Source of the DNA: Patulibacter sp.
GTDB lineage: Bacteria; Actinomycetota; Thermoleophilia; Solirubrobacterales; Solirubrobacteraceae
DNA: 64,000 nt
NCBI RefSeq assembly: GCF_030655195.1
Contig: NZ_JAURWA010000106.1
Location: forward strand, 1 to 64,000
Direction: 5' to 3'
The notes under the pieces were generated by a model, which had not been told where the DNA came from, made no database searches, and saw only the letters and a list, made by a program, of their open reading frames with translations. Position numbers and translations under genes: made by a program. This document shows, in pieces, positions 1 through 64,000 of this stretch. Position 1 is the first letter of the stretch. Each line of letters begins with the position of its first letter.

Positions 1-37
1 GCCGGGCCGCAGAGGCCCCCACGGCCGGGCCCGTCCG

Positions 38-367
38 ATGAGCGACACCGGGCCCCGCACCCCGAACGCCGACCGCGCCCGCGAGGAGCAGGCCGCGGCC
101 GACGGCCGGGCGGCCGGCGGCGTGCGTCGCCTGACCGACGCCGACGCCAAGGGCCGCAAGGGCCGGGCGCTGCGGCGGGCCGTCGGCGACGAGAGCGAGC
201 TCCCCGAGAGCCGCCCGTTCGTGCAGAACCTCGGCATCGTCGTCGGCGCGATGGTCGGCGGCACCGTGATCGCCGAGCTCGCCGGCGCCGCCAACCTCGG
301 CACCGCGCTGAGCTTCGGGCAGATCGCCTTCGCGATCGCGCTCGTCTTCGTGCTCGTCAAGCGCTGA
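38..367 (+). CDS. Small two-helix membrane protein, unknown function
   Basis: A 109-residue protein whose first 60 residues are hydrophilic, charged and alanine-rich. The last 45 residues form two hydrophobic stretches (about 66-87 and 92-108) ending in a Lys-Arg pair, so it is probably an inner-membrane protein with a cytoplasmic N-terminal tail. I do not recognise a family. It faces a minus-strand gene that ends 43 bases downstream. The 37 bases before it show neither a clear -10 hexamer nor a Shine-Dalgarno sequence, so promoter and start remain open; the ATG was chosen as the first in frame. Confidence 0.6.
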   Translation: MSDTGPRTPNADRAREEQAAADGRAAGGVRRLTDADAKGRKGRALRRAVGDESELPESRPFVQNLGIVVGAMVGGTVIAELAGAANLGTALSFGQIAFAIALVFVLVKR

Positions 368-409
368 GCTCCCCGGGGCGGCCCGGCGGCCTCCGGGGTT
401 CGTGGTCGC

Positions 410-2473
410 TCAGCCGAGCGGTGCCCCCGGTGGCACGGGTCGCCGCGACTCCAGCACCCACGCCGCACCGAGCAGCACCGCGCCCAGCACGCCGAAGAGG
501 ATCGGCCAGCCGGCCCCGACCTCCCGCGACGCACCCGCCACCGCGCGGACGCCGAGGGCCAGGTCCGCCGCCGAGCCCGGGGCGCGCGGCACGGCGTCCT
601 GTGCCGGGCCCCGCCCGTCCGCGGCGGCCGGGCCCACCGCCACCAGGAGGACCGCGGCCGCCAGCGTCCCGCCGACGGCGGCGACGGCGACGACCACCGA
701 GGGGCGGCGGGCCGTTCCGGCGGCGAGGACCGCCGTCCCGACCGCCAGCAGCAGGAGCAGCAGCACCACGACGACGAGCGGTCCTCCCTCGAGGACCCGT
801 CCCTCGGGGGTGGCCGCCGTGAACTGCCGCAGCAGCTGTGCGGCCCCGACGGCGGCGAGACCGGCGACGTAGGCCGCGCCGGCGCCGGCGGCCTGCGCCC
901 GGCCGACGTGGGCCGCGGGGCCGAGCAGCGCGACGACGGCCGCGGCGAGGAGCAGCAGGACGGGCGTCCCGACCTGGATGGCGAGGACGAGGCTCAGGTC
1001 CCCGTCGTCGAGGCCACCACGGAACGCCAGGAGGAACGCGAACTGGGAGGTGCTCGTCGCGACGACGAGCACGGCGGCACCTAGGACGAGCGGGTCGCGC
1101 CGCCGCTGCAGGACGGCGCCGGTGAGCGCGAGGGCGCCGAGCCAGACGACCAGCGCGACGGGGATCGATCCGCCCCAGCTCTCGGGGCCCGCGCTCTGCA
1201 GGGCGTTCAGCGGGCTGACGGCCACCAGGGCCACGAGGGCGACGACGGCGAACGCCGCCCCGGTGCGGCCGGGCACCCGGCGGGCCGCGGCGACGACCGC
1301 GAGCACCACGAGGAGGCCGAGGACGCCGGCGAGCATCGACACGACCACGACGTCCGAGCCGTCCGTGCGGGTGCCGGCCAGGACGCCACCGGCCTGCGCG
1401 GCGAGGAGCAGCGCGGCCGCGCCGGCGGCCGCCAGGAGCGTGTCCCGGGACCCGAGGTCCGACGGTCGCCGGGCCCCTCCGAGCGCGGCCGCGACGAGGA
1501 CGAGCACGACCACCGGGACGAGCAGCGCGCCGATCTTCTCGCCGGTCCCCTCGACCTGTGCGACGAGCAGCAGGACCCCCAGCGGGAGGACGCCGACGAC
1601 CGCGTCCCGGCGCCGGAGGGCGACGACGAGCAGGACGACGGCGATCGCCGCGGCCACGGCCGTCCGGGCGCCGCGGGCGCCCGAGGACACCAGGGCGCCG
1701 AGGGTCGGATCGGCCAGCGGTCCGACGAGGCTCGCGAGCAGCTGCGTCGCCTCGCCGCCGGTCAGCGCGACGAGCACGCCCGCGGCCACGAGCAGCCCCC
1801 GGCCCGCGTCGTCGTCCCTCCCGGCGACGCGCAGACCACTCGCGGTGGCCGCGGCGGCCAGGAGGAGGACGACCACGACGCGGGGTCCGTCGGCCAGGCC
1901 GACGACGTCGCCGCCGAGCAGGACCGGCACCGCCAGGGCGGCCCCGACGCCGGCGACCAGCGCGCCCAGGGTGCGTCCGCGTCCGGGCCCCGCGTCCTCG
2001 CCCGGATCCCGGAGTCGGGCGAGCCGTCCCCCGGCCCGGTCGGGGCGCACCCCGAGGAGCACCGCCCCGGCCACCAGCACCAGGACGGACGCGAGCGCGG
2101 CGGTGCCTCCCGCGAGCGTGCCGTCGCTCTCGAAGCGGTCGGCCACGGAGGCGTCGGTCAGGACGTCGGACAGCCCGACGGCCACGGCGCCGGCCGTGAG
2201 GACCGCGCCGACGACGATCGCCGCGAGTCCGACGGCCCGCACGACAGCAGGCGTGGCCCGTGCGCCGAGCGCCGTCCCGTCCTGCTGCAGCAGCCGCGCA
2301 CCGAGCACCACCACCGCGACGCCGACGACGATCCGCAGCCCGGCGGGCAGCAGGCCCGCCGCCACGAGGACGGCGATCCCCAGGGGGATCGCCCCCGCAG
2401 CACCGAGCAGCGCTCCGGGACGTGGATCGACGACGCGCTCCTGGGGAGCCGGCTCCTGCCACGCACGGGACAT
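410..2473 (-). CDS. Large polytopic membrane protein, unknown function
   Basis: A 687-residue protein made almost entirely of alternating hydrophobic Val/Ala/Leu-rich segments and short charged loops, giving well over a dozen likely membrane helices. No transporter or enzyme motif stands out. Helices of similar size with Gly/Ala-Arg-Asp loops recur along the chain, which suggests internal duplication. The start is the ATG at 2473, seven bases downstream of a TAGGCT hexamer read on the minus strand; the frame continues open upstream but that extension is arginine-rich and looks spurious. It is divergent from the secreted protein at 2547. The function could be a sensor, scaffold or transporter; I cannot say which. 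Confidence 0.7.
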   Translation of the reverse strand: MSRAWQEPAPQERVVDPRPGALLGAAGAIPLGIAVLVAAGLLPAGLRIVVGVAVVVLGARLLQQDGTALGARATPAVVRAVGLAAIVVGAVLTAGAVAVGLSDVLTDASVADRFESDGTLAGGTAALASVLVLVAGAVLLGVRPDRAGGRLARLRDPGEDAGPGRGRTLGALVAGVGAALAVPVLLGGDVVGLADGPRVVVVLLLAAAATASGLRVAGRDDDAGRGLLVAAGVLVALTGGEATQLLASLVGPLADPTLGALVSSGARGARTAVAAAIAVVLLVVALRRRDAVVGVLPLGVLLLVAQVEGTGEKIGALLVPVVVLVLVAAALGGARRPSDLGSRDTLLAAAGAAALLLAAQAGGVLAGTRTDGSDVVVVSMLAGVLGLLVVLAVVAAARRVPGRTGAAFAVVALVALVAVSPLNALQSAGPESWGGSIPVALVVWLGALALTGAVLQRRRDPLVLGAAVLVVATSTSQFAFLLAFRGGLDDGDLSLVLAIQVGTPVLLLLAAAVVALLGPAAHVGRAQAAGAGAAYVAGLAAVGAAQLLRQFTAATPEGRVLEGGPLVVVVLLLLLLAVGTAVLAAGTARRPSVVVAVAAVGGTLAAAVLLVAVGPAAADGRGPAQDAVPRAPGSAADLALGVRAVAGASREVGAGWPILFGVLGAVLLGAAWVLESRRPVPPGAPLG

Positions 2474-2480
2474 GCGCCGC

Positions 2481-2486
2481 AGCCTA
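2481..2486 (-). promoter_or_regulatory. -10 hexamer TAGGCT, leaderless start of the 687-residue membrane protein
   Basis: Read on the minus strand, TAGGCT is followed by 7 bases and then the ATG at 2473. There is no Shine-Dalgarno sequence between them. Confidence 0.5.
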
Positions 2487-2533
2487 CGGCCGCCGGCGGC
2501 GCCGCCACCGTGGACGCGCAGGCCGACCCCGCG

Positions 2534-2539
2534 TAGGGT
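2534..2539 (+). promoter_or_regulatory. -10 hexamer TAGGGT, leaderless start
   Basis: TAGGGT lies 7 bases before the ATG at 2547. A GTGGAC hexamer sits 18 bases upstream as a possible -35. Confidence 0.5.
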
Positions 2540-2546
2540 GCCGCCC

Positions 2547-2933
2547 ATGCGCCGCACCCCCATGCTCGTGGTCCTCGCCGCCGTCGCAGGGGCCGGCGCG
2601 CTCGCCGGTCCCGCCACCGCCGGGGCGGCCGAGAGCGCCTGCGCGCCGGAGACGGGCGACTGGTGCACCTCCGTCACGAAGCAGCAGGGGCGCCGGTACC
2701 TGCAGCTGAACACGTTCTCGTTCCGCGGCACGGTGCGCATCTGCGTGGCGGGGCCGCGCCGCCGGACGTGCCGCACGGCGACGCTGCGCAGCACGAAGGC
2801 CGGCGTGTACCGCGCCCGCCTGCGGTGGTCCACGTCGTTCCCGGACCAGGGGCGCGGCCGCTACCGCGTGACGTTCGCCCCGTCGGTCACCGGGGACCCG
2901 CTCGGTCCGACGTTGTCGTTCCGGGTCCGCTGA
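2547..2933 (+). CDS. Small secreted protein with four cysteines
   Basis: A 128-residue protein with a Sec-type signal peptide: a basic start, a Val/Leu/Ala-rich core to about residue 20 and an Ala-rich cleavage region near residue 29. The mature part has four cysteines in two spaced groups (ESAC..DWC and RIC..RTC), which could form disulfides outside the cell, and Arg/Tyr-rich beta-like strands. It resembles small exported actinobacterial proteins of unknown role. The start is fixed by a TAGGGT hexamer 7 bases upstream. A DedA gene follows on the same strand after 93 bases with its own promoter. Confidence 0.65.
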   Translation: MRRTPMLVVLAAVAGAGALAGPATAGAAESACAPETGDWCTSVTKQQGRRYLQLNTFSFRGTVRICVAGPRRRTCRTATLRSTKAGVYRARLRWSTSFPDQGRGRYRVTFAPSVTGDPLGPTLSFRVR

Positions 2934-3013
2934 CCGCGGGCGGTCCGGGCCCGGTCGGGCCGCCGTGCGCCTCCGGCGGGCGACCCGCTCAGGTTCCTCC
3001 CGTCGAGCCCTTG

Positions 3014-3019
3014 TACGCT
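3014..3019 (+). promoter_or_regulatory. -10 hexamer TACGCT, leaderless start
   Basis: TACGCT lies 7 bases before the GTG at 3027. This spacing favours the GTG over the ATG that follows it. Confidence 0.5.
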
Positions 3020-3026
3020 CCCCCGC

Positions 3027-3791
3027 GTGATGACCCCGCTCCTGGCCGAGCTCTCGGCCCCGCTCGCGCTGCTCCCCGAATGGCTCAGTCCCGAGCACAT
3101 CTTCATCGAGTACGGCCTGGTCGCGATCCTGATCATCATCTTCGCGGAGACGGGGCTCCTGATCGGCTTCTTCCTCCCCGGGGACACGCTGCTCCTGAGC
3201 GCGGGCATCCTCTCGTACACCCAGCCGGACTCCGATCCGCTCTGGATGTTCCTCGTGTTCGTGCCCGTCGCGGCCGTCCTGGGCAACCTCGTCGGCTACG
3301 AGATCGGGCACCGGGCCGGGCCGGCGGTGTTCACGAAGGAGGACTCGAAGTTCTTCCGCAAGGACCACCTCGAGCGCTCCCGCGTCTTCTTCGAGAAGTA
3401 CGGCACGATCACCGTCTTCCTCGCCCGCTTCGTCCCGGTCGTCCGCACGTTCACCGCCGTGGTCGCAGGCGCCGTGGGCATGGACCGGCGGATCTTCTTC
3501 CTCTGGTCCGTGCTGGGCGCGATCGCCTGGTGCACCGGCCTGATCCTCATCGGCCACCTCGCCGCGTACCTGCTCCCGAAGAGCACCGTCGACTTCATCC
3601 AGGGCCACATCGACCTGCTGATCATCGGCGTGGTCGTCCTGACGATCGTCGGCATCGTCGTCGAGCAGCGCCGCCACAAGCGCCCCGCCGTCCCGGTCGT
3701 CGAGGAGGCGCTCCCGGGCACCTCTCCCGCCCCGGGCGACACGTCGACCGGCAGCGACGCACCGGCCTCCCGCAGCACCGACCGCGACTGA
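3027..3791 (+). CDS. DedA-family (VTT domain) membrane protein
   Basis: A 254-residue protein of the DedA/SNARE-associated family, integral membrane proteins linked to undecaprenyl-phosphate or lipid flipping and membrane homeostasis. The family pattern is visible: a Glu-rich re-entrant segment (FAETGLLIGFFLPGDTLLL, about residues 38-57), a long amphipathic middle, and the conserved FLARFVPVVRTF arginine motif near residue 131 followed by a Gly-rich helix. The C-terminal 50 residues are charged and probably cytoplasmic. The next gene begins 7 bases after the stop, so the two are probably co-transcribed. A second DedA gene lies on the opposite strand at 4546. Substrate cannot be told from sequence. 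Confidence 0.9.
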   Translation: MMTPLLAELSAPLALLPEWLSPEHIFIEYGLVAILIIIFAETGLLIGFFLPGDTLLLSAGILSYTQPDSDPLWMFLVFVPVAAVLGNLVGYEIGHRAGPAVFTKEDSKFFRKDHLERSRVFFEKYGTITVFLARFVPVVRTFTAVVAGAVGMDRRIFFLWSVLGAIAWCTGLILIGHLAAYLLPKSTVDFIQGHIDLLIIGVVVLTIVGIVVEQRRHKRPAVPVVEEALPGTSPAPGDTSTGSDAPASRSTDRD

Positions 3792-3798
3792 CCGGACC

Positions 3799-4518
3799 AT
3801 GACCGCCGACGACGACCCCGTCCGCCTGCGCGTCGTCGTCGCGGCGCCCGCCGACGTCGTCTTCGCGTGGCTGACGGAGCCGCCGCTGATCGGCCGCTGG
3901 TTCGGCTGGGAGCACGACTCGCTCGACGACGAGATCGCGATGATCTTCGTCGACGCCGCGTCGCGGTCGCCCTCCAAGCTGCGCTTCGAGACCAACGGCG
4001 GCGGCCTGTTCCTGCTCGAGGAGACCCCGGCGGGCACCGTCGTCGAGCTGCGCCGGCCCGCGGAGGACGCGGAGACCGGCGCCGCGTTCGACGCCATCGA
4101 CGAGGGCTGGACCACCTTCGTCCAGCAGCTGCGGCTGGGCGTCGAGCGTCATCCGGACGTCGAGCGTCGGGCGATCGAGCTGGGCGGCAAGCTCGCTTCC
4201 GACGACGCGCCGCGCACCTGGGAGGCCCTGGGCCTGGCCGACGCCGCGACGCTCGAGGTCGGGGCGCCCTACGCCGCGACGACCCCGTTCGGCGAGGAGC
4301 TCACGGGCCAGGTGTGGTTCCGCTCCGCCCATCAGCTCGGGCTGACGGTCGACGGCTGGGGCGAGGGTCTGCTCGTCGCCGTGCAGCGGCCGGCGGACGA
4401 CGCCCGCCCCCACGGCGGCGTCCAGCTCGTCCTGACCTCCTACGGCCTGGACGACGACGCGTTCGCGGAGTGGTTCCAGCGCTGGACCCGCTGGACCCGC
4501 GCCACTCTGCTGGACTGA
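3799..4518 (+). CDS. SRPBCC (AHSA1/START-like) domain protein, probably double-lobed
   Basis: A 239-residue soluble protein. The opening VRLRVVVAAPADVVFAWLTE and RWFGWE are typical of SRPBCC (AHSA1-like) ligand-binding folds. A second similar stretch from about residue 140 (TPFGEELTGQVWFRS.., ending EWFQRWTRWTRATL) suggests a tandem arrangement. Members bind hydrophobic ligands or act as co-chaperone-like or toxin-antitoxin-linked proteins; nothing here fixes a ligand. It sits 7 bases behind the DedA gene, probably in the same transcript, and converges on a second DedA gene 27 bases away. Confidence 0.75.
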   Translation: MTADDDPVRLRVVVAAPADVVFAWLTEPPLIGRWFGWEHDSLDDEIAMIFVDAASRSPSKLRFETNGGGLFLLEETPAGTVVELRRPAEDAETGAAFDAIDEGWTTFVQQLRLGVERHPDVERRAIELGGKLASDDAPRTWEALGLADAATLEVGAPYAATTPFGEELTGQVWFRSAHQLGLTVDGWGEGLLVAVQRPADDARPHGGVQLVLTSYGLDDDAFAEWFQRWTRWTRATLLD

Positions 4519-4545
4519 TCGCGGTCGCCCGGCGGCCCCGCGGGC

Positions 4546-5265
4546 TCAGTCCTCGGCGGCCGCGACGGCCCCGGCCCGCTCCTCCGGCGACTGCAGGGTC
4601 TCGGCGCGCCTCCCGCGACGGCGGGCGGCCAGCACCTCGAAGACCATCGGCAGGACGGAGACGAGGACGATCAGCAGCAGGATCGCCTCGATGTTGCGGT
4701 TGATGAAGTCCACGCCGCCCAGCGCGTAGCCCAGGGCCGTCACGCCGGCGCCCCAGACGACGCCGCCCAGCACGTTCCACCGGACGAAGTCCTTGTAGTC
4801 CCAGCCCGACGCCCCGGCGACGAGCGGCGCGGCGGTGCGGACGATCGGGACGAACCGGGCGAGGAAGATCGTGCGGCCGCCGTAGCGCGTGAAGAAGTCC
4901 TCGGCGCGCGAGAGGTACTCCTGCTTGAAGAAGCGCGAGTCGGGTCGCGAGAAGATCGCCGGCCCGGCCTTGCGCCCGATGAGGAAGCCGACCTGGTCGC
5001 CGACCACGGCCGCGATCGAGATCGTCACGCAGAGCAGCCACAGCGGCTGGTCGATCAGGAAGATCGGGCTGTCGGCGTTGGCCATCACGCCGGTGGTGAA
5101 CAGGAGCGAGTCGCCGGGCAGGAAGAACGCGAGCAGCCCGCACTCCGCGAAGACCACGAGGAGGACGGCCACGAAGCCGAACTCCCGGACGATGTGCTCG
5201 GGGTCCAGCCACGAGGGCCCGAGGGCCAACGGGAGGTCCACGGCGGCCAGGAGGGTCGCGATCAC
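4546..5265 (-). CDS. DedA-family (VTT domain) membrane protein
   Basis: A 239-residue DedA-family protein, similar in plan to the one at 3027 but not closely related in sequence. It has VFAECGLLAFFLPGDSLLF near residues 40-58, FLARFVPIVRT near residue 124, and a hydrophobic C-terminal helix before a basic tail (ARRRGRR). The start is a GTG placed 7 bases after a minus-strand TAGGGT hexamer. Such proteins are thought to move lipid carriers across the cytoplasmic membrane; the particular role here is unknown. It converges with the SRPBCC gene. Confidence 0.88.
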   Translation of the reverse strand: MIATLLAAVDLPLALGPSWLDPEHIVREFGFVAVLLVVFAECGLLAFFLPGDSLLFTTGVMANADSPIFLIDQPLWLLCVTISIAAVVGDQVGFLIGRKAGPAIFSRPDSRFFKQEYLSRAEDFFTRYGGRTIFLARFVPIVRTAAPLVAGASGWDYKDFVRWNVLGGVVWGAGVTALGYALGGVDFINRNIEAILLLIVLVSVLPMVFEVLAARRRGRRAETLQSPEERAGAVAAAED

Positions 5266-5272
5266 GGCGGGG

Positions 5273-5278
5273 ACCCTA
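5273..5278 (-). promoter_or_regulatory. -10 hexamer TAGGGT, leaderless start of the second DedA gene
   Basis: Read on the minus strand, TAGGGT lies 7 bases before the GTG at 5265. Confidence 0.45.
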
Positions 5279-5331
5279 GCCCAGACGCGAGCGTTTAGGC
5301 GCCACGAAGGAGGGGCAGAGCGCCCCCTCAG

Positions 5332-5973
5332 CTACTGCCCGCGCTCGCCCTGCACGCGCAGCGCCCGGCGCTGCGCCGCACGGATCCGGGCGTCCCGGCG
5401 CTTCTCCGCAGCGGTCTTCCCGACGCCCTTGCGGTCCTGGATCCGCTCGTCGTCGGGCAGGCCCGTGGTCTTCGGCGTCAGGTCGCCCTGCACCGGCGTC
5501 GGCGCGGTGACGACGGTCTCCGCCGGTGGCGTCGGCGTCGTGGCCGCGCCCGTCGACGCGGTCGACGCGGTCTGGTTCAGCGCCGAGATCCGCCAGTCGC
5601 CGTCCTGCTTCTCGAGCGAGAGCACGTCGGCGGAGGGCCGTTGACCGGCGGCGTCGGTGCGGACGGCCGCCCGGGCCCGGTCGTCGATCACGACGACGTT
5701 CTCGACCGTCAGGCGCGGGTCGCGCACCTCCCCGAAGCCCAGCTGCATCGCGCGCTCGCACGGCAGGTCGACCGACTGCAGCTTGTCCTGGAGGTCCCCG
5801 GCGAGCAGCCCGCCGCAGATCGACCGATAGTCGCGGGTCTCGACCGCGGCGGCGAACCGCTCGACGGCGGCCCGGGCGCGGTCGGTGTCGTCGGTCCTCC
5901 AGGAGTTGATGGCGAGGAGGACGACGACGATCGCGATGACCGCGATGCCGCCCGTCACGAGTCTGCGGCGCAC
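5332..5973 (-). CDS. Membrane-anchored extracytoplasmic protein, unknown function
   Basis: A 213-residue protein with one N-terminal membrane helix (about residues 7-22) and the rest probably outside the membrane. Residues 30-130 have the rhythm of an NTF2-like/Mce-associated fold (ARAAVERFAAAVETRDYRSICGGLLAGDLQDKL, with a two-cysteine pattern), and DGDWRISAL is typical of that fold's last strand. A Thr/Pro/Ala-rich linker and a strongly basic tail (KRRDARIRAAQRRALR) follow. The basic tail is odd and could contact the cell envelope or DNA. The start is a GTG 6 bases after a minus-strand TAGCCT. Confidence 0.65.
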   Translation of the reverse strand: MRRRLVTGGIAVIAIVVVLLAINSWRTDDTDRARAAVERFAAAVETRDYRSICGGLLAGDLQDKLQSVDLPCERAMQLGFGEVRDPRLTVENVVVIDDRARAAVRTDAAGQRPSADVLSLEKQDGDWRISALNQTASTASTGAATTPTPPAETVVTAPTPVQGDLTPKTTGLPDDERIQDRKGVGKTAAEKRRDARIRAAQRRALRVQGERGQ

Positions 5974-6137
5974 GCGGGCAGGCTACCCGGAATCGCTCTC
6001 GCGGGGCACCGGTCGGACCGCCCCGCCGGGACCGGGCGGGACGCCGTCGGGGCGACCTCGGCGGGGTCCGTGGCGCCCCCGCCCGCGTCGCCGTCGCGGG
6101 CGCCGCCGGTCGTCCGTCCGTCGGGCCGCGCGGACAC

Positions 6138-6157
6138 CGGACCGTCGCGACGGTCCG
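6138..6157. promoter_or_regulatory. Perfect 20-bp palindrome upstream of the zinc-ribbon/GNAT operon
   Basis: CGGACCGTCG is followed directly by its exact reverse complement CGACGGTCCG. The palindrome ends 7 bases before the TACGAT -10 hexamer of the gene at 6177, so it covers the -35 region where a dimeric repressor or activator would bind. Confidence 0.45.
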
Positions 6158-6164
6158 CGCGGCG

Positions 6165-6170
6165 TACGAT
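6165..6170 (+). promoter_or_regulatory. -10 hexamer TACGAT, leaderless start
   Basis: TACGAT lies 6 bases before the ATG at 6177, with the 20-bp palindrome at 6138-6157 just upstream. Confidence 0.5.
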
Positions 6171-6176
6171 CACCCC

Positions 6177-6740
6177 ATGACGGAGTCCGGCACGCTGCCC
6201 TGGATGCGGTGCTACCGCTGCTGGTCGACGTCCCTGGAGCTCCACGTCCACTACGACGGGATCCATCGCGTCGACCCGAGCACCGGCACGCCCGTGCACG
6301 CCGTCGAGGAGCAGCAGGAGGCCGTCGTGCAGTGCCTGGACTGCATGCACGACCAGCCGCACCTGATCTTCACCGACGGTCGGCTGCACGCGGACGAGTC
6401 GCGCTGGGAGCGCCTCGTGATGGGCACGCCGTGGGTGGCGTCCTGCACGATCACGGTCCCGGCCGACGACGTCGAGGTCTGCTCGGGCCCCGAGGCCGGC
6501 GAGGCGCTGAGCTACGCCGCCCTGGGCGACGCGGGCACGCAGGAGTTCTTCTCCCACGTCCGCTTCCACACCCACCAGGGGGACGAGATCGTCGCCCACC
6601 TGCTCGTCGAGCTCTACGCGCGCTCGCAGGACGAGGCGGGCACCGTCCTGGACGACGCCGCCCGCGGGCCGCTCGTCATCACCTCGCTGGCCGAGGAGTC
6701 CCGTCCCCCGGCGGTCTCCTCGGGCGGCGGGCACGGATGA
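6177..6740 (+). CDS. Zinc-ribbon-like protein, unknown function
   Basis: A 187-residue soluble protein with two CxxC pairs (C12/C15 and C53/C56) that form a likely zinc ribbon in the first 60 residues, followed by a region rich in His, Asp and Glu with no recognised fold. It might bind nucleic acid or protein, but no family is recognised. Its stop overlaps the start of a GNAT acetyltransferase by four bases (ATGA), so the two are translationally coupled and probably work together. A perfect 20-bp palindrome next to the promoter implies specific regulation. Confidence 0.6.
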   Translation: MTESGTLPWMRCYRCWSTSLELHVHYDGIHRVDPSTGTPVHAVEEQQEAVVQCLDCMHDQPHLIFTDGRLHADESRWERLVMGTPWVASCTITVPADDVEVCSGPEAGEALSYAALGDAGTQEFFSHVRFHTHQGDEIVAHLLVELYARSQDEAGTVLDDAARGPLVITSLAEESRPPAVSSGGGHG

Positions 6741-7291
6741 GCGCGCTGCCGCCCTCGTCCGGCGCACCGCACGCCGGCCCCGCCGGCCCCGGGACGCGGC
6801 TCGTCGAGCTGGAGCCCCGGCACCACGCCGAGGTGCTCGAGCTCAACGCGCGCGACGTGGACAAGCTCGCCCCGATGGACGAGGACCGCCTGCGCTGGAT
6901 CGCCGCCCGGGCGACCGCGCCGCTGGTCGTCGAGGACGACGACGGGGTCCTCGGCTTCTGCCTCGCCGTGCCGCACGGCACCGACTTCGACGGCCGCTAC
7001 TACGCCTGGTTCGGCGAGCGCTACGCGTCGTACCTCTACCTCGACCGGATCGTCGTCGCCGACCGCGCACGCCGGCGCGGCGTCGGCACGATGCTCTACG
7101 CCGCCTGCGAGGACCGCGCCCGCCCGCTCGGTCGCATGCTCTGCGAGGTCAACGTCGTCCCCCTCAACGCCCCGTCGATGGCGTTCCACGGCTCGCGCGG
7201 CTACGCCGAGGTCGGCCGGATCGAGGTCGGCCCGGAGAGCGACCCCGGATCGAAGGTCGTCGCGGCGCTGGCCAAGGAGCTCGGGGGCTGA
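6737..7291 (+). CDS. GNAT-family N-acetyltransferase
   Basis: A 184-residue protein with the GNAT acetyl-CoA site: YLDRIVVADRARRRGVGTMLY (about residues 99-119) carries the conserved Arg/Gly-x-Gly loop, preceded by LGFCLAVPHG and followed by CEVNVVPLNAPSMAFHGSRGYAEVGR, the usual last strands. The acceptor could be an amine on a small molecule or protein; the sequence does not say. It starts inside the stop of the zinc-ribbon gene and ends three bases from the convergent glutamate dehydrogenase gene, leaving no room for a terminator between them. Confidence 0.85.
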   Translation: MSALPPSSGAPHAGPAGPGTRLVELEPRHHAEVLELNARDVDKLAPMDEDRLRWIAARATAPLVVEDDDGVLGFCLAVPHGTDFDGRYYAWFGERYASYLYLDRIVVADRARRRGVGTMLYAACEDRARPLGRMLCEVNVVPLNAPSMAFHGSRGYAEVGRIEVGPESDPGSKVVAALAKELGG

Positions 7292-7294
7292 GCC

Positions 7295-10200
7295 TCAGCG
7301 CGCCCGCGCCATCCCCTGCAGCTGGCGCACCGCCAGCTGGCAGGCCGCCGACGAGGCGGAGCGGCCCTCGCCGTCCGAGGACAGCTCCCGCAGGAACCGC
7401 CGCAGCCGCAGGACCTCGGCGTCGTGCTCGTCGAGGAACGCGTCGACCTCCTCCACCGGGCCGTCCGCCTTCGGGCCGCGCAGGGCGCTCTCGACCACCC
7501 GGACGTGCGCGTCGAGCAGGTCGTCCCGCAGCGCCTGCACCGACCAGCGGGTCATGCGGTCGGGGATCGCGAGCGTGCCTACCGCGCGGTGCAGCAGGCC
7601 CAGCGACAGGCGCTCGCCCAGGTGCAGCGTCGCGGCGCTGACCTCGCCGACGGCCCGGCCGCAGCGCTCGGCCGCGGCCACGACGAACGGCGCGAGCACC
7701 AGGGCCGCGTCCCCCGCCACCTGCTCCGCCAGCTCCTCCGGGACGCCCGCCTCGACGTAGGCGGCGATCCGCGGCGGCCGGTCGTCGTCGCCGTCGCGCT
7801 CGGCGAGCTGGGCGCGGACCGCCTCGACGCCGTCGCGGTGCGTGGTGACCGCCGGGCCGATCGGGGCGCCGGAGGCGTGCGTCAGGAACCAGCGGCTCGT
7901 GACCCGCACCTGCTCGTCGACCTCGGCGCGCAGGTTCCAGACGACGCTGGGCTGGACCCCCTCGAGGGCGTCGATCCGGTCCCAGAGCGCCCGGGCGTCC
8001 GACGCGCCGACCGCGATCCGGAAGGCGCGGACGACCGCGGTCGGCGTCGCTCCGAACTCGGCGGCGCGGCGGGCGACGAACGTCGGCCCGAGCGTGTCGA
8101 CGACCTCGCTCGCCGCGAGGGTCGCGGCGAGGTGGCGTCGCAGCGGATGCTCGACGATCAGGTCGCCGAAGCGCTCGACGACCGGTGGCGGGAAGTACGC
8201 GGCCAGGTCGGCGGCCAGCGCCTCGTCGTCGCGCACCGCGTCCGCGCCGCCGGCGTCGCGCTCCCCCTGGTCGAGCATCGAACGTGCGGCGCTGTCCTTC
8301 GAGAGGGCGACCAGGACGGCCAGCTCGGGCCGGGTCAGGCCCTCGCCGTCGGAGCGGCGCTCGGCCAGCTCCTCGTCCGTCGGCATCCCGTGGTCGGCGC
8401 GCTGCAGCCGGCCCTCGTCCTTGAGCGCGTGCATGAGCTCCTCGACCGCCTGGGTGCGCCACGGCGAGCGCCGCTCCTCCTGGGTCAGGACGCGCGCCTG
8501 GGCCGCCGAGTCCGCCAGGACGTGGGCGACGACGTCGTCCGTGACGTCGGCCAGCAGCGCGTCGCGCTCCTCCGGGTCCAGCCGCCCGCGACGGATCGCC
8601 AGGCCGAGCAGGATCTTCAGGTTGACCTCGTGGTCGGAGCAGTCCACGCCGGCGGAGTTGTCGATGAAGTCCGCGTTGATCGCGCCGCCCTCGCGGGCGT
8701 ACTCGACGCGCGCCCCACGGGTGAAGCCGAGGTTGCCGCCCTCCCCCACCACGGTGCAGCGCAGGTCGCGGGCGTCGACGCGGATCGCGTCCGACGCGCG
8801 GTCCTCGGCGTCCTCGTCGCGCTCGTGGGAGGCCTTGACGACGGTGCCGATGCCGCCGTTCCAGAGCAGGTCCACGGGTGCACGGAGCACCGCCTGGATC
8901 AGCTCGGCCGGCGACAGCCTCGGCGCGTCGACGCCCAGCGCGGCGCGCATCTCGTCCGTCAGGTCGACGGACTTGGCGGTGCGCGGGAAGACGCCGCCGC
9001 CCTTCGAGATCAGCTTCCGGTCGTAGTCGTCCCAGCTCGTGCGGGTCCCGTCGAAGAGCCGCCGACGCTCCTTCCACGACGCCTCGGCGTCCTGCGGATC
9101 GGGATCGACGAAGACGTGCCGGTGGTCGTAGGCGGCGACCAGGCGCATCGACTTCGACAGGAGCATGCCGTTGCCGAAGACGTCGCCGGACATGTCACCG
9201 ATCCCGACGACCGTGATCGGGTCGCGCTCGGGATCCATGTTCAGCTCGGCGAAGTGCCGCTTGACCGACTCCCACGCACCGCGGGCGGTGATGCCCAGCG
9301 CCTTGTGGTCGTAGCCGACCGAGCCGCCCGAGGCGAACGCGTCGCCCAGCCAGTAGCCGCGGCGCAGCGCGATCTCGTTGGCGGTGTCGGAGAACGTCGC
9401 GGTGCCCTTGTCGGCGGCGACGACGAGGTACGTGTCGTCGTCGTCGAGGATGCGGACGCCCTCGGGGTGGATCACCGCGCCGTCGTGCAGGTCGTCGGCG
9501 ACGTCCAGGAGCGCCGTGACGAACTCGACGTAGCCGCCGCGCACGGCGTCGCGCAGCGCCGCGCCCTCGAGCTGCTCGGCCCCGCGCAGGAGGAACCCGC
9601 CCTTGGCGCCCGTCGGGACGATCACCGCGTTCTTCACCATCTGGGCCCGCATCAGGCCGAGGACCTCGGTGCGGTAGTCCATCCGGTCCGACCAGCGCAG
9701 CCCGCCGCGGGCGATCATGCCGCCGCGCAGGTGGATCCCCTCGACGGTGAGGCCGTGGACGTAGGTCTCCCACAGCGGCGTGGGCTGCGGGATCGCCGGC
9801 ACCTCCGAGCTCTTGAGCTTCAACGCGAGTGCCCCGCGGCCCGGGCGGTAGGCGTTCGTGCGGTAGGTCGCCTCGATCGCCGCGAGCTGGTTGCGCAGGA
9901 TGCGGTCGTGGTCGAGCGACGTGACCCCGTCGAGCGCCTCGAGGATCTCCCGGCGGAGCGCCTCCTCCGCCTCGAGGTCGCGGGGTGCCCCGGGGCCGTC
10001 GGCGGGCTGCTTCTTCGAGCGGCGCTTCGACCCGCGCCGCTTCTTCCCGCCGGCCGCGTCGTCGTCCGGGCCGACGTCCGGGGTCGCCCCGTCGGTGCTC
10101 GCGGCCTGCGCCGGCGCCGCGCTGCCCTTCGCGGCGACCGCCGCACGGGTGCCGTCACCGGGGTCGGGGGAGCCGAAGCGCAGCTCGAACAGCCGGACGA

Positions 10201-10879
10201 GCAGCTCGGTGATCGCGGCGTGCTGCACGATCACGTCGTTCTGGTACCCCTCGGTGAACCGGGAGCCCAGTCGCTGGCGGTAGCGGCGGTAGGCGCGCAG
10301 CGGCTCGAGCCGCGCGTGCCCCATCGACGTGACGACGACGAGCCGGTTGAGCGAGTCGGACTCCGCGGCGCCCTCCCAGACCGCGTCGATGCACGCCTCG
10401 ACCCGGCGTCCGACGGCCTCGAGGTCCAGCGGCAGGCCGTCCGGCCCGAGCACACCGAAGTCCTGGATCCACGCCTCGTCGGCGCCGTGCAGCCGGGCGG
10501 AGCGCTCCTCGACGACGTGCAGTCCCAGGTCGCTGAGGATCGGCATCGCGCGGGCCAGCTCGACGCGCGGGCCGCTGCGCGCGAAGACGATGCGCGTCAT
10601 CCCGGGCCCGTCGTCGGGGCCCGCGGGCGCGGGCTCGTGCTTGGTGACGACGACGATCCGGTCGGCGTCGTCGTGCATCCGGTCCAGCGCGACGACGTCG
10701 TGGGCGGCCGAGTCGGGGGCCACGCCCGCGCGGTAGGACGTGGGCAGGCGCCCGGCCCAGCGCGCGGCCAGCTCCGCGCCGCGCTCCTCGCCGACGAGGC
10801 CGCCGAGGACGGCCTGCACCCGGTCCTCCCAGGCCTGCGCCAGCTGGTCGATCTCGCGCGGGGCTTCGGAGCGGGCCAT
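7295..10879 (-). CDS. gdh: NAD-dependent glutamate dehydrogenase, large type
   Basis: A 1194-residue member of the large NAD-GDH family, which deaminates glutamate to 2-oxoglutarate. Core motifs are clear: PTGAKGGFLLRG (near residue 420, with the substrate/catalytic lysine), GIGDMSGDVFGNGMLLS (near 560, NAD site) and VVGEGGNLGFTRGARVEY then NADFIDNSAGVDCSDHEVN (near 710-750). It is shorter than the roughly 1600-residue enzymes of many proteobacteria and Streptomyces; the reduction is in the N-terminal regulatory part. A basic Lys/Arg-rich linker (KKRRGSKRRSKK, about residues 280-292) is unusual. The start is set by TAGTGT 8 bases upstream. It probably feeds glutamate carbon into the TCA cycle. 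Confidence 0.92.
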   Translation of the reverse strand: MARSEAPREIDQLAQAWEDRVQAVLGGLVGEERGAELAARWAGRLPTSYRAGVAPDSAAHDVVALDRMHDDADRIVVVTKHEPAPAGPDDGPGMTRIVFARSGPRVELARAMPILSDLGLHVVEERSARLHGADEAWIQDFGVLGPDGLPLDLEAVGRRVEACIDAVWEGAAESDSLNRLVVVTSMGHARLEPLRAYRRYRQRLGSRFTEGYQNDVIVQHAAITELLVRLFELRFGSPDPGDGTRAAVAAKGSAAPAQAASTDGATPDVGPDDDAAGGKKRRGSKRRSKKQPADGPGAPRDLEAEEALRREILEALDGVTSLDHDRILRNQLAAIEATYRTNAYRPGRGALALKLKSSEVPAIPQPTPLWETYVHGLTVEGIHLRGGMIARGGLRWSDRMDYRTEVLGLMRAQMVKNAVIVPTGAKGGFLLRGAEQLEGAALRDAVRGGYVEFVTALLDVADDLHDGAVIHPEGVRILDDDDTYLVVAADKGTATFSDTANEIALRRGYWLGDAFASGGSVGYDHKALGITARGAWESVKRHFAELNMDPERDPITVVGIGDMSGDVFGNGMLLSKSMRLVAAYDHRHVFVDPDPQDAEASWKERRRLFDGTRTSWDDYDRKLISKGGGVFPRTAKSVDLTDEMRAALGVDAPRLSPAELIQAVLRAPVDLLWNGGIGTVVKASHERDEDAEDRASDAIRVDARDLRCTVVGEGGNLGFTRGARVEYAREGGAINADFIDNSAGVDCSDHEVNLKILLGLAIRRGRLDPEERDALLADVTDDVVAHVLADSAAQARVLTQEERRSPWRTQAVEELMHALKDEGRLQRADHGMPTDEELAERRSDGEGLTRPELAVLVALSKDSAARSMLDQGERDAGGADAVRDDEALAADLAAYFPPPVVERFGDLIVEHPLRRHLAATLAASEVVDTLGPTFVARRAAEFGATPTAVVRAFRIAVGASDARALWDRIDALEGVQPSVVWNLRAEVDEQVRVTSRWFLTHASGAPIGPAVTTHRDGVEAVRAQLAERDGDDDRPPRIAAYVEAGVPEELAEQVAGDAALVLAPFVVAAAERCGRAVGEVSAATLHLGERLSLGLLHRAVGTLAIPDRMTRWSVQALRDDLLDAHVRVVESALRGPKADGPVEEVDAFLDEHDAEVLRLRRFLRELSSDGEGRSASSAACQLAVRQLQGMARAR

Positions 10880-10887
10880 CGCCGCCG

Positions 10888-10893
10888 ACACTA
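10888..10893 (-). promoter_or_regulatory. -10 hexamer TAGTGT, leaderless start of gdh
   Basis: Read on the minus strand, TAGTGT lies 8 bases before the ATG at 10879. Confidence 0.45.
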
Positions 10894-11161
10894 ACGACGG
10901 GCCGGGGCGCGGCGTGACCGGCTCGTGACCCGCGGCGGGCCGCGGGTGCCGGCGGGGCGGACGAGCACGGCGCGCGGCGTCCGGGCGGGAGGGCCCGGGT
11001 CGTCCCGGAGCGCACCGCCGAGGAGGCGCGGAGAGCGCACCGGGCATGCCGTTCTCGGCCATCACCCCGGCGCGCCCGAGGACGTCGTACGGGCGCCCAC
11101 GCCATCGGAGGGCGTCCGTCGTCCCCGACCGGTGCCGCCTCCTCCGGTGGCGTCCCGCCGC

Positions 11162-11167
11162 TACAGT
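11162..11167 (+). promoter_or_regulatory. -10 hexamer TACAGT, probable leaderless start
   Basis: TACAGT lies 9 bases before the ATG at 11177, at the long end of the spacing seen in this window. The remaining roughly 270 bases back to gdh show no other signal. Confidence 0.4.
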
Positions 11168-11176
11168 CCCCCGCCG

Positions 11177-12910
11177 ATGCGCGCGCTGGCGATCCTGGTC
11201 TTCGTCGTAGGGGCCGGCAGCCTCGGGGCGGAGATCGCCGCCGCCCGCCTGCTCGCGCCGTACTTCGGCGACTCGACGATCATCTGGGCCAACACGATCG
11301 GCGTCTGCCTGATCGCGCTGGCCATCGGCCACTGGCTCGGCGGCCGCTTCGCCGACCGGCACCCGCACATCCAGGGCCTCAAGGTCCTCGTCCTGATGTC
11401 CGCGGGACTGCTCTCGGTCGTCCCGCTGGTCTCGGGGCCGTTCCTCGACCTGGCGATCACCGCGTTCGACAAGATCGAGGCCGGCGCGTTCGTCGGCTCG
11501 CTGCTCGGGATGCTCGTCCTGATCGCGTTCCCGCTCGTCCTGATCGGCGCGGCGACGCCGTGGGCCACGAAGCTCGCCGTCACCGACCTGGAGAAGACCG
11601 GCGAGACCGTCGGCCGCCTCGGCGCGATCGGCACGGGCGGCAGCCTCGTCGGCACGTTCGCGGCGTCGTTGCTGCTGATCCCGTTCGTCGGGTCGCAGCG
11701 CACGTTCATCGTCCTGGCCCTCCTGATGGCCCTCGTCGCCGCGTGGCGGATGCCGGTGCGCGCCTGGGCGGTCCCCGCCGTGATCGCCCTGCTGCTGCTG
11801 ATCCCGCCGGGCACGACGAAGCCCGCCGAGGACGGCGACACCGTCGTCGACGAGGCCGAGACGCTCTACCAGTACGCCCGCGTCGTCCAGCACCCGGTGC
11901 AGGACGGTGTGGTGCGCTCCGGCCCCGCCCCCGTCGAGCGGCGCCTCGAGCTCAACGAGGGCCAGGCGATCCACTCCATCTGGCGGGCCGACACCGTCCT
12001 GACCGACAACTACTGGGACGCGTTCCAGGTGCTGCCGTTCGCGGTCGACGCGTCCGGGGCGACGGCGGACGGCGAGGTGCCGGGCGTCTCGGGGTCGGGG
12101 TCCGCCGGCGGTGCGGGCACGGACGGCAGCACGGGCGCGGCCGACAGCACCGGCGCGGGAGGCAGCACCGGCGCGGGCGGCGGCCCGGAAGCGGCCGGCG
12201 GCACGGGCGGCGCCGGCAGCACCGGCGCGGGCGGATCGGTCGCGCCGGGCCAGACCCCCCGCACGATCGCGATGCTCGGCAACGCCGGCGGGACGGTCGC
12301 CCGCGCCTCGCTGGACCTCTTCCCGAACGTCCGCTTCGACGGCGTCGAGATCGACTCGAAGGTCTCCGAGATGGGCGAGAAGTGGCTCGGGATGCCGAAG
12401 GACGACCCGCGCCTGCGGATCTACTCCCAGGACGCCCGGCCGTTCCTGCGCTCCGCCGGCCTCGACGACGGTGACGGTCGCTACGACCTGATCGGCGTCG
12501 ACGCGTACCGCCAGCCCTACATCCCGTTCTACCTGACCACGCGCGAGTTCTTCCGCGAGGTCCGCGACCGCCTCACCTCGCGCGGCAGCGTCATCGTCAA
12601 CGTCGGCCACCCCGAGGGCGACACCGCCCTGGAGAAGGCGCTGTCGAGCACGATGCGCACCGACTTCCCGAACATCGCCCGCTACGCGATGACGCCGACC
12701 AACACCCTGATCATCGCCTCGACCGCCGCGATCTCCGCCGACCGCATCCGGGCCGCGCTTCCGACGATGCCCGCCCAGCTCCGCGAGACCGCCGAGCGCG
12801 CCGCCGACGACCTGGAGCCGGGCCTCGACGGCGGCCCGGTCTACACGGACGACAAGGCCCCGGTCGAGTGGCTCATCGACGGGTCGATCGTGAGCTTCGC
12901 GACGAAGTAG
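11177..12910 (+). CDS. Membrane protein fused to a spermidine-synthase-like domain
   Basis: A 577-residue protein. Residues 1-210 carry about seven hydrophobic helices with SpeE-type fused-transporter features (AAARLLAPYFGDSTIIWANTIG, HWLGGRFADRHPH). Residues about 230-577 form a spermidine/spermine-synthase-like methyltransferase fold: RTIAMLGNAGGT (near 362) is the nucleotide-binding loop, FDGVEIDSKV its acidic strand, and YDLIGVDAYRQPYIPFYLTT the active-site region. Between the N-terminal strand and that loop sits a 65-70 residue low-complexity insertion of Gly/Ser/Thr/Ala repeats (about residues 291-358). The classical polyamine-synthase aspartates are not obviously kept, so true aminopropyl transfer is uncertain. 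Confidence 0.8.
   Translation: MRALAILVFVVGAGSLGAEIAAARLLAPYFGDSTIIWANTIGVCLIALAIGHWLGGRFADRHPHIQGLKVLVLMSAGLLSVVPLVSGPFLDLAITAFDKIEAGAFVGSLLGMLVLIAFPLVLIGAATPWATKLAVTDLEKTGETVGRLGAIGTGGSLVGTFAASLLLIPFVGSQRTFIVLALLMALVAAWRMPVRAWAVPAVIALLLLIPPGTTKPAEDGDTVVDEAETLYQYARVVQHPVQDGVVRSGPAPVERRLELNEGQAIHSIWRADTVLTDNYWDAFQVLPFAVDASGATADGEVPGVSGSGSAGGAGTDGSTGAADSTGAGGSTGAGGGPEAAGGTGGAGSTGAGGSVAPGQTPRTIAMLGNAGGTVARASLDLFPNVRFDGVEIDSKVSEMGEKWLGMPKDDPRLRIYSQDARPFLRSAGLDDGDGRYDLIGVDAYRQPYIPFYLTTREFFREVRDRLTSRGSVIVNVGHPEGDTALEKALSSTMRTDFPNIARYAMTPTNTLIIASTAAISADRIRAALPTMPAQLRETAERAADDLEPGLDGGPVYTDDKAPVEWLIDGSIVSFATK
12049..12252 (+). repeat. Gly/Ser/Thr/Ala low-complexity insertion inside the spermidine-synthase-like gene
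   Basis: In-frame imperfect repeats encode STGAGG-type units several times over, with no lysine or hydrophobic core residues. The stretch interrupts the enzyme fold just before its Gly-rich nucleotide loop, so it is probably a surface-exposed disordered loop grown by slippage. Confidence 0.7.
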
Positions 12911-12913
12911 GGG

Positions 12914-13269
12914 GGCGGCGGGGCGCGGAGGGCGGCGGGGCGCAAAGGCGACGAGACGCGACCGAACGCGGAAGAGGGCGAGGCGCAGAAGGCGAAGTGA
13001 CGCGGAAGACGGCCGGGCGCGGAAGGCGGCGGGGCGCGGAAGGCGGCGGGACGCGGAAGGCGGCGGGACGCGGGAGACGGCCGGGCGCGGAAGACGGCGG
13101 GACGCCGAAGGCGGCGAGACGCGGAAGACGGCGAGACGCGGAAGACGGCGAGACGCCGAAGGCGGCGAGACGCGGAAGACGGCGGACGCCGAAGACGGCC
13201 GGACGCGGGAGACGGCCGGGCGCGGAAGACGGCGGGACGCCGAAGACGGCGGGACGCCGAAGACGGCGG
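12914..13269. repeat. 17-bp tandem repeat array, about 20 copies
   Basis: Starting three bases after the stop of the spermidine-synthase-like gene, a 17-base unit (consensus close to RCGGCGRGACGCSGAAG) recurs about 20 times with few changes. One unit is 16 bases long (13179-13194), and one partial unit near 12965-12974 marks a 7-base deletion. The plus strand is almost pure purine apart from C. Because 17 is not a multiple of three, no peptide frame is conserved from unit to unit, although reading frames stay open on both strands simply for lack of A/T. I interpret it as non-coding. Confidence 0.85.
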
Positions 13270-13302
13270 GGCCGTCTCACGCAGAGGGCGGCGAGAGCCG
13301 CC
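13261..13302 (+). terminator. Two hairpins closing the 17-bp array
   Basis: AGACGGC and GCCGTCT form a perfect 7-bp stem with a GGG loop (13261-13277), using the last partial repeat unit as one arm. A second perfect stem, GGCGGC/GCCGCC, with a GAGA loop of the stable GNRA type, follows at 13287-13302. There is no T-run. They are placed to end or protect the transcript of the upstream plus-strand gene. Confidence 0.45.
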
Positions 13303-13510
13303 GGGCATGCACGATCCGTCAAACCAGAACTCGGGCTTCCGACTTCGGACGTCTCGGCACGCGGAGCGTGTGCCGACGCGCAAAGCCGGGGCGTCGCGTC
13401 CTGACTTGGCGGGTGACACACGTGTCGGCCGCACGGCAGCGCGGTACCGGGAGACGACCACCACCGGACCCGACCAGCCACGGCGGCGACCCGGTTGGCC
13501 GTCCGAGAAC
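13303..13510. other. Non-coding stretch, no gene seen
   Basis: Less GC-extreme than its surroundings, without a convincing reading frame. Short inverted elements such as ACACGTGT near 13423 are present, but I cannot assign a function. Confidence 0.4.
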
Positions 13511-13598
13511 GGTCGGGCCCGGCGCGATCCAGGCCGGCTCCAGGACGAACCACCGACGGTCCGGCCCGGCGCGGTCCAGGCCGGCTCCAGGACGAACC
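13511..13598. repeat. 41-base direct repeat, two copies 47 bases apart
   Basis: Bases 13511-13551 and 13558-13598 are nearly identical (differences near the fifth base and in GATCC versus GGTCC). A degraded third copy (GGGACCGGGATGAACC) follows near 13609-13624. It lies in the non-coding region between the 17-bp array and the convergent aldo/keto reductase gene. Confidence 0.75.
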
Positions 13599-13682
13599 GA
13601 CCCCGGCCGGGACCGGGATGAACCGCCCGGAGCCGGCAACAGGCCGGACCGACCCCGGCCCGCGACCGCCCCGGGAGGTCGA

Positions 13683-14732
13683 CTACTCCAGCTCCGCCGA
13701 GCCCGCCCACCAGTTGACGCCGCCGTCGACCGCGTGGCGGTCGATCTCGGCCAGCTCGTCATCGCCGAAGTCCAGGTTCTTCAGGGCGCCGAGGGAGTCC
13801 TCGAGCTGCTTGACCGAGGAGGCCCCGATCAGGGACGAGGTGACGCGGGGGTCGCGCAGGGTCCACGCGATCGCCATCTGGGCGAGGGACTGGCCGCGGC
13901 CCTTCGCGATCTCGTTCAGGCCGCGGATGCGGTCGAGGTTCTTCTCCGTCAGCTGCGACGCGACGCCCTCGTCGCGGCCGGCGCGGGATCCCTCGGGGAT
14001 GCCGTCCAGGTACTTGTCCGTGAGCAGGCCCTGGGCCAGCGGGGTGAAGACGATGGAGCCGACGCCCTCCTCGCCGAGGACGTCGAGCAGGTCCTCCTCG
14101 ATCCAGCGGTTGAGCATGGAGTAGGAGGGCTGGTGGATGAGGAGCGGCGTACCGAGCTCGCGGAGGAGCTCGATGGCCTCCGTCGTGCGACGACCGGAGT
14201 ACGACGAAATGCCGACGTAGAGCGCCTTGCCCTGCTGGACGGCGGAGTGCAGGGCGCCGCAGGTCTCCTCGAGCGGTGTGTCCGCGTCGAAGCGGTGCGA
14301 GTAGAAGATGTCGACGTGGTCGAGGCCCATGCGACCGAGCGACTCGTCGAGCGACTGGAGCAGGTACTTGCGCGAGCCGTACATCCCGTACGGGCCGGGC
14401 CACATGTCCCAACCGGCCTTCGTCGAGATCACGAGCTCGTTGCGGTAGGGCTTCAGGTCCTCGCGCAGGATCCGGCCGAAGTTCGTCTCGGCCGAGCCGT
14501 AGGGCGGCCCGTAGTTGTTGGCCAGGTCGAAGTGCGTGACGCCCAGGTCGAACGCACGGCGCAGGATCGCCCGCTGGTCGGCGATCGGCTCGTGGTCGCC
14601 GAAGTTGTGCCACAGACCGAGCGAGATCGCGGGCAGCTGCAGGCCGCTGCTGCCCGTGCGGCGGTACGGCATGCGGCCGTCGTAGCGCTCCGGGTCGGCG
14701 GTCCAGGGACGGTGCGTGTCGGGGGTGCCCAT
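13683..14732 (-). CDS. Aldo/keto reductase, YghZ / glyceraldehyde-3-phosphate reductase type
   Basis: A 349-residue NADPH-dependent aldo/keto reductase. The catalytic tetrad is visible as D69, Y74 (FDLANNYG), K105 (ISTKAGW) and H146 (YSHRFD). GSRKYLLQSLDESLGRMG and the C-terminal SSLIGASSVKQLEDSLGAL are characteristic of the YghZ/AKR14-like group that reduces L-glyceraldehyde 3-phosphate or methylglyoxal. The upstream frame is open, but a minus-strand CATAGT seven bases before the ATG at 14732 and good alignment of MGTPDTHRPWTADPERY to the family start support this N-terminus. It probably detoxifies aldehydes in the cytoplasm. Confidence 0.9.
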   Translation of the reverse strand: MGTPDTHRPWTADPERYDGRMPYRRTGSSGLQLPAISLGLWHNFGDHEPIADQRAILRRAFDLGVTHFDLANNYGPPYGSAETNFGRILREDLKPYRNELVISTKAGWDMWPGPYGMYGSRKYLLQSLDESLGRMGLDHVDIFYSHRFDADTPLEETCGALHSAVQQGKALYVGISSYSGRRTTEAIELLRELGTPLLIHQPSYSMLNRWIEEDLLDVLGEEGVGSIVFTPLAQGLLTDKYLDGIPEGSRAGRDEGVASQLTEKNLDRIRGLNEIAKGRGQSLAQMAIAWTLRDPRVTSSLIGASSVKQLEDSLGALKNLDFGDDELAEIDRHAVDGGVNWWAGSAELE

Positions 14733-15046
14733 GGGTTCCACTATGCCCGGCCGGGGGACGGCCCACCCCGTGCTGCGGGGCGTACGTCGTCCGTCCGGCC
14801 CCTTCGGTGGCGGTCCCCGTTGCCCGCGTCCCTCCGGCATCGGACTCCCTCGACGAGTGCCGGACGTCTCTCGACGGGCCCGGATGGACTTCGACGGGCG
14901 CCGGACCTGTCTTCCCCTGCCGCGCAGGCGCAGGTCGCCACGCGGGCGCGCCGGCCGCCCCGCCCCGCCGCAGTTGCCGAAGCCTCCCGCACGGGCCGAC
15001 CCCGATCGCCAACGTCGCTCCGCCTGGGCCGCCCCGGTCACCGACG
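14733..15046. other. Intergenic region with a weak 21-base triplicate
   Basis: No convincing gene. Around 14853-14915 a unit of about 21 bases beginning TCGACGRG and containing GCCGGAC or CCGGAT recurs three times imperfectly. The first 13 bases on the minus-strand side hold the -10 of the aldo/keto reductase gene. Confidence 0.35.
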
Positions 15047-16003
15047 TCATCCCGCACGAGCCGTCCCTCCGGGTCCCCCACCCCACTGATACGCCCGCAC
15101 CGCCAGAGCGGCCCCGAGTCTCCCCGCGGTCACCACGCGGTGCTCGGTCATCTGCCGCCACGTGACCCGGGTGACGACGAGTCCGCGAGCTTGCAGCTCA
15201 CCGTCCCGAGCGCGGTCGTTCTCGAAGCTCCGGCGGGAGCGGTGGAAGCGGAAGCTGTCGATCTCGCCGACCATCCCCCGGTCGTCCCAGAGCGCGTCGA
15301 CGGTGAAGCGGCCGACGCGGACGTTCGTCCTCGGGATCGGGAGCCCCGCTTCCCTCACGAATCGCAGGAACTCCCGCTCGGCCTCGGACACCGTGCGCCG
15401 CGGGCCGTCCGCGTCCGCGAGGAGCCGTCGGACCGCCCCGCTCCCCCGCGCCGTCGGGGCGCGGTCGAGCGCGGACCGAAGGGCGGGCGCCGTCAGACCA
15501 TGGACCGCGATCGCCTCCGCCGTCACCCGCTCGAGCTCGTCCTCCCGCAGCATCGGCGCGAGGTCGATCACGGTCCGCTCGAGGCCCAGGACCGGGAGCG
15601 GCCCCCTCCTCGCACGGTCCCGGCCGTCGAGCCTCGTCAGGCGCCGGACGTCGACGCCCGCCCTCGACCGGGTCCCTCCGCCCACGACGCACAGCTCCAC
15701 GTCCCCGGAGGGTCGTCCCGGGAGCAGGCGCCACGCGTGACCCGCCGATCGTCCGCAGATCCACGCGTCCCCCCGCACCGACAGGACCGCCGCGAGTGCC
15801 CAGGCGTCGCGACCCGCCGGCGGACGGCCGAGGGCGTAGACGGCCGGCGCCACACGCAGCAGCGTGCCGGACGCCACCCGGTGGGCGACCGCGCCGCGGC
15901 CGAGTCCGCAGGCTGTCAGCTGGGCGAGGGTGATCAGGCCGAGCTGCCGGGAGGCCACGGCGGCGAGCTGCGCATTGACGGCCGCCTTCACGGGAACCGT
16001 CAC
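15047..16003 (-). CDS. AbiEi-antitoxin-like winged helix plus DUF559 (Vsr-like nuclease fold) protein
   Basis: A 318-residue protein of a common actinobacterial type. The N-terminal part (QLAAVASRQLGLITLAQL.. GTLLRVAPAVYAL) is the AbiEi-antitoxin-like winged helix. The C-terminal 110 residues (SEAEREFLRFVREAGLPIPRTN.. VDALWDDRGMVGEIDSFRFHRSRRSFENDRARDGELQARG) match DUF559, a Vsr/restriction-endonuclease-like fold with D and E-x-D positions. No toxin partner is adjacent. I chose the GTG at 16003, which has AGGACC upstream on the minus strand. The frame stays open to 16159 but that extension is the 18-bp repeat array. The role may be defence or genome maintenance; not shown. Confidence 0.75.
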   Translation of the reverse strand: MTVPVKAAVNAQLAAVASRQLGLITLAQLTACGLGRGAVAHRVASGTLLRVAPAVYALGRPPAGRDAWALAAVLSVRGDAWICGRSAGHAWRLLPGRPSGDVELCVVGGGTRSRAGVDVRRLTRLDGRDRARRGPLPVLGLERTVIDLAPMLREDELERVTAEAIAVHGLTAPALRSALDRAPTARGSGAVRRLLADADGPRRTVSEAEREFLRFVREAGLPIPRTNVRVGRFTVDALWDDRGMVGEIDSFRFHRSRRSFENDRARDGELQARGLVVTRVTWRQMTEHRVVTAGRLGAALAVRAYQWGGGPGGTARAG

Positions 16004-16022
16004 TGAAGGTCCTGCCCATGCG

Positions 16023-16193
16023 TCGTCCGCCACACGGGCGCGATCCGCCACACGGGCGCCATTCGCCAGACAGGCGCCGTCCGCCACGCGTGCGTCGTTC
16101 GCCACGTGTTCGCGGTCCGCCACGCGTGCGTCGCTCGCCACACATCCGCGATCCACCACACCTGCGCCATGCGCGTCACCTGCGCCATCCGCC
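16023..16193. repeat. 18-bp tandem repeat array, about 9.5 copies, upstream of the AbiEi/DUF559 gene
   Basis: Consensus YCRTCCGCCACRCSTGCG, repeated head to tail with moderate drift. It begins 20 bases upstream of the chosen GTG start of the AbiEi/DUF559 gene. Because 18 is a multiple of three, the array could be read in frame as six-residue repeats (ARVAD-type) extending the protein from a GTG at 16159. It could equally be a promoter-region array. Confidence 0.85.
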
Positions 16194-16731
16194 AGTCGAT
16201 CGTCACGACGGCCCGGTTCGACGGATCGCGCGCGGTCCGCGTGCGCATGGGTCCAAAGCCGGGGTGCGCGACGGAGACCTCGACGGATCTCGCAGGTTCG
16301 TGTTCGTCATACCGACGAGCCTCCCCGCCGACGTGCCGGCATCGACGACCTCCACCGAGGTCGGACGCAACCGGCACGGGGACTCCACGGTTCTGCGCAG
16401 CTTCGCCGGCATCGCGACGGCTCGGCCGACCTGTCACCCGAGCTCCGGAACCGCGTCCCGCGGTCTGCACCTCGCTCTAGCTTCCACCGGCGCGCGTCAT
16501 CGCCAGGCCTCCGACCGCCCCATCACCACGCGCCTCACCCGCGCCAGCGCCACGCCCCCCGCCCCCACCATCACCAGGCCCCCGCCCCCGCCCGCACGAC
16601 CGCGCGCCGCCCGGCGATCACCAGCGCCCCGCCCAGGCCTCCTCCCCCGCACGTCCCGGCCCTGTCGCGCCCGCCTCGCGACGAGACCGACCACCCCGCC
16701 TCACGCCCGCCCCGCCCGATACCGTCGCCCC
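16194..16731. other. Gene-free region, C-rich on the plus strand
   Basis: No reading frame here looks like a protein. From about 16500 to 16700 the plus strand is a C-rich low-complexity tract (CCCGCCCCCACC-like) with hardly any G runs. The only clear signal is the -10 hexamer of the alcohol dehydrogenase gene at the right edge. Confidence 0.45.
16720..16725 (+). promoter_or_regulatory. -10 hexamer TACCGT, leaderless start of the alcohol dehydrogenase
   Basis: TACCGT lies 6 bases before the ATG at 16732. Confidence 0.5.
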
Positions 16732-17853
16732 ATGAAGATTCGCGCCGCGGTGCTGGAGCAGTTCGGGGAGCCCCTCGTGGTCCAGGAGGTCGACCTGGCC
16801 GAGCCCAAGCAGGGCGAGGTCCTCGTGCGGCTGCAGGCCTGCGGCGTCTGCCACACCGACCTGTACACCGCCTCCGGGGCGGACCCGACGGGCTACGCGC
16901 CGTGCGTGCTCGGGCACGAGGGCGCCGGTGTCGTCGAGAAGGTCGGGCCCGGGGTCGAGTCGGTCGTGAAGGGCGACCACGTCGTCACCCTCTTCGCACC
17001 CGAGTGCGGCGAGTGCCTGCACTGCCGCTCCGGCCGGACGAACCGCTGCCTCGCGATCCGCGACATGCAGGGCGACGGCTACCTGCCCGACGGCACCACC
17101 CGCCTCTCGCGCGACGGGCAGGAGCTGCGGCACTTCATGGGGACCTCGACGTTCGCCGAGTACACCGTGATGCCGGAGATCGCCCTGGCCAAGATCGACA
17201 AGGCCGCCCCGCTGGACGGCGCCTCGATCTTCGCCTGCGGTCTCTCCACCGGCCTCGGCGCCGCGATCTACACCGCCGACGTGCAGCAGGGCTCGACCGT
17301 CGCCGTCTTCGGCTGCGGTCTGGTCGGCCTCGGCGCGATCGCCGGCGCGCGCATCGCCGGCGCCACGCGGATCATCGCCGTCGACCTGGCCGCCGGCCGG
17401 CTCGACATGGCCCGCCACCACGGGGCGACGGACGTCATCGACCCGTCGAAGCTCGAGGACGGGCAGGACGCGGTCTCCGCGATCAAGGCGATGACCGACG
17501 GGTTCGGCGCCGACTACACGTTCGAGGCCACCGGCAACGTGAAGGTCATGCAGCAGTCCGTCGAGGCCGCCCGCGAGGCGTGGGGCCTCGCGACGATGAT
17601 CGGCGTCGCCGGCAAGGGCGAGACGCTCGACATCGTCCCGCGTCTGCTCATCACCGGCCGCCGCGTCACGGGGTCGTCGTTCGGTGGCGTCCGCGGCCGC
17701 ACGCAGGTCCCGCAGCTCGTCGACCGCTGGATGCGCGGCGACGTCGACGTGCAGGCGCTCCTGTCGCACCGGATCACGCTGGACGAGGTCAACAAGGGCT
17801 TCGACCTGATGCACCACCAGGACGGCATCCGCACGATCATCGGCTTCGACTGA
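16732..17853 (+). CDS. Zinc-dependent alcohol dehydrogenase, class III-like
   Basis: A 373-residue medium-chain dehydrogenase. The catalytic zinc site is C40 (ACGVCHTD), H62-E63 (LGHEGAG) and the cysteine of FACGLSTG. The structural zinc loop is complete, with C92, C95, C98 and C106. The NAD fold shows VFGCGLVGLGAIAGARIAGA followed by IAVDLAAGRL, whose Asp favours NAD. The organisation resembles class III (S-hydroxymethyl-thiol) and NDMA-type actinobacterial alcohol dehydrogenases, so it oxidises an alcohol or a formaldehyde-thiol adduct. The uracil-DNA glycosylase gene begins 18 bases downstream. Confidence 0.9.
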   Translation: MKIRAAVLEQFGEPLVVQEVDLAEPKQGEVLVRLQACGVCHTDLYTASGADPTGYAPCVLGHEGAGVVEKVGPGVESVVKGDHVVTLFAPECGECLHCRSGRTNRCLAIRDMQGDGYLPDGTTRLSRDGQELRHFMGTSTFAEYTVMPEIALAKIDKAAPLDGASIFACGLSTGLGAAIYTADVQQGSTVAVFGCGLVGLGAIAGARIAGATRIIAVDLAAGRLDMARHHGATDVIDPSKLEDGQDAVSAIKAMTDGFGADYTFEATGNVKVMQQSVEAAREAWGLATMIGVAGKGETLDIVPRLLITGRRVTGSSFGGVRGRTQVPQLVDRWMRGDVDVQALLSHRITLDEVNKGFDLMHHQDGIRTIIGFD

Positions 17854-17870
17854 GCGGGTAGGGGCCCGTC

Positions 17871-18572
17871 GTGACCGACGACGCCCCCACCCCGCACCCG
17901 AACGCCCCGGACCTCGCCGGCGTCGTCCCGCCCGCGTGGCGCCCGTACGTCGACCTGCCGGCGCTGCGCCACGTCGAGACGTTCCTCGGTGGCGAGGTCG
18001 AGGCCGGGCGGAGGATCCAGCCGCTACGGGCCCAGGTCTTCCGCGCGCTGGAGCTCGTCGCGCCGCAGGACGTCCGCATCGTCCTCTGCGGCCAGGACCC
18101 CTACCCCGGCCTCGGCGTCCCCATGGGCATGGCGTTCTCCGTCCCCCCGGACGCGCCGGTGCCCGGGTCGCTGAAGAACCTCTTCGCGGAGCTCCAGGAC
18201 GACCTCGGGATCCCGCCCGCGTCCACGGGGGACCTGACCCCCTGGGCGGCCCACGGGATGCTGCTGCTCAACGCGTCGTTGACCGTGCGGCCGGGTGAGC
18301 CGGGGTCGCACAACGGCGCGAAGTGGCCGGCGGTGACCCTCGAGCTCCTCCGGCGCCTGGCGTCGGAGCGGGAGGGCATCGTCTTCCTCGCCCTCGGCCG
18401 CGCGGCCCAGAACGTCATCGCGAAGCTGCCGACGGACGGCCACCGCGTCGTCGAGGCGGCGCATCCGTCGCCGATGTCGGTCGCCGCCTTCCGCGGCTCG
18501 CGGATCTTCAGCCGGACGGACGCCGCCCTGGCCGAGCTCGGGCAGCCGGCGTTCGACTGGTCGCTGGGCTAG
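17871..18572 (+). CDS. ung: Uracil-DNA glycosylase, family 1
   Basis: A 233-residue protein that removes uracil from DNA, starting base-excision repair. Motif A is CGQDPYPG, with general base D76; the Pro after Tyr, in place of His, is usual in actinobacteria. GMAFSVP and LLLNASLTV follow, and the DNA-intercalating loop is HPSPMSV near residue 198, preceding AFRGSRIFSRTDAALAELGQPAFDWSL, the standard C-terminus. The GTG start lies 6 bases after a weak TAGGGG hexamer. It may also be read from the alcohol dehydrogenase transcript. It suits a high-GC genome prone to cytosine deamination. Confidence 0.93.
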   Translation: MTDDAPTPHPNAPDLAGVVPPAWRPYVDLPALRHVETFLGGEVEAGRRIQPLRAQVFRALELVAPQDVRIVLCGQDPYPGLGVPMGMAFSVPPDAPVPGSLKNLFAELQDDLGIPPASTGDLTPWAAHGMLLLNASLTVRPGEPGSHNGAKWPAVTLELLRRLASEREGIVFLALGRAAQNVIAKLPTDGHRVVEAAHPSPMSVAAFRGSRIFSRTDAALAELGQPAFDWSLG

Positions 18573-18597
18573 GCGCAGGGCGGCCCCCGGCCTGCGC
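18573..18597. terminator. Hairpin between convergent ung and lipoprotein genes
   Basis: GCGCAGG and CCTGCGC form a perfect 7-bp stem around an 11-base loop, filling the 27-base gap between two convergent stops. It could act as a terminator for both strands. Confidence 0.4.
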
Positions 18598-18599
18598 GG

Positions 18600-19190
18600 T
18601 CAGTCGTCCGTGAACGTCACGGACGCCAGCACCGGTCCGGCGTTGACGTCGGTCCCGCCTGCCGCCGCCTCGCCGCGGCGCAGGTCGCACGAGCGGATCT
18701 CCCGCGGCAGCGCGTCGCCACCGTCGTAGACCCCCTGGACCGCGAGGTTCGAGCCCCAGTCGCCGGGATCCTCGCGCCAGAGCAGCTGGATCGTGCCGAT
18801 CTTCCGCCCGTCCGCCAGGGTGCAGCGGCCACCGAGCGGCTTGCCCTTCAGCTCGGAGAGCAGCGCGGGTGGCGTGTCGTCCGTCGCGGACACGTAGACG
18901 CTGTCGCTCTGCACCTCGACCTTCAGGCCGTCGCGGTCGGTGACGCTCCGGACGATGACCGTGCCGGCGTTGGTGGTGATCACCCGGCGCTGGGCGTCGG
19001 CGTCGTCCCCGCCTCCCCCGCCACCGCCGCAGCCGGCGATCGCGAGCGCGGCGCAGCAGGCCAGCGGGCCGGCCGGAGCACGGCGGCGCCCGGACCGGCC
19101 CAGCTCGCGTGGACGCCGCGGGCCGGGCCGGACCGCGGGGAGCGGCACGGCGCGGAGCGCGGCGGTACGGACGGGGGCTCCGGTGCTCAT
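18600..19190 (-). CDS. Lipoprotein, unknown function
   Basis: A 196-residue exported protein. After an unusually long, arginine-rich N-terminal region comes a hydrophobic segment ending in the lipobox LAIAGC (about residues 49-54), so Cys54 is likely to be lipidated. A Gly7/Asp linker follows. The mature part is about 140 residues with two further cysteines (RCTL and SCDLR) and beta-rich character. The ATG at 19190 is 6 bases after a minus-strand CAGAGT; a start closer to the lipobox cannot be excluded. No function recognised. Confidence 0.65.
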   Translation of the reverse strand: MSTGAPVRTAALRAVPLPAVRPGPRRPRELGRSGRRRAPAGPLACCAALAIAGCGGGGGGGDDADAQRRVITTNAGTVIVRSVTDRDGLKVEVQSDSVYVSATDDTPPALLSELKGKPLGGRCTLADGRKIGTIQLLWREDPGDWGSNLAVQGVYDGGDALPREIRSCDLRRGEAAAGGTDVNAGPVLASVTFTDD

Positions 19191-19196
19191 GCCTGC

Positions 19197-19202
19197 ACTC
19201 TG
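19197..19202 (-). promoter_or_regulatory. -10-like hexamer CAGAGT before the lipoprotein gene
   Basis: Read on the minus strand, CAGAGT lies 6 bases before the ATG at 19190. Confidence 0.35.
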
Positions 19203-19274
19203 CCCCCTGCGCCCCGCCACATCCAGTGCCGGGGCGGTCGTCCGGCACGGAGCCGGACGACCGCACGGACCGGC

Positions 19275-21080
<1,806 letters not shown>

Positions 21081-21082
21081 TG

Positions 21083-21102
21083 GACTGGTCCTCCTATGGG
21101 CC
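21083..21102 (-). promoter_or_regulatory. Shine-Dalgarno region of pckG
   Basis: The minus strand carries AGGAGG followed by nine bases and the GTG at 21080, which fixes the start. A 10-bp palindrome, GTACGCGTAC (21178-21187), lies further upstream in the same gap; its meaning is unknown. Confidence 0.5.
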
Positions 21103-21294
21103 AACAAGGAATTCGAGGTAGTCAACCGGAACGCGCGGCGCCTTGCGTCGCGCATTCGGGCCTCGGTCACACACGTCGTACGCGTACTGCGGGCAACCGC
21201 ACAGGCCCACCCGTGGTCGACCAAAAAAGATCATCAGGCGATCGTGGGATCCGTCCCGCCGGAGAGGATCGGAGCCCCGGGAATCCCAGCGTGG

Positions 21295-21300
21295 CACGAT
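21295..21300 (+). promoter_or_regulatory. -10-like hexamer CACGAT, leaderless start
   Basis: CACGAT lies 6 bases before the GTG at 21307. Confidence 0.4.
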
Positions 21301-21306
21301 GGGTCC

Positions 21307-21987
21307 GTGTTCCGCCGGCGCCCCGAAGAGCCGTTGATCGAAACCGTCCTGATCGAGTCCGGACGTGTTCGTCTGTTCGATCGACACCTCGTCCGTCTCC
21401 GGCGTTCCGGCGCCGCCCCGAAGCAGGTCACCGCCGTTCGGGCGCTCGCGGAGACGTGGCGCCGGACCGCCGGCCGACCCACCGTCGTGCGCTTCGAGGT
21501 CGCCGCCCGCAGCGGCGTGGCCAGCCGCGCGCGGACCCCGCCGTCCCGCGACCCGGTGCGCCTCGCCCTGGTCCCGGGCTTCGACCCGGGGGACGGCCGG
21601 CGCGAGCGGAAGCTGGCCGACCGGACGTGGGCGGAGGAGGCCGAGGCCGCCGCCGCCGCCGCCGGTGCCGACGAGCCGCTGCTCCACGACGCGGCGGGCC
21701 TCCTCGGCGAGACCAGCCGGGCGTCGCTGTTCGTCGTCGACGCGACCGGCCGCATCCGCACCCCCCCGGTCCGCGGCATCCTGCCCGGCGTCACCCGGGA
21801 GTGGGCGATCGGCGCCGCCGGGGCGGAGGAGCACCCGCTCACCGTCGACGACCTCGGCGCCGCCCGCGCCGCGTTCCTCACCACCGCCGCGCGCGGCGTG
21901 GTGCCCGTGACGTCGATCGACGGCCGGCCGCTGGGGAGCGACGACCGCGTCGAGGAGCTCGCGGCGGCCTGGCGCGCCCTGGTCTGA
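21307..21987 (+). CDS. Class IV aminotransferase / aminodeoxychorismate-lyase-like protein
   Basis: A 226-residue PLP-fold protein. The class IV signature is clear: an Arg/Asp-rich start (RLFDRHLVRLRRS), a lysine in ERKLADRTWAEEA at the usual PLP-lysine position, GETSRASLFVVD (the E-x-S-R/N motif) and RGILPGVTREW near residue 157. It is shorter than branched-chain aminotransferases (about 300 or more), closer to PabC/D-amino-acid transaminase-like proteins. The substrate cannot be told. A longer open frame upstream is not used: the GTG at 21307 is placed 6 bases after CACGAT. Confidence 0.75.
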   Translation: MFRRRPEEPLIETVLIESGRVRLFDRHLVRLRRSGAAPKQVTAVRALAETWRRTAGRPTVVRFEVAARSGVASRARTPPSRDPVRLALVPGFDPGDGRRERKLADRTWAEEAEAAAAAAGADEPLLHDAAGLLGETSRASLFVVDATGRIRTPPVRGILPGVTREWAIGAAGAEEHPLTVDDLGAARAAFLTTAARGVVPVTSIDGRPLGSDDRVEELAAAWRALV

Positions 21988-22092
21988 CCCGGGCGACCGG
22001 CGGGTGGTCCGGGCACGCCGCCACCCTCGGACCCCGGGTCGTCGCCGTTCCCGAGCCCCGGGGTCGTCGCCCGCCCCGTCCACCCGGCGCGG

Positions 22093-23301
22093 TCAGCGGG
22101 CCGCCGGGCGCTCCCCCACGTAGGTCGCCCGTGGCCGGAACCGCAGGCGGTGGCGGTACTCCTCCAGACCGTGCGCGACGAGCCCGACGGTCCGCGCCAG
22201 CGCGAAGATCGTCGCCGCGGAGCCGGGGCGCAGGCGCATCGCCGTCGTCAGGCCCGCCAACGCGAGGTCGACGTTCGGGGCCGGCAGCCCGCGGTCGCGG
22301 GCGAGGGCGACGACGTCGGCCACCGCACGGGCTGCCAGAGGGTCGCGCGCGCACCCGCCGACGAGGTCGAGCAGGTGGTCCGCCCGCGGGTCGCGGTCGC
22401 GGTAGACCCGGTGCCCGAAGCCGGCCGGCGGCCCGTCCGCCGAGAGCCGGTCCCCCAGGGCGCGCGCCGGCCCGTCCGGGCCCGCCGCCGCGGTCAGCAT
22501 GCGCTCGACCTCGCTGGACGCCGCCCCGTGCAGCGCCCCGCCGAGCGACCCGAGCCCCGTGAGGACCACCCCGTAGGGATCCGCCCAGGCCGACGCCGCC
22601 ACCCGGGCGGCGAACGTCGATGCGGCCAGCTCGTGGTCGGCCAGCAGGACCAGGGCCGCGTCGAGCGCTTGCAGCTGCGCGGGACCGGGAGCGCGATCGT
22701 CCGGGGCCAGCACCGTCCAGAGCCGCGCGGCGACGCGGTCGTCGACGGGGATCCCCCGGCCCGGGACGGCGTCGACGAACCCCGCCACGACCGTGCGCCC
22801 GGCCCGGCGCACCGCCTCGGGACGACGGTCGGCCCGCAGGGGGTCGCCCGCACGCAGGGTCGCGACGACGACCGGCAGGAGCGCCGGCGGGTCGACGTCC
22901 CGCAACGGGGCGAGGACGGCACGGAGCGTCGAGAGGGCCGCCGGGTCCGCGCGCCAGGGGCCGCGGTCGGGGTCCCCCCACAGCAGCGCGGCGACGCGCT
23001 CGAGGCCGGAGTGCCGGGCCAGGCCGACGGCGTCGTGGCCGCGGTAGGCCAACCGCCCGTCCGGATCCAGGAGCGTCAGCTCGGTGTCGACGACCGTCTC
23101 GACGGCGGGCGAGCGGTCGGTGCGGCGCGCGCGACCGGCCAGCCCTTCGACCGCGGCGCGCGAGAACCGCGTCGCGCGGCGGTCGCTCGAGGGGTCGCGC
23201 TCCAGGAGCCCGCGGCTGACGTAGGCGTAGACCGTCTCGCGCTTGACCCCGAGCCGGCGCGCGGCCTCGGCCACCGTGAGCGTCTCCCCCATGCCGCTCA
23301 T
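22093..23301 (-). CDS. Citrate synthase family protein with N-terminal helix-turn-helix
   Basis: A 402-residue protein. Residues about 6-55 are a MerR/excisionase-type winged helix (LTVAEAARRLGVKRETVYAYVSRGLLE), and the rest is citrate-synthase-like: TELTLLDPDGRLAYRGHDAVGLA, LGGALHGAASSEVERML (active-site His region), FGHRVYRDRDPRADHL (second catalytic His) and C-terminal GLVAHGLEEY. It is divergent from a second citrate synthase at 23377; the 75 bases between them hold a perfect 14-bp palindrome. The plausible reading is a metabolic enzyme or enzyme-like sensor that regulates the pair. The start could also be the in-frame ATG at 23328. Confidence 0.85.
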   Translation of the reverse strand: MSGMGETLTVAEAARRLGVKRETVYAYVSRGLLERDPSSDRRATRFSRAAVEGLAGRARRTDRSPAVETVVDTELTLLDPDGRLAYRGHDAVGLARHSGLERVAALLWGDPDRGPWRADPAALSTLRAVLAPLRDVDPPALLPVVVATLRAGDPLRADRRPEAVRRAGRTVVAGFVDAVPGRGIPVDDRVAARLWTVLAPDDRAPGPAQLQALDAALVLLADHELAASTFAARVAASAWADPYGVVLTGLGSLGGALHGAASSEVERMLTAAAGPDGPARALGDRLSADGPPAGFGHRVYRDRDPRADHLLDLVGGCARDPLAARAVADVVALARDRGLPAPNVDLALAGLTTAMRLRPGSAATIFALARTVGLVAHGLEEYRHRLRFRPRATYVGERPAAR

Positions 23302-23323
23302 GTTGACGTGATCAACGTTGATC
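23302..23323. promoter_or_regulatory. Overlapping palindromes between divergent citrate synthase genes
   Basis: GATCAACGTTGATC (23310-23323) is a perfect 14-bp palindrome. It shares its left half with a spaced inverted repeat, GTTGA-CGTGA-TCAAC (23302-23316), giving three GTTGA/TCAAC half-sites in 22 bases. The A/T-rich half-sites stand out in this GC-rich DNA and abut the start of the HTH-citrate synthase gene. Confidence 0.6.
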
Positions 23324-23376
23324 CGCATCGACGGCCGCAGGACGATCGACGGGACCACCGAACCAGGGAGCACCCG

Positions 23377-24507
23377 ATGGGCACGCAGACGCAGCAGGTA
23401 CGGGAAGGGCTCGAGGGCGTCGTCGCCTTCGCGACCGAGATCGCCGAGCCCGACCGCGACGGCGGCGCGCTGCGCTACCGCGGGGTCGATCTGCGCGAGC
23501 TCGCAGGCGTGGTCCCGTTCGAGCGGGTCTGGGGGCTCCTCGTCGACGGGCGCCCCGACCGCGAGCTGGCCCCCGCGGGCACCCATCCGCTCGCGTTCCG
23601 GACCGGGGACGCGCGGGTCGACGTGCAGGCCGCGATCGCGGCGCTGGCCCCCGAGTGGGGCCTGCGACCGCTCGTCGACCTGAGCCCCGAGGTCGCCCGC
23701 GACCAGCTCGCGCGCGTCGCCTCGACCACCCTGTCGTTCGTCGCCCAGGCCGCACGCCGGGAGGGCATGGGGCTCGGCGGCGCCGCCCGGACGACCGGCA
23801 GGCCCCCGGTCCCGCAGGCCCGGATCGACGAGGGACGCACGCTCGCCGAGCGCTTCCTGATCCGTTGGCGCGGCGAGGCGGACCCCGCGGAGACCCGGGC
23901 GATCGACGCCTACTGGACGACCGCGGCGGAGCACGGCATGAACGCGTCGACGTTCGCCGCCCGCGTGGTCGCCTCGACCGGGGCGGACGTCGCCGCGTCG
24001 CTGAGCGCGGCGGTCGGGGCGCTGTCCGGGCCGCTCCACGGCGGGGCGCCGGCCCGCGTCCTGCGGATGCTCGACGAGGTCGAGCGCGAGGGCGACGCCG
24101 ACCGCTACGTCGCCGGGGTCCTCGGGCGCGGCGAGCGGATCATGGGCTTCGGCCACCGCGTCTACCGGGCCGAGGACCCGCGTGCCCGGGCGCTCCGGCA
24201 GGTCGCCGAGGAGCTCGGCTCGCCGCGCGTGCAGGTCGCCCTGGACCTGGAGCGGGCCGCCCTGTCGGCGCTCGCGGCGGCCAAGCCCGACCGGGTGCTC
24301 GCCACGAACGTCGAGTTCTGGTCCGCGGTCGTCCTGGACCACGCGCGCGTGCCGCAGGACCTGTTCCTCCCGCTGTTCGTCTGCGCCCGCACCGCCGGCT
24401 GGTCCGCCCACGTCCTCGAGCAGCGACGGACCGGGCGGCTGATCCGCCCCTCGGCGGTCTACGCGGGCGCTCCCCCGCGTCCGTGGGCGCAGGTGACCGG
24501 CGCCTGA
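23377..24507 (+). CDS. Citrate synthase (or 2-methylcitrate synthase)
   Basis: A 376-residue citrate synthase condensing acetyl-CoA (or propionyl-CoA) with oxaloacetate. Key parts: RYRGVDLRELA at the start, HGMNASTFAARVVASTGAD, SGPLHGGAPARVLRML (active-site His), MGFGHRVYRAEDPRA (second His) and SAHVLEQRRTGRLIRPSAVYAG at the C-terminus. It is the shorter bacterial type II-like form with no N-terminal extension. AGGGAG seven bases before the ATG is a Shine-Dalgarno sequence, in contrast with the leaderless neighbours. Regulation by the palindromes at 23302-23323 is likely, since they lie 54 bases upstream. Confidence 0.92.
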   Translation: MGTQTQQVREGLEGVVAFATEIAEPDRDGGALRYRGVDLRELAGVVPFERVWGLLVDGRPDRELAPAGTHPLAFRTGDARVDVQAAIAALAPEWGLRPLVDLSPEVARDQLARVASTTLSFVAQAARREGMGLGGAARTTGRPPVPQARIDEGRTLAERFLIRWRGEADPAETRAIDAYWTTAAEHGMNASTFAARVVASTGADVAASLSAAVGALSGPLHGGAPARVLRMLDEVEREGDADRYVAGVLGRGERIMGFGHRVYRAEDPRARALRQVAEELGSPRVQVALDLERAALSALAAAKPDRVLATNVEFWSAVVLDHARVPQDLFLPLFVCARTAGWSAHVLEQRRTGRLIRPSAVYAGAPPRPWAQVTGA

Positions 24508-24526
24508 GCGGGCGGGGCGCCCCCGC

Positions 24527-24823
24527 TCACCCCAGGTGCTCGCCCGGGGGCAGCGGCAGCCGTGCGGCGGCCAGGTCCACCCGGCCCGCCGGCGTCAGCG
24601 GGACGCCCTCCCGACGCAGGAGCGCGGCCTGCCGGTCGGCCTGGGTCAGGCTGCCGTCGGCACGTACGACGCGGTGCCACGGCACGTCGGCACCGGACGT
24701 GGCGAGGACGCGACCGACGAGCCGCGGCGCCGCCGGGTCGAGGTCGCCATAGGTGCGGACGAACCCCTCCGGGATCGCCCGGACGCCCTCCAGGATGCGC
24801 TGGGCCCGCGCGTCGTCCGCCAC
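24527..24823 (-). CDS. Alkyltransferase-like (ATL) DNA-binding protein
   Basis: A 98-residue protein of the Ogt/MGMT DNA-binding domain family. The active-site motif of O6-alkylguanine methyltransferases, PCHRV, appears as PWHRVV, so the acceptor cysteine is replaced by tryptophan. Such ATL proteins bind O6-alkylguanine in DNA and flag it for nucleotide-excision repair instead of removing the alkyl group. The helix-turn-helix segment (GDLDPAAPRLVGRVLATSGADVPWHRVV) and the DNA-contact arginine are present. The GTG start is 7 bases after a minus-strand GAGGAT; an ATG three codons upstream is the alternative. Confidence 0.85.
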   Translation of the reverse strand: MADDARAQRILEGVRAIPEGFVRTYGDLDPAAPRLVGRVLATSGADVPWHRVVRADGSLTQADRQAALLRREGVPLTPAGRVDLAAARLPLPPGEHLG

Positions 24824-24928
24824 GCCCCGCATCCTCGCGCCGGCCCCGGACGACGGCTTCCGGCGGCCGCTCCGGGCCGATCGTCCCCCGGCGGCTCGCG
24901 GCGGCGGGGGCTCTGCCACGATCCATCG

Positions 24929-25549
24929 GTGCTCCCGACCCTCAAGCGCCTGCGACGGAACTCCCTCGTCTCGATGGTGTTCACGATCGCCGTGGTCCTG
25001 GGTCTGGTCTTCGCCGTCCAGGCCCTCGCCGTCAAGCCGTACCAGATCCCCTCGGAGTCGATGGAGCCCACGCTCCAGATCGGCCAGCGGATCGTGGTCG
25101 AGCGCGTCGGCCACCACCTCGGCTCGACGCCGTCGGTGGGCGACGTCATCGTCTTCCACCCCGCGAAGGACCCGGAGGAGGGCGGCTGCACCAACCGCGA
25201 TCAGGGCGGCGGCACACCGAGCCTGTGCGCCGTGCCGCGCGACGAGGACGACTCCAGCACCTTCGTCAAGCGCGTCGTCGGCGTCCCGGGCGACCGGATC
25301 TCGCTGCGCCGCGGACGCGTCATCCGCAACGGCAAGCGGGCGAGCGAGCCGTTCATCCGCCGCTGCTCCTCGGGCGACGACTGCACCTTCACCCGCACCA
25401 TCACGGTCCCGAAGGACACGGTCTACGTGCTGGGCGACAACCGCGGCAACTCCGAGGACAGCCGCTACTGGGGCCCGGTCCGCGTGAAGTGGGTCATCGG
25501 CAACGCGGTGGGCACCTACTGGCCGCCGAAGCGCGTCGGCGGCCTGTAG
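24929..25549 (+). CDS. lepB: Signal peptidase I
   Basis: A 206-residue membrane serine protease that cleaves Sec/Tat signal peptides. It has one N-terminal membrane helix (about residues 13-32), then box B YQIPSESMEPTL with the catalytic serine (about residue 45), box D FVKRVVGVPGDRI with the catalytic lysine (about 113), and box E VLGDNRGNSEDSRYWGPV. A two-cysteine insertion (GGCTNRD..SLCAVP) and a later cysteine pair (RCSSGDDC) are typical of actinobacterial forms. The GTG start lies 6 bases after CACGAT. Its substrates include the secreted proteins and lipoproteins in this window. Confidence 0.94.
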   Translation: MLPTLKRLRRNSLVSMVFTIAVVLGLVFAVQALAVKPYQIPSESMEPTLQIGQRIVVERVGHHLGSTPSVGDVIVFHPAKDPEEGGCTNRDQGGGTPSLCAVPRDEDDSSTFVKRVVGVPGDRISLRRGRVIRNGKRASEPFIRRCSSGDDCTFTRTITVPKDTVYVLGDNRGNSEDSRYWGPVRVKWVIGNAVGTYWPPKRVGGL

Positions 25550-25556
25550 GTCGTCC

Positions 25557-25577
25557 GACCCGCCGTAGGCGGCGGTC
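25557..25577. terminator. Short hairpin between convergent lepB and monooxygenase genes
   Basis: CGCCG-TAGG-CGGCG, with outer GAC/GTC pairing across a bulge, fills the 30-base gap between convergent stops. Confidence 0.35.
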
Positions 25578-25579
25578 GC

Positions 25580-27076
25580 TCAGGCGACGACCGCCGGCCG
25601 GCGGTCCGTGGTCGAGAACCGCAGGGCCGGGTCCTCGACGCCGCCGCGCCGCAGGCGTTCCCGGTCGGCGACGAACCCCATCTCGACGGTCCACGGCCCG
25701 TGCGACCCGCGCCGCGGGAACGCGTCGATCCCGCGCTGCACGTAGCCCGCGTCGAAGTCGAGGAACGGCGACGTCTCCACCGTCGGGTCGTCGAGCTCCG
25801 GGACGACCACGTCCCATCCGTGGTCGTCCATGTGCGCGAGCAGCCGGCAGAAGTGCTCGCAGACGAGGTCGACCTTCAGGGTCCAGGCGATGTTCGTGTA
25901 GCCGAAGGCGAACGCGAAGTTGGGCAGGCCGCCCAGCATCATGCTCTTGAACGCGACGGTCTCCCCGAAGTCGATCCGCCGGCCGTCGACCGACACGTCG
26001 ATGCCGCCGAAGGGCAGCATCCGCAGTCCGGTGGCCGTCACGACGACGTCCGCCTCGAGCTCCCGGCCCGAGGCCAGGCGGACACCGGTCTCCGTGAACC
26101 GGTCGATCCGGTCGGTCACGACGGACGCCCGCCCCTCGCGGATCGCACGGAAGAGGTCGCCGTCGGGGACGGCACAGAGGCGCTGGTCCCACGGGTCGTA
26201 CCGCGGCTTGAAGTGCTCGTCGACGGGGTAGCCCGCGGGAAGCAGGCGCCGGGTGATCGCGCGGATCAGGCGCCGCGAGGCCCGCGGCCACCGTTGGCAG
26301 CCGTTGTAGACGCCGCGCCAGACGGCGACGTTCAGGCGGCGCGTGATCCGGTACGCCAGGGCCTCCGGGAGCACGCGGTTCATCGCGTTGGCGAGCGCGT
26401 TTCGCCGCGGCACCGGCACGACGTAGGTCGGCGAGCGCTGCAGCATCGTCACGTGCGCGGTGTCCTGCGCCATCGCCGGGACGAGCGTGACGGCCGTGGC
26501 ACCGCTGCCGATGACGACGACGCGCCGCCCGGCGTGGTCGAGGTCCTCGGGCCACGCCTGCGGGTGGACGATCCGACCGGCGAAGTCCTCCGCACCCGGG
26601 AACTCCGGCGCGAACCCCTCGGCGTGGTCGTAGTAGCCCGTGGCGGAGAAGAGGACCCGCGTCGTCAGGTCCTCCTCCCGGCCGTCGTGCGCGACCCGGA
26701 CCGTCCAACGGGCCTCGTCCCCCGACCACGACGCGGAGAGCACCCGGTGCCCGAAGCGGAGGTGCTCGTGCACCCCGTGCTCCCGTGCGGCCTCCTCGAG
26801 GTACGCCACGATCTCGTGGCCGTCGGCGATCATGTTCCCGCTCGTCCACGGCTTGAACTCGTACGCGAACGTGTGGAGGTCGGAGTCCGACCGCACGCCG
26901 GGGTAGCGGAAGAGGTCCCACGTCCCGCCGATCGCCTCCCGCGCGTCGAGGATCGCGATGCGCTTCCCCGGCAGCCGCGAGCGCAGGTGGCAGGCCGCAC
27001 CGATGCCGGAGATCCCCGCCCCCACGATCAGCACGTCGAGATCCGTGTCCACGTCGTCCGTCGTCCGTTCGATCAT
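25580..27076 (-). CDS. FAD-dependent monooxygenase, EthA / Baeyer-Villiger type
   Basis: A 498-residue flavoprotein. The first dinucleotide fold is VLIVGAGISGIGAACHL (near residue 15), followed by the characteristic GGTWDLFRYPGVRSDSDLHTF. The Baeyer-Villiger fingerprint FxGxxxHxxxW appears as FAGRIVHPQAW, and the NADPH fold as VVVIGSGATAVTLVPAMA (near 187). It closely follows the EthA subgroup of mycobacteria, which oxygenates ketones and activates thioamide drugs. The start is set by minus-strand TAGCGT 6 bases upstream. It is divergent from a PucR-type regulator only 88 bases away, so that regulator may control it. Confidence 0.92.
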   Translation of the reverse strand: MIERTTDDVDTDLDVLIVGAGISGIGAACHLRSRLPGKRIAILDAREAIGGTWDLFRYPGVRSDSDLHTFAYEFKPWTSGNMIADGHEIVAYLEEAAREHGVHEHLRFGHRVLSASWSGDEARWTVRVAHDGREEDLTTRVLFSATGYYDHAEGFAPEFPGAEDFAGRIVHPQAWPEDLDHAGRRVVVIGSGATAVTLVPAMAQDTAHVTMLQRSPTYVVPVPRRNALANAMNRVLPEALAYRITRRLNVAVWRGVYNGCQRWPRASRRLIRAITRRLLPAGYPVDEHFKPRYDPWDQRLCAVPDGDLFRAIREGRASVVTDRIDRFTETGVRLASGRELEADVVVTATGLRMLPFGGIDVSVDGRRIDFGETVAFKSMMLGGLPNFAFAFGYTNIAWTLKVDLVCEHFCRLLAHMDDHGWDVVVPELDDPTVETSPFLDFDAGYVQRGIDAFPRRGSHGPWTVEMGFVADRERLRRGGVEDPALRFSTTDRRPAVVA

Positions 27077-27082
27077 GACGCG

Positions 27083-27088
27083 ACGCTA
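27083..27088 (-). promoter_or_regulatory. -10 hexamer TAGCGT, leaderless start of the monooxygenase
   Basis: Read on the minus strand, TAGCGT lies 6 bases before the ATG at 27076. Confidence 0.5.
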
Positions 27089-27164
27089 GCCCGGGCCGGC
27101 GGGCGCGATGATGGCGTCTCGCACGAACTTCCCCGCCGGGAATGGGCGGTGGCACACTGCGGCG

Positions 27165-28415
27165 ATGACGGATCTCGCCGACCTGCTCGGACGCATCGCC
27201 GACCGGGTCGAGGTGGACCTGGAGTCCGTGGTCGCCGAGATGGTGGAGGCGATCGTCGTGACCGTCCCCGCCCTGGACGCGGACCCGGTGATCCGCGCGG
27301 AGGCGGCGGCGAGCTGCCGCGGCAACGCCCGCCGGTACGTCGCGGTCGCCCGCCTGCCGTCGGACCCGCCCGCGGAGGAGCCACCGGCCGAGGCCCTGGA
27401 GTTCGCGCGGACCGTCGTGCGCCGGGGGATCGAGTCCGACGTCGTCTACCAGGGCTACCGGCAGGGGCAGCAGGTCCTCTGGCGCCGCTGGATGACGGTC
27501 GCCGAGGAGGTCGCGACCTCGCGGGACGACCTGGCCGCGGTCCTGAACGTCTCGCTCGACCTGCTGTTCCGCTACGTCGACGGGGTCCTCGGGCGCGTCA
27601 TCCTGGAGATGCAACGCGAGCGGGAGCAGGTCCTGGGCGGGGCGCTCGCCCGACGCGCCGAGACGATCCGGCTCGTGCTGGACGGCGCGCCGCTCGACCG
27701 CGCCACCGCGAGCACGCGGCTGCGCGTCGACCTGGACCGCCGGCACACGGCGCTCGTGCTGTGGCGGGACGGAGGTCCCGCCGACGCCGGCGCGCTCGAG
27801 ACCGCGGCGGTGGCCGTCGCCCGGGTCGCCGGCGCCGGCACCCCGCTCACGCTCGCGGCGGGCTCCACGACGCTCTGGGCCTGGCTGACCGGCGGAGGGG
27901 TGCCGGAGGAGTCCGCGATCGACCGGGCGCTGGCCGCGGTCGACCCGGCGGTGCGGGTGGCGATCGGGCCGGCCGCGGCAGGGATCGGCGGGTTCCGCCG
28001 CAGCCACGAGGCGGCGACGGCCATCCACCGCCTCCTGCGCGACGACCCCTCGGGTGAGCGGGTGTCGACGTGGAGCGCGCTGGAGATCACCGCGCTGGCC
28101 GGTCGCGACCGGGCCTCCGCGGAGGGGTTCATGGCGGCGACCCTCGGACCGCTCGCCGACGACACCCCGACCGCCGCGCGCCTGCGGGAGACGCTGCGGG
28201 TGTTCCTGGACGAGGCGGACAACGCGCCGCGGGCCGCGGCGCGCCTGCAGACGCACCGCAACACGGTCCTGCAGCGGGTCGGCCGTGCGACAGAGCAGCT
28301 GGGCCACCGCCCCGGCGACCGCCGCCTGGCGGTCGCCCTGGCGCTCGAGCTCCGCCGGCGGCTGGGTCCCCCTACTCGCCCGGGTCCTTCTTCGGGACGA
28401 GCACGCGGCGCTTGA
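27165..28415 (+). CDS. PucR/CdaR-family transcriptional regulator
   Basis: A 416-residue regulator with the PucR layout. An N-terminal helical region to about residue 160 contains the typical VVRRGIESDVVYQGYRQGQQVLWRRWM (RsbT/PucR N-domain). A GGDEF-like middle (about 170-300) follows, and the C-terminal PucR helix-turn-helix is LRVFLDEADNAPRAAARLQTHRNTVLQRVGRATEQLG. The usual LE(V)Y is replaced by variants but the fold is clear. CACACT 6 bases before the ATG marks a leaderless start. It is divergent from the EthA-like monooxygenase, a common pairing, and its 3' end overlaps the convergent MaoC-like gene by 44 bases. Confidence 0.88.
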   Translation: MTDLADLLGRIADRVEVDLESVVAEMVEAIVVTVPALDADPVIRAEAAASCRGNARRYVAVARLPSDPPAEEPPAEALEFARTVVRRGIESDVVYQGYRQGQQVLWRRWMTVAEEVATSRDDLAAVLNVSLDLLFRYVDGVLGRVILEMQREREQVLGGALARRAETIRLVLDGAPLDRATASTRLRVDLDRRHTALVLWRDGGPADAGALETAAVAVARVAGAGTPLTLAAGSTTLWAWLTGGGVPEESAIDRALAAVDPAVRVAIGPAAAGIGGFRRSHEAATAIHRLLRDDPSGERVSTWSALEITALAGRDRASAEGFMAATLGPLADDTPTAARLRETLRVFLDEADNAPRAAARLQTHRNTVLQRVGRATEQLGHRPGDRRLAVALALELRRRLGPPTRPGPSSGRARGA

Positions 28416-28899
28416 ACTCGGCGACGAGCAGGCCGTCCTGGTTGAAGACGCGCGTGTGGACGATGACGACGCCGCGGTCGGGCTTCGTCTTGGACGCCTT
28501 CTTCGAGAGGACCTCGGTCTCGACGAACAGCGTGTCGCCGTGGAAGACCGGGTTGGGGTGCGAGAGGTCGTCCGTCGCGAGGTTGGCGATCGCCAGGCCC
28601 GAGATGTCGGAGACGGAGATGCCCAGCGCCAGCGAGTACACGTACGGACCGACGACGACGTTCTTGCCCTGCTGCGACCGCTTGGCGTAGACGTCGTTGA
28701 GGTGCAGCGGGTGGTGGTTCATCGTCAGGAGGCAGAAGAGGTGGTCGTCCCCCTCCGTGACGGTCTTCGCGGGCCAGTGCTTGTACGTGGCGCCCTCCTC
28801 GAACTCCTCGAAGTAGCGCCCGTACTGGTGGGAACCGGTCGCGTGACGGACCTCCGGGAGGTCGTCGGTCCCAGGGGTGAAGGTCGGCTCGTCGGACAT
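28372..28899 (-). CDS. MaoC-like (hotdog fold) dehydratase
   Basis: A 175-residue hotdog-fold protein of the MaoC group, which hydrates enoyl-CoA-type thioesters. FEEFEEGATYKHWPAKTVTEGDDHLFCLLTMNHHPLHLNDVYA carries the Asp/Asn-His active-site pattern, followed by VVGPYVYSLALGISV and DTLFVETEVLSKKASKTKPDRGVV. It resembles the mesaconyl-CoA or 2-methylfumaryl-CoA hydratase branch as well as simple MaoC proteins, interesting given the malyl-CoA lyase at 31037, but the assignment is inference. GGAG seven bases before the ATG on the minus strand is a Shine-Dalgarno sequence. The last 44 bases overlap the PucR gene on the other strand. Confidence 0.8.
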   Translation of the reverse strand: MSDEPTFTPGTDDLPEVRHATGSHQYGRYFEEFEEGATYKHWPAKTVTEGDDHLFCLLTMNHHPLHLNDVYAKRSQQGKNVVVGPYVYSLALGISVSDISGLAIANLATDDLSHPNPVFHGDTLFVETEVLSKKASKTKPDRGVVIVHTRVFNQDGLLVAEFKRRVLVPKKDPGE

Positions 28900-28949
28900 T
28901 GCTACTCCAGGTCGGGTTGCGGCGGATCGCGCCTGCGGGAGTCTGCCGG

Positions 28950-30299
28950 ATGGGGCGCACGGCCGAGGTTTTGGCACGCGATACAATCACTCGCATAGAG
29001 CCCACACTTCAGCGCGACCCCCCATCGGCCACACCCGACCCGGACGCCCCCCTCACCCCCAGCCACCTGCAGACGGCCCGTTCACGGGGCCGCATCCGGG
29101 GTCGATTGGCACTCCTCGGTCCGTCGTTCGTCGCGGCCGTCGCCTACGTCGACCCGGGCAACTTCGCGACGAACATCTCGGCGGGTGCCCAGTTCGGCTA
29201 CCTGCTCGTCTGGGTCGTCGTGATGTCCAGCGCGATGGCGATGCTCGTGCAGTACCTGTCGGCGAAGACCGGGCTCGCGACGGGGCACAACCTGCCCGAG
29301 CTCGCGCGCGGGCGCTTCGGCCGCCGGACGCGGTTCGGGCTGTGGGCACAGGCCGAGGTGGTGGCCATCGCCACGGACATGGCCGAGTTCGTCGGTGCGG
29401 CGATCGGCCTGAACCTGCTCTTCGGCGTCCCCCTGTTCGAGGCCGGCCTGATCACCGCGGTCGTCGCGTTCGCCATCCTCGCGCTGGAGCAGCGCGGCTA
29501 CCGCAGGTTCGAGCTGGCGATCGCCGCCATGCTGGGCCTGGTCGCGGCGGGCTTCGTCTACGACCTCGTCGCGGTCGGCAACCAGTCGGCGTCGGGGATC
29601 CTCGACGGCCTGACGCCGGGTCTCGCCGGGTCGGACTCGCTGCTGCTGGTGGTCGGCATCATCGGCGCGACCGTCATGCCGCACGTCGTCTACCTGCACT
29701 CGGCGCTGACGCAGAACCGGATGGCCCCCCGCGACGAGGCGGAGCGTCGCGACCTGCTCCGCTGGCTGCGGATCGACGTCGGCCTCGGGCTGAGCATCGC
29801 CGGCCTGATCAACCTCTCGATGATGCTCGTCGCCGCGGCGCTGTTCTTCCGCATCGGGGCGACGGACGTCGACTCGATCGAGGCCGCCCATCGCGGCCTG
29901 CGCGAGTACGTCGGCGGCGGGGCGGCGCTCGCGTTCGCCGTCGCGCTGCTCGCCTCGGGGCTCTCGTCCTCCAGCGTCGGCACCTACGCCGGCCAGATCG
30001 TGATGCAGGGGTTCATGGACTGGCGGATCCCGCTGTTCGTGCGCCGCCTGGTGACCATGTCCCCCGCCCTGGTCGTCCTCGCGGTGGGCCTGCCGACCAC
30101 GGACGTCCTGGTCGTCTCCCAGGTCGTCCTCTCGTTCGGGATCCCGTTCGCCCTGGTCCCGCTGATCATCATCAGCAGCGACCGCCGGGTGATGGGGTCG
30201 CTCGTCAACCGCCGCGTGACGACGCTCGCCGCGAGCGTGATCGCGACGATCATCATCGGCCTCAACGGCTACCTGATCTTCGACACGGTCCTGGGGTGA
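28950..30299 (+). CDS. Nramp-family divalent metal transporter
   Basis: A 449-residue transporter of Mn2+/Fe2+. The metal-binding motif in helix 1 is AYVDPGNFATN, and the helix 6 motif is GATVMPHVVYLHSAL, both complete; about 11 helices are visible. The start is uncertain. The ATG at 28950 has GGGAG upstream, but a strong TACAAT hexamer (28982-28987) lies inside this N-terminal extension. If transcription begins there, the seven-base spacing points to ATA at 28995, with CTG or TTG codons further down as alternatives before the first helix. The 50 residues before that helix are Pro/Asp-rich and atypical. Confidence 0.88.
   Translation: MGRTAEVLARDTITRIEPTLQRDPPSATPDPDAPLTPSHLQTARSRGRIRGRLALLGPSFVAAVAYVDPGNFATNISAGAQFGYLLVWVVVMSSAMAMLVQYLSAKTGLATGHNLPELARGRFGRRTRFGLWAQAEVVAIATDMAEFVGAAIGLNLLFGVPLFEAGLITAVVAFAILALEQRGYRRFELAIAAMLGLVAAGFVYDLVAVGNQSASGILDGLTPGLAGSDSLLLVVGIIGATVMPHVVYLHSALTQNRMAPRDEAERRDLLRWLRIDVGLGLSIAGLINLSMMLVAAALFFRIGATDVDSIEAAHRGLREYVGGGAALAFAVALLASGLSSSSVGTYAGQIVMQGFMDWRIPLFVRRLVTMSPALVVLAVGLPTTDVLVVSQVVLSFGIPFALVPLIIISSDRRVMGSLVNRRVTTLAASVIATIIIGLNGYLIFDTVLG
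28982..28987 (+). promoter_or_regulatory. -10 hexamer TACAAT at the Nramp gene
   Basis: The closest match to the bacterial -10 consensus in the window. It lies 13 codons or so inside the longest reading of the Nramp gene, so it may drive a shorter product or the start annotation is too long. Confidence 0.45.
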
Positions 30300-30326
30300 C
30301 CGGGCGCGCGGCCGCGCGCCCCACCA

Positions 30327-30373
30327 CCGCCGGCCGGCCCGCCCGTCCCGAGGACGGCGAACCCGGCCGGCGG
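30327..30373. terminator. Long GC inverted repeat between convergent Nramp and osmC genes
   Basis: CCGCCGGCCGG (30327-30337) pairs perfectly with CCGGCCGGCGG (30363-30373) across a 25-base loop. A 16-bp perfect palindrome GCGCGCGGCCGCGCGC lies just before it (30304-30319). The placement between two convergent stops suggests bidirectional termination. Confidence 0.45.
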
Positions 30374-30393
30374 CGCCCGTCCCGCGATCGCCC

Positions 30394-30864
30394 CTACAGC
30401 GCCGCGTTCGTCCAGTCCGAGGTGAACTCGAGGCCGCTGCGGACGAAGAGCTGCGTGACGGGGCAGCGGCGCTCGGTCTCGGTCTTGAGCCGCTCGAACG
30501 TCGCGTCGTCGGCGTCGGTGGCGATCGTCGCGGAGACGCGGACCGCGTCGAAGTTCGCGTTGCCGTCCGCACCACCGGCCATCACCGACGGATCGAAGTC
30601 GCCCGTGGCGTCGAACCGCAGCTCGCCGAGCGTGACGCCCAGCTCCTTGGCCACGATCTGCGCGGTGATCTGGTTGCAGCCGGTCAGCGCGCCGAGGGTC
30701 AGCGAGAGCGGGCTGGGCTCGGAGTCCTGACCCCCGAACGGCGGCACGGTGTCGGTGGCGAACCGGTGGGCGGTGCCGTCGCCGCCGACCGTGATCCGCT
30801 GGAGGACGCCGGTGCCCTCGCCCGCGACGGTGAACGGGACGATCTGCTTCTTCGTGGTCGCCAT
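30394..30864 (-). CDS. OsmC-family protein (thiol peroxidase / hydroperoxide-related)
   Basis: A 156-residue OsmC/Ohr-fold protein. The two redox cysteines are C63 in ALTGCNQITAQ, at the start of the central helix, and the cysteine of RRCPVTQLF near residue 136. LGELRFDATGDFD and FDAVRVSATIATDADDATFERLK are standard strands and helix. Members reduce organic hydroperoxides using low-molecular-weight thiols; the TGCNQ variant belongs to the OsmC-like rather than the Ohr subgroup. GAGG four bases before the ATG on the minus strand is a close Shine-Dalgarno sequence. An inverted repeat at 30887-30907 may regulate it. Confidence 0.88.
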   Translation of the reverse strand: MATTKKQIVPFTVAGEGTGVLQRITVGGDGTAHRFATDTVPPFGGQDSEPSPLSLTLGALTGCNQITAQIVAKELGVTLGELRFDATGDFDPSVMAGGADGNANFDAVRVSATIATDADDATFERLKTETERRCPVTQLFVRSGLEFTSDWTNAAL

Positions 30865-30886
30865 GGGATCCTCGATGTCGATACCC

Positions 30887-30907
30887 GCGAATCCCGGTTG
30901 GATTTGC
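30887..30907. promoter_or_regulatory. Inverted repeat upstream of osmC
   Basis: GCGAATCC and GGATTTGC are eight-base arms with one mismatch around a CGGTT spacer, 22 bases upstream of the osmC start. The A/T-rich arms stand out locally. It is a candidate operator; the regulator is unknown. Confidence 0.35.
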
Positions 30908-31022
30908 GGCCTATCGAGATCCTACGCGTCGCCGAACCCGGTGGATGCCACCGACCGGTGACCGGGCGGCACGAGCGCCCGGGAGGTCCAGGACGCGAAG
31001 ACGGACCACGCCCGACCGCGGG

Positions 31023-31028
31023 TAGGAT
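31023..31028 (+). promoter_or_regulatory. -10 hexamer TAGGAT, leaderless start of mcl
   Basis: TAGGAT lies 8 bases before the ATG at 31037. Two small hairpins precede it: CGGTGG-ATG-CCACCG (30939-30953) and CCGGGCG/CGCCCGG (30962-30982). Confidence 0.45.
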
Positions 31029-31036
31029 CCGGCCCC

Positions 31037-32089
31037 ATGCGCAACCCCCGTGACTTCTTCAAGCCGCTCGCCGTCGGGGCGCCGGAGCCGGTCCGCGAGA
31101 TCCCGGTCCCGCCCTCGCGGATGATCCACTTCTTCGACCCGAGCAACGAGAAGATGCGGTCGAAGCTCCCGGCGATCGCCGCGAAGGCCGACATCGTCCT
31201 GGGCAACCTCGAGGACGCCGTCTCCATCGACAACAAGGAGGCCGCGCGCGCCGGTCTCGTCGAGGTGGGGAAGACCGCTGACCTGGGCGGCACGCCGCTC
31301 TGGACCCGCGTGAACTCGCTGGAGAGCCCCTGGGTCCTCGACGACCTGACGACGCTCGTCACCGAGATCGGCAACGAGCTCGACGTCATCATGATCCCGA
31401 AGGTCGAGGGCGCCCAGGACATCCACTACGCCGACCGCCTCGTCGCCCAGCTGGAGGCCAAGGCCGGCGTCACCCGCCCGATCCTCTTCCACGCGATCCT
31501 CGAGACCGCGTCGGGCATGGCCAACGTCGAGGAGATCGCCGGCGCCTCGCCGCGCATGCAGGGCATCTCGCTCGGCCCGGCCGACCTCGCCGCCTCGCGT
31601 CGCATGAAGACCACCCGCGTCGGCGGCGGTCACCCCGGCTACGTCTCGATCTCGGACCCCACGAGCGCCGACGACCTCGAGGCCGGCCGCGTCCGCGCCC
31701 AGCAGGACCCGTGGCACTACACCGTCGCCCGCATGGTCGACGCCTGCGTCGCCAACGGCATCCTCCCGTTCTACGGCCCGTTCGGCGACATCAAAGACGT
31801 CGTCGCCTGCGAGGCGCAGTTCCGCGCCGCGTTCATCCTCGGCTGCGTCGGCACCTGGTCGCTGCACCCGGTGCAGATCGACATCGCCAAGAAGGTCTTC
31901 TCCCCCGACCCGGACGAGGTCGCCTTCGCCAAGAAGATCATCGAGGCGATCCCCGACGGCAAGGGCGTCCACATGATCGACGGCAAGATGCAGGACGACG
32001 CCTCGTGGAAGCAGGCCAAGGTCCTCGTCGAGCTCGCCGAGCAGCTGGCCGAGAACGACGACGAGCTGCGCGAGAAGTACGGCTTCTAG
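31037..32089 (+). CDS. mcl: Malyl-CoA / beta-methylmalyl-CoA lyase, HpcH/HpaI family
   Basis: A 350-residue CitE-like lyase that splits malyl-CoA to glyoxylate and acetyl-CoA, or related CoA esters. It follows the Chloroflexus-type enzyme from memory along its length: FYKPLA-like [15 protein letters not shown] at the start, [16 protein letters not shown] (metal-binding E/D), [63 protein letters not shown]-like [10 protein letters not shown], and [17 protein letters not shown] at the end. This subgroup serves the 3-hydroxypropionate and ethylmalonyl-CoA cycles. The partner enzymes are not beside it, though a second HpcH/HpaI lyase lies at 37491 and a MaoC-like gene at 28372. Confidence 0.88.
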
Positions 32090-32169
32090 GTCGTCCGGCG
32101 GGACCGCCGCGCCGGGCGCGGCGACGGGCCCGCCGCCGCCTGAGCCGGATCGTCGCCCCGGCCGGCCGC

Positions 32170-33321
32170 TCAGCCCGCCGCGGGGAAGAGGTGCTCGACC
32201 AGGCGGTCGAGCCCCTCGACGTCGTGGACGTCCTCGGCCAGCTGGGGCACCAGCAGGACCGGCTCGTCGCCGGGGCCCCGCAGGTGCTCGGTGATCAGCC
32301 GCTCGTCGTGCGTCGCCTGGCGGCGGATCCGCTCGTGCATGGCGGCGGCGCGGGCGGCGACGTCCTCGTCGCCGAGCGCCTCGGCCAGCGCGTCCCGCAC
32401 GGCGTCCTCGTCCTCGTGCCGGGCCGCGCGGGTCAGGCGGTTGACGACGAGCCCGCCGTAGGTGATGTCGCGACCGGAGAGGGCCTTGCGGAACGCGCCC
32501 GCCTCGGCGAGCGACTCGGGGTGCGGCGCGGCCACGAGGAGGAAGACCGTCCGCGGCTCCGCCAGCAGCGCCTGGACCGCGCGGGCCCGCTCGCCGAAGC
32601 CCTTGCTCATGCCCCCGAGCACGCCGAAGAACTCGACGAGGTCCGACAGCAGGTCGACGCCGAGCGCGCGCTTGAGCAGTCCGGTGAAGACGCCGGCGCC
32701 GCGGCCGAGCAGTCCGAGGCCACCCGAGGCCGGCTTCAGCAGCAGCTGTAGGGCCCGGGAGTCGAGGAACGAGTGCAGCCGCTGCGGCGCGTCGAGGAAG
32801 TCCAGGGCGTTGCGGGTCGGCGGGGTGTCCAGCAGGACGACGTCCCAGCGGCCGGACTGCAGGAGCTCGTGGAGCTTCTCCACGGCGGTGTACTCCTGGG
32901 TGCCGGCGACCGCCCCGGAGAACTCCTTGTAGACGCGGTTCTGGAGCACCTTCTCCGCGGCCTCCGGGCTGTCGGCGTACTCCCGGATGAGCCCGTCCCA
33001 GGTGGACTTCGCGTCGAGCATCACGACCCAGAGCTCGCCGACGGTGCCACCGTCGGGCGCGCTGGGCTCCAGCGGCACCTGCACCGGCTCGTCCGCGACG
33101 CCCTCGAGGCCGAGCGCGTCGGCCAGGCGCCGGGCGGGGTCGATCGTCAGGACGCAGACGCGCCGTCCGCGCCGGGCGAGGCCCAGGCCGATGCCGGCCG
33201 CCGTCGTCGTCTTGCCCACGCCGCCGCCGCCGGCGAGCACCACGACGCGCGCGTCGGCCAGCGTGGAGTCCAGGTGCAGGGTCGAGGTCACGCCGCCGGG
33301 CGTGGCGTCCGCCGCGCTCAC
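32170..33321 (-). CDS. ArsA/Get3-like ATPase, second of a pair
   Basis: A 383-residue P-loop ATPase of the ArsA/Get3 group. The deviant Walker A is LAGGGGVGKTTTAAGIG, switch I is VLTIDPARRLADALGL and switch II VVLLDTPPTRNALDFLDAP. It starts with GTG inside the stop of the upstream ATPase gene (four-base GTGA overlap), so the two are coupled and probably form a heterodimer. Paired ArsA-like ATPases are a typical actinobacterial arrangement (as Rv3679-Rv3680 in M. tuberculosis), linked to anion or metabolite export or to membrane-protein handling, not necessarily arsenite. No arsenic gene is nearby. Confidence 0.88.
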   Translation of the reverse strand: MSAADATPGGVTSTLHLDSTLADARVVVLAGGGGVGKTTTAAGIGLGLARRGRRVCVLTIDPARRLADALGLEGVADEPVQVPLEPSAPDGGTVGELWVVMLDAKSTWDGLIREYADSPEAAEKVLQNRVYKEFSGAVAGTQEYTAVEKLHELLQSGRWDVVLLDTPPTRNALDFLDAPQRLHSFLDSRALQLLLKPASGGLGLLGRGAGVFTGLLKRALGVDLLSDLVEFFGVLGGMSKGFGERARAVQALLAEPRTVFLLVAAPHPESLAEAGAFRKALSGRDITYGGLVVNRLTRAARHEDEDAVRDALAEALGDEDVAARAAAMHERIRRQATHDERLITEHLRGPGDEPVLLVPQLAEDVHDVEGLDRLVEHLFPAAG

Positions 33322-34256
33322 GCCGCGGCCTCCGCCAGGGCGTCGGCGAGCTCGCCCAGGTCGTCCCGGGTCACCTCGTCGTCGCGCCGCTCCAGCGCGG
33401 TGAGCGCGACGCCGGGGCGCAGGCCGGCGGCGAGGCGCTCGCGCTGGACGTCCTCGCGTCGGGCCCGGCGGTGCTCGACGAGCACGGGACCGGCCACCCG
33501 GACGGCGAGGTCGCCGTCGGACGCCTCGTCGACCGCGCCCGGCGCCAGCGCCCCGATCTCCTCGGCCTCCGGGTCCTCCAGGAGCGTGCCCCGGGTGCGG
33601 TTGAGGACGACGAGGCCCAGGTCGACGCCCAGGCCACGCAGGGCCTCCGCGGTCTCGAGGGTCTCGTTCACCGGCGTCTCCTCCGGCAGCGCGCAGAGGA
33701 CCACGCCCGTGCGCCTGCGGTCCTCGATCAGCGCCGAGAGCTCGTCGGCGCGCTTCTTGATCGGCCCCCCGCGCGCGATGCCGCTGTAGGTCGCCGGCGA
33801 GCGCAGCATCGCCATCGCGTGTCCGGTGGCCGGCGCGTCGACGATGACGAGGTCGTAGGTCGGGTGCTTGCGGCCGCGGTCCTTCTGCGACAGGTCGCGG
33901 AAGCGGTCCACCGTGCAGACCTCGCGCAGGCCCGGGGCCGCGGTCATCGTCAGGTTGAACAGGCGGTTCTGGAAGATCACCCGGTGGACGGGCCCGCCGA
34001 CCTGGCTGCGGAGGAAGTCGTGGGCGGCCTCGATCGGGTCGATCGCCTGCAGCGAGATCCGCTCCTCGACGACCGTCTCGCGGTGGCCGACCGGGCCGTG
34101 GCCGAAGAGCGACGAGAGCCGCTCGCCGGCGACCTCGGCGATCAGGACGCGCTTGCCCTGGCGGGCGGCGAGCACGCCGAGTGCGGCGGCGATCGAGGTC
34201 TTCCCGGTGCCGCCCTTTCCGGTCACGAGGAGGAGGCGGCGATCCAGGAGGGCCAT
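33318..34256 (-). CDS. ArsA/Get3-like ATPase, first of a pair
   Basis: A 312-residue P-loop ATPase, partner of the gene that overlaps its 3' end. Walker A is VTGKGGTGKTSIAAALG, with the intradimer lysine of deviant ParA/ArsA loops. VLIAEVAGERLSSLFG replaces the usual D-P-A signature after strand 2, and YDLVIVDAPATGHAMAML is switch II. The TRC40 cysteines for zinc and the tail-anchor hydrophobic groove are not evident, so client insertion is not claimed. The start is set by minus-strand TAGGCT 8 bases upstream. The two together look like a dedicated ATP-driven complex at the membrane. Confidence 0.87.
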   Translation of the reverse strand: MALLDRRLLLVTGKGGTGKTSIAAALGVLAARQGKRVLIAEVAGERLSSLFGHGPVGHRETVVEERISLQAIDPIEAAHDFLRSQVGGPVHRVIFQNRLFNLTMTAAPGLREVCTVDRFRDLSQKDRGRKHPTYDLVIVDAPATGHAMAMLRSPATYSGIARGGPIKKRADELSALIEDRRRTGVVLCALPEETPVNETLETAEALRGLGVDLGLVVLNRTRGTLLEDPEAEEIGALAPGAVDEASDGDLAVRVAGPVLVEHRRARREDVQRERLAAGLRPGVALTALERRDDEVTRDDLGELADALAEAAA

Positions 34257-34264
34257 CGGCGCCC

Positions 34265-34270
34265 AGCCTA
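34265..34270 (-). promoter_or_regulatory. -10 hexamer TAGGCT, leaderless start of the ATPase pair
   Basis: Read on the minus strand, TAGGCT lies 8 bases before the ATG at 34256. Confidence 0.45.
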
Positions 34271-34384
34271 CGGGGCGACCGCTCGGGGCGTGGCCGATGG
34301 CCGCGAACGTGCGACGCGGGACGCCGCCCGACCCCGCCGCGTCGCCCACCGGGGCTGGGCGCGCCGGGCCTCGGCCCCACCCGA

Positions 34385-36655
34385 TCAGCCGGCCGCGACG
34401 ACGATCGGGAGCGTCGCGGTCCCCGAGCCCCTCGGAGCGATCCGGTAGATCGTCGCCGAGCCGGGGACGGCGGGGGCCGGGAGCGTCACGCGGAAGCGCC
34501 CGCGCGCGTCGCTGCGCACGGTGGTCCGCGTCGCCCGCGCGCCGCCGCACGCCGGCGTGCCGGTGATCGTCAGGGTCGTCGACCGCCGCAGGGACGAGAT
34601 CCGTCCGGTGACGGCGACGCGTCCGCCCGACAGCCGCACGGCCCGCGAGATCGTGGCCGACCGGGTGGCCTTGAGGGCGCGGGAGCGGGCGTCGCCGACG
34701 ACCAGCCGGTAGCGGGCCCGTGCGCGTGCGCCCGCGGGCCGCGGGGCCGGGACCGAGACCTCGACGGAGCGGTCCGCCGCGACCCTCGCCGTGCCGACCT
34801 TCCGGCCGTCGCGGCGGACCTCGACGGTCCGACCGACGAGGGAGCGCCCGGCGACGCCGGTCAGTCGTACCCGCGGCGCGCGCGCCGTGCCCGTGGCACG
34901 GATCCCGATCAGCTCGACGAACGGCACGGCGCAGGCCGACGGGGGCGTCGCGGCGGCCGGGGGCGCCGGTGCCGCCGGGGGCGTCGGCGGCGCGACGACG
35001 GTGGGCGGCACAGGGGTGGCCGGGGGCGTCTCCCCGGCCGGCGGCGCCACCGCCACCGGCACGACGCGGACGACGACGGTCCGGACCGTCTCGTTGCCCC
35101 GCGCATCCCGGGCGCGGATCGTGAGCGTGGCGTCGCCCAGGGCGGTCGGCGTCCAGGTCACGTCCCGACCCGCGACCTCGACGCCGCCCGGCAGCGTCCA
35201 CCCGACGGAACCGACGGCGTTCCACCGGTCCTCGGCGACGGCCGAGAGGGTCAGCGGCACGCCGATCGTGGTCGTCGCGGGCGGATCCGTCCGCACCACC
35301 GGTCCGGTGATGTCCAGCAGGCCCGATCGCACGAGCTCGGTCTGGTCGCCGGCGGTGTCCGGGGCGTCGCGCCACACGCCGGTGAAGCTGCCGTCGGCGT
35401 AGGCCGCGACCTGCGGTCCGCTCAGCTCCCCCTCGTCCGTGACCGCGACGCGCTCGGGCTCGGCCCAGACCCCGTCGGCGGGCCGGGTGCTCCCCGCCAC
35501 CATGGGGGTGCGGTCCTCGAAGATCTCCCAGACCACGGTCGCGGTGCCGTCGGGGGCCACCGCCACGTCGGACTCCCCCGGTCCGGCGAGCTGCCCCACG
35601 ACGCGCTCGGTCGGCTCCCAGGTCGCCCCGGGACCGAGCACCGCGGCGTCGACGGCGGGGCCGCCCTCGTCGCGACTGTCCCAGGCGGCGACGAACCCGG
35701 TGTCGGAGGCCGCGACCTCGGGCAGGTCGTTGCTCGTGCCGGCCCGGTCCAGCATCGACGTGGACCACGCCCCCGAGGCGCTCCGCACGGCCGACCGGAC
35801 GAGGACGGGCTCGCCGTCCTCCTCCTCCTGCCAGACGACGGCCACCCGGCCGTCGCGCGAGACCGCGAGGTCCGGCTCGGCCGACTCGGAGTCGCCGCCG
35901 AGCGCGAGGTCCCGTCGCAGGACCGGGGCGGCGTCACAGGCCTTCTCGAAGACGACGACGGCGTCGGTGTCGCGGTCCTGGTAGGTCCCGACGAGCTCGC
36001 CGGTCGGCAGGTACCCGAGGCGGGGCTCGTTGTCCCGGTTCACGACGACGTCCGTGGGCCGCGTCCAGGTGTCGGTCCCGGGAGCGAGCGTCCGGATCCG
36101 CAGCTGGGCGTCGTCGTCGCGCTCGTCGATCCACGCGGCGGCGATCTCGCCGTCGTCCGAGACCGCGACGAACGGGTCGTCGAGGTCCGCTCCGACGGGA
36201 CCCGACGGCGACGAGACCACCCACGGCCCCGCGCCGCGCCGCACGGCGGTGCGGACGATCATGCCGCCCTCGTGGTCCTCGAACCACGAGACGACGACCA
36301 CGCCGTTCCTGCCGGTCGCCACCTGCACGTCGTCGACGCCGTAGAACGCGCCGAGCTCCGGGAGCGGGGCCGACGCGGTCAGGTCGACGGCCGTCGTGCT
36401 CCACGCGGCGCCGGGTGCGCGGGTCGCGACCCGCACCGACGGCGCCTCGTCCGACGTGTACCACGCGGCGACCGCCGTCTCGTCGGAGGCGATCGCGACC
36501 CGGGGGTCGTTCACCGAGCCCACGAACGGCACGTCGAGGGCGGTGCCGGGCCCGCGGTCGGTGGTGTCCCAGGCGACGGCACCGGCGGTCGAGGAGGCGC
36601 CGAGCGCCGCGGCGGCGGCGGTCAGCAGGACGACGGATGAACGGGGGACGCGCAT
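34385..36655 (-). CDS. Large secreted protein with sialidase-like repeats and Pro-rich linker
   Basis: A 756-residue exported protein. The signal peptide (about residues 1-26) ends in ASSTAGAVA. Residues 30-430 contain repeated units of about 55-60 residues with a recurring D-x-x-V-A-x-x-x-D-x-x-x-x-V-x-W core (VSDDGEIAAAWID, VSRDGRVAVVWQEE, VAPDGTATVVWEI), as in beta-propellers. An Ig/PKD-like domain follows (PATTTIGVPLTLSAVAEDRWNAVGSV.. TIRARDARGNETVRTVVVRV), then a Pro/Ala-rich linker near 545-580 and a C-terminal beta-rich part with a cysteine pair. No catalytic residues are evident, so adhesion or cell-surface display is likely. GAGGAT lies 7 bases before the ATG. Confidence 0.7.
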   Translation of the reverse strand: MRVPRSSVVLLTAAAAALGASSTAGAVAWDTTDRGPGTALDVPFVGSVNDPRVAIASDETAVAAWYTSDEAPSVRVATRAPGAAWSTTAVDLTASAPLPELGAFYGVDDVQVATGRNGVVVVSWFEDHEGGMIVRTAVRRGAGPWVVSSPSGPVGADLDDPFVAVSDDGEIAAAWIDERDDDAQLRIRTLAPGTDTWTRPTDVVVNRDNEPRLGYLPTGELVGTYQDRDTDAVVVFEKACDAAPVLRRDLALGGDSESAEPDLAVSRDGRVAVVWQEEEDGEPVLVRSAVRSASGAWSTSMLDRAGTSNDLPEVAASDTGFVAAWDSRDEGGPAVDAAVLGPGATWEPTERVVGQLAGPGESDVAVAPDGTATVVWEIFEDRTPMVAGSTRPADGVWAEPERVAVTDEGELSGPQVAAYADGSFTGVWRDAPDTAGDQTELVRSGLLDITGPVVRTDPPATTTIGVPLTLSAVAEDRWNAVGSVGWTLPGGVEVAGRDVTWTPTALGDATLTIRARDARGNETVRTVVVRVVPVAVAPPAGETPPATPVPPTVVAPPTPPAAPAPPAAATPPSACAVPFVELIGIRATGTARAPRVRLTGVAGRSLVGRTVEVRRDGRKVGTARVAADRSVEVSVPAPRPAGARARARYRLVVGDARSRALKATRSATISRAVRLSGGRVAVTGRISSLRRSTTLTITGTPACGGARATRTTVRSDARGRFRVTLPAPAVPGSATIYRIAPRGSGTATLPIVVAAG

Positions 36656-36785
36656 GGGCGCGATCCTCGTGGGGCTCGGGCCCCAGATCCACCGAAACGG
36701 GACGAAATCACCCCGTCGCCGCGAAGTTCACCCGGGTCACCGCACCGGGGTGACCCGCGCGCTGCCGGGAGATGCGACCCGCCCC

Positions 36786-36883
36786 GAGACGCAGGGGTCG
36801 GGGCCCGCTCTCCTCATGCGGGTGGGCCCTGCCCCGCCACCTCCTGGGAGGTCACGCCCAGAGACGCAGGGGTCGGGGCCCGC
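36786..36883. repeat. Exact 23-base direct repeat, two copies 75 bases apart
   Basis: Bases 36786-36808 and 36861-36883 are identical (start GAGACGCAGGGG, end GGGGCCCGC). Between them GCGGGTGGGCCC can pair with the end of the first copy. They lie downstream of the minus-strand cupin gene, so they may take part in its 3' end or form a small repeat family. Confidence 0.7.
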
Positions 36884-36890
36884 CTTCGTC

Positions 36891-37304
36891 TCAGGCGTCC
36901 CAGAACTTCTTGTACGTGATGCTGTCGCCGCCGCCGACCTTCGTGGGGTCCCCGGCGGGCGAGCCGAAGATCAGGAGGTCCATGCCGTCGGGTCCCGCCT
37001 CGAACTGGCGGACGACGTCCGGGGCGATGCGGATCGCGTCGTACTGGACGAGGTCGACGAAGTCGTGGTCGACCTTCACGCGCCCGGAGCCGGCGATGAT
37101 CACGTGGATCTCCTCCTGCTCCTTCTGCTTGTGGCCGAAGGGCTGGCGCTGGCCGGGCTTGATGCGCTGGAGGCCCAGCGCGCCCTCCTTGCTGCCCAGG
37201 GCGGCCCGTGCGAAGCGCGTCTCGAGCTGGTCCCCGAAGCCGGCGGGCTCCGCGAGATCCTTGATGTCGTCGAGGAGGTGCACCTTCGTCACGTTCTGCG
37301 CCAT
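36891..37304 (-). CDS. Cupin-domain protein
   Basis: A 137-residue single-domain cupin. GFGDQLETRFARAALGSKEGALGLQRIKPGQRQPFGHKQKEQEEIHVII contains motif 1 in reduced form (FGHKQKEQEEIHVI, two His and one Glu), and GSGRVKVDHDFVDLVQYDAIRIAP motif 2. Residues fit a metal-binding barrel. Small cupins of this kind act as sugar-like isomerases, oxygenases or ligand sensors; no substrate can be assigned. GACCAT lies 7 bases before the ATG on the minus strand. It is divergent from the second HpcH/HpaI lyase. Confidence 0.8.
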   Translation of the reverse strand: MAQNVTKVHLLDDIKDLAEPAGFGDQLETRFARAALGSKEGALGLQRIKPGQRQPFGHKQKEQEEIHVIIAGSGRVKVDHDFVDLVQYDAIRIAPDVVRQFEAGPDGMDLLIFGSPAGDPTKVGGGDSITYKKFWDA

Positions 37305-37477
37305 GACCCAGATGGTCGCACGGACCGGCCCGGCGGCCCCGCGCGGTGCCCCGTCACGACGCCGGCCCGGCAGCCCGGGCGAGCCTCCGGAGCCGGCGAC
37401 GGCGTGGCCCCGGCCGCCCGCCCGGTGCCCGCCGGGTGCCGTCGCCCGACCGCCGGTCAAGACGCGTCGCGACCCGG

Positions 37478-37483
37478 CATCAT
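37478..37483 (+). promoter_or_regulatory. -10-like hexamer CATCAT, leaderless start
   Basis: CATCAT lies 7 bases before the ATG at 37491. Confidence 0.35.
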
Positions 37484-37490
37484 CCCCGGC

Positions 37491-38429
37491 ATGAGCGCTT
37501 CCGACGGTCCCCGCCCGCTGCGTCCTCGCCGGACCTGCCACTCGGTCCCCGGCTCGAGCGAGAAGTTCCTCGCGAAGGCCCCGACGCTGGCGGCCGACCA
37601 GGTCTTCCTCGACCTCGAGGACTCCGTCGCGCGGTCCGAGAAGGACGCGGCGCGCGCCCGCATCATCGAGGCGCTGAAGACCCTCGAGTTCCCGGCCGAG
37701 AAGACGGTCGTCTTCCGCGTCAACGGCACCGACACGCCGTTCTACTACCGCGACCTGATCGACGTGGTCGAGGAGGCCGGCGACAAGATCCACGCCGTGA
37801 TGCTCCCGAAGGTCCAGACCCCGGGCGACATCGAGCTGACCGACAAGCTGCTGACCCAGATCGAGCTGGCGAAGGGCTACGAGGTCGGCCGGATCGGCAT
37901 CGAGGCGCAGATCGAGGACGCCAAGGGCCTCGTCAACGTCGAGCAGATCGCCACCGCGTCGAGCCGGATGGAGACGCTGATCTTCGGGCCGGGCGACTAC
38001 TCCGCCGCGATCGGCATCCCGATCACGCAGATCGGCGGCACGCCCGAGGGCTACCCCGGCGACCACCTCAACTACCTCTACTCGCGCCTCGTCGTCGCCG
38101 CCCGCGCGGCCGGGATCCAGGCCATCGACGGCCCGTACGCCGCGTTCAAGGACGAGGAGGGCCTCCGGACCCGCACGCAGCTCGTCCGCGCCCTCGGCCT
38201 CGACGGCAAGTGGACGATCCACCCCGCGCAGATCGAAGTCGTCAACGAGGTCTTCACCCCGACGAAGGAGTCGTGGGAGAAGGCCGAGGCGATGCTGCAG
38301 GCCTACCGCGAGGCGACCGAGTCCGGTGCGGGCGCGGCGATCTTCGACGGCGAGATGGTCGACGAGGCCAACCGCAAGATGGCCGAGCGGATCGCCGGCC
38401 AGGGCCGCGCCGCCGGCTACGCGGCCTGA
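37491..38429 (+). CDS. HpcH/HpaI aldolase / citrate-lyase beta-like protein
   Basis: A 312-residue CitE-like protein. It has RRTCHSVPGSSEKFLAKAP at the start (CoA-binding), FLDLEDSVARSEKDAAR (metal ligand), HAVMLPKVQTPGDIE, IEAQIEDAKGLVNVEQIATASSRMETLIFGPGDYSAAIG and WTIHPAQIEVVNEVFTPT at the end. It is distinct from the mcl gene at 31037 and resembles CitE-like lyases and (3S)-malyl-CoA thioesterases. Together with mcl it may process C4-C5 CoA esters, but the substrate is not certain. An ATP-grasp gene starts 20 bases after its stop. Confidence 0.85.
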   Translation: MSASDGPRPLRPRRTCHSVPGSSEKFLAKAPTLAADQVFLDLEDSVARSEKDAARARIIEALKTLEFPAEKTVVFRVNGTDTPFYYRDLIDVVEEAGDKIHAVMLPKVQTPGDIELTDKLLTQIELAKGYEVGRIGIEAQIEDAKGLVNVEQIATASSRMETLIFGPGDYSAAIGIPITQIGGTPEGYPGDHLNYLYSRLVVAARAAGIQAIDGPYAAFKDEEGLRTRTQLVRALGLDGKWTIHPAQIEVVNEVFTPTKESWEKAEAMLQAYREATESGAGAAIFDGEMVDEANRKMAERIAGQGRAAGYAA

Positions 38430-38449
38430 GCCGCGGGACGGGTCGCGAC

Positions 38450-39337
38450 GTGCTGCGGGCCGACGACGGCGACGAGGGGGACCTGCAGATCGCGCTGGTC
38501 ACCGGATCCGCCACGGCGATGCCGGTGCCCGACCCGGAGTCGCACCTGCTGGTCGCGGCCCTGGCCGAGCGCGGCGTGCGCGCCGCACTCGTGCCCTGGG
38601 ACGACGACCGCGACTGGTCCCAGGTGCCGCTCGTCCTCTGCCGCACGCCGTGGGACTACGTCGGCCGGGCGGACGAGTTCCTCGCCTGGGCGCGGAGCAC
38701 GGGCGCGGCCACGCGCCTGCTGAACCCCGCAGGGCTGATCGGCTGGAACCTGCACAAGCGCTACCTCGCCGAGCTGCTCGAGCGCGGGCTCCCGGTCGTC
38801 CCGACGACGGTGCTGCGGCACGACGCGAGCGCCTCGGCGCGCACCGCCGCCCTCGCCGTCGACGGCGACGTCGTCATCAAGCCCGCGATCTCGGGTGGCG
38901 CCATGGGCACGGTCCGGGTGGCCGCCCGCACGGACGGGGCCCGCGACCACCTGGCGGGCCTGCTGCGCGACGGCGAGGCGCTCGTTCAGCCGTACCTGCC
39001 CGAGGTCGAGGACGGCGAGGTCTCGCTCGTCCTGTTCGCCGGCGAGCTCAGCCACGCGGTGCGCAAGCAGCCCGCCGCGGGCGACTTCCGGGTGCAGGAG
39101 GAGCACGGCGGGGTCGTCCTCCCCCACGAGCCGACCCCGGACGAGGTCGCGGTCGCCCGCCGGGTGCTCGAGGCGCTGCCGTGGCCCAGCACCTACGCCC
39201 GGATCGACCTCGTGACGACGGCCGACGGGCCGCTCCTGATGGAGGCCGAGCTGATCGAGCCCGAGCTGTTCCTGCGCGCGGTCCCGGTCGCAGCCGGGCG
39301 GTTCGCGGACGTGCTGGTCGCCGACCTGCGCGGCTGA
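38450..39337 (+). CDS. ATP-grasp domain ligase, substrate unknown
   Basis: A 295-residue ATP-grasp protein. The front subdomain begins QIALVTGSATAMPVPDPESHLLVAALAERG and contains LVLCRTPWDYV. The ATP-binding lysine is in DVVIKPAISGGAMGTVRV, and the metal-binding C-terminus is TYARIDLVTTADGPLLMEAELIEPELFL with E/N-type ligands. It resembles RimK/GshB-like and cycloserine-pathway (DcsG) ligases, which join a carboxylate to an amine or thiol. The GTG start at 38450 is chosen to include the first strand; its ribosome site is poor. It probably shares the upstream lyase's transcript. Confidence 0.8.
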   Translation: MLRADDGDEGDLQIALVTGSATAMPVPDPESHLLVAALAERGVRAALVPWDDDRDWSQVPLVLCRTPWDYVGRADEFLAWARSTGAATRLLNPAGLIGWNLHKRYLAELLERGLPVVPTTVLRHDASASARTAALAVDGDVVIKPAISGGAMGTVRVAARTDGARDHLAGLLRDGEALVQPYLPEVEDGEVSLVLFAGELSHAVRKQPAAGDFRVQEEHGGVVLPHEPTPDEVAVARRVLEALPWPSTYARIDLVTTADGPLLMEAELIEPELFLRAVPVAAGRFADVLVADLRG

Positions 39338-39402
39338 CGCCGTCGGGCGGCCCGGCGGGGGGGATCTGCGGGGGCGGGTCGAAGGCCGCCTCCCGCCGCG
39401 GC

Positions 39403-39816
39403 TCAGCGCGGCTGGTGCTGGCGACGCGGGGCGCCGGAGTCCAGGTCCTTCTGGTCCTGGATCTTCTTCTGCTTCGCGGCGGTCTTGCTGACGACCTGAC
39501 CGATCAGGCGGATGTACTCCTCGACGCCGGAGGCACGAAACTTGCCGTGGTCCCAGGCGCGGACCCAGGCCTGCAGGTCGTTGAGGTCGTTCATCTCGTT
39601 CAGCAGGTCGCGGCGGATCGAGACCGTCACGCGCGCATCCGGCGCCATCGCCTTGGAGACCTTCGGGCCCGGCATCTGGATCCGGATCAGCTGGACGTCG
39701 CGACCCCCCTGGACCTCGGCGGCGGCGACGATCTTCAGCGGCTTGAGGGCGGGGACGTGCTCCAGCAGCTGCTTCAGTGCGACTTCGACAGCGGTGCGGG
39801 AGTCAGCGTTCGACAT
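39403..39816 (-). CDS. Conserved small soluble protein, unknown function
   Basis: A 137-residue protein with an amphipathic N-terminal helix (SRTAVEVALKQLLEHVPALKPLKIV), a central beta region (VQLIRIQMPGPKVSKAMAPDARVTVSIRRDLLNEM) and a helical, basic C-terminus (SKTAAKQKKIQDQKDL). No family is recognised and no cysteine or metal site is present. TAGAGT lies 6 bases before the ATG on the minus strand. It lies between a convergent ATP-grasp gene and the divergent fpg/nei gene, which starts 119 bases away. Confidence 0.6.
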   Translation of the reverse strand: MSNADSRTAVEVALKQLLEHVPALKPLKIVAAAEVQGGRDVQLIRIQMPGPKVSKAMAPDARVTVSIRRDLLNEMNDLNDLQAWVRAWDHGKFRASGVEEYIRLIGQVVSKTAAKQKKIQDQKDLDSGAPRRQHQPR

Positions 39817-39822
39817 GGACGG

Positions 39823-39828
39823 ACTCTA
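39823..39828 (-). promoter_or_regulatory. -10 hexamer TAGAGT, leaderless start
   Basis: Read on the minus strand, TAGAGT lies 6 bases before the ATG at 39816. Confidence 0.5.
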
Positions 39829-39921
39829 CCGCCGCACCCGCCGGGGGGTCCCGGGCTGCACGCCGTCCTCCAGCCGGGCGGACCGATCCCGGGCGCCGGG
39901 CGGGGCGGTGCTCCGCTGCTC

Positions 39922-39927
39922 TAGCCT
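39922..39927 (+). promoter_or_regulatory. -10 hexamer TAGCCT, leaderless start
   Basis: TAGCCT lies 7 bases before the GTG at 39935. Confidence 0.5.
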
Positions 39928-39934
39928 GCCCGGC

Positions 39935-40882
39935 GTGCCCGAGCTGCCCGAGGTCGAAGCCGCCCGCGCCCTGGCCGAGCGCTGGACCGCGGGACGCACC
40001 ATCGTCGACGTCGACGACACCGACGAGTGGGTGTGCCGCCCCCACGCGCCGGGAGAGATCGCCGAGGCGATCACGGGGAAGCGGATCCTCGGCGTCGGGC
40101 GCGTCGGCAAGTCGCTCTGGATGGACCTGGAGGACGGCCCGCGCCTGGGCCTGCACCTCGGCATGGCGGGGCGGCTGGTCGGCCTGGGCGGCGAGGGACT
40201 CGAGGGCGCGACCGCCGTCGGACCCGCCGACGGGCTGTACTTCAAGGGCATCGACGTCCTCGACGACGACCCGGCGCGCTTCGGGTCCGCCGGCGAACCG
40301 CTGACCGCCCGCGAGCGCGAGGACTGGTCGATGCCCGTGCGCACCGGCGCCCGCGAGCTGCCCGGCGACGGGTCGTGGAGCCGCTTCGCCCTGGACCTCG
40401 ACGACGGCGGCCGCCTGATCCTCTTCGACAAGCGGCGGCTGGGCCGGGTCCGGCTGGATCCCGACCTGTCGAAGCTCGGCCCCGACGCGCTGTTGATCAC
40501 CGAGGACGAGTTCGTCGAGCGCGTCGGCCGCAGCGGGGCGAGCGCGGCGGCGAAGGCCCCGTTGAAGGCCCGGCTGATGGACCAGTCCACGCTGGCGGGC
40601 ATCGGCAACCTGCTCTGCGACGAGCTGCTGTGGCAGGCCGCCCAGCCGCCGCTGCGGCCCGCGGGCGACCTCGCGGAGGACGAGCTGCGCGAGCTCCACG
40701 GCGTGATGCTCGCGTGCACGCGCGAGGCCATCCACCGGGGCGGCGTCCACATGGGCGACGTCATCGCCTACCGCAAGAAGGGCGAGCACTGCCCCCGCTG
40801 CGGCGCCGAGATGGTCCGCGCGACCGTCGGCGGCCGCACGACGTGGTGGTGCTCGCAGGAGCAGGCCTGGCCGGAGGACTGA
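39935..40882 (+). CDS. Fpg/Nei-family DNA glycosylase-lyase with altered zinc finger
   Basis: A 315-residue formamidopyrimidine/endonuclease VIII-type glycosylase. The catalytic PELPEVE terminus is intact (P2, E3), K59 sits in GVGRVGKSLW, and the helix-two-turn-helix region includes KARLMDQSTLAGIGNLLCDELLW. The C-terminal finger begins CPRCGAEM but ends WWCSQEQ, so the fourth zinc ligand (normally C-x-x-C) is replaced by Glu. An insertion near residues 85-125 (GGEGLEGATAVGPADGLYFKG) is longer than in Fpg. It probably cuts oxidised bases; the damaged finger may be compensated or the enzyme specialised. Confidence 0.88.
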   Translation: MPELPEVEAARALAERWTAGRTIVDVDDTDEWVCRPHAPGEIAEAITGKRILGVGRVGKSLWMDLEDGPRLGLHLGMAGRLVGLGGEGLEGATAVGPADGLYFKGIDVLDDDPARFGSAGEPLTAREREDWSMPVRTGARELPGDGSWSRFALDLDDGGRLILFDKRRLGRVRLDPDLSKLGPDALLITEDEFVERVGRSGASAAAKAPLKARLMDQSTLAGIGNLLCDELLWQAAQPPLRPAGDLAEDELRELHGVMLACTREAIHRGGVHMGDVIAYRKKGEHCPRCGAEMVRATVGGRTTWWCSQEQAWPED

Positions 40883-40910
40883 CCGGCCGGGGTCCGCCGG
40901 GCGGGCCGGA

Positions 40911-40955
40911 CGACCTGCCGGACCGCCCTGCGGGCGAGCGGTCGCCGGCAGGTCG
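40911..40955. terminator. Long perfect stem between convergent genes
   Basis: CGACCTGCCGG (40911-40921) pairs with CCGGCAGGTCG (40945-40955). Inside it GACCGC/GCGGTC adds a second stem, giving an extended cruciform between fpg/nei and the convergent gene at 40960. It suits bidirectional termination. Confidence 0.5.
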
Positions 40956-40959
40956 GTGC

Positions 40960-41508
40960 TCAGCCCTTCAGCGTGAAGTCGACCTGCGTGCGGCCGACGG
41001 AGCCGTCCCGTGCGGTCACCGTCACGACGGCGCGCACCGCACGCGACCTCGCGGGCAGCGCCAGCTTGCCCTTCGCGAACGGGGTCGGGAGGACGGTCAT
41101 CCGGACCGTCCGCCTGCCGGGATCGATCGCGAGCGTCACGCCGAGCGGCCGCAGGCGACCCTTCGCCAGCCGCTGCAGCAGCCGCACCTCGACGTCCGAG
41201 ATCGCCTTGTCGCTCGACACCGCGAACGGCAGGCCGGAGCGCCGCAGGCGCGACGTCGTGCGGCGGCTCGCGCCGGGCAGGCCGATCAGGACCTTCGGCG
41301 ACGGGACGCCGACCGAGGCCGGGGGCGGGCCGGCCGCCGCGGTGGGTGTCGGAGCTGCACAGGTCACCGTCGTAACTGGGCCGGGCGCCGGCGTCGCCGG
41401 ATCGCCCGTCGCGGGCTCGGCCGCGTACTGCAGCTCCTGGAACGCGATGCGCGGAAGGATCACGGGGATGTCGAAGTCGCGCAGCCGCGCGCCGGTGGGA
41501 TCAGCCAT
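40960..41508 (-). CDS. Unknown protein co-transcribed with the amidase
   Basis: A 182-residue protein starting one base after the amidase stop, so translation is likely coupled. The first 40 residues (DFDIPVILPRIAFQELQYAAEP) are followed by a Pro/Ala/Thr-rich linker (about 50-80) and a beta-rich domain (SDKAISDVEVRLLQRLAKGRLRPLGVTLAIDPG.. VTVTARDGSVGRTQVDFTLKG) like those of extracellular Arg-rich actinobacterial proteins. There is no signal peptide, which is odd if it acts outside. Possibly a binding partner or tail of the secreted amidase. Confidence 0.6.
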   Translation of the reverse strand: MADPTGARLRDFDIPVILPRIAFQELQYAAEPATGDPATPAPGPVTTVTCAAPTPTAAAGPPPASVGVPSPKVLIGLPGASRRTTSRLRRSGLPFAVSSDKAISDVEVRLLQRLAKGRLRPLGVTLAIDPGRRTVRMTVLPTPFAKGKLALPARSRAVRAVVTVTARDGSVGRTQVDFTLKG

Positions 41509-41509
41509 G

Positions 41510-43285
41510 TCAGAGCTCCGTCGGGATGTCGAGGTGGTAGGGGTGGTGCTCCTGGTAGTCGATCGCCAGCTGCAGGATCACGGCGTCCGCGCCGAACGGC
41601 GCGGCCAGGTCGATGCCGACCGGGATCCCGGTGTTCTCGTCCCTGCCCACCGGCATGTTCAGGCAGGGCCAACCGGTCGTGTTCGGCCGGCTGGACTCCA
41701 CACCGGAGAATCCGCCCGTCTGGTCGTTCGCACGGACAGGCGGGGTCTGCACCTTCTGGGGCCAGAGACACGCGATGATGTCGTTGTCCGCGAAGATCTT
41801 CGCCCACGCCTCCGAGTACTCGCGGCGCACGCGCTGTGCTCCGAAGAGGTCCTCCGGGGTCAGGGCGTTCGCGCGGTTCTGGAGCAGCGTCTTCTGGGCC
41901 TCGATCGTGGCGATCGAGGTGCGGAAGCGGGTCCGGACCGCGCCCTCGATCGGCGCGCTCTGGGCCGCCGTCGTCGCGTAGGTGTCCTTCAGCGTGAACG
42001 CGTTCTCCGCGTAGCTGTAGACGTTGGCCGCGGAGATCGACGTCGTGCCGTTGTTCGGGTCCTTCGCCTTGGCCTGGAAGTAGGTCGTGTTGCCGAGGTT
42101 CGAGACGGCGGGGGTGATCTTCACGATCTCGGCGCCGAGATCGATGAACTGCTGCTCGGTCGCCTTCAGGCGCGCGAGGATGCCGGGCGCCCAGCTCGCG
42201 CGGGCGGGGCTCGTCTCGGTGTCGACCGTCGACCCGATCCGCAGACCGGCGAAGGGCTTGTTCCCCGGCCGCGGCGCGAGCGGGAATCCGCCCGGGAACT
42301 CCGGTGCCTGCTCGGAGCGCGGGTCCCTCGGGTCCGGTCCTGCCATGACCCCCAGGAGCATCGACACGTCGGCCATGGAGCGCCCCATCGGCCCGCAGGT
42401 GTCCAGGCTCGTCGAGGAGACCGTCACGCCGTACTTCGGGATCAGTCCGTAGGTCGGCTTGATCGACCCGACGCCGACGTTCTGCGCGGGGTTGCGCAGC
42501 GAGTTGCCGGTGTCGGAGCCCGTCGCGACGACGGCCAGTCGTGCGGAGATCGCCGCCGCCGAGCCGCCGGAGGAGCCGCCCACGCAGCGGTCCCGCTTCC
42601 ACGGGTTGGCCGTCTGCGGGCACGTGTCGTCGTTCGTCCACGGCCCGGTGTGCGTCAGGCCGATGATCGGCATGTGCGACGCCCGGAACCGCTCGGCGAC
42701 GACCGAGTCGCCGGTCGCGACGTTGCCCTTCGCCAGCGGACAGCCGATCGTGAGCTCCACACCCTCGACGGCGTAGATGTCCTTCAGCGCCACCGGGACC
42801 CCGGCGCCGAAGGGCAGCGGTGCCCCGCCCTTCGCGGCCGCGTCCAGCGCGGCGTCCGCGTCCTCGGCCATGGTGAGCGCCAGGTCGCGGGTCGATCGCA
42901 CGTAGGCGTTCAGCTTGCCGTTGTCCCCGAACACGGGGATCGTCGGCTCGCGCGACGGGACGGAGAACATCCCGTCGCCGTTGAGCGCGTCGATGCGGTC
43001 GAGGAAGGCGGTGGTCACCGCGACGCTCGTGACGTCTCGGGCCGCGAGCATGGATGCGAGCTGGGTGCCCGTGAGGAACGGGAGCCCCGCGCCGCCGGCG
43101 ACGGCCGCCAGGCCGGCTCGGCGCTCCTTCTCGAGGTATCGACGCTCGGCCGTCGGCAGGTCGCCGAGGGTCGGGGCGTCCGCGTGCGCGTCGGCTGATC
43201 GCAGGGCCGGCACCGCGACGGCGGCGCCGGTGAGGGCAGCGGCGCCGAGGAACCGTCGGCGGGTGAGGTCGGTGGTGGGAGCCAT
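41510..43285 (-). CDS. Tat-exported amidase (amidase signature family)
   Basis: A 591-residue amidase-signature hydrolase. The Tat signal RRRFLGAAALTG runs into a hydrophobic stretch ending ALRSADA. The catalytic lysine is in VPVALKDIYAVEG (about residue 168). The Gly/Ser-rich signature is GGSSGGSAAAISARLAVVATGSDTGNSLRNPAQNVG, whose two serines complete the Ser-cisSer-Lys triad; GNSLRNPA departs from the common GGSIRIPA. Length and Tat export match extracytoplasmic amidases acting on peptides, amides or cell-wall material. Substrate unknown. The small gene at 40960 follows directly. Confidence 0.9.
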   Translation of the reverse strand: MAPTTDLTRRRFLGAAALTGAAVAVPALRSADAHADAPTLGDLPTAERRYLEKERRAGLAAVAGGAGLPFLTGTQLASMLAARDVTSVAVTTAFLDRIDALNGDGMFSVPSREPTIPVFGDNGKLNAYVRSTRDLALTMAEDADAALDAAAKGGAPLPFGAGVPVALKDIYAVEGVELTIGCPLAKGNVATGDSVVAERFRASHMPIIGLTHTGPWTNDDTCPQTANPWKRDRCVGGSSGGSAAAISARLAVVATGSDTGNSLRNPAQNVGVGSIKPTYGLIPKYGVTVSSTSLDTCGPMGRSMADVSMLLGVMAGPDPRDPRSEQAPEFPGGFPLAPRPGNKPFAGLRIGSTVDTETSPARASWAPGILARLKATEQQFIDLGAEIVKITPAVSNLGNTTYFQAKAKDPNNGTTSISAANVYSYAENAFTLKDTYATTAAQSAPIEGAVRTRFRTSIATIEAQKTLLQNRANALTPEDLFGAQRVRREYSEAWAKIFADNDIIACLWPQKVQTPPVRANDQTGGFSGVESSRPNTTGWPCLNMPVGRDENTGIPVGIDLAAPFGADAVILQLAIDYQEHHPYHLDIPTEL

Positions 43286-43474
43286 CGGGGTCCGTTCAGT
43301 CGTTGCGAGGACCCGGCGACCATGCCTCGCCCGAGGGGGGTCCGTCGCTGGCCGCGGGTCCCGCGCTCGGCGGGACGGCCTACGCCATCGGTCCGACGAC
43401 GACGCTGTCGGCGCCCGCTACGGCGTGGCGCGTCGACGTCCTGCGTACGACGAAAACCAACGCAGCCCGGGCCG

Positions 43475-44317
43475 CTACCCCCGCGGGTCCATCCGCGCCG
43501 CCCACCGCCCGCCGGAGCGCTCCACCGTGACCGGCAGGCCGAAGCACTGCGACACCGGGCCGGACGCGAGCACCTCGTCGGCCGATCCCGACGCCAGCAC
43601 CCGACCGTCGCGCAGCAGCAGCGCGTGGGTGCTGGTCGGCGGGATCTCCTCGAGGTGGTGCGTGACCGTGATGGTCGGCAGGTCGGGCCAGCGCCGCGCG
43701 CTCGCCACGAGGGCACCGACCAGGCGCTCGCGCGAGGGGAGGTCCAGGCCGCTCGCGGGCTCGTCCAGGAGCAGCAGGTCGGGGCCGCCACCGGGCCCGC
43801 CCGCCATCAGCGCCCGCGCCAGCAGCAGCCGCTGCCGCTCGCCCTGGGAGCAGTCGTCGAAGCGCCGCGGGCCGAGCACCTCCGAGCCGGTCAGCGCGAG
43901 CAGCTCGTCCGCGCGCGCCTCGTGCTCGGTGCGCAGCCGCCTGCGCTGCGGGGCGAGGCTGCCGAACGCGCCCGACAGGACGACGTCGCGACCGTCCAGG
44001 CCGCGCTTGAGCCCGCGGGCGGTCGCCGCGTCGACGTGTCCGATCCGCTCGCGGAGCGCCCGCAGGTCGACCCCGCCGATGCGACGGCCGAGCACGTGGA
44101 CCGTGCCCTCCGTGGGGTGGGTGACGCCGCCGGCGAGCTGCAGCATCGTGCTCTTGCCCGCACCGTTGGGCCCCAGGACGACCCAGTGCTCGCCCGCCCC
44201 GACCCGCCAGGAGACGTCGTCCAGCAGGACGAGCTCCTCCCCCGCGCGCCCGTGGCGCCGGACGGTGACGCGGTCGAGCCGGACGGCGTCGTGGGTCGTC
44301 GCGGCCGTGTCGTGCAC
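43475..44317 (-). CDS. ABC transporter ATP-binding protein, orphan
   Basis: A 280-residue ABC ATPase. Walker A GPNGAGKSTML, signature CSQGERQRLLLARAL (S-Q-G-E in place of S-G-G-Q), Walker B LLLLDEPASGLD and H-loop VTHHLEEIPP are all present. No membrane partner lies beside it; the neighbours are the amidase and a divergent unknown gene 49 bases away. The group resembles molybdenum/metal-type or YlmA-like ABC proteins. The GTG start is placed 6 bases after a minus-strand AACCCT, the weakest hexamer in the set. Confidence 0.85.
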   Translation of the reverse strand: MHDTAATTHDAVRLDRVTVRRHGRAGEELVLLDDVSWRVGAGEHWVVLGPNGAGKSTMLQLAGGVTHPTEGTVHVLGRRIGGVDLRALRERIGHVDAATARGLKRGLDGRDVVLSGAFGSLAPQRRRLRTEHEARADELLALTGSEVLGPRRFDDCSQGERQRLLLARALMAGGPGGGPDLLLLDEPASGLDLPSRERLVGALVASARRWPDLPTITVTHHLEEIPPTSTHALLLRDGRVLASGSADEVLASGPVSQCFGLPVTVERSGGRWAARMDPRG

Positions 44318-44366
44318 CCACCGAGGGTTTCACGGCACCGATCCCGCCGTCCGTCAGGATCGGGAC

Positions 44367-46067
44367 ATGACCGAGCGCTTCGCCACCCCGCCGCCGGGCG
44401 GCACGGACCGGACCTACGGCCTCTCGGACGAGGTCGGCCTGTACCACCGCACCTACACCACGCTCCTGCGCTCGACCGGCGAGACCCGCCTGAAGGTGCT
44501 CGAGCCCTCGCACGTGGCGATGGGCTCCAGCCTGCACCCGATGGCGGGACGCGAGGAGATCGACCTGGGCGCGTTCCTCTACGCCGTGCGACGCCTGCCC
44601 GACGCGATCGCCGAGGCCCGGCTCGTCGTCCTCGGCCAGGAGCGCACGCAGTTCGAGGCGGCGGGGATCGACCTCGGGGCCTGGCCGCCCGCCGAGGCGC
44701 CCGCGCGCCGGCGGCTCTGGCACGTCGGCGGCGACACCCTCGCCGTCCTGATGGCCAGCTCGTCCGACGTCGACGACCTCGTCCCCACCCTCGTGGCGTT
44801 CCAGATCGAGTGGAACACCATCCGGGCGCATCTGCGGGGATCCGGTCGCGCCGAGGTCCCCGTGCTCCCGGCGGAGCTCGCCGAGGCCGTCGGCGGCACC
44901 GAGGACGACTGGACCCGCCTGCAGGAGTCGTGGGGCGCCCAGTTCGAGGACCGGCTGCGCGGCATGCGCGACCGTCGCTGCGACCTGCGGCTGCGCTCGC
45001 TCGGCATGAACTACGTCGGCTACGCCCGGGTCACGCGCGACTGGTGGCGGCCCGTCAGCGCGGCGATGACCAAGGCGGACCTGCACGAGCGGCCGGTCTA
45101 CTTCGTCTCGTCGAACACCCACGCGCTCGTCAACCTCGTCTCGGGGATCGCCCGCCAGAACGCCGACGGCCTGCTGCGCGAGGTCGAGCGCCACGGCCCC
45201 GACGACCTGCGTCAGGAGCTCGTGCGGATCCGCGAGGGCCGGAGCGACGGGTCGCTCGAGAACCTCCTCTACTTCGCGGCGCGCGGCGCGTTCGAGCGCC
45301 ACCCCGAGGAGCGGATCGCGGCCGAGTCGCGCGTCGGCGTGCTCGACCTGCTCCCGCAGGGCGCCCTGCGCGTCCCGGCGCAGGTGATGGCCCTGGACCG
45401 GCTCGACGTCGAGCACCTCGACCCGCGCCTGGGCGACGTCGACGCCGCGGCGCTCAGGGCCAGCGACGCGGTGATCGTGAACATCGACTACCCCCTCGGC
45501 AGCTCGGCGTACAACATCCTCCGCGAGGTGGCCGTCGACGTCTCGCGCCTGCGAGGGGTCTACGTCCTGGGCAAGGCCGCGACGCTGAACGCGGACGTCG
45601 GCGACGTGATGATCTCCGGCGTCGTCCACGACGAGCACACCCGGACGACCTACTGGCTGGACAACGCGTTCGCCGTCGAGGACCTCCAGCAGGACCTCCG
45701 CTACGGGACGGGCCTCGACAACCAGAAGGCCGTCACGGTGCGGTCGACGTTCCTGCAGAACCGCGATCACCTCGACTTCTACTACCGCGAGGCGTACACG
45801 GTGGTCGAGATGGAGGCCGGCCCGTTCTGCGCCGCCGTCCACGAGCTCGCCGACGCCGACCGCCACCCCGTCGGCGACGCCGTCTCGCTCACCCGCGTCC
45901 CGCTGGACTTCGGCGTCATCCACTACGCGTCGGATACGCCCTACACCCAGGCGCGCACCCTCGGCGCGCGCGGCCTGAGCTTCTTCGGGATGGACTCGAC
46001 CTACGCGGGGTCGCTGGCCATCCTCCGGCGGATCCTGCGGCTGGAGGGGGCGGTCGGGCGGGGCTGA
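44367..46067 (+). CDS. Large unfamiliar protein with a nucleoside-phosphorylase-like C-terminus
   Basis: A 566-residue soluble protein. Residues about 1-330 are alpha/beta without a recognised family (KVLEPSHVAMGSSLHPMAGREEIDLGAF, RSLGMNYVGYARVTRDWWRPVSAAMTKADLHERPVYFVSSNTHALVNL). The C-terminal 170 residues have phosphorylase-like features: VYVLGKAATLNADVGDVMISGVVHDEHT (399-425) and VVEMEAGP (about 481), the latter like the M-E ribose/phosphate motif of purine nucleoside phosphorylases, then YASDTPYTQARTLGARGLSFFGMDSTY. It may act on nucleosides or a related sugar; function is not known to me. CAGGAT lies 6 bases before the ATG. Confidence 0.65.
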   Translation: MTERFATPPPGGTDRTYGLSDEVGLYHRTYTTLLRSTGETRLKVLEPSHVAMGSSLHPMAGREEIDLGAFLYAVRRLPDAIAEARLVVLGQERTQFEAAGIDLGAWPPAEAPARRRLWHVGGDTLAVLMASSSDVDDLVPTLVAFQIEWNTIRAHLRGSGRAEVPVLPAELAEAVGGTEDDWTRLQESWGAQFEDRLRGMRDRRCDLRLRSLGMNYVGYARVTRDWWRPVSAAMTKADLHERPVYFVSSNTHALVNLVSGIARQNADGLLREVERHGPDDLRQELVRIREGRSDGSLENLLYFAARGAFERHPEERIAAESRVGVLDLLPQGALRVPAQVMALDRLDVEHLDPRLGDVDAAALRASDAVIVNIDYPLGSSAYNILREVAVDVSRLRGVYVLGKAATLNADVGDVMISGVVHDEHTRTTYWLDNAFAVEDLQQDLRYGTGLDNQKAVTVRSTFLQNRDHLDFYYREAYTVVEMEAGPFCAAVHELADADRHPVGDAVSLTRVPLDFGVIHYASDTPYTQARTLGARGLSFFGMDSTYAGSLAILRRILRLEGAVGRG

Positions 46068-46118
46068 GGACCCCACCGGCCGCGGCCCGCCGCGCCGGAT
46101 CTCGTCGCGACGCTCTGC

Positions 46119-46124
46119 GAGAGT
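46119..46124 (+). promoter_or_regulatory. -10-like hexamer GAGAGT, leaderless start
   Basis: GAGAGT lies 7 bases before the GTG at 46132. Confidence 0.35.
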
Positions 46125-46131
46125 CCCCCGG

Positions 46132-47631
46132 GTGTCTGTCGCACGCCTCCGTCGCCCGCGCGTCCTCGCGCTGCTCGTCACCGCCGTGGCGCTCGTGGTC
46201 GTCCTGGTCGTCGTCCTCGCAGGCGGGGACGACGCCGACGACGACCGGGCGGGGTTGCGCGACGTGCCCGCCGTCACGTCGGTGACCGACGAGGACGGCG
46301 AGCTGCGGGTCGCCCTCCGTCCCGGGACCCGCGCGGACGGGGTCGCCGCCGCGTTGCGGGCGCTGACGGAGCGCCGGACGGGCACCGAGATCCGGCTCGG
46401 TCGCGGCGTCCTGGTCCTGCGGCGCCGGGGCACCCCCGATCCCCGCCTGGCCACGGTGCTCGTGGCCGTCGCCGGCGTGCGGACCCCCGGCGGACCGATC
46501 GAGCTGCAGGCCGGCCCCTCGGAACCGCGGCTGTCCGCGCAGGTCGACCGCCCGGAGCTCGCCGCGCCCCTGGCCCTCGAGGTACTGGACCGCGTCCTGA
46601 GCGGCGACCGACTCCCGGCCGGCCTCCGCGGGCTGCTGGTCTACGCGAACCCGCGCTCGGGGGGCCAGGAGCTGCCGATCGCGCTGCGGTCCCCCACCGG
46701 CGTCGTCGGTCCTGAGGCGCGCGCGGCGCTCCGGGCGGCCTCCCGCCTGACGGACCGGTCCCCGCGGCTCTTCGCCGGCGGACGGACCACCGAGCTCCGC
46801 GTCCGCGCCCGCTCGCTCGACGACGCAGCCGTCGCCTGGCGCGAGGCCACCGCCGCGCTCGGCAGAGACGCGGAGGTCCGCCGGGAGGTCGAGATCGCCG
46901 TCGACCTCACCGCCGGGACCGACGACGTGGACCGCTCGGGCGAGCCGGTCTCCCGCCCGGTGCTCGCCGGCGCCGCCGCGGACGATCCGTCCCGCGCGCT
47001 CGCCCTCGCCCGTCGGATGAGCACCCCGGGGTCCCGGACCTTCGCCCGGACGGACCTCGGCTTCGCCCAGGCCCGGGCGACGTCGATCTCCGGGGCCCGG
47101 ACGGCGGCCGTCGTCGCCCGGGACGGTTCCGCGCGCCGCGTCGCGGTGTCCTGGCCCGCGGCGGACGAGGACGACGTGTGGTTCGGCGGCGTCGGGACCC
47201 TCGACCGCGACCGGTCGGAGATCGACGACGGACCGGGTCGCGTGGTCGGTCTCGTCGACGGGGCCCGGGCGATGCGGAGCGCCGGCATCGCCGGGCTGCG
47301 CTGGGACCGCCGCGCCGCCGACGGGGTCCCGCAGCTGCGGATCACCAGGCCCTCGTTCCTCGGCGCGTCGTCCAGCCCGGTCGGCGACGCCGCGGGCTTC
47401 CGACGGCTCTCGCGCGCGGTCCGGGCGCTGGGCTGGAACGGAACCGCGCAGATCGACCTGCTCCTGGGTCCGGGCGACTGCTCGAGCACGAGCACGCGAC
47501 GGGCGCAGACGGTCGCGACGATCCTGTCCACCAGCACGGGCCGGGCCCGATCGGTGGAGGCGGGGGCGGCGTGCGCCGATCCCGCCGCACTGCGCGCGGC
47601 CCGCCGGGCGTGGGACGCCGGGGCGCGCTGA
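46132..47631 (+). CDS. Membrane-anchored extracytoplasmic protein, unknown function
   Basis: A 499-residue protein with one N-terminal helix (about residues 10-30: a short basic start then ALLVTAVALVVVLVVVLAGG) and a large outer part rich in Arg, Asp and Ala. The outer part shows repeated alpha/beta units and one C-terminal cysteine pair (GDCSS.., GAACAD). No motif is recognised. Its plan resembles the unknown gene at 53480 (anchor helix, acidic linker, large outer region) but the sequences do not obviously match. It converges with leuA. Confidence 0.6.
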   Translation: MSVARLRRPRVLALLVTAVALVVVLVVVLAGGDDADDDRAGLRDVPAVTSVTDEDGELRVALRPGTRADGVAAALRALTERRTGTEIRLGRGVLVLRRRGTPDPRLATVLVAVAGVRTPGGPIELQAGPSEPRLSAQVDRPELAAPLALEVLDRVLSGDRLPAGLRGLLVYANPRSGGQELPIALRSPTGVVGPEARAALRAASRLTDRSPRLFAGGRTTELRVRARSLDDAAVAWREATAALGRDAEVRREVEIAVDLTAGTDDVDRSGEPVSRPVLAGAAADDPSRALALARRMSTPGSRTFARTDLGFAQARATSISGARTAAVVARDGSARRVAVSWPAADEDDVWFGGVGTLDRDRSEIDDGPGRVVGLVDGARAMRSAGIAGLRWDRRAADGVPQLRITRPSFLGASSSPVGDAAGFRRLSRAVRALGWNGTAQIDLLLGPGDCSSTSTRRAQTVATILSTSTGRARSVEAGAACADPAALRAARRAWDAGAR

Positions 47632-47769
47632 CCGGGTCGGCCGGCCGTCGGTCCGCCGCACGGACGCCGCCCACGGACGGTGCCACCGGGGACGGCGGGC
47701 CGCACCGACCCACGACGGACCGCACCGCCCGTCGTTCGGTCGTCGCGCGGCCGGTTCTTCGTCGCGCGA

Positions 47770-49515
47770 TCAGCCCTTCGCCGCGCGGTTCACCGCGGAG
47801 ACGATCGCGTCCAGCGACGCACGCACGATGTTCTCGTGGATGCCGACGCCCCACACCGTCGTGCCGTCGATCGAACAGCGCACGTAGGAGGCGGCGCGGG
47901 CGTCCTCTCCCCCGCCGAGCGCGTGCTCGACGTAGTCGTCGACCCGCACGACGATGCCGATCGTCGCCAGCGCCTTGACGAAGGCGTCTATGGGGCCGTT
48001 GCCGACACCCTCCAGTCGCTGCGGCTGGCCGTCGACGTCGAGCTGCACGCCGAGCTCGTCGGTGCCGTCCGAGCGCGACGCGGTGCGGTGCTCCCACACG
48101 CGGTAGCGGCCCCACGGCGGCTTCCCGCCCGGCAGGTAGGCGTCGGAGAAGATGTCCCACAGCCGCTGGGGTGTGACCTCGCCACCCTCGTCGTCCGTGC
48201 GCGCCTGGACGACCTGGGAGAACTCGATCTGCAGCTGGCGCGGCAGGTCCAGGCCGTGCTCGGTCTTCATCAGGTACGCCATGCCGCCCTTGCCGGACTG
48301 GCTGTTGACGCGGATCACGGCCTCGTACGTGCGGCCGACGTCGTGGGGATCGATCGGCAGGTACGGGACCTCCCACTCGAGCTCCTCGACCGCGATACCC
48401 TGCTCCTTCGCCTGGGCCTCGCGCTTGCGGAAGACCTTATTGATCGCGTCCTGGTGCGTGCCCGAGAACGAGGTGTAGACGAGGTCGCCGCCGTAGGGCG
48501 AGCGCTCGGGCACCGGCAGCTGGTTGCAGTACTCGACGGTCGAGCGCACGGCGTCGATGTCGCTGAAGTCCAGCTCGGGGTCCACGCCCTGCGTGTGCAG
48601 GTTCAGCGCCAGGGTCACGAGGTCGACGTTGCCCGTCCGCTCGCCGTTGCCGAACAGGCAGCCCTCGACTCGGTCCGCGCCGGCCATCAGCGCCAGCTCG
48701 GTCGCCGCGACGCCGGTGCCGCGGTCGTTGTGCGGGTGGACCGAGACGATCACCGCGTCGCGCTTGGCCAGATGCCGGTCCATCCATTCGATCTGGTCCG
48801 CGAAGACGTTCGGGGTGGAGACCTCGACCGTGGAGGGCAGGTTCAGCACCATCGGCCGCTCGGGGGTCGGCTGCCAGAGCGCCGAGACGGCGTCGGACGT
48901 CGCCAGGGCGATCTCGGGCTCCGTCAGCGAGAACGTCTCGGGCGAGAACTGCATCCGCACGTCGGTGTCCGGCAGCGAGTCGACGCCGCGCAGGACGTCC
49001 TCCGCGCCGGACCGGACGAGCGACAACAGGCTGTCGGTCGACTGCCCCAGGACGTCCTCCCGCCACAGCCGCGAGGTCGCGGTGTAGAGGTGGACGAGCG
49101 CCCGGTCGATGCCCTCCAGCGCCTCGAACGTCCGCTCGATCAGCTCCTTGCGCGCCGGCGTGAGGACCATGATCCGCACGTCGTCGGGGATCGCGTCGTC
49201 CTCGATCAGCGAGCGGACGAAGTCGAAGTCGGTGGCGCCGGACGCCGGGTAGCCGACCTCGATCTCCTTCACGCCGATCGACACGAGCAGGTCGAACATC
49301 CGCCGCTTGCGGTCGGTGTCCATCGGGTCGATCAGCGACTGGTTGCCGTCGCGGAGGTCGACCGCCGCCCAGATCGGTGCCTTCTCGATCCGCCTCGAGG
49401 GCCACTGGCGGTCCTCGAGCTCGAACGGCACGCGCTGGTGGAACGGCCGGTAGCGCCCGGAGGGCATCCCGCTCGGCTTCTGGAGGCTCCAGGTGGGGTT
49501 CGTCTCGGTGCTCAT
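47770..49515 (-). CDS. leuA: 2-Isopropylmalate synthase
   Basis: A 581-residue LeuA that condenses 2-oxoisovalerate with acetyl-CoA, the first step of leucine synthesis. VDLRDGNQSLIDPMD carries the metal-binding Asp/Arg, and VSVHPHNDRGTGVAATELALMAGADRVEG the His-x-Asn/Asp metal site; NGERTGNVDLVTLALNLH follows. The C-terminal region (from about residue 430, ending VWGVGIHENIVRASLDAIVSAVNRAA) is the leucine-sensing domain. It is the mycobacterial-type long form. The ATG overlaps the stop of a GntR-family gene by four bases, so the regulator and enzyme are translated together. GGGAG upstream serves as ribosome site. Confidence 0.95.
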   Translation of the reverse strand: MSTETNPTWSLQKPSGMPSGRYRPFHQRVPFELEDRQWPSRRIEKAPIWAAVDLRDGNQSLIDPMDTDRKRRMFDLLVSIGVKEIEVGYPASGATDFDFVRSLIEDDAIPDDVRIMVLTPARKELIERTFEALEGIDRALVHLYTATSRLWREDVLGQSTDSLLSLVRSGAEDVLRGVDSLPDTDVRMQFSPETFSLTEPEIALATSDAVSALWQPTPERPMVLNLPSTVEVSTPNVFADQIEWMDRHLAKRDAVIVSVHPHNDRGTGVAATELALMAGADRVEGCLFGNGERTGNVDLVTLALNLHTQGVDPELDFSDIDAVRSTVEYCNQLPVPERSPYGGDLVYTSFSGTHQDAINKVFRKREAQAKEQGIAVEELEWEVPYLPIDPHDVGRTYEAVIRVNSQSGKGGMAYLMKTEHGLDLPRQLQIEFSQVVQARTDDEGGEVTPQRLWDIFSDAYLPGGKPPWGRYRVWEHRTASRSDGTDELGVQLDVDGQPQRLEGVGNGPIDAFVKALATIGIVVRVDDYVEHALGGGEDARAASYVRCSIDGTTVWGVGIHENIVRASLDAIVSAVNRAAKG

Positions 49516-50267
49516 GCTGGGGCGCTCCCGTCGGGGGTGGTGGGCGAAGAAGGGGTGCTCGCGGGGGCCTCGGCAGCCGGCGACGCGGCCGCGCGGAGGG
49601 ACCGACCGGTGACCGTGACGTTCGCGTGGGTCGCGGCGATCGCGGCCTCCGGATCGCCCGCACGCACGGCCGCGGCGAGGGCCGCGTGGGCGTGCGCGTC
49701 GTCGACGACGTCGAGGACCACGTCCTCGACGACCGTGACCAGCGCCGCGCGCAGGGCCCCGAGGAACGAGGTGAACATCTCCTCGAGCAGCGGGTTGTGC
49801 GCGGCGGCGACGATGGCGGCGTGGAACGCCAGGTCTGCGTCGACGAACGGCTCGACCCCGCCGGTGGCCCGGGCGGCCTCGCGGGCGGCCAGCGCGACGT
49901 CGATCGCGACGAGGTCGTCGCCGGTGCGCCGCTCGGCGGCCAGGCGGGCCGCCTGCGACTCCAGCGCCTCGCGGACCTCGTAGACGTCGAGGACGTCGGC
50001 CCGGCGGACGCGGGTCTCCCACTCCGGCGGCGGCTGCAGCGCGAGGACGTAGGTGCCGGACCCCTGCCGGGTCTCGAGCTGCCCGGCCGCGACCAGGACC
50101 CGCACGGCCTCGCGGACCGTCGAGCGCCCGACGCCCAGCTGGGCGGCGAGCACGTTCTCCGCGGGCAGCTTCGTCCCGACCGGCCAGGCGCCGGCGGCGA
50201 GCTGCTCGCGCAGCGCGTTCGCCGCGAGCTCCCCGAGGGAGCCGCGACCGAGAGAGGTCATCGCCAT
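49512..50267 (-). CDS. GntR-family regulator, FadR-type (FCD), upstream of leuA
   Basis: A 251-residue regulator with the N-terminal GntR winged helix (LGELAANALREQLAAGAWPVGTKLPAENVLAAQLGVGRSTVREAVRVLVAAGQLETRQGSGTYV, about residues 9-72) and a C-terminal all-helical FCD domain (about 95-225) with ligand/metal-binding histidines and Asp (DADLAFHAAIVAAAHNPLLEEMFTSF). Its stop overlaps the start of leuA by four bases, an unusual arrangement for leucine synthesis. An inverted repeat just upstream (50292-50308) may be its own operator. TAGGCT lies 9 bases before the ATG. Confidence 0.88.
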   Translation of the reverse strand: MAMTSLGRGSLGELAANALREQLAAGAWPVGTKLPAENVLAAQLGVGRSTVREAVRVLVAAGQLETRQGSGTYVLALQPPPEWETRVRRADVLDVYEVREALESQAARLAAERRTGDDLVAIDVALAAREAARATGGVEPFVDADLAFHAAIVAAAHNPLLEEMFTSFLGALRAALVTVVEDVVLDVVDDAHAHAALAAAVRAGDPEAAIAATHANVTVTGRSLRAAASPAAEAPASTPSSPTTPDGSAPA

Positions 50268-50291
50268 CGGACGCGGAGCCTACCAAGTCAT

Positions 50292-50308
50292 CAGATGTCT
50301 GCGATCTG
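50292..50308. promoter_or_regulatory. Candidate operator between gntR and the YbjQ-like gene
   Basis: CAGAT and ATCTG are five-base arms around a GTCTGCG spacer, and overlap CATCAGATG (50289-50297). The A/T-rich signal lies just upstream of the gntR -10 at 50277-50282, so an autoregulatory site is plausible. Confidence 0.3.
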
Positions 50309-50377
50309 CGTGGTCGAGCTGCAGGGCACCTCGAGCGCCGACACGCCCGGTTCACCGTCGCCCTCCACCGCCGCGGC

Positions 50378-50383
50378 TACCCT
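50378..50383 (+). promoter_or_regulatory. -10 hexamer TACCCT, leaderless start
   Basis: TACCCT lies 6 bases before the ATG at 50390. Confidence 0.5.
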
Positions 50384-50389
50384 CGTCCC

Positions 50390-50707
50390 ATGCTCATCGT
50401 CACCACCAACGACGTCCCCGGCCGCGAGATCGAGGAGGCGCTCGGCGAGGTCTTCGGTCTCACCGTCCGCTCCCGCAACATCGGCTCGAACATCGGCGCC
50501 GGCTTCAAGTCGCTCGTCGGCGGCGAGCTGAAGGGCATCACGAAGATGCTCCACGACAGCCGCGAGGAGGCACTCGAGCGCCTGCGTGCCGAGGCGGAGG
50601 CCAAGGGTGCGGACGCCGTCGTCGCGTTCCGCTTCGAGACGACGGAGTACGCCCAGACGGGCACGGAGATCTGCGCCTACGGCACGGCCGTCCGGCTGCG
50701 CGGCTGA
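50390..50707 (+). CDS. YbjQ/UPF0145-family protein
   Basis: A 105-residue protein of the UPF0145 (YbjQ) family, with the full pattern: IVTTNDVPGREIEEALGEVFGLTVRSRNIGSNIGAGFKSLVGGELKGITKMLHDSREEALERLRAEAEAKGADAVVAFRFET. Family members form pentameric beta-barrels and have been suggested to bind heavy metals, but no enzymatic activity is established. TACCCT lies 6 bases before the ATG. It converges with upp, with 89 bases between the stops. Confidence 0.9.
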   Translation: MLIVTTNDVPGREIEEALGEVFGLTVRSRNIGSNIGAGFKSLVGGELKGITKMLHDSREEALERLRAEAEAKGADAVVAFRFETTEYAQTGTEICAYGTAVRLRG

Positions 50708-50796
50708 CCCCCCGCCCCGCCCGGGGTGGGACACGCCGGGGCCGGGCCCGGCTCCGGCCGCCCGCGCCCGGGCGCGTCCGCCGGGCCGACGCCGGG

Positions 50797-51420
50797 TCAG
50801 GTCCCGAAGACCCGGTCCCCCGCGTCCCCCAGGCCCGGGCGGATGAAGCCGTCGCCGTCGAGCTCGCGGTCCAGCACGCCCGCGATGATCGGCACGTCGG
50901 GGTGCGCCGCCTGGACCGCCGCGACGCCCTCGGGCGCGGCGACCAGGACAACCAGGGCGAGCTCGCGGGCGCCGGCCTCGCGCAGGGCCTGCAGGGCGTG
51001 GACCGCGCTGCCGCCCGTGGCGAGCATCGGGTCCAGGACGAGGGTCCGGGCGACGGGGACCTGTTCGGGGAGGCGCTCGAAGTAGCGCCGCGGCTGCAGC
51101 GAGACCTCGTCGCGCTCCAGGCCGATGTGGCCCACGCGGGCCTCGGGGACGACGTCGAGGAACGCGTCGAGCATGCCGAGTCCCGCGCGGAGGACCGGGA
51201 CGAGGACGACGTCGCCGGCGATCCGGACGGCGTCGGTCTCCTCCAGCGGCGTCGTGACGCGCCCGCGCTTCGTGGCGAGGTCGGTCGTGGCCTCGACGGC
51301 CAGCAGCACCGCGGCGGCGCGCAGGGCACGACGGAACCCCGCGCGGTCCGTGGCCTCGTTGCGCAGGACCGCGATGCGGTCGGCCATGAGCGGGTGGTCG
51401 ACGACGCGCAGGTCCGGCAC
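50797..51420 (-). CDS. upp: Uracil phosphoribosyltransferase
   Basis: A 207-residue enzyme of pyrimidine salvage joining uracil to PRPP to give UMP. The PRPP-binding loop is LVLDPMLATGGSAVHAL, preceded by VPVLRAGLGMLDAFL, and the C-terminus GDAGDRVFGT matches the family. GACGAT lies 7 bases before the GTG at 51420 on the minus strand; the ATG at 51429 is the alternative. Length matches UPRTases (about 208). It lies downstream of the ilvA gene on the same strand but 175 bases away with its own promoter. Confidence 0.95.
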   Translation of the reverse strand: MPDLRVVDHPLMADRIAVLRNEATDRAGFRRALRAAAVLLAVEATTDLATKRGRVTTPLEETDAVRIAGDVVLVPVLRAGLGMLDAFLDVVPEARVGHIGLERDEVSLQPRRYFERLPEQVPVARTLVLDPMLATGGSAVHALQALREAGARELALVVLVAAPEGVAAVQAAHPDVPIIAGVLDRELDGDGFIRPGLGDAGDRVFGT

Positions 51421-51595
51421 GGCTCGCATCGTCGCAGGCGGGGCGGACCGCGCACCGGGAGACGGTGGCCGTGCTGCCACGGTCCGACCGGACCGTCGGG
51501 CAGGCAGATGCCCGCGCTCCGGCCACCTCGCCGCGGCGTGCCAGGGCCTCGTCATCTCCACCCGGCCCCCGCAGCGGCCGCGCCGCTCGACCGCC

Positions 51596-52861
51596 TCAGC
51601 CCGCCTCGGCCGTCCGGCGCACGGGGAACCCGGCGTCGCGGACGGCCCGGAGCACCGTCTCGGCGTGGTCGCGGCCCTGGGTCTCGAGCACGAGCCGCAC
51701 CGTGGTCTCGCCGACGTGCATGTCGACGCCCTCCCGGACGTGCTGGACCTCGACGACGTTGGCGCCGACGCTCGCGACCGCGGACGCCAGGCCGACGAGC
51801 GCGCCGGGGCGGTCGGGGAGCAGGGCGATCAGGCCGAGACGCCGGCCGACGAGGGACTCGTGCCGCCGGGCGATCTCGGCCAGGAGCCCCAGGTCGACGT
51901 TGCCGCCGGAGAGGACGAGCGCCGTGCTGCCGCGGTCGGGTCGCGGGACGAGGTCGCGCAGGAGCGCCGCCAGCCCGACGGCGCCGGCGCCCTCGACGAC
52001 GAGGTTCACGCGGTCCAGCAGCAGCACCATCGCCTCGGCGATCGAGTCCTCGTCGACGGCCACGAGCTCGTCGACCAGGGCGTCGACGAGCGGGCCGGTG
52101 TAGCGGCCGGGGGTCTTGACCGCGATGCCGTCGGCGATCGTCGTGGCCGGGGCCTCCGGACGCCGGAGCCCGTAGGTCGGGGAGACCTGGGACCGGCTCT
52201 CCCGGGCGGCGACCTGCGCCCCGCGCACCGCGGCCCGCACGCCGATGATCCGGACGTCGGGCCGCTCCGCCTTGATCGCCGTGGCGATGCCCGAGACCAG
52301 GCCGCCACCCCCGACCGGGACGACGACCTGCGCGAGGTCGGGGACCTGCTCGAGCAGCTCGCTGCCGATCGTGCTCTGCCCGGCGACGACGTCGGGGTCG
52401 TCGAACGGGTGCAGGAACATCATCCCCGTCTCCGCGGCGTGGGCCGTGGCGGCCTCGAGCGCCTGCTCGACCTGCCCCTCGACGAGCCGCACGTCGGCGC
52501 CCAGCGCCCGGCACGCCTCGATCTTCGCGATCGGTGCACCGACCGGCATGTAGACGACGGCCGGCAGCCCGCGGGCCCGCGCCGCCTCGGCCACCCCGCG
52601 GGCGTGGTTGCCCGCGCTGCCCGCCACGACGCCCGGGGCCGCCGCGTCGCCCAGCGCCGCGAGCTTGGCCAGCGCGCCGCGCAGCTTGAACGCCCCGGTC
52701 CGCTGCAGGGACTCGGCCTTCAGGTCGACGGGCGCACCGAACCGCTCCGACAGGCCGGTGGACCGCAGGACCGGGGTGACCCGGACGATCCCGTCGACCG
52801 CACCCCGCGCGCGGGCGCGGCGCGCCGCGTCGGGGGCGGAGTCGGGGAGCGTCGTGGACAT
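51596..52861 (-). CDS. ilvA: Threonine ammonia-lyase with C-terminal ACT domain
   Basis: A 421-residue PLP enzyme converting threonine to 2-oxobutanoate. The PLP lysine is in LQRTGAFKLRGALAKL, the Gly-rich phosphate loop is SAGNHARGVAEAAR, and PVGGGGLVSGIATAIKAERP follows. One C-terminal ACT domain (about 340-415: LIALLPDRPGALVGLASAVASVGANVVEVQHVREG) senses an amino acid. The one-ACT plan matches the shorter IlvA type. TACCGT lies 7 bases before the ATG on the minus strand. It is divergent from the GFA gene; an inverted repeat CCCGTGAC/GTCACGGG spans the gap (52911-52960). Confidence 0.92.
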   Translation of the reverse strand: MSTTLPDSAPDAARRARARGAVDGIVRVTPVLRSTGLSERFGAPVDLKAESLQRTGAFKLRGALAKLAALGDAAAPGVVAGSAGNHARGVAEAARARGLPAVVYMPVGAPIAKIEACRALGADVRLVEGQVEQALEAATAHAAETGMMFLHPFDDPDVVAGQSTIGSELLEQVPDLAQVVVPVGGGGLVSGIATAIKAERPDVRIIGVRAAVRGAQVAARESRSQVSPTYGLRRPEAPATTIADGIAVKTPGRYTGPLVDALVDELVAVDEDSIAEAMVLLLDRVNLVVEGAGAVGLAALLRDLVPRPDRGSTALVLSGGNVDLGLLAEIARRHESLVGRRLGLIALLPDRPGALVGLASAVASVGANVVEVQHVREGVDMHVGETTVRLVLETQGRDHAETVLRAVRDAGFPVRRTAEAG

Positions 52862-53002
52862 CGCCACGACGGTAGCGGCCCCGGCCGGGACGGCACCGGC
52901 GGCGGTCGTCCCCGTGACCCGGGCTCCTGCCGCCACCGGACGGGTGGACGGCGTCACGGGAGAGCGGGGTGGTCGCCGCACCCGGACGCCCCCGCGCCGC
53001 GC

Positions 53003-53008
53003 TACGGT
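53003..53008 (+). promoter_or_regulatory. -10 hexamer TACGGT, leaderless start
   Basis: TACGGT lies 6 bases before the ATG at 53015. Confidence 0.5.
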
Positions 53009-53014
53009 CGCCCC

Positions 53015-53428
53015 ATGACCACCCCCGTCCTCACCGGCGGCTGCGGCTGCGGCGCCGTGCGCTTCGAGATCGACGAGCCGCTCGTCGCCGCCGCCTACTG
53101 CCACTGCACCCGCTGCCAGCACCGCACGGGGACCGCCGTCCAGGCCTCCGCGAAGACCGTCGACGGCTCGTTCCGCGTAACGGCCGGCGAGGACGCCCTG
53201 GGCCGCTGGAGCCCCGGCGGCTTCGACAAGGTCTTCTGCGCCTCGTGCGGGTCGGCGGTCTTCGCCCAGGACCCACAGGACCACGGTCGCGTGATGGTCC
53301 GCCTGGCCGCGGTCGACGGCGACCCCGGCGTCCGCCCGCAGGCCCGCCAGTTCGTCGCCTACGCCGCGCCGTGGGAGCCGATCCCCGACGACGGCCTCCC
53401 GCGGTTCGACGAGCGCATGCCGGCCTGA
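53015..53428 (+). CDS. GFA-family (glutathione-dependent formaldehyde-activating-like) protein
   Basis: A 137-residue zinc-binding GFA/Mss4-fold protein. Ligands are CGCG near residue 10, YCHCTRCQHRTG near residue 30, and FCASCGSAVF near residue 76. Family members were named for activating formaldehyde with glutathione, but actinobacteria lack glutathione, so the true role is open; mycothiol adducts are one possibility. TACGGT lies 6 bases before the ATG. Confidence 0.88.
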   Translation: MTTPVLTGGCGCGAVRFEIDEPLVAAAYCHCTRCQHRTGTAVQASAKTVDGSFRVTAGEDALGRWSPGGFDKVFCASCGSAVFAQDPQDHGRVMVRLAAVDGDPGVRPQARQFVAYAAPWEPIPDDGLPRFDERMPA

Positions 53429-53479
53429 CCGGGCCGACGCCCGCCGCGCAGGGCGGTGTCGGCGCGCGGCCGGGCGGGG

Positions 53480-54727
53480 CTACCCGTCGGTCCCGCTGCG
53501 CACCCCGCGGCCGTCCGGCTTCGCCGTCCAGGTGCTCAGGCGCTTGCCGTCCCGGAGCTCGAGCTCCCAGCCGGTGGAGGCGCCGCTGAAGGTGCCCGGC
53601 GCCCGGAACTCGACGGCGCGCACCTCCGCCGCGGCGTCCCGGCCCTCCCGACGACCGATGGTGCGCAGGGCCCGCAGCGGGGCGTCCGGGTCGATCGCCG
53701 CGATCGGGACGCCGACGCCGTCCTCGCTGCGCCGCGCCCGCCGGAGCACCTCGTCGACCTCGATCCCCCCGGCCGCGTCGACGGTGAAGGTCCGGGTCCG
53801 GATGCGCTCGAGGCCCTCCGCGTCCGGCGATCCGAGCGGCTGCACGAACGACACGTAGAGCTCCTTCGGCTCGACGCGCACGAAGGTCACGCCCCCCGTC
53901 GCCCCGGGCCGCTCCCCGACGGCGTCGAGTCCCGCGCGCAGGGCCGTCGGCCGCACGAGCGAGGACGCGTTGACCCCGTCCGGTGGCAGCGCCGGGCCGC
54001 GCGATCCCTCGGGCGGCGCGGGCATGCCGTCGGACGGGCGGAGGACGTGTCGGCCGTGCTCGTCGCCGATCCACGTGCCCTCGTCGGAGACCGACCCGAC
54101 GTCGATCTTCCACTCGAGTCCTCCGGACCGGTCGCCCGCATCGTCCGTCGAGCGCGCGCTGATCTCGAGGATCCTCGGCCGAGTCTCCGGGCCCACCGCG
54201 CGGAGCACCGCGGCGAGCAGCCGGGCGGGCGCGTCGACGTCCAGCTCGGCCCCCGGCACGTCCCCGTCGAGGCCGGTCGATCCGCCGGTGGTGCCGTCCC
54301 CGTCGACGTCGACGTCCCCGTCGGGCATGTCCGTGATCGCGAGCGTCCGGCCACCCCCGGACGGGCTGATCATGCTCGCGACGGCGTGGAAGCTCGTCAG
54401 GGAGATGTCCGACACCGTGTCCTCCGGGCGCATCCGGCGCCGGAGCTGCACGAGCGCCGCCCGGCTGCCGAGGCGACCGACGCCCGAGGCGTCCGGAACC
54501 CCCTGCGTGCTGCCCGTGGCCTGCAACCGCCTGCGGTCGTCACCGTCGCCGCCGCCGACGAGGAGCACGACGAGCACGACGACGAGCACCGCGACGACGC
54601 CCCCGGCGACGATCGCGATGCGCCGTCGCGCGGGGCCGCCGGGCGAAGGGGTCGTCGGCTCGGGGCCGCCGCCGTGCGCCCACCCGGTCCCGCGGTCGGA
54701 GGCTCCGGGTGGGCGATCCGTGCTCAT
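53480..54727 (-). CDS. Membrane-anchored extracytoplasmic protein, unknown function
   Basis: A 415-residue protein. Residues about 1-38 are a Pro/Gly/Arg-rich cytoplasmic tail, 40-62 a membrane helix (IAIVAGGVVAVLVVVLVVLLVGGG), and the rest is outside: repeated acidic segments (DVDVDGDGT) and a C-terminal beta-rich domain (GTFSGASTGWELELRDGKRLSTW). MISPSGGGRTLAITDMPDGDVDVDGDGT might bind Ca2+, but no EF-hand is complete. The sequence does not obviously match the similar-sized anchored protein at 46132. TACGGT lies 8 bases before the ATG on the minus strand. Confidence 0.6.
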   Translation of the reverse strand: MSTDRPPGASDRGTGWAHGGGPEPTTPSPGGPARRRIAIVAGGVVAVLVVVLVVLLVGGGDGDDRRRLQATGSTQGVPDASGVGRLGSRAALVQLRRRMRPEDTVSDISLTSFHAVASMISPSGGGRTLAITDMPDGDVDVDGDGTTGGSTGLDGDVPGAELDVDAPARLLAAVLRAVGPETRPRILEISARSTDDAGDRSGGLEWKIDVGSVSDEGTWIGDEHGRHVLRPSDGMPAPPEGSRGPALPPDGVNASSLVRPTALRAGLDAVGERPGATGGVTFVRVEPKELYVSFVQPLGSPDAEGLERIRTRTFTVDAAGGIEVDEVLRRARRSEDGVGVPIAAIDPDAPLRALRTIGRREGRDAAAEVRAVEFRAPGTFSGASTGWELELRDGKRLSTWTAKPDGRGVRSGTDG

Positions 54728-54858
54728 GCGTCGACACCGTACCCGCGGACGGGGCGGTCGACCCGCGATCGCACCGGGTGGGGCGCCGGCGGGACGGGGC
54801 TCCGCACGACGCGCGACCGGGCCGGGGCATCGACCCGGAGCCGCCGTCCAAGAACGAC

Positions 54859-54884
54859 GAGGGGCGCCGTCGCCGGCGCCCCTC
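54859..54884 (-). terminator. Intrinsic-type terminator of the acyl-CoA dehydrogenase gene
   Basis: GAGGGGCGCCG and CGGCGCCCCTC form a perfect 11-bp stem with a four-base loop, 39 bases after the stop (minus strand). The minus strand then reads TCGTTCTTGG, a short T-rich tail. Confidence 0.6.
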
Positions 54885-54922
54885 GGACCTCGGTCCCGCC
54901 TCGCGGCGGGGTCAGTGGACCC

Positions 54923-56143
54923 CTAGATCTTGAACCGCTTCAGCAGGCCCTTGGCGATGCCCATGCGCTGGATGTCGGAGGTGCCCTCGCCGATCAGGAG
55001 CAGCGGCGCGTCGCGGTAGATGCGCTCGATCTCGTACTCCTTCGAGAAGCCGAAGCCGCCGTGGATGCGCAGCGCGTCCTCGGCGTTCTTGTGGCCGGCC
55101 TCCGACGCGGCGAGCTTGGCCATCGCGGCCTCGGTGTCGGAGCGCTCGCCCTTGTCCTTCAGCTCGGCGGCGCGGTACGTCAGCAGGCGCGCGCCCTCGA
55201 GGCGGGTGTACATGTCGGCGAGCTTCTCCTGCACCAGCTGGTGCTGGGCGATCGGCTTGCCGAACGTCTCGCGCTCCTGGGCGTAGCGGATGGCCAGCTC
55301 GAACGCGCGCTGCGCGACCCCGACGCCACGGGCGGCGACGTTCACGCGGCCGACCTCGAGCGAGTCCATCATCTGCTTGAAGCCGTTGTTCAGCCCGGCC
55401 TCCTCGCCACCGAGGATCTGGTCGGCGCCGAGCTTGTAGCCGTTGAAGACGAGCTCGGTGGACTCGACGCCCTTGTAGCCCATCTTCTTGATCTTCGGCG
55501 GGACCTCGAAGCCCTCGTACTCGCCGGTGTTGACCCCGACGCCCGGCTCCTTCTCGCAGATGAAGCACGTCATGCCCTTGTACTTCGGGCTGGCGGTCGG
55601 GTCGGTGACGACGAGGACGAAGACCAGGCCGCTCATCAGGCCGTTGGTGACCCAGAGCTTCTGGCCGTTGATCTCGTAGCGGCCGTCGTCGAGCTTCTTC
55701 GCGGACGTCTTGATCGCCTGCACGTCGGAGCCGGCGTGGGGCTCCGACAGCGAGAACGCGGCGCGCAGCTCACCGGTGGCCATCGAGGGCAGGTACTTCT
55801 GCTTCTGCTCCTCGGTGCCGAACTTCATCAGCAGGTACGCGCCGATGAAGTGGGTGTTGACGATGCCCGGGATCGAGATCCAGCCGCGCGCGAGCTCCTC
55901 GGCGATGCGCGCGTAGGTCTGCAGGTCCAGGCCCAGGCCGCCGTACTCCTCCGGCAGCGTGGTCCCGAAGAGGCCGAGCTCCTTGAGCCCCTCGACGATC
56001 GGCTCGGGCCACGTGTCCGTCGAGTCGTAGTGCTCGGCGTTGGGGATGATCTGCTCGTCGGTGAACTGCCGGACCAGCGAGAGGATCTCGTCCCGCGTCT
56101 CGGGATCGGTGGGCTCGGTGGTGAACGCGGCGGTGGTGGCCAT
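54923..56143 (-). CDS. Acyl-CoA dehydrogenase
   Basis: A 406-residue FAD enzyme of fatty-acid or branched-chain acyl-CoA oxidation. AFSLSEPHAGSDVQAIKTSAKK is the substrate/FAD site, LWVTNGLMSGLVFVLV follows, and the C-terminal LLIGEGTSDIQRMGIAKGLLKRF carries the catalytic Glu (EGT motif). It matches the short-chain/glutaryl-like ACAD group in length. CGGAG a few bases before the ATG on the minus strand is a Shine-Dalgarno sequence. It is divergent from the P450 gene, and the operator-like palindrome at 56327 lies between them. It ends in a strong hairpin. Confidence 0.94.
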   Translation of the reverse strand: MATTAAFTTEPTDPETRDEILSLVRQFTDEQIIPNAEHYDSTDTWPEPIVEGLKELGLFGTTLPEEYGGLGLDLQTYARIAEELARGWISIPGIVNTHFIGAYLLMKFGTEEQKQKYLPSMATGELRAAFSLSEPHAGSDVQAIKTSAKKLDDGRYEINGQKLWVTNGLMSGLVFVLVVTDPTASPKYKGMTCFICEKEPGVGVNTGEYEGFEVPPKIKKMGYKGVESTELVFNGYKLGADQILGGEEAGLNNGFKQMMDSLEVGRVNVAARGVGVAQRAFELAIRYAQERETFGKPIAQHQLVQEKLADMYTRLEGARLLTYRAAELKDKGERSDTEAAMAKLAASEAGHKNAEDALRIHGGFGFSKEYEIERIYRDAPLLLIGEGTSDIQRMGIAKGLLKRFKI

Positions 56144-56326
56144 GGGTGCTCCGGCGACGACGACGTGGGTGCTGCGACCCCGGCGGACGACGCCGTCGGG
56201 AACACAGGAGAGAAGCGGGATGGTACCCCCCGATGGGGTGGCCCGTCCTCTCCGGGTGTACGGGCGTTCCGCCGAGCGCGGTTGCGTGCGCACGCGCACG
56301 TACCGGACACCGCACGGGGCATTCTC

Positions 56327-56355
56327 TTGACACCGTGTCAAACGTGGTGTCGAAT
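56327..56355 (+). promoter_or_regulatory. Promoter overlapping a 15-bp palindrome upstream of the P450 gene
   Basis: TTGACACCGTGTCAA (56327-56341) has perfect seven-base arms around one central base. TTGACA in it is a consensus -35, with a 17-base spacer to TCGAAT (56350-56355). A second GTGTC half-site (56346-56351) precedes the -10. A TetR-type repressor site over the promoter is likely. Confidence 0.6.
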
Positions 56356-56387
56356 GCCCTCGTCACCGCCCCTCACGGAAGTCACGC

Positions 56388-57662
56388 ATGAGCACCACCA
56401 CGGACCCCAACGCGATCGCGGACATCTCCGCCCAGGCCTTCTGGGCGCGGCCCCGTCGCGAGCGCGAGGCGGACTTCGCCCGGCTGCGGGCCGAGCAGCC
56501 CGTGTCGTGGCAGCGCCAGCCTGAGGGGCTCCTCGTCACCGCCGACGGGGCGGGCGCCGACGCCGAGGCCCACCTGACGGGCGGCTACTGGGCGCTGAGC
56601 CGCTACGACGACATCCGCGCGGTCTCGCGCAACCCCCAGGACTTCTGCTCCGCCAAGGGCGTGATGTTCGAGGACGTCCCGCAGGAGTTCCTCGACATGG
56701 CGATCTCGATCCTGGCCATGGACGATCCGCGCCACGCCGCCGTCCGCGGCCTGATCTCGTCCGCGTTCACGCCCAAGCAGGTCAAGGCGCTGGAGGACGG
56801 GGTCCGGCGCGACGCCCGCCAGGTCGTCGACGAGCTCCCCGACGCGGACTCGGACGACTTCGTCGAGCACGTCTCCAAGCGCGTCCCGCTCATGACGATC
56901 ATGCGGATGCTCGGCGTGCCGGAGGAGGACCGCGAGCGGCTCGTCCACTACAGCGACGCGATGGTCTCCTGGAGCGACCCGGAGTACCTGCAGGGCCGCG
57001 ACGGCCTGGCGGTCGTCGGCGAGGCGCTGTGGATCCTCCACCAGGCCTGCTCCGAGCTGGCCGAGCAGCGCCGCGCGGAGCCGACGGACGACCTGCTGTC
57101 CGCGCTCGTGCACGCGAGGATCGACGGCCGGACGCTGACGACGGAGGAGATCGCCGCGTTCTTCGTCCTCCTCAGCGTCGCGGGCAACGACACGACCCGG
57201 CACACGACCTCCCACGCGATGATCGCGCTCCAGGACAACCCGGACCAGCGCGCGCTGCTGCTCGAGGACCTGGACGGCCGGCTGCCCGTCGCCGCCGAGG
57301 AGTTCGTCCGCTGGGCCTCCCCCGTGATGACGTTCCGGCGCACCGCGACCCGCGACACCGAGATCCGCGGCCAGGCGATCGCCGAGGGCGACAAGGTCGT
57401 CCTGGTCTACCCGTCGGGCAACCGCGACGAGACCGCCTTCGACCGGCCGGAGCGCTTCGACGTCCTGCGCACGCCCAACCGCCACCTCGGCTTCGGCGGC
57501 GGCGGCCCGCACTACTGCCTCGGGGCCCCGCTGGCGAAGGTGCAGCTGCGCGCGGTCTTCTCCGAGCTGCTCGGGCGGTACCCGCGGATCGAGGTCGGCG
57601 AGCCCCGCCAGGTCGTCGGCAACTTCGTCGACGGGATCAACCTGCTGCCGTTCCGCCTCTGA
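56388..57662 (+). CDS. Cytochrome P450
   Basis: A 424-residue bacterial P450. The oxygen-binding I-helix is LLSVAGNDTTRHTTSHAMIAL (near residue 264), the K-helix ExxR is EEFVRWASP (E and R of EFVR), and the heme loop FGGGGPHYCLGAPLAK carries the cysteine ligand at about residue 376. The Gly-Gly-Gly-Pro-His variant and the plan resemble actinobacterial steroid/fatty-acid P450s (CYP125/142-like), but the substrate is not known. A weak ACGGAAG precedes the ATG, and a promoter plus palindrome lie 30-60 bases upstream. The divergent acyl-CoA dehydrogenase suggests a role in lipid or sterol side-chain breakdown. Confidence 0.93.
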   Translation: MSTTTDPNAIADISAQAFWARPRREREADFARLRAEQPVSWQRQPEGLLVTADGAGADAEAHLTGGYWALSRYDDIRAVSRNPQDFCSAKGVMFEDVPQEFLDMAISILAMDDPRHAAVRGLISSAFTPKQVKALEDGVRRDARQVVDELPDADSDDFVEHVSKRVPLMTIMRMLGVPEEDRERLVHYSDAMVSWSDPEYLQGRDGLAVVGEALWILHQACSELAEQRRAEPTDDLLSALVHARIDGRTLTTEEIAAFFVLLSVAGNDTTRHTTSHAMIALQDNPDQRALLLEDLDGRLPVAAEEFVRWASPVMTFRRTATRDTEIRGQAIAEGDKVVLVYPSGNRDETAFDRPERFDVLRTPNRHLGFGGGGPHYCLGAPLAKVQLRAVFSELLGRYPRIEVGEPRQVVGNFVDGINLLPFRL

Positions 57663-57785
57663 GGGGTCGCGGCCGGCCGGCGCCCCGCGGAGGACGGACA
57701 CGGCGCGCGTCCGGCCGGGGCCCCGACCGGACGGATGCGGCCGACTCCCGCCGGGCCGCCGGGCGGTCGGCCCGACGACGGCCGG

Positions 57786-57791
57786 TAGCGT
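57786..57791 (+). promoter_or_regulatory. -10 hexamer TAGCGT, leaderless start
   Basis: TAGCGT lies 6 bases before the ATG at 57798. Confidence 0.5.
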
Positions 57792-57797
57792 CCGTCC

Positions 57798-58526
57798 ATG
57801 GCCACCGACGCCACCGACGCGGTCTTCTCGCCCGTCGTCGCGCCCACCACGCTCGAGGAGACCGTCGAGCGGCTGGGCAGCGCCATCCGCGCGGGGCTGC
57901 TGCCCGCGGGGCGTCGCCTGCCCGCCGAGCGGGAGCTGGCCGAGCAGCTGCGGATCTCCCGCTCCACGCTGCGCCAGGCCCTCGGGGCGCTCACGGAGTC
58001 CGGCCACCTCGTCGCCACCCGCGGCCGCGGCGGCGGGACGTTCGTCGTCGACGCACCACCCCTCGGCGGCCGGGGTGCGGGGACCGTCCTCCCGGCCGAC
58101 TGGCGCGACCGCGTCGCGGTCCGTCGGGCGTTCGAGGTCGGGACCGCGTGCCTGGCGGCGGAGCGCGCTGCGGCGGACCCGGACGCCGTCGCCCCCGGCC
58201 TCGCGGTGCTCGCGGGGCAGGTCGGCGCGATGGCGGACGCCCCGGACTTCGCGGCCTACCGCCGGGCCGACGTCGCGCTCCACGTGGGCCTGGCCGAGCT
58301 CACCGGGGTGCCGGCGCTCGTGCTGCGCGCGGCGGAGCTGCAGGCCGAGGCGACCGACCTGATCGCCCAGATCGCCCACCCACGGGCCGTCCTGACCCAC
58401 TCCAACGCCGAGCACCGCCGGCTGGTCGCCGCGGTCGCCCGGGGCGACGTCGCCGCGGCGGTCCGCACGATGCGCCGCCACCTGGCGGGCACGGAGCACG
58501 TCCTCGCGGGCCTCGCGCCCGCCTGA
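57798..58526 (+). CDS. GntR-family regulator, FadR-type (FCD)
   Basis: A 242-residue regulator. The GntR winged helix is LEETVERLGSAIRAGLLPAGRRLPAERELAEQLRISRSTLRQALGALTESGHLVATRGRGGGTFVV (about residues 16-82). The FCD sensor domain (about 100-235) includes ADVALHVGLAELTGVPALVL and the typical final helices. It sits just upstream of the permease/polyamine cluster on the same strand, so it is the natural candidate to control it. Its transcript ends near the hairpin at 58595-58618. Confidence 0.88.
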   Translation: MATDATDAVFSPVVAPTTLEETVERLGSAIRAGLLPAGRRLPAERELAEQLRISRSTLRQALGALTESGHLVATRGRGGGTFVVDAPPLGGRGAGTVLPADWRDRVAVRRAFEVGTACLAAERAAADPDAVAPGLAVLAGQVGAMADAPDFAAYRRADVALHVGLAELTGVPALVLRAAELQAEATDLIAQIAHPRAVLTHSNAEHRRLVAAVARGDVAAAVRTMRRHLAGTEHVLAGLAPA

Positions 58527-58594
58527 CGGACCACCGCTCCGCGGCCCGGACGCCGCCCGCACCGTCGGACCCGGCCCCGTGCGCGCCGCGCCGT

Positions 58595-58618
58595 CCCGCG
58601 TGACCGGCGTCACGCGGG
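58595..58618 (+). terminator. 24-base perfect hairpin between gntR and the permease gene
   Basis: CCCGCGTGAC and GTCACGCGGG are perfect ten-base arms around a CGGC loop, followed by TTT. It can end the gntR transcript, or serve as an operator, since it ends 16 bases before the -35 of the permease promoter. Confidence 0.5.
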
Positions 58619-58634
58619 TTTGGACGAACGGCGA

Positions 58635-58664
58635 TTGACCGGACCTCCGGGACGCGGGTAGGTT
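58635..58664 (+). promoter_or_regulatory. Promoter of the permease / gamma-glutamylpolyamine cluster
   Basis: TTGACC (58635-58640), an 18-base spacer and TAGGTT (58659-58664) form a recognisable sigma-70-type promoter. The transcript would have a leader of about 40 bases with CGGAG before the ATG at 58712, unlike the leaderless genes. Confidence 0.55.
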
Positions 58665-58711
58665 CGCCCAGAAGGCACGGCGAGCACACCTTTACGACGC
58701 GGAGCGACACC

Positions 58712-60280
58712 ATGAGCACGGCACGGGAACCAGCGGGCGGCGTCGAGATGGACGCCGATGAACGACGCCTGAGGGAGATGGGCTACGAGCCCACCCTCGA
58801 GCGCAGCATGGGGGCGTTCTCGAACTTCGCGATCTCCTTCTCGATCGTCTCGATCCTCACGGGCGGCCTGGCCAGCTACGGCATCGGCCTCTCCAACGGC
58901 GGTCCGATCACGATGGCCTGGGGCTGGCCGCTGGTCTCGGTGATGGTCCTCTTCGTCGGTCTCGCGATGGCCGAGCTCGCCTCCGCCTACCCGACGGCCG
59001 GCGGCCTCTACTGGTGGGCCTCCAAGCTCGGTTCGCCCGCGCACGGCTGGTTCACCGGCTGGTTCAACCTCGTCGGTCAGATCGCCGTCACCGCGGCCAT
59101 CGACTACGGCGCCGCGATCTTCGTCACCGCGGTGCTCGAGACCATCGGCGCCGGCCTCGGCACCGACCGCACGACGATCTTCGCCGTCTTCACGGTGATC
59201 CTCATCCTCCACGCGGGGATGAACGCCATCGGGCCGCAGATCATGAACCTGCTGAACATGGTCTCCGCCTGGTGGCACGTCGCCGGCGTCACCGTCTTCG
59301 TGCTGGTGCTGATCCTCTTCTCCGACAGCCACCAGAGCATCGACTTCGCCTTCACGAGCACGGTCGACAACTCCGGCGTCGGCTTCGGCGGCGTGACCTT
59401 CTCGTTCCTCCTGGGCCTGCTGCACGCCCAGTACACCTTCACCGGCTACGACGCCTCGGCGCACATGTCGGAGGAGACGAAGAACGCCTCCCGCACCGTC
59501 GCGAAGGGGATCATCAACACGATCCTCGTCTCGGCCGTCTTCGGCTACGTCCTGATCATGGCCGTGACGTTCGCGATCCCGGGCTCCGCGCAGGAGACCC
59601 TCGACGCCACCGCCGCCGCGGGCCTGCCGTCGCCGGTGATCTACATCCTCGACACGCAGCTCTCCTCGGCGCTGTCGGCGATGCTGCTGATCATCGCCGC
59701 CGTCGCGCAGCTGTTCTGCGGCTACGCGTCGGTCACCGCCGCCTCGCGCATGCTCTACGCGTTCTCCCGCGACAAGGCCGTCCCCGGCTCGCGGTTCTGG
59801 TCGCAGCTCTCGTCCCGCCGGGTGCCGCTGGCGGCCATCGGCGTCGTCGTCTTCTTCGCCTGGCTGCTCCTCATCCCGTCGCTGATCGTCGCCGAGGACC
59901 AGGCGATCGTCGCCTACTCGGCCGCGACCTCGATCGCGGTCATCGGGCTCTACATCTCCTACGCCATCCCAATCTGGCTGCGCCTGAAGCAGGGCGACGC
60001 GTTCGAGACCGGCGACTGGCACCTGGGCGGCAGGTACAAGATCGTCGGCGGCATCGCGATCGCCTGGGTCGTCTTCATCTGCCTGCTGTTCATCATCCCC
60101 GCGTCGGACGCCGGCCTGCCGTGGCAGGACGACTTCGCCTGGAGCAGCGTGAACTTCGCCCCGATCACCGTCGCCGTCGTCCTCGGCGCCGTCGGGATCT
60201 GGTGGCTCGTCTCCGCCCGCAAGTGGTTCACCGGACCGCTGCACACCGTCACCGAGATCGAGAAGGAGCTGGACGCCTGA
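58712..60280 (+). CDS. Amino acid/amine permease, APC family
   Basis: A 522-residue transporter with about 12 hydrophobic helices. The first helix region NFAISFSIVSILTGGLASYGIGLSNGGP and the consensus AYPTAGGLYWWASKLG near residue 92 mark the APC amino acid/polyamine superfamily. YDASAHMSEETKNASRTVAKGIINTILVS is the conserved helix 6-7 loop. With the genes that follow, it is likely to import the amine or amino acid they degrade. CGGAG precedes the ATG. The stop overlaps the next start by one base (TGATG). Confidence 0.92.
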   Translation: MSTAREPAGGVEMDADERRLREMGYEPTLERSMGAFSNFAISFSIVSILTGGLASYGIGLSNGGPITMAWGWPLVSVMVLFVGLAMAELASAYPTAGGLYWWASKLGSPAHGWFTGWFNLVGQIAVTAAIDYGAAIFVTAVLETIGAGLGTDRTTIFAVFTVILILHAGMNAIGPQIMNLLNMVSAWWHVAGVTVFVLVLILFSDSHQSIDFAFTSTVDNSGVGFGGVTFSFLLGLLHAQYTFTGYDASAHMSEETKNASRTVAKGIINTILVSAVFGYVLIMAVTFAIPGSAQETLDATAAAGLPSPVIYILDTQLSSALSAMLLIIAAVAQLFCGYASVTAASRMLYAFSRDKAVPGSRFWSQLSSRRVPLAAIGVVVFFAWLLLIPSLIVAEDQAIVAYSAATSIAVIGLYISYAIPIWLRLKQGDAFETGDWHLGGRYKIVGGIAIAWVVFICLLFIIPASDAGLPWQDDFAWSSVNFAPITVAVVLGAVGIWWLVSARKWFTGPLHTVTEIEKELDA

Positions 60281-61617
60281 TGGCCCTGACCCTCGACGAG
60301 CTGCGCACGCAGGTCGACGCCGGAGAGGTCGACACCGTCGTCCTCGGGATGACCGACATGCAGGGGCGCCTGCAGGGCAAGCGCCTGACCGCGCGGCACT
60401 TCGTCGAGGACATCGCCGAGCACGGCGCGGAGGGCTGCAACTACCTGCTGGCCGTCGACGTCGAGATGAACACCGTCGGCGGCTACGCGATGGCCTCGTG
60501 GGAGGGCGGCTACGGCGACTTCGTCATGCGGCCCGACATGTCGACGCTGCGGCCGGTGCCGTGGCAGCCCGGGACGGTCATCGTGCTCGCCGACGTCGAG
60601 TGGCCCGACGGCTCGCCCGTCGTCGCGTCGCCGCGCCAGGTCCTGCGCAGGCAGCTCGACCGGCTCGCGGAGCGCGGCTGGGTCTGCAACGCCGCGACGG
60701 AGCTCGAGTTCCTCGTCTTCCGCACCGGCTACGAGGAGGCCTGGCACGCCGGCTACCGCGACCTCGAGCCGGCCAACCTCTACAACGTCGACTACTCCCT
60801 GCTGGGCACCTCGCGCGTCGAGCCGCTGATCCGCCGGATCCGCAACGACATGACCGCCGCCGGCATGCGGGTCGAGGACTCCAAGGGCGAGTGCAACCTC
60901 GGCCAGCACGAGGTCAACATCCGCTACGGCGACGCGCTGACCTCGGCCGACCAGCACGTGATCTACAAGAACGGCGCGAAGGAGATCGCGTCGCTCGAGG
61001 ACATGTCGATCAGCTTCATGGCGAAGTTCGACGAGCGCGAGGGCAACTCGTGCCACATCCACTGCTCGATCGCGGACGCAGGCACGGGGAAGAACGTCTT
61101 CGCACAGGACCGCGGGCTCTTCGAGTCCTTCGTCGCCGGCCAGCTGGCCAACGTCGAGGCCCTGACCCTGCTCTTCGCCCCCAACATCAACTCCTACAAG
61201 CGCTACGCCTCGGCGTCGTTCGCGCCGACCGCGATCGCCTGGGGCGAGGACAACCGCACCTGCGCGCTGCGGGTCGTCGGGCACGGCGAGGGCCTGCGGG
61301 TCGAGAACCGCGTCCCCGGCGCGGACGTCAACCCGTACCTCGCGCTGGCCGCCACGATCGCCGCGGGCCTCGACGGCATCGACCGCGGGCTGGAGCTCGG
61401 ACCGCCGTGCACCGGCAACGCCTACGAGGCCGACGTGGCCCAGGTGCCCAAGACGCTGGGCGCCGCGCGCGAGCTGTTCCTCGCGAGCCCGCTGGCGAAG
61501 GAGGCCCTCGGGGAGGACGTCGTCGCCCACTACGCCAACATGGCCCAGGTCGAGCTCGACGCGTTCGGCGCCGCCGTGACCGACTGGGAGCGGTTCCGCG
61601 GCTTCGAGCGCCTGTAG
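60280..61617 (+). CDS. Glutamine-synthetase-family ligase, gamma-glutamylpolyamine/amine synthetase
   Basis: A 445-residue glutamine-synthetase-fold enzyme. Metal ligands appear in ATELEFLVF (E-x-E) and ECNLGQHEVNIRYGDAL, the ATP/His site in GNSCHIHCSI, and the glutamate site in RVVGHGEGLRVENRVPGADVNPYLALAATIAAGL. It lacks the Tyr-adenylylation loop and the long C-terminus of GlnA. The PuuA/GlnA3 group attaches glutamate to putrescine, spermidine or a similar amine. It is translationally coupled to the permease and followed by the hydrolase that would release glutamate. The amine cannot be named from sequence. Confidence 0.88.
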   Translation: MALTLDELRTQVDAGEVDTVVLGMTDMQGRLQGKRLTARHFVEDIAEHGAEGCNYLLAVDVEMNTVGGYAMASWEGGYGDFVMRPDMSTLRPVPWQPGTVIVLADVEWPDGSPVVASPRQVLRRQLDRLAERGWVCNAATELEFLVFRTGYEEAWHAGYRDLEPANLYNVDYSLLGTSRVEPLIRRIRNDMTAAGMRVEDSKGECNLGQHEVNIRYGDALTSADQHVIYKNGAKEIASLEDMSISFMAKFDEREGNSCHIHCSIADAGTGKNVFAQDRGLFESFVAGQLANVEALTLLFAPNINSYKRYASASFAPTAIAWGEDNRTCALRVVGHGEGLRVENRVPGADVNPYLALAATIAAGLDGIDRGLELGPPCTGNAYEADVAQVPKTLGAARELFLASPLAKEALGEDVVAHYANMAQVELDAFGAAVTDWERFRGFERL

Positions 61618-61680
61618 GCGCCCGGCGCGGCCCGAGGCCGCGCCGCCGCCGACCGTCCCACCACCCGCACCCCTCCGCGC

Positions 61681-62478
61681 ATGAGCACCACCGAGCACCC
61701 CGACGCCGCCGGCGTCGTCGTCACCACGCCCCGGCCCGTGGTCGGCGTCACCTGCGCGCACGAGACGATCCGCCACGGCGAGTCGTGGCAGCAGCCCGCC
61801 GACTTCGTGCCGGCGAGCTACGTCGCCGCGATCCAGCGCGCCGGCGGCCGCGCCGTCCTGCTGCCCGTCGACCCGGTCGACGCCGCGCACCCCGAGGAGG
61901 TCCTCGCGGGCCTCCACGGGCTGATCCTGACCGGCGGCGTCGACCTCTCCCCCGCCTCCTACGGCGCAGAGCCGCACCCCGCCACGAACGGGGAGACCCC
62001 GGAGCGCGACGTCTTCGAGATGGCGCTGTCGGAGGCGGCGCAGAACGCCGACCTGCCGCTGCTGGCGATCTGCCGCGGCATGCAGATCGTGGCGGCCGCG
62101 GGCGGCGGCACGCTCCTCCAGCACCTGCCGGAGGTCCTCGGCACGGACGAGCACCGCCGGGTCCCCGGCACCCTCGACGAGCGCAACGCCCACGACGTCG
62201 AGCTGACGCCCGGCTCGCTCGCGGCCCGCGCGATCGGGGCGGAGGTCGCGTCCGTGCGCTCCCACCACCACCAGGCGCTCGACCGCGTCCAGGCCGGCTG
62301 GCGCGTCACCGGCCGGGCGATCGGCGACGCCCTGACCGAGGCGATCGAGCGCGACGACCGCACGTTCTGCCTCGGCGTCCAGTGGCACCCGGAGGGCGAC
62401 GCACGCAGCGCCGTCATCGCCGCCCTGGTCGACGCCGCACGGACCCGCGCGGGCGCCGCCCGACCCGAGGCCCGATGA
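61681..62478 (+). CDS. Gamma-glutamyl-GABA hydrolase-like peptidase (class I GATase fold)
   Basis: A 265-residue hydrolase of the PuuD/peptidase C26 group. The nucleophile is in LLAICRGMQIV, and the catalytic His/Glu in GVQWHPEGD near residue 222; SHHHQALDRVQAGWRV precedes it. It should release glutamate from the oxidised gamma-glutamyl intermediate made by the upstream ligase and the missing oxidase. It follows the ligase after 63 bases and ends by overlapping a tiny reading frame. There is no strong ribosome site before its ATG, so coupling or a leader is possible. Confidence 0.9.
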   Translation: MSTTEHPDAAGVVVTTPRPVVGVTCAHETIRHGESWQQPADFVPASYVAAIQRAGGRAVLLPVDPVDAAHPEEVLAGLHGLILTGGVDLSPASYGAEPHPATNGETPERDVFEMALSEAAQNADLPLLAICRGMQIVAAAGGGTLLQHLPEVLGTDEHRRVPGTLDERNAHDVELTPGSLAARAIGAEVASVRSHHHQALDRVQAGWRVTGRAIGDALTEAIERDDRTFCLGVQWHPEGDARSAVIAALVDAARTRAGAARPEAR

Positions 62479-62573
62479 GCTTCCCCACCCGTACCGGCCG
62501 CCGGACGGCCGGGGTCGCGCCGACCGGCGCGCCCCCCGTCCCGGCCACCACCACCACGAAGGAGGACCGATGA
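62475..62573 (+). CDS. Very small reading frame bridging hydrolase and aldehyde dehydrogenase genes
   Basis: A 32-residue frame whose ATG overlaps the hydrolase stop (ATGA) and whose stop overlaps the next gene's ATG. It has a Thr/Pro-rich tail (PATTTTKEDR) containing the Shine-Dalgarno of the next gene. It may be a coupling device or real micropeptide; it could also be chance. Confidence 0.3.
   Translation: MSFPTRTGRRTAGVAPTGAPPVPATTTTKEDR
62560..62566 (+). promoter_or_regulatory. Shine-Dalgarno AAGGAGG of the aldehyde dehydrogenase gene
   Basis: A nearly perfect ribosome-binding site three to four bases before the ATG at 62570, unusual for this window. Confidence 0.6.
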
Positions 62574-63931
62574 CCCTCACCGTCGTCGAGCCCGCCACCG
62601 GCCGCGCGATGGCCGAGATCCCCGAGGCCACGCCGGAGGACGTCGACCGCGCCGTGGAGCGCGCGCAGGCCGCGTTCCCCGCCTGGCGCCACGTCGCCCC
62701 GGCGGACCGCGCGCGGCTGCTGCTGCGCCTGGCCGACGCGATCGAGGCCGAGCTGGAGGACCTCGCCGTCCTCGAGGCCCGCAACGCCGGGCATCCGATC
62801 GCCTCCGCGCGCGGCGAGATCGGCATGGTCGCGGCGACGTTCCGCTACTACGCCGGCGGCGTCGAGCGGCACCTCGGCGACACGATCCCCGTCGCCGGCG
62901 GCGTGGCGATGACGTTCCGCGAGCCGCTCGGCGTCGTCGGGCTGATCACGCCCTGGAACTTCCCGCTGCCGATCGCGTCGTGGAAGCTCGCCCCCGCGCT
63001 GGCGGCCGGCAACTGCGCGATCCTCAAGCCCGCGGAGCTGACGCCGCTGACCGCGATCGAGCTGGAGCGGATCGCGCTGGAGGCCGGGATCCCGGAGGGC
63101 GTCCTGCAGGTGCTCGCGGGTCCCGGACCGACGGTCGGCCAGCGGCTCGTCGAGCACCCCGGCGTCGCGAAGATCGCGTTCACCGGCTCCACCCGGGTCG
63201 GCGCGGGCATCCAGCGCGCCGCCGCCGGGACGATCAAGCGGGTGACGCTCGAGCTGGGCGGCAAGTCCGCCAACGTCGTCTTCGCCGACGCCGACCTGGA
63301 GGCCGCGGCGCTCGCGGCACCCGGGGCGGTCTTCGACAACGCCGGCCAGGACTGCTGCGCCCGCTCGCGGATCCTCGTGCAGCGCTCGGCCGTGGACCGC
63401 TTCCTCGAGCTGCTCGAGCCGGCCGTCAAGGCCTTCACGGTCGGCGACCCGCTCGGCGCGGACGTCGCGATGGGCCCGCTGATCTCGGCCGCGCACCGCG
63501 ACAAGGTCGCCTCGTTCGTCCCCGACGACGCGCCCGTCGCGTTCCGGGGCACCGCACCCGAGGGCGACGGCTTCTGGTTCCCGCCGACGGTGCTCTGCCC
63601 CGTCGACCCAGGGAGCCCCGCCGCGCGCGAGGAGATCTTCGGCCCGGTCGTCGCGGTCGTGCCGTTCAACGACGAGGCCGACGCGATCGCGAAGGCCAAC
63701 GACTCGATCTACGGCTTGTCCGGCTCGATCTGGACGCAGGACGGCGGCAAAGCCCTGCGGGTCGCCCGCCGCATCGAGAGCGGCGTGCTGTCGATCAACT
63801 CCAACAGCTCCGTCCGCGTCTCCACGCCCTTCGGCGGCTTCAAGCAGTCCGGGATCGGGCGCGAGCTCGGCCCGCACGCGATGGAGGCCTACTCCGAGCT
63901 GAAGACCGTCTACTACGCCACCGGCGCGTGA
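62570..63931 (+). CDS. Aldehyde dehydrogenase (amine-pathway type)
   Basis: A 453-residue NAD(P)-dependent aldehyde dehydrogenase. The cofactor region is TPWNFPLPIASWKLAPALAAGN, the catalytic Glu lies in VTLELGGKSANVVF, and the nucleophile is in FDNAGQDCCARSRIL (the first of two cysteines after GQD). FGGFKQSGIGRELG is the standard C-terminus. In this operon it would oxidise the gamma-glutamylamino-aldehyde or aminobutyraldehyde to the acid. The next frame begins inside its stop (GTGA). Confidence 0.94.
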   Translation: MTLTVVEPATGRAMAEIPEATPEDVDRAVERAQAAFPAWRHVAPADRARLLLRLADAIEAELEDLAVLEARNAGHPIASARGEIGMVAATFRYYAGGVERHLGDTIPVAGGVAMTFREPLGVVGLITPWNFPLPIASWKLAPALAAGNCAILKPAELTPLTAIELERIALEAGIPEGVLQVLAGPGPTVGQRLVEHPGVAKIAFTGSTRVGAGIQRAAAGTIKRVTLELGGKSANVVFADADLEAAALAAPGAVFDNAGQDCCARSRILVQRSAVDRFLELLEPAVKAFTVGDPLGADVAMGPLISAAHRDKVASFVPDDAPVAFRGTAPEGDGFWFPPTVLCPVDPGSPAAREEIFGPVVAVVPFNDEADAIAKANDSIYGLSGSIWTQDGGKALRVARRIESGVLSINSNSSVRVSTPFGGFKQSGIGRELGPHAMEAYSELKTVYYATGA

Positions 63932-64000
63932 GCGCCGCCCCGTCCGGTCCGCCCCGCGGGCCGCACCCCTTCGTCACCGATCACCCCGAGGAGGCCGCAT
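63928..64000 (+). CDS. Start of the next gene, cut by the window end
   Basis: Only 24 residues are visible, from a GTG overlapping the aldehyde dehydrogenase stop by four bases: a Ser/Pro/Gly-rich beginning then PHPFVTDHPEEAA. The coupling makes it part of the same operon. It could be the missing amine oxidase/dehydrogenase or another step; too little is present to say. Confidence 0.5.
   Translation, partial: MSAAPSGPPRGPHPFVTDHPEEAA

What the first reader, a model, noticed from the sequence alone, without database searches (positions are those of the whole stretch)
23302..23376. Self-regulated citrate synthase pair: HTH-citrate synthase divergent from a normal citrate synthase across a perfect palindrome
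The minus-strand enzyme carries its own MerR-like DNA-binding domain, and the 75-base divergent gap holds GATCAACGTTGATC plus an overlapping GTTGA/TCAAC repeat, A/T-rich elements in this GC-rich region. The simplest model is a citrate-synthase-fold protein that senses a CoA ester or oxaloacetate and controls both genes. The fusion exists in other actinobacteria, but the operator and role are, as far as I know, not described.
Basis: partly seen in the sequence, partly recalled or inferred. Interest (0 to 1): 0.66.

Follow-up and report, generated by a model that had tools for sequence, protein, structure and literature searches.

The report
Citrate synthase acting as gene switch
A citrate-synthase-like protein that carries its own DNA-binding domain sits back to back with a citrate synthase gene, and the short DNA sequence between them recurs at the same place in distantly related bacteria, so the protein very probably switches that gene and its own on and off in response to the substrates of citrate synthesis.

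Summary
GATCAACGTTGATC lies at 23310-23323 between an HTH_17-citrate synthase fusion (HTH-CS, minus) and a CitA-type citrate synthase (plus). Perfect 14-bp palindromes are common in this GC-rich window, so symmetry alone is no evidence; conservation is. The real element is longer, TCAAYRTTGAT-N3-7-TCAAY, and Patulibacter minatonensis has it unchanged. In 396 actinomycetote genomes the exact element is in 31 of 41 with HTH-CS and 13 of 355 without. It occurs once in the window's genome. Its first TCAA is the -35 of the partner's promoter, with a -10-like hexamer 17-18 bases on in 46 of 47 loci. The HTH recognition helix (T-x-Y-x-Y-x-SRG) is kept in 62 of 62 proteins. Where the CS partner is replaced, the element faces an unrelated HMGL-type acyl-CoA condensing enzyme (two kinds, 28% identical). 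HTH-CS keeps the oxaloacetate-binding and catalytic residues (one exception); CS partners carry Asp-to-Glu. Best reading: a local, self-controlling, citrate-synthase-fold transcription factor, probably a repressor gated by oxaloacetate/acyl-CoA. Binding, sign and ligand are untested. No description was found in the open-access library.

The parts
22093..23301 (-). HTH-CS: winged-HTH (MerR superfamily, HTH_17) fused to a citrate synthase domain, 402 aa; proposed regulator (upstream in-frame start at 23328, downstream at 23292)
   Evidence: closest relative 77% identical, in P. minatonensis
23146..23280 (-). HTH_17 domain of HTH-CS
   Evidence: AF2 model of residues 1-71, pLDDT 76, best Foldseek matches are MerR-superfamily domains (NmlR, RacA, BldC, MtaN), all with E > 0.001
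23209..23235 (-). Recognition-helix segment TVYAYVSRG, kept as T-x-Y-x-Y-x-SRG in 62 of 62 HTH-CS proteins
22129..23094 (-). Citrate synthase domain with equivalents of pig H238, H274, H320, R329, D375, R401, R421 all present
23302..23321 (-). Proposed operator TCAACGTTGATCACGTCAAC (three half-sites)
23310..23323 (.).
23318..23323 (+). Predicted -35 (TTGATC) of the CitA promoter, inside the palindrome
   Evidence: same spacing in P. minatonensis
23341..23346 (+). Predicted -10 (GACGAT) of the CitA promoter, 17 bases after the -35
   Evidence: identical GACGAT at the same spacing in L035
23366..23370 (+). Likely ribosome-binding site GGGAG of the CitA gene
   Evidence: read
23377..24507 (+). 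Partner gene: CitA-type citrate synthase, 376 aa, catalytic Asp replaced by Glu (NVEFW)

Best explanation
HTH-CS is a local transcription factor made from a citrate synthase. Its citrate-synthase fold (dimeric, inferred from the family) presents two MerR-superfamily winged HTHs to the array TCAAY-RTTGA-N-TCAAY between the two genes. The first half-site is the -35 of the partner's promoter, so binding most simply blocks RNA polymerase there and also at its own start: a repressor of the divergent citrate-forming enzyme and of itself. Oxaloacetate and/or acyl-CoA, which the intact active site should bind, would close the citrate-synthase fold and change DNA affinity, matching the partner's synthesis to its substrates. 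Shown by comparison: the operator, its conservation and position, the conserved recognition helix, the conserved active site, partner exchange with the operator kept. Inferred: binding, repression rather than activation, the ligand, and whether HTH-CS still catalyses.
For: (1) Element and HTH-CS go together: 31/41 genomes with HTH-CS against 13/355 without; 6/396 for the reversed control (Fisher about 3e-27, genomes not independent). At least one of the 13 (G198) has the element next to a partner CS at a contig end. (2) Further genomes: 27 of 37 HTH-CS loci have the relaxed element. (3) In P. minatonensis the 20-base element plus the ATG is unchanged. (4) Partner promoter: TTGA of the element followed at 17-18 bases by NANNNT in 46 of 47 loci, almost none at 13-16 or 19. 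(5) Recognition helix kept in 62 of 62 at 35-48% overall identity outside Patulibacter. (6) Partner exchange: HMGL-type enzymes, not homologous to citrate synthase, face HTH-CS across the same element in six genomes of five families; the two kinds are 28% identical and need two changes on the HTH-CS tree. Patulibacter's partner belongs to the CitA clade, not to the usual partner clades. (7) Active-site residues kept in 35 of 35, except one H320-to-Met. (8) Usually one site per genome. (9) In S. coelicolor the SCO5831/SCO5832 intergene is bound by MtrA at TTGACTTAACTGTCCA and both genes are higher late in a mtrA mutant (PMC12323332); a similar sequence overlaps the predicted partner -10 in the Streptomyces loci, so the pair is a regulated unit.
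Against: No binding or expression data for HTH-CS. Eight genomes of one genus (f93 g297) keep only TTGAT-N-TCAAY; G176, G681 and G146 have degenerate elements although the partner is present. Part of the conservation could be that of a promoter. The HTH-CS promoter could not be placed outside family f20. The full-length AF2 model is poor (pLDDT 57.5), so domain geometry is unknown. Two Streptomyces genomes keep HTH-CS with neither partner nor element (L104, L105), so it may do something else there.
Confidence: 0.72

Rival explanations
1. HTH-CS is a local activator: bound next to the -35 it recruits polymerase (or, MerR-like, reshapes the spacer) when substrates are plentiful.
For: MerR-superfamily DNA-binding domain; in family f20 the third half-site lies in the -35/-10 spacer of the HTH-CS promoter.
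Against: The partner -35/-10 elements are near consensus (TTGACA in most Streptomyces, spacing 17-18), which needs no activator, and the element covers the -35 itself.
Confidence: 0.2
2. Trigger enzyme: HTH-CS is a working citrate (or 2-methylcitrate) synthase that also regulates, the DNA-bound state depending on catalytic turnover, in the manner of PutA.
For: All catalytic and oxaloacetate residues conserved, including Asp, while the partners have Glu.
Against: Conserved binding residues are also expected of a pure sensor; one member has lost H320 (L098). Compatible with the main reading, differing only in whether turnover occurs.
Confidence: 0.35
3. The element is only a pair of back-to-back -35 hexamers of a divergent promoter and has nothing to do with the HTH domain.
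For: TTGA units do serve as the partner's predicted -35.
Against: The third half-site TCAAY, the fixed core across lineages, the conserved recognition helix and the tie to HTH-CS even without a CS partner (L100 with no partner, L108 with a broken one, HMGL loci) are not explained.
Confidence: 0.08
4. HTH-CS and the partner CS form a mixed dimer, the partner tuning the DNA binding of HTH-CS.
For: Both are citrate synthases, a dimeric family, and adjacent in most genomes.
Against: In six genomes the partner is an unrelated HMGL enzyme that cannot join a citrate-synthase dimer, yet the element stays.
Confidence: 0.08

Closest known systems
SCO5831/SCO5832 (citA3/citA4) of Streptomyces coelicolor
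   Same: Two adjacent putative citrate synthase genes sharing one intergenic regulatory region; its MtrA site resembles a sequence in the Streptomyces loci seen here. The equivalence is inferred from that sequence and the arrangement; the S. coelicolor locus itself was not found in the sample.
   Different: The literature found treats both as citrate synthases under MtrA; the passages read mention no HTH domain and no own operator (PMC12323332).
Bacillus subtilis CitR/citA (from my own knowledge)
   Same: A divergently transcribed regulator controlling a minor citrate synthase.
   Different: CitR is a LysR-type protein with a different sensor domain; here the sensor domain is itself a citrate synthase.
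Trigger enzymes such as PutA, NadR and BirA (from my own knowledge)
   Same: Enzyme fold plus DNA-binding domain, regulating genes of its own pathway.
   Different: None of these uses the citrate synthase fold.
Caulobacter CitA moonlighting
   Same: A citrate synthase with a regulatory role independent of catalysis (PMC7083601).
   Different: Cell-cycle checkpoint; no DNA-binding domain reported in the passages read.
MerR-superfamily DNA-binding domains (BldC, NmlR, RacA, MtaN, CarH)
   Same: Predicted winged-HTH fold; CarH also joins a MerR-type domain to a cofactor-binding sensor related to enzymes (own knowledge).
   Different: Different sensor domain and a different operator.

Membership tests
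Citrate synthase fold (PF00285) | Profile match over cut-off and conserved active-site residues | tested here: met
   182 and 301 bits against 27; residues
Active citrate synthase (HTH-CS) | Synthase activity | not testable with these tools
   catalytic His, His, Asp conserved, no assay possible
CitA-type citrate synthase, NF009005 (partner) | Profile above its curated cut-off; closest solved structures | tested here: met
   522 bits against 332; best PDB matches 8s9d and relatives, 458 bits
HTH_17 / MerR superfamily DNA-binding domain | Profile match over cut-off and winged-HTH fold | tested here: met
   HTH_17 34.8 bits against 27; Foldseek matches to MerR-type domains, best E 0.005
MerR family proper (PF00376) | MerR profile above cut-off | tested here: not met
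   21.9 bits, cut-off 28.2
MerR family proper (PF00376) | Operator between a -35 and -10 separated by 19-20 bases | tested here: not met
   the element covers the predicted -35; partner spacers are 17-18
Local autoregulator with a divergent target | Conserved operator between regulator and target, few other sites in the genome | tested here: met
Local autoregulator with a divergent target | Regulator binds the operator and alters both promoters | not testable with these tools
   needs EMSA and expression assays
Re-citrate synthase (HMGL partners) | Makes citrate from oxaloacetate and acetyl-CoA | tested here: inconclusive
   PF00682 match, best NCBIfam model is NifV homocitrate synthase, below its cut-off; the host genomes also hold ordinary citrate synthases

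The most novel reading that the evidence does not exclude
HTH-CS founds a phylum-wide class of citrate-synthase-fold transcription factors that still bind, and perhaps turn over, oxaloacetate and acyl-CoA, and that keep one conserved operator while the controlled enzyme is exchanged between unrelated folds doing similar acyl-CoA condensation.
Probability: 0.4. Interest if true: 0.72.

Novelty: new variant of a known kind. Interest (0 to 1): 0.58.

Why it matters
Central-metabolism control in actinomycetes is known mostly through global regulators (GlnR, MtrA, DasR, CRP). A dedicated, self-contained switch whose sensor is the enzyme fold itself would be a direct reader of oxaloacetate or acetyl-CoA, metabolites for which few bacterial transcription factors are known. 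It occurs in Streptomyces, where extra citrate synthase copies lack a clear role, so it is testable in laboratory strains, and it could serve as a biosensor. The exchange of the controlled enzyme for an unrelated one at the same operator is a natural experiment on what the regulator senses.

Tried and rejected
Palindromicity as evidence: rejected, 30 perfect 14-mers in the window. A multi-gene regulon: no further site in the window's genome; a second site in G171 lies before a CoA-transferase family III gene but is single and unconfirmed. Re-citrate synthase by absence of other citrate synthases: the HMGL genomes all have further PF00285 genes. Sigma-70 scan of 23200-23450 found nothing at its strict threshold; spacing statistics over many loci were used instead. 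Full-length AF2 on a 4-sequence alignment: poor. HTH domain against PDB by sequence: no match. Locating S. coelicolor by its published MtrA site in 199 Streptomyces genomes: no match. Literature searches found no paper on the fusion as a regulator.

Full report
Observation. The gap 23302-23376 holds GATCAACGTTGATC at 23310-23323 and an overlapping GTTGA-N5-TCAAC. The minus gene encodes an HTH_17 domain followed by a citrate synthase domain; the plus gene is a CitA-type citrate synthase. A second Patulibacter, P. minatonensis, has the same pair in the same gene context.

Is it more than chance? As a palindrome, no: 30 perfect 14-mers occur in the window and 12-31 in Markov sequences. As a conserved element, yes. 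P. minatonensis shares TCAACGTTGATCACGTCAACATG exactly. Upstream of HTH-CS genes across the phylum the same array recurs, TCAAYRTTGAT-N3-7-TCAAY. In one and the same sample of 396 genomes, 31 of 41 with HTH-CS have the exact pattern against 13 of 355 without (reversed control 6 of 396). Genomes are related, so the p-value (about 3e-27) is only indicative. One of the 13 (G198) is a contig that ends before HTH-CS, with the element in front of the partner. In G134 the element is beside the partner, with a beta-lactamase-like gene inserted before HTH-CS. Most HTH-CS genomes without the exact pattern have near variants; two Streptomyces (L104, L105) have neither element nor partner. In a second set of 37 HTH-CS loci 27 have the relaxed element; eight of the ten without belong to one genus that keeps the second and third half-sites.

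Anatomy. Read from the partner's side, the first TCAA is the TTGA of a -35 hexamer. A NANNNT hexamer follows at 17 or 18 bases in 46 of 47 loci, and hardly ever at 13-16 or 19. In the window this is TTGATC (23318-23323), 17 bases, GACGAT (23341-23346), then GGGAG and ATG 23377; P. minatonensis has GACGAT at the same place. In Streptomyces the -35 is mostly TTGACA. For HTH-CS itself a promoter with the second TTGA as -35 is visible only in family f20; in Patulibacter its ATG 23301 directly follows the element, so a leaderless transcript is possible but not shown. The HTH recognition segment is T-x-Y-x-Y-x-SRG in 62 of 62 proteins, an invariant run in a set at 35-48% identity to the window protein outside Patulibacter. 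The isolated HTH domain is predicted as a MerR-type winged HTH (pLDDT 76), and most of its best structural matches are MerR-superfamily domains, several bound to DNA, though none has E below 0.001.

Sensor domain. HTH-CS proteins form one clade (100/100) apart from partner CS, CitA and GltA. They keep the residues equivalent to pig H238, H274, H320, R329, D375, R401 and R421 in 35 of 35, one having Met for H320. The partners and CitA all have Glu at D375 (22 of 22 and 13 of 13). So the fused protein has the more canonical active site. Residue equivalence rests on my knowledge of the pig enzyme and on the alignment.

Partner exchange. Most partners are citrate synthases of two clades; in Patulibacter the partner is a CitA, while the genome has another CitA and a GltA elsewhere. 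In six genomes of five families the divergent gene is instead an HMGL-like enzyme (isopropylmalate/homocitrate/citramalate/Re-citrate synthase superfamily), of two kinds 28% identical, with the element in place. Parsimony on the HTH-CS tree asks for two changes. Both classes condense an acyl-CoA with a 2-oxoacid, which points to the sensed metabolites. Whether the HMGL enzymes make citrate is open.

Mobility. In G003, whose flanking genes are 86-100% identical to the window's, and in G002, the neighbours are adjacent without the pair (junction); only two of eight genomes of the genus have HTH-CS. The pair is a discrete, dispensable two-gene cassette; gain and loss cannot be told apart here.

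Mechanism proposed. A dimeric citrate-synthase-fold repressor on TCAAY-RTTGA-N-TCAAY, covering the partner's -35 and its own start, released or retained by oxaloacetate/acyl-CoA through the open-closed motion known for citrate synthases (own knowledge). Steps shown by comparison: element, position, co-occurrence, conserved helix and active site, partner exchange. Steps inferred: binding, dimer geometry, sign, ligand, catalysis.

Literature. In S. coelicolor, MtrA binds the SCO5831/SCO5832 intergene at TTGACTTAACTGTCCA and both genes are higher in the mtrA mutant at late times (PMC12323332). The Streptomyces loci have TTGATTCGACTGTCCA overlapping the predicted partner -10. GlnR acts on citA and citA4 in Saccharopolyspora erythraea (PMC10704036). 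No text found describes the HTH or the operator; only open-access papers were searchable.

Verdict. A real, conserved regulatory cassette; operator and local regulator well supported, sensing and sign unproven.

Noticed in passing
window 21987-24527; L181, L183: Natural empty sites: in close relatives G003 and G002 the aminotransferase-IV and MGMT-like genes flanking the pair are adjacent, without HTH-CS and CitA.
   Followed up: yes
L101:3231-3249 (G171): A second exact copy of the operator pattern lies upstream of a CoA-transferase family III gene, a possible second target in that genome.
   Followed up: partly
L096:3367-4677, L103:1465-2691, L111:2126-3400, also L162, L163, L164: HMGL-like acyl-CoA condensing enzymes of two kinds sit in the partner position; their substrate is unknown and could be oxaloacetate (Re-citrate synthase).
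   Followed up: partly
L131-L133, L135, L137-L139, L156 (f93 g297): One genus has lost the first half-site but keeps TTGAT-N-TCAAY with a conserved GTAGATAT(A/G) in front of it; the recognition mode may have shifted.
   Followed up: no
L098 (G176): The only HTH-CS with Met in place of the catalytic H320 equivalent also has a degenerate element.
   Followed up: no
L104, L105 (G248, G083): Two Streptomyces genomes keep an intact HTH-CS with neither partner nor element upstream.
   Followed up: partly
L185:390-2924 (own genome, contig C171): A large helicase-like ORF contains the only other TCAACGTTGA of the genome, inside coding sequence; it could belong to a defence system.
   Followed up: no
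own genome C77 (L003): A second CitA-type citrate synthase, 67% identical to the partner, without the element anywhere near (the pattern occurs once in the genome).
   Followed up: partly
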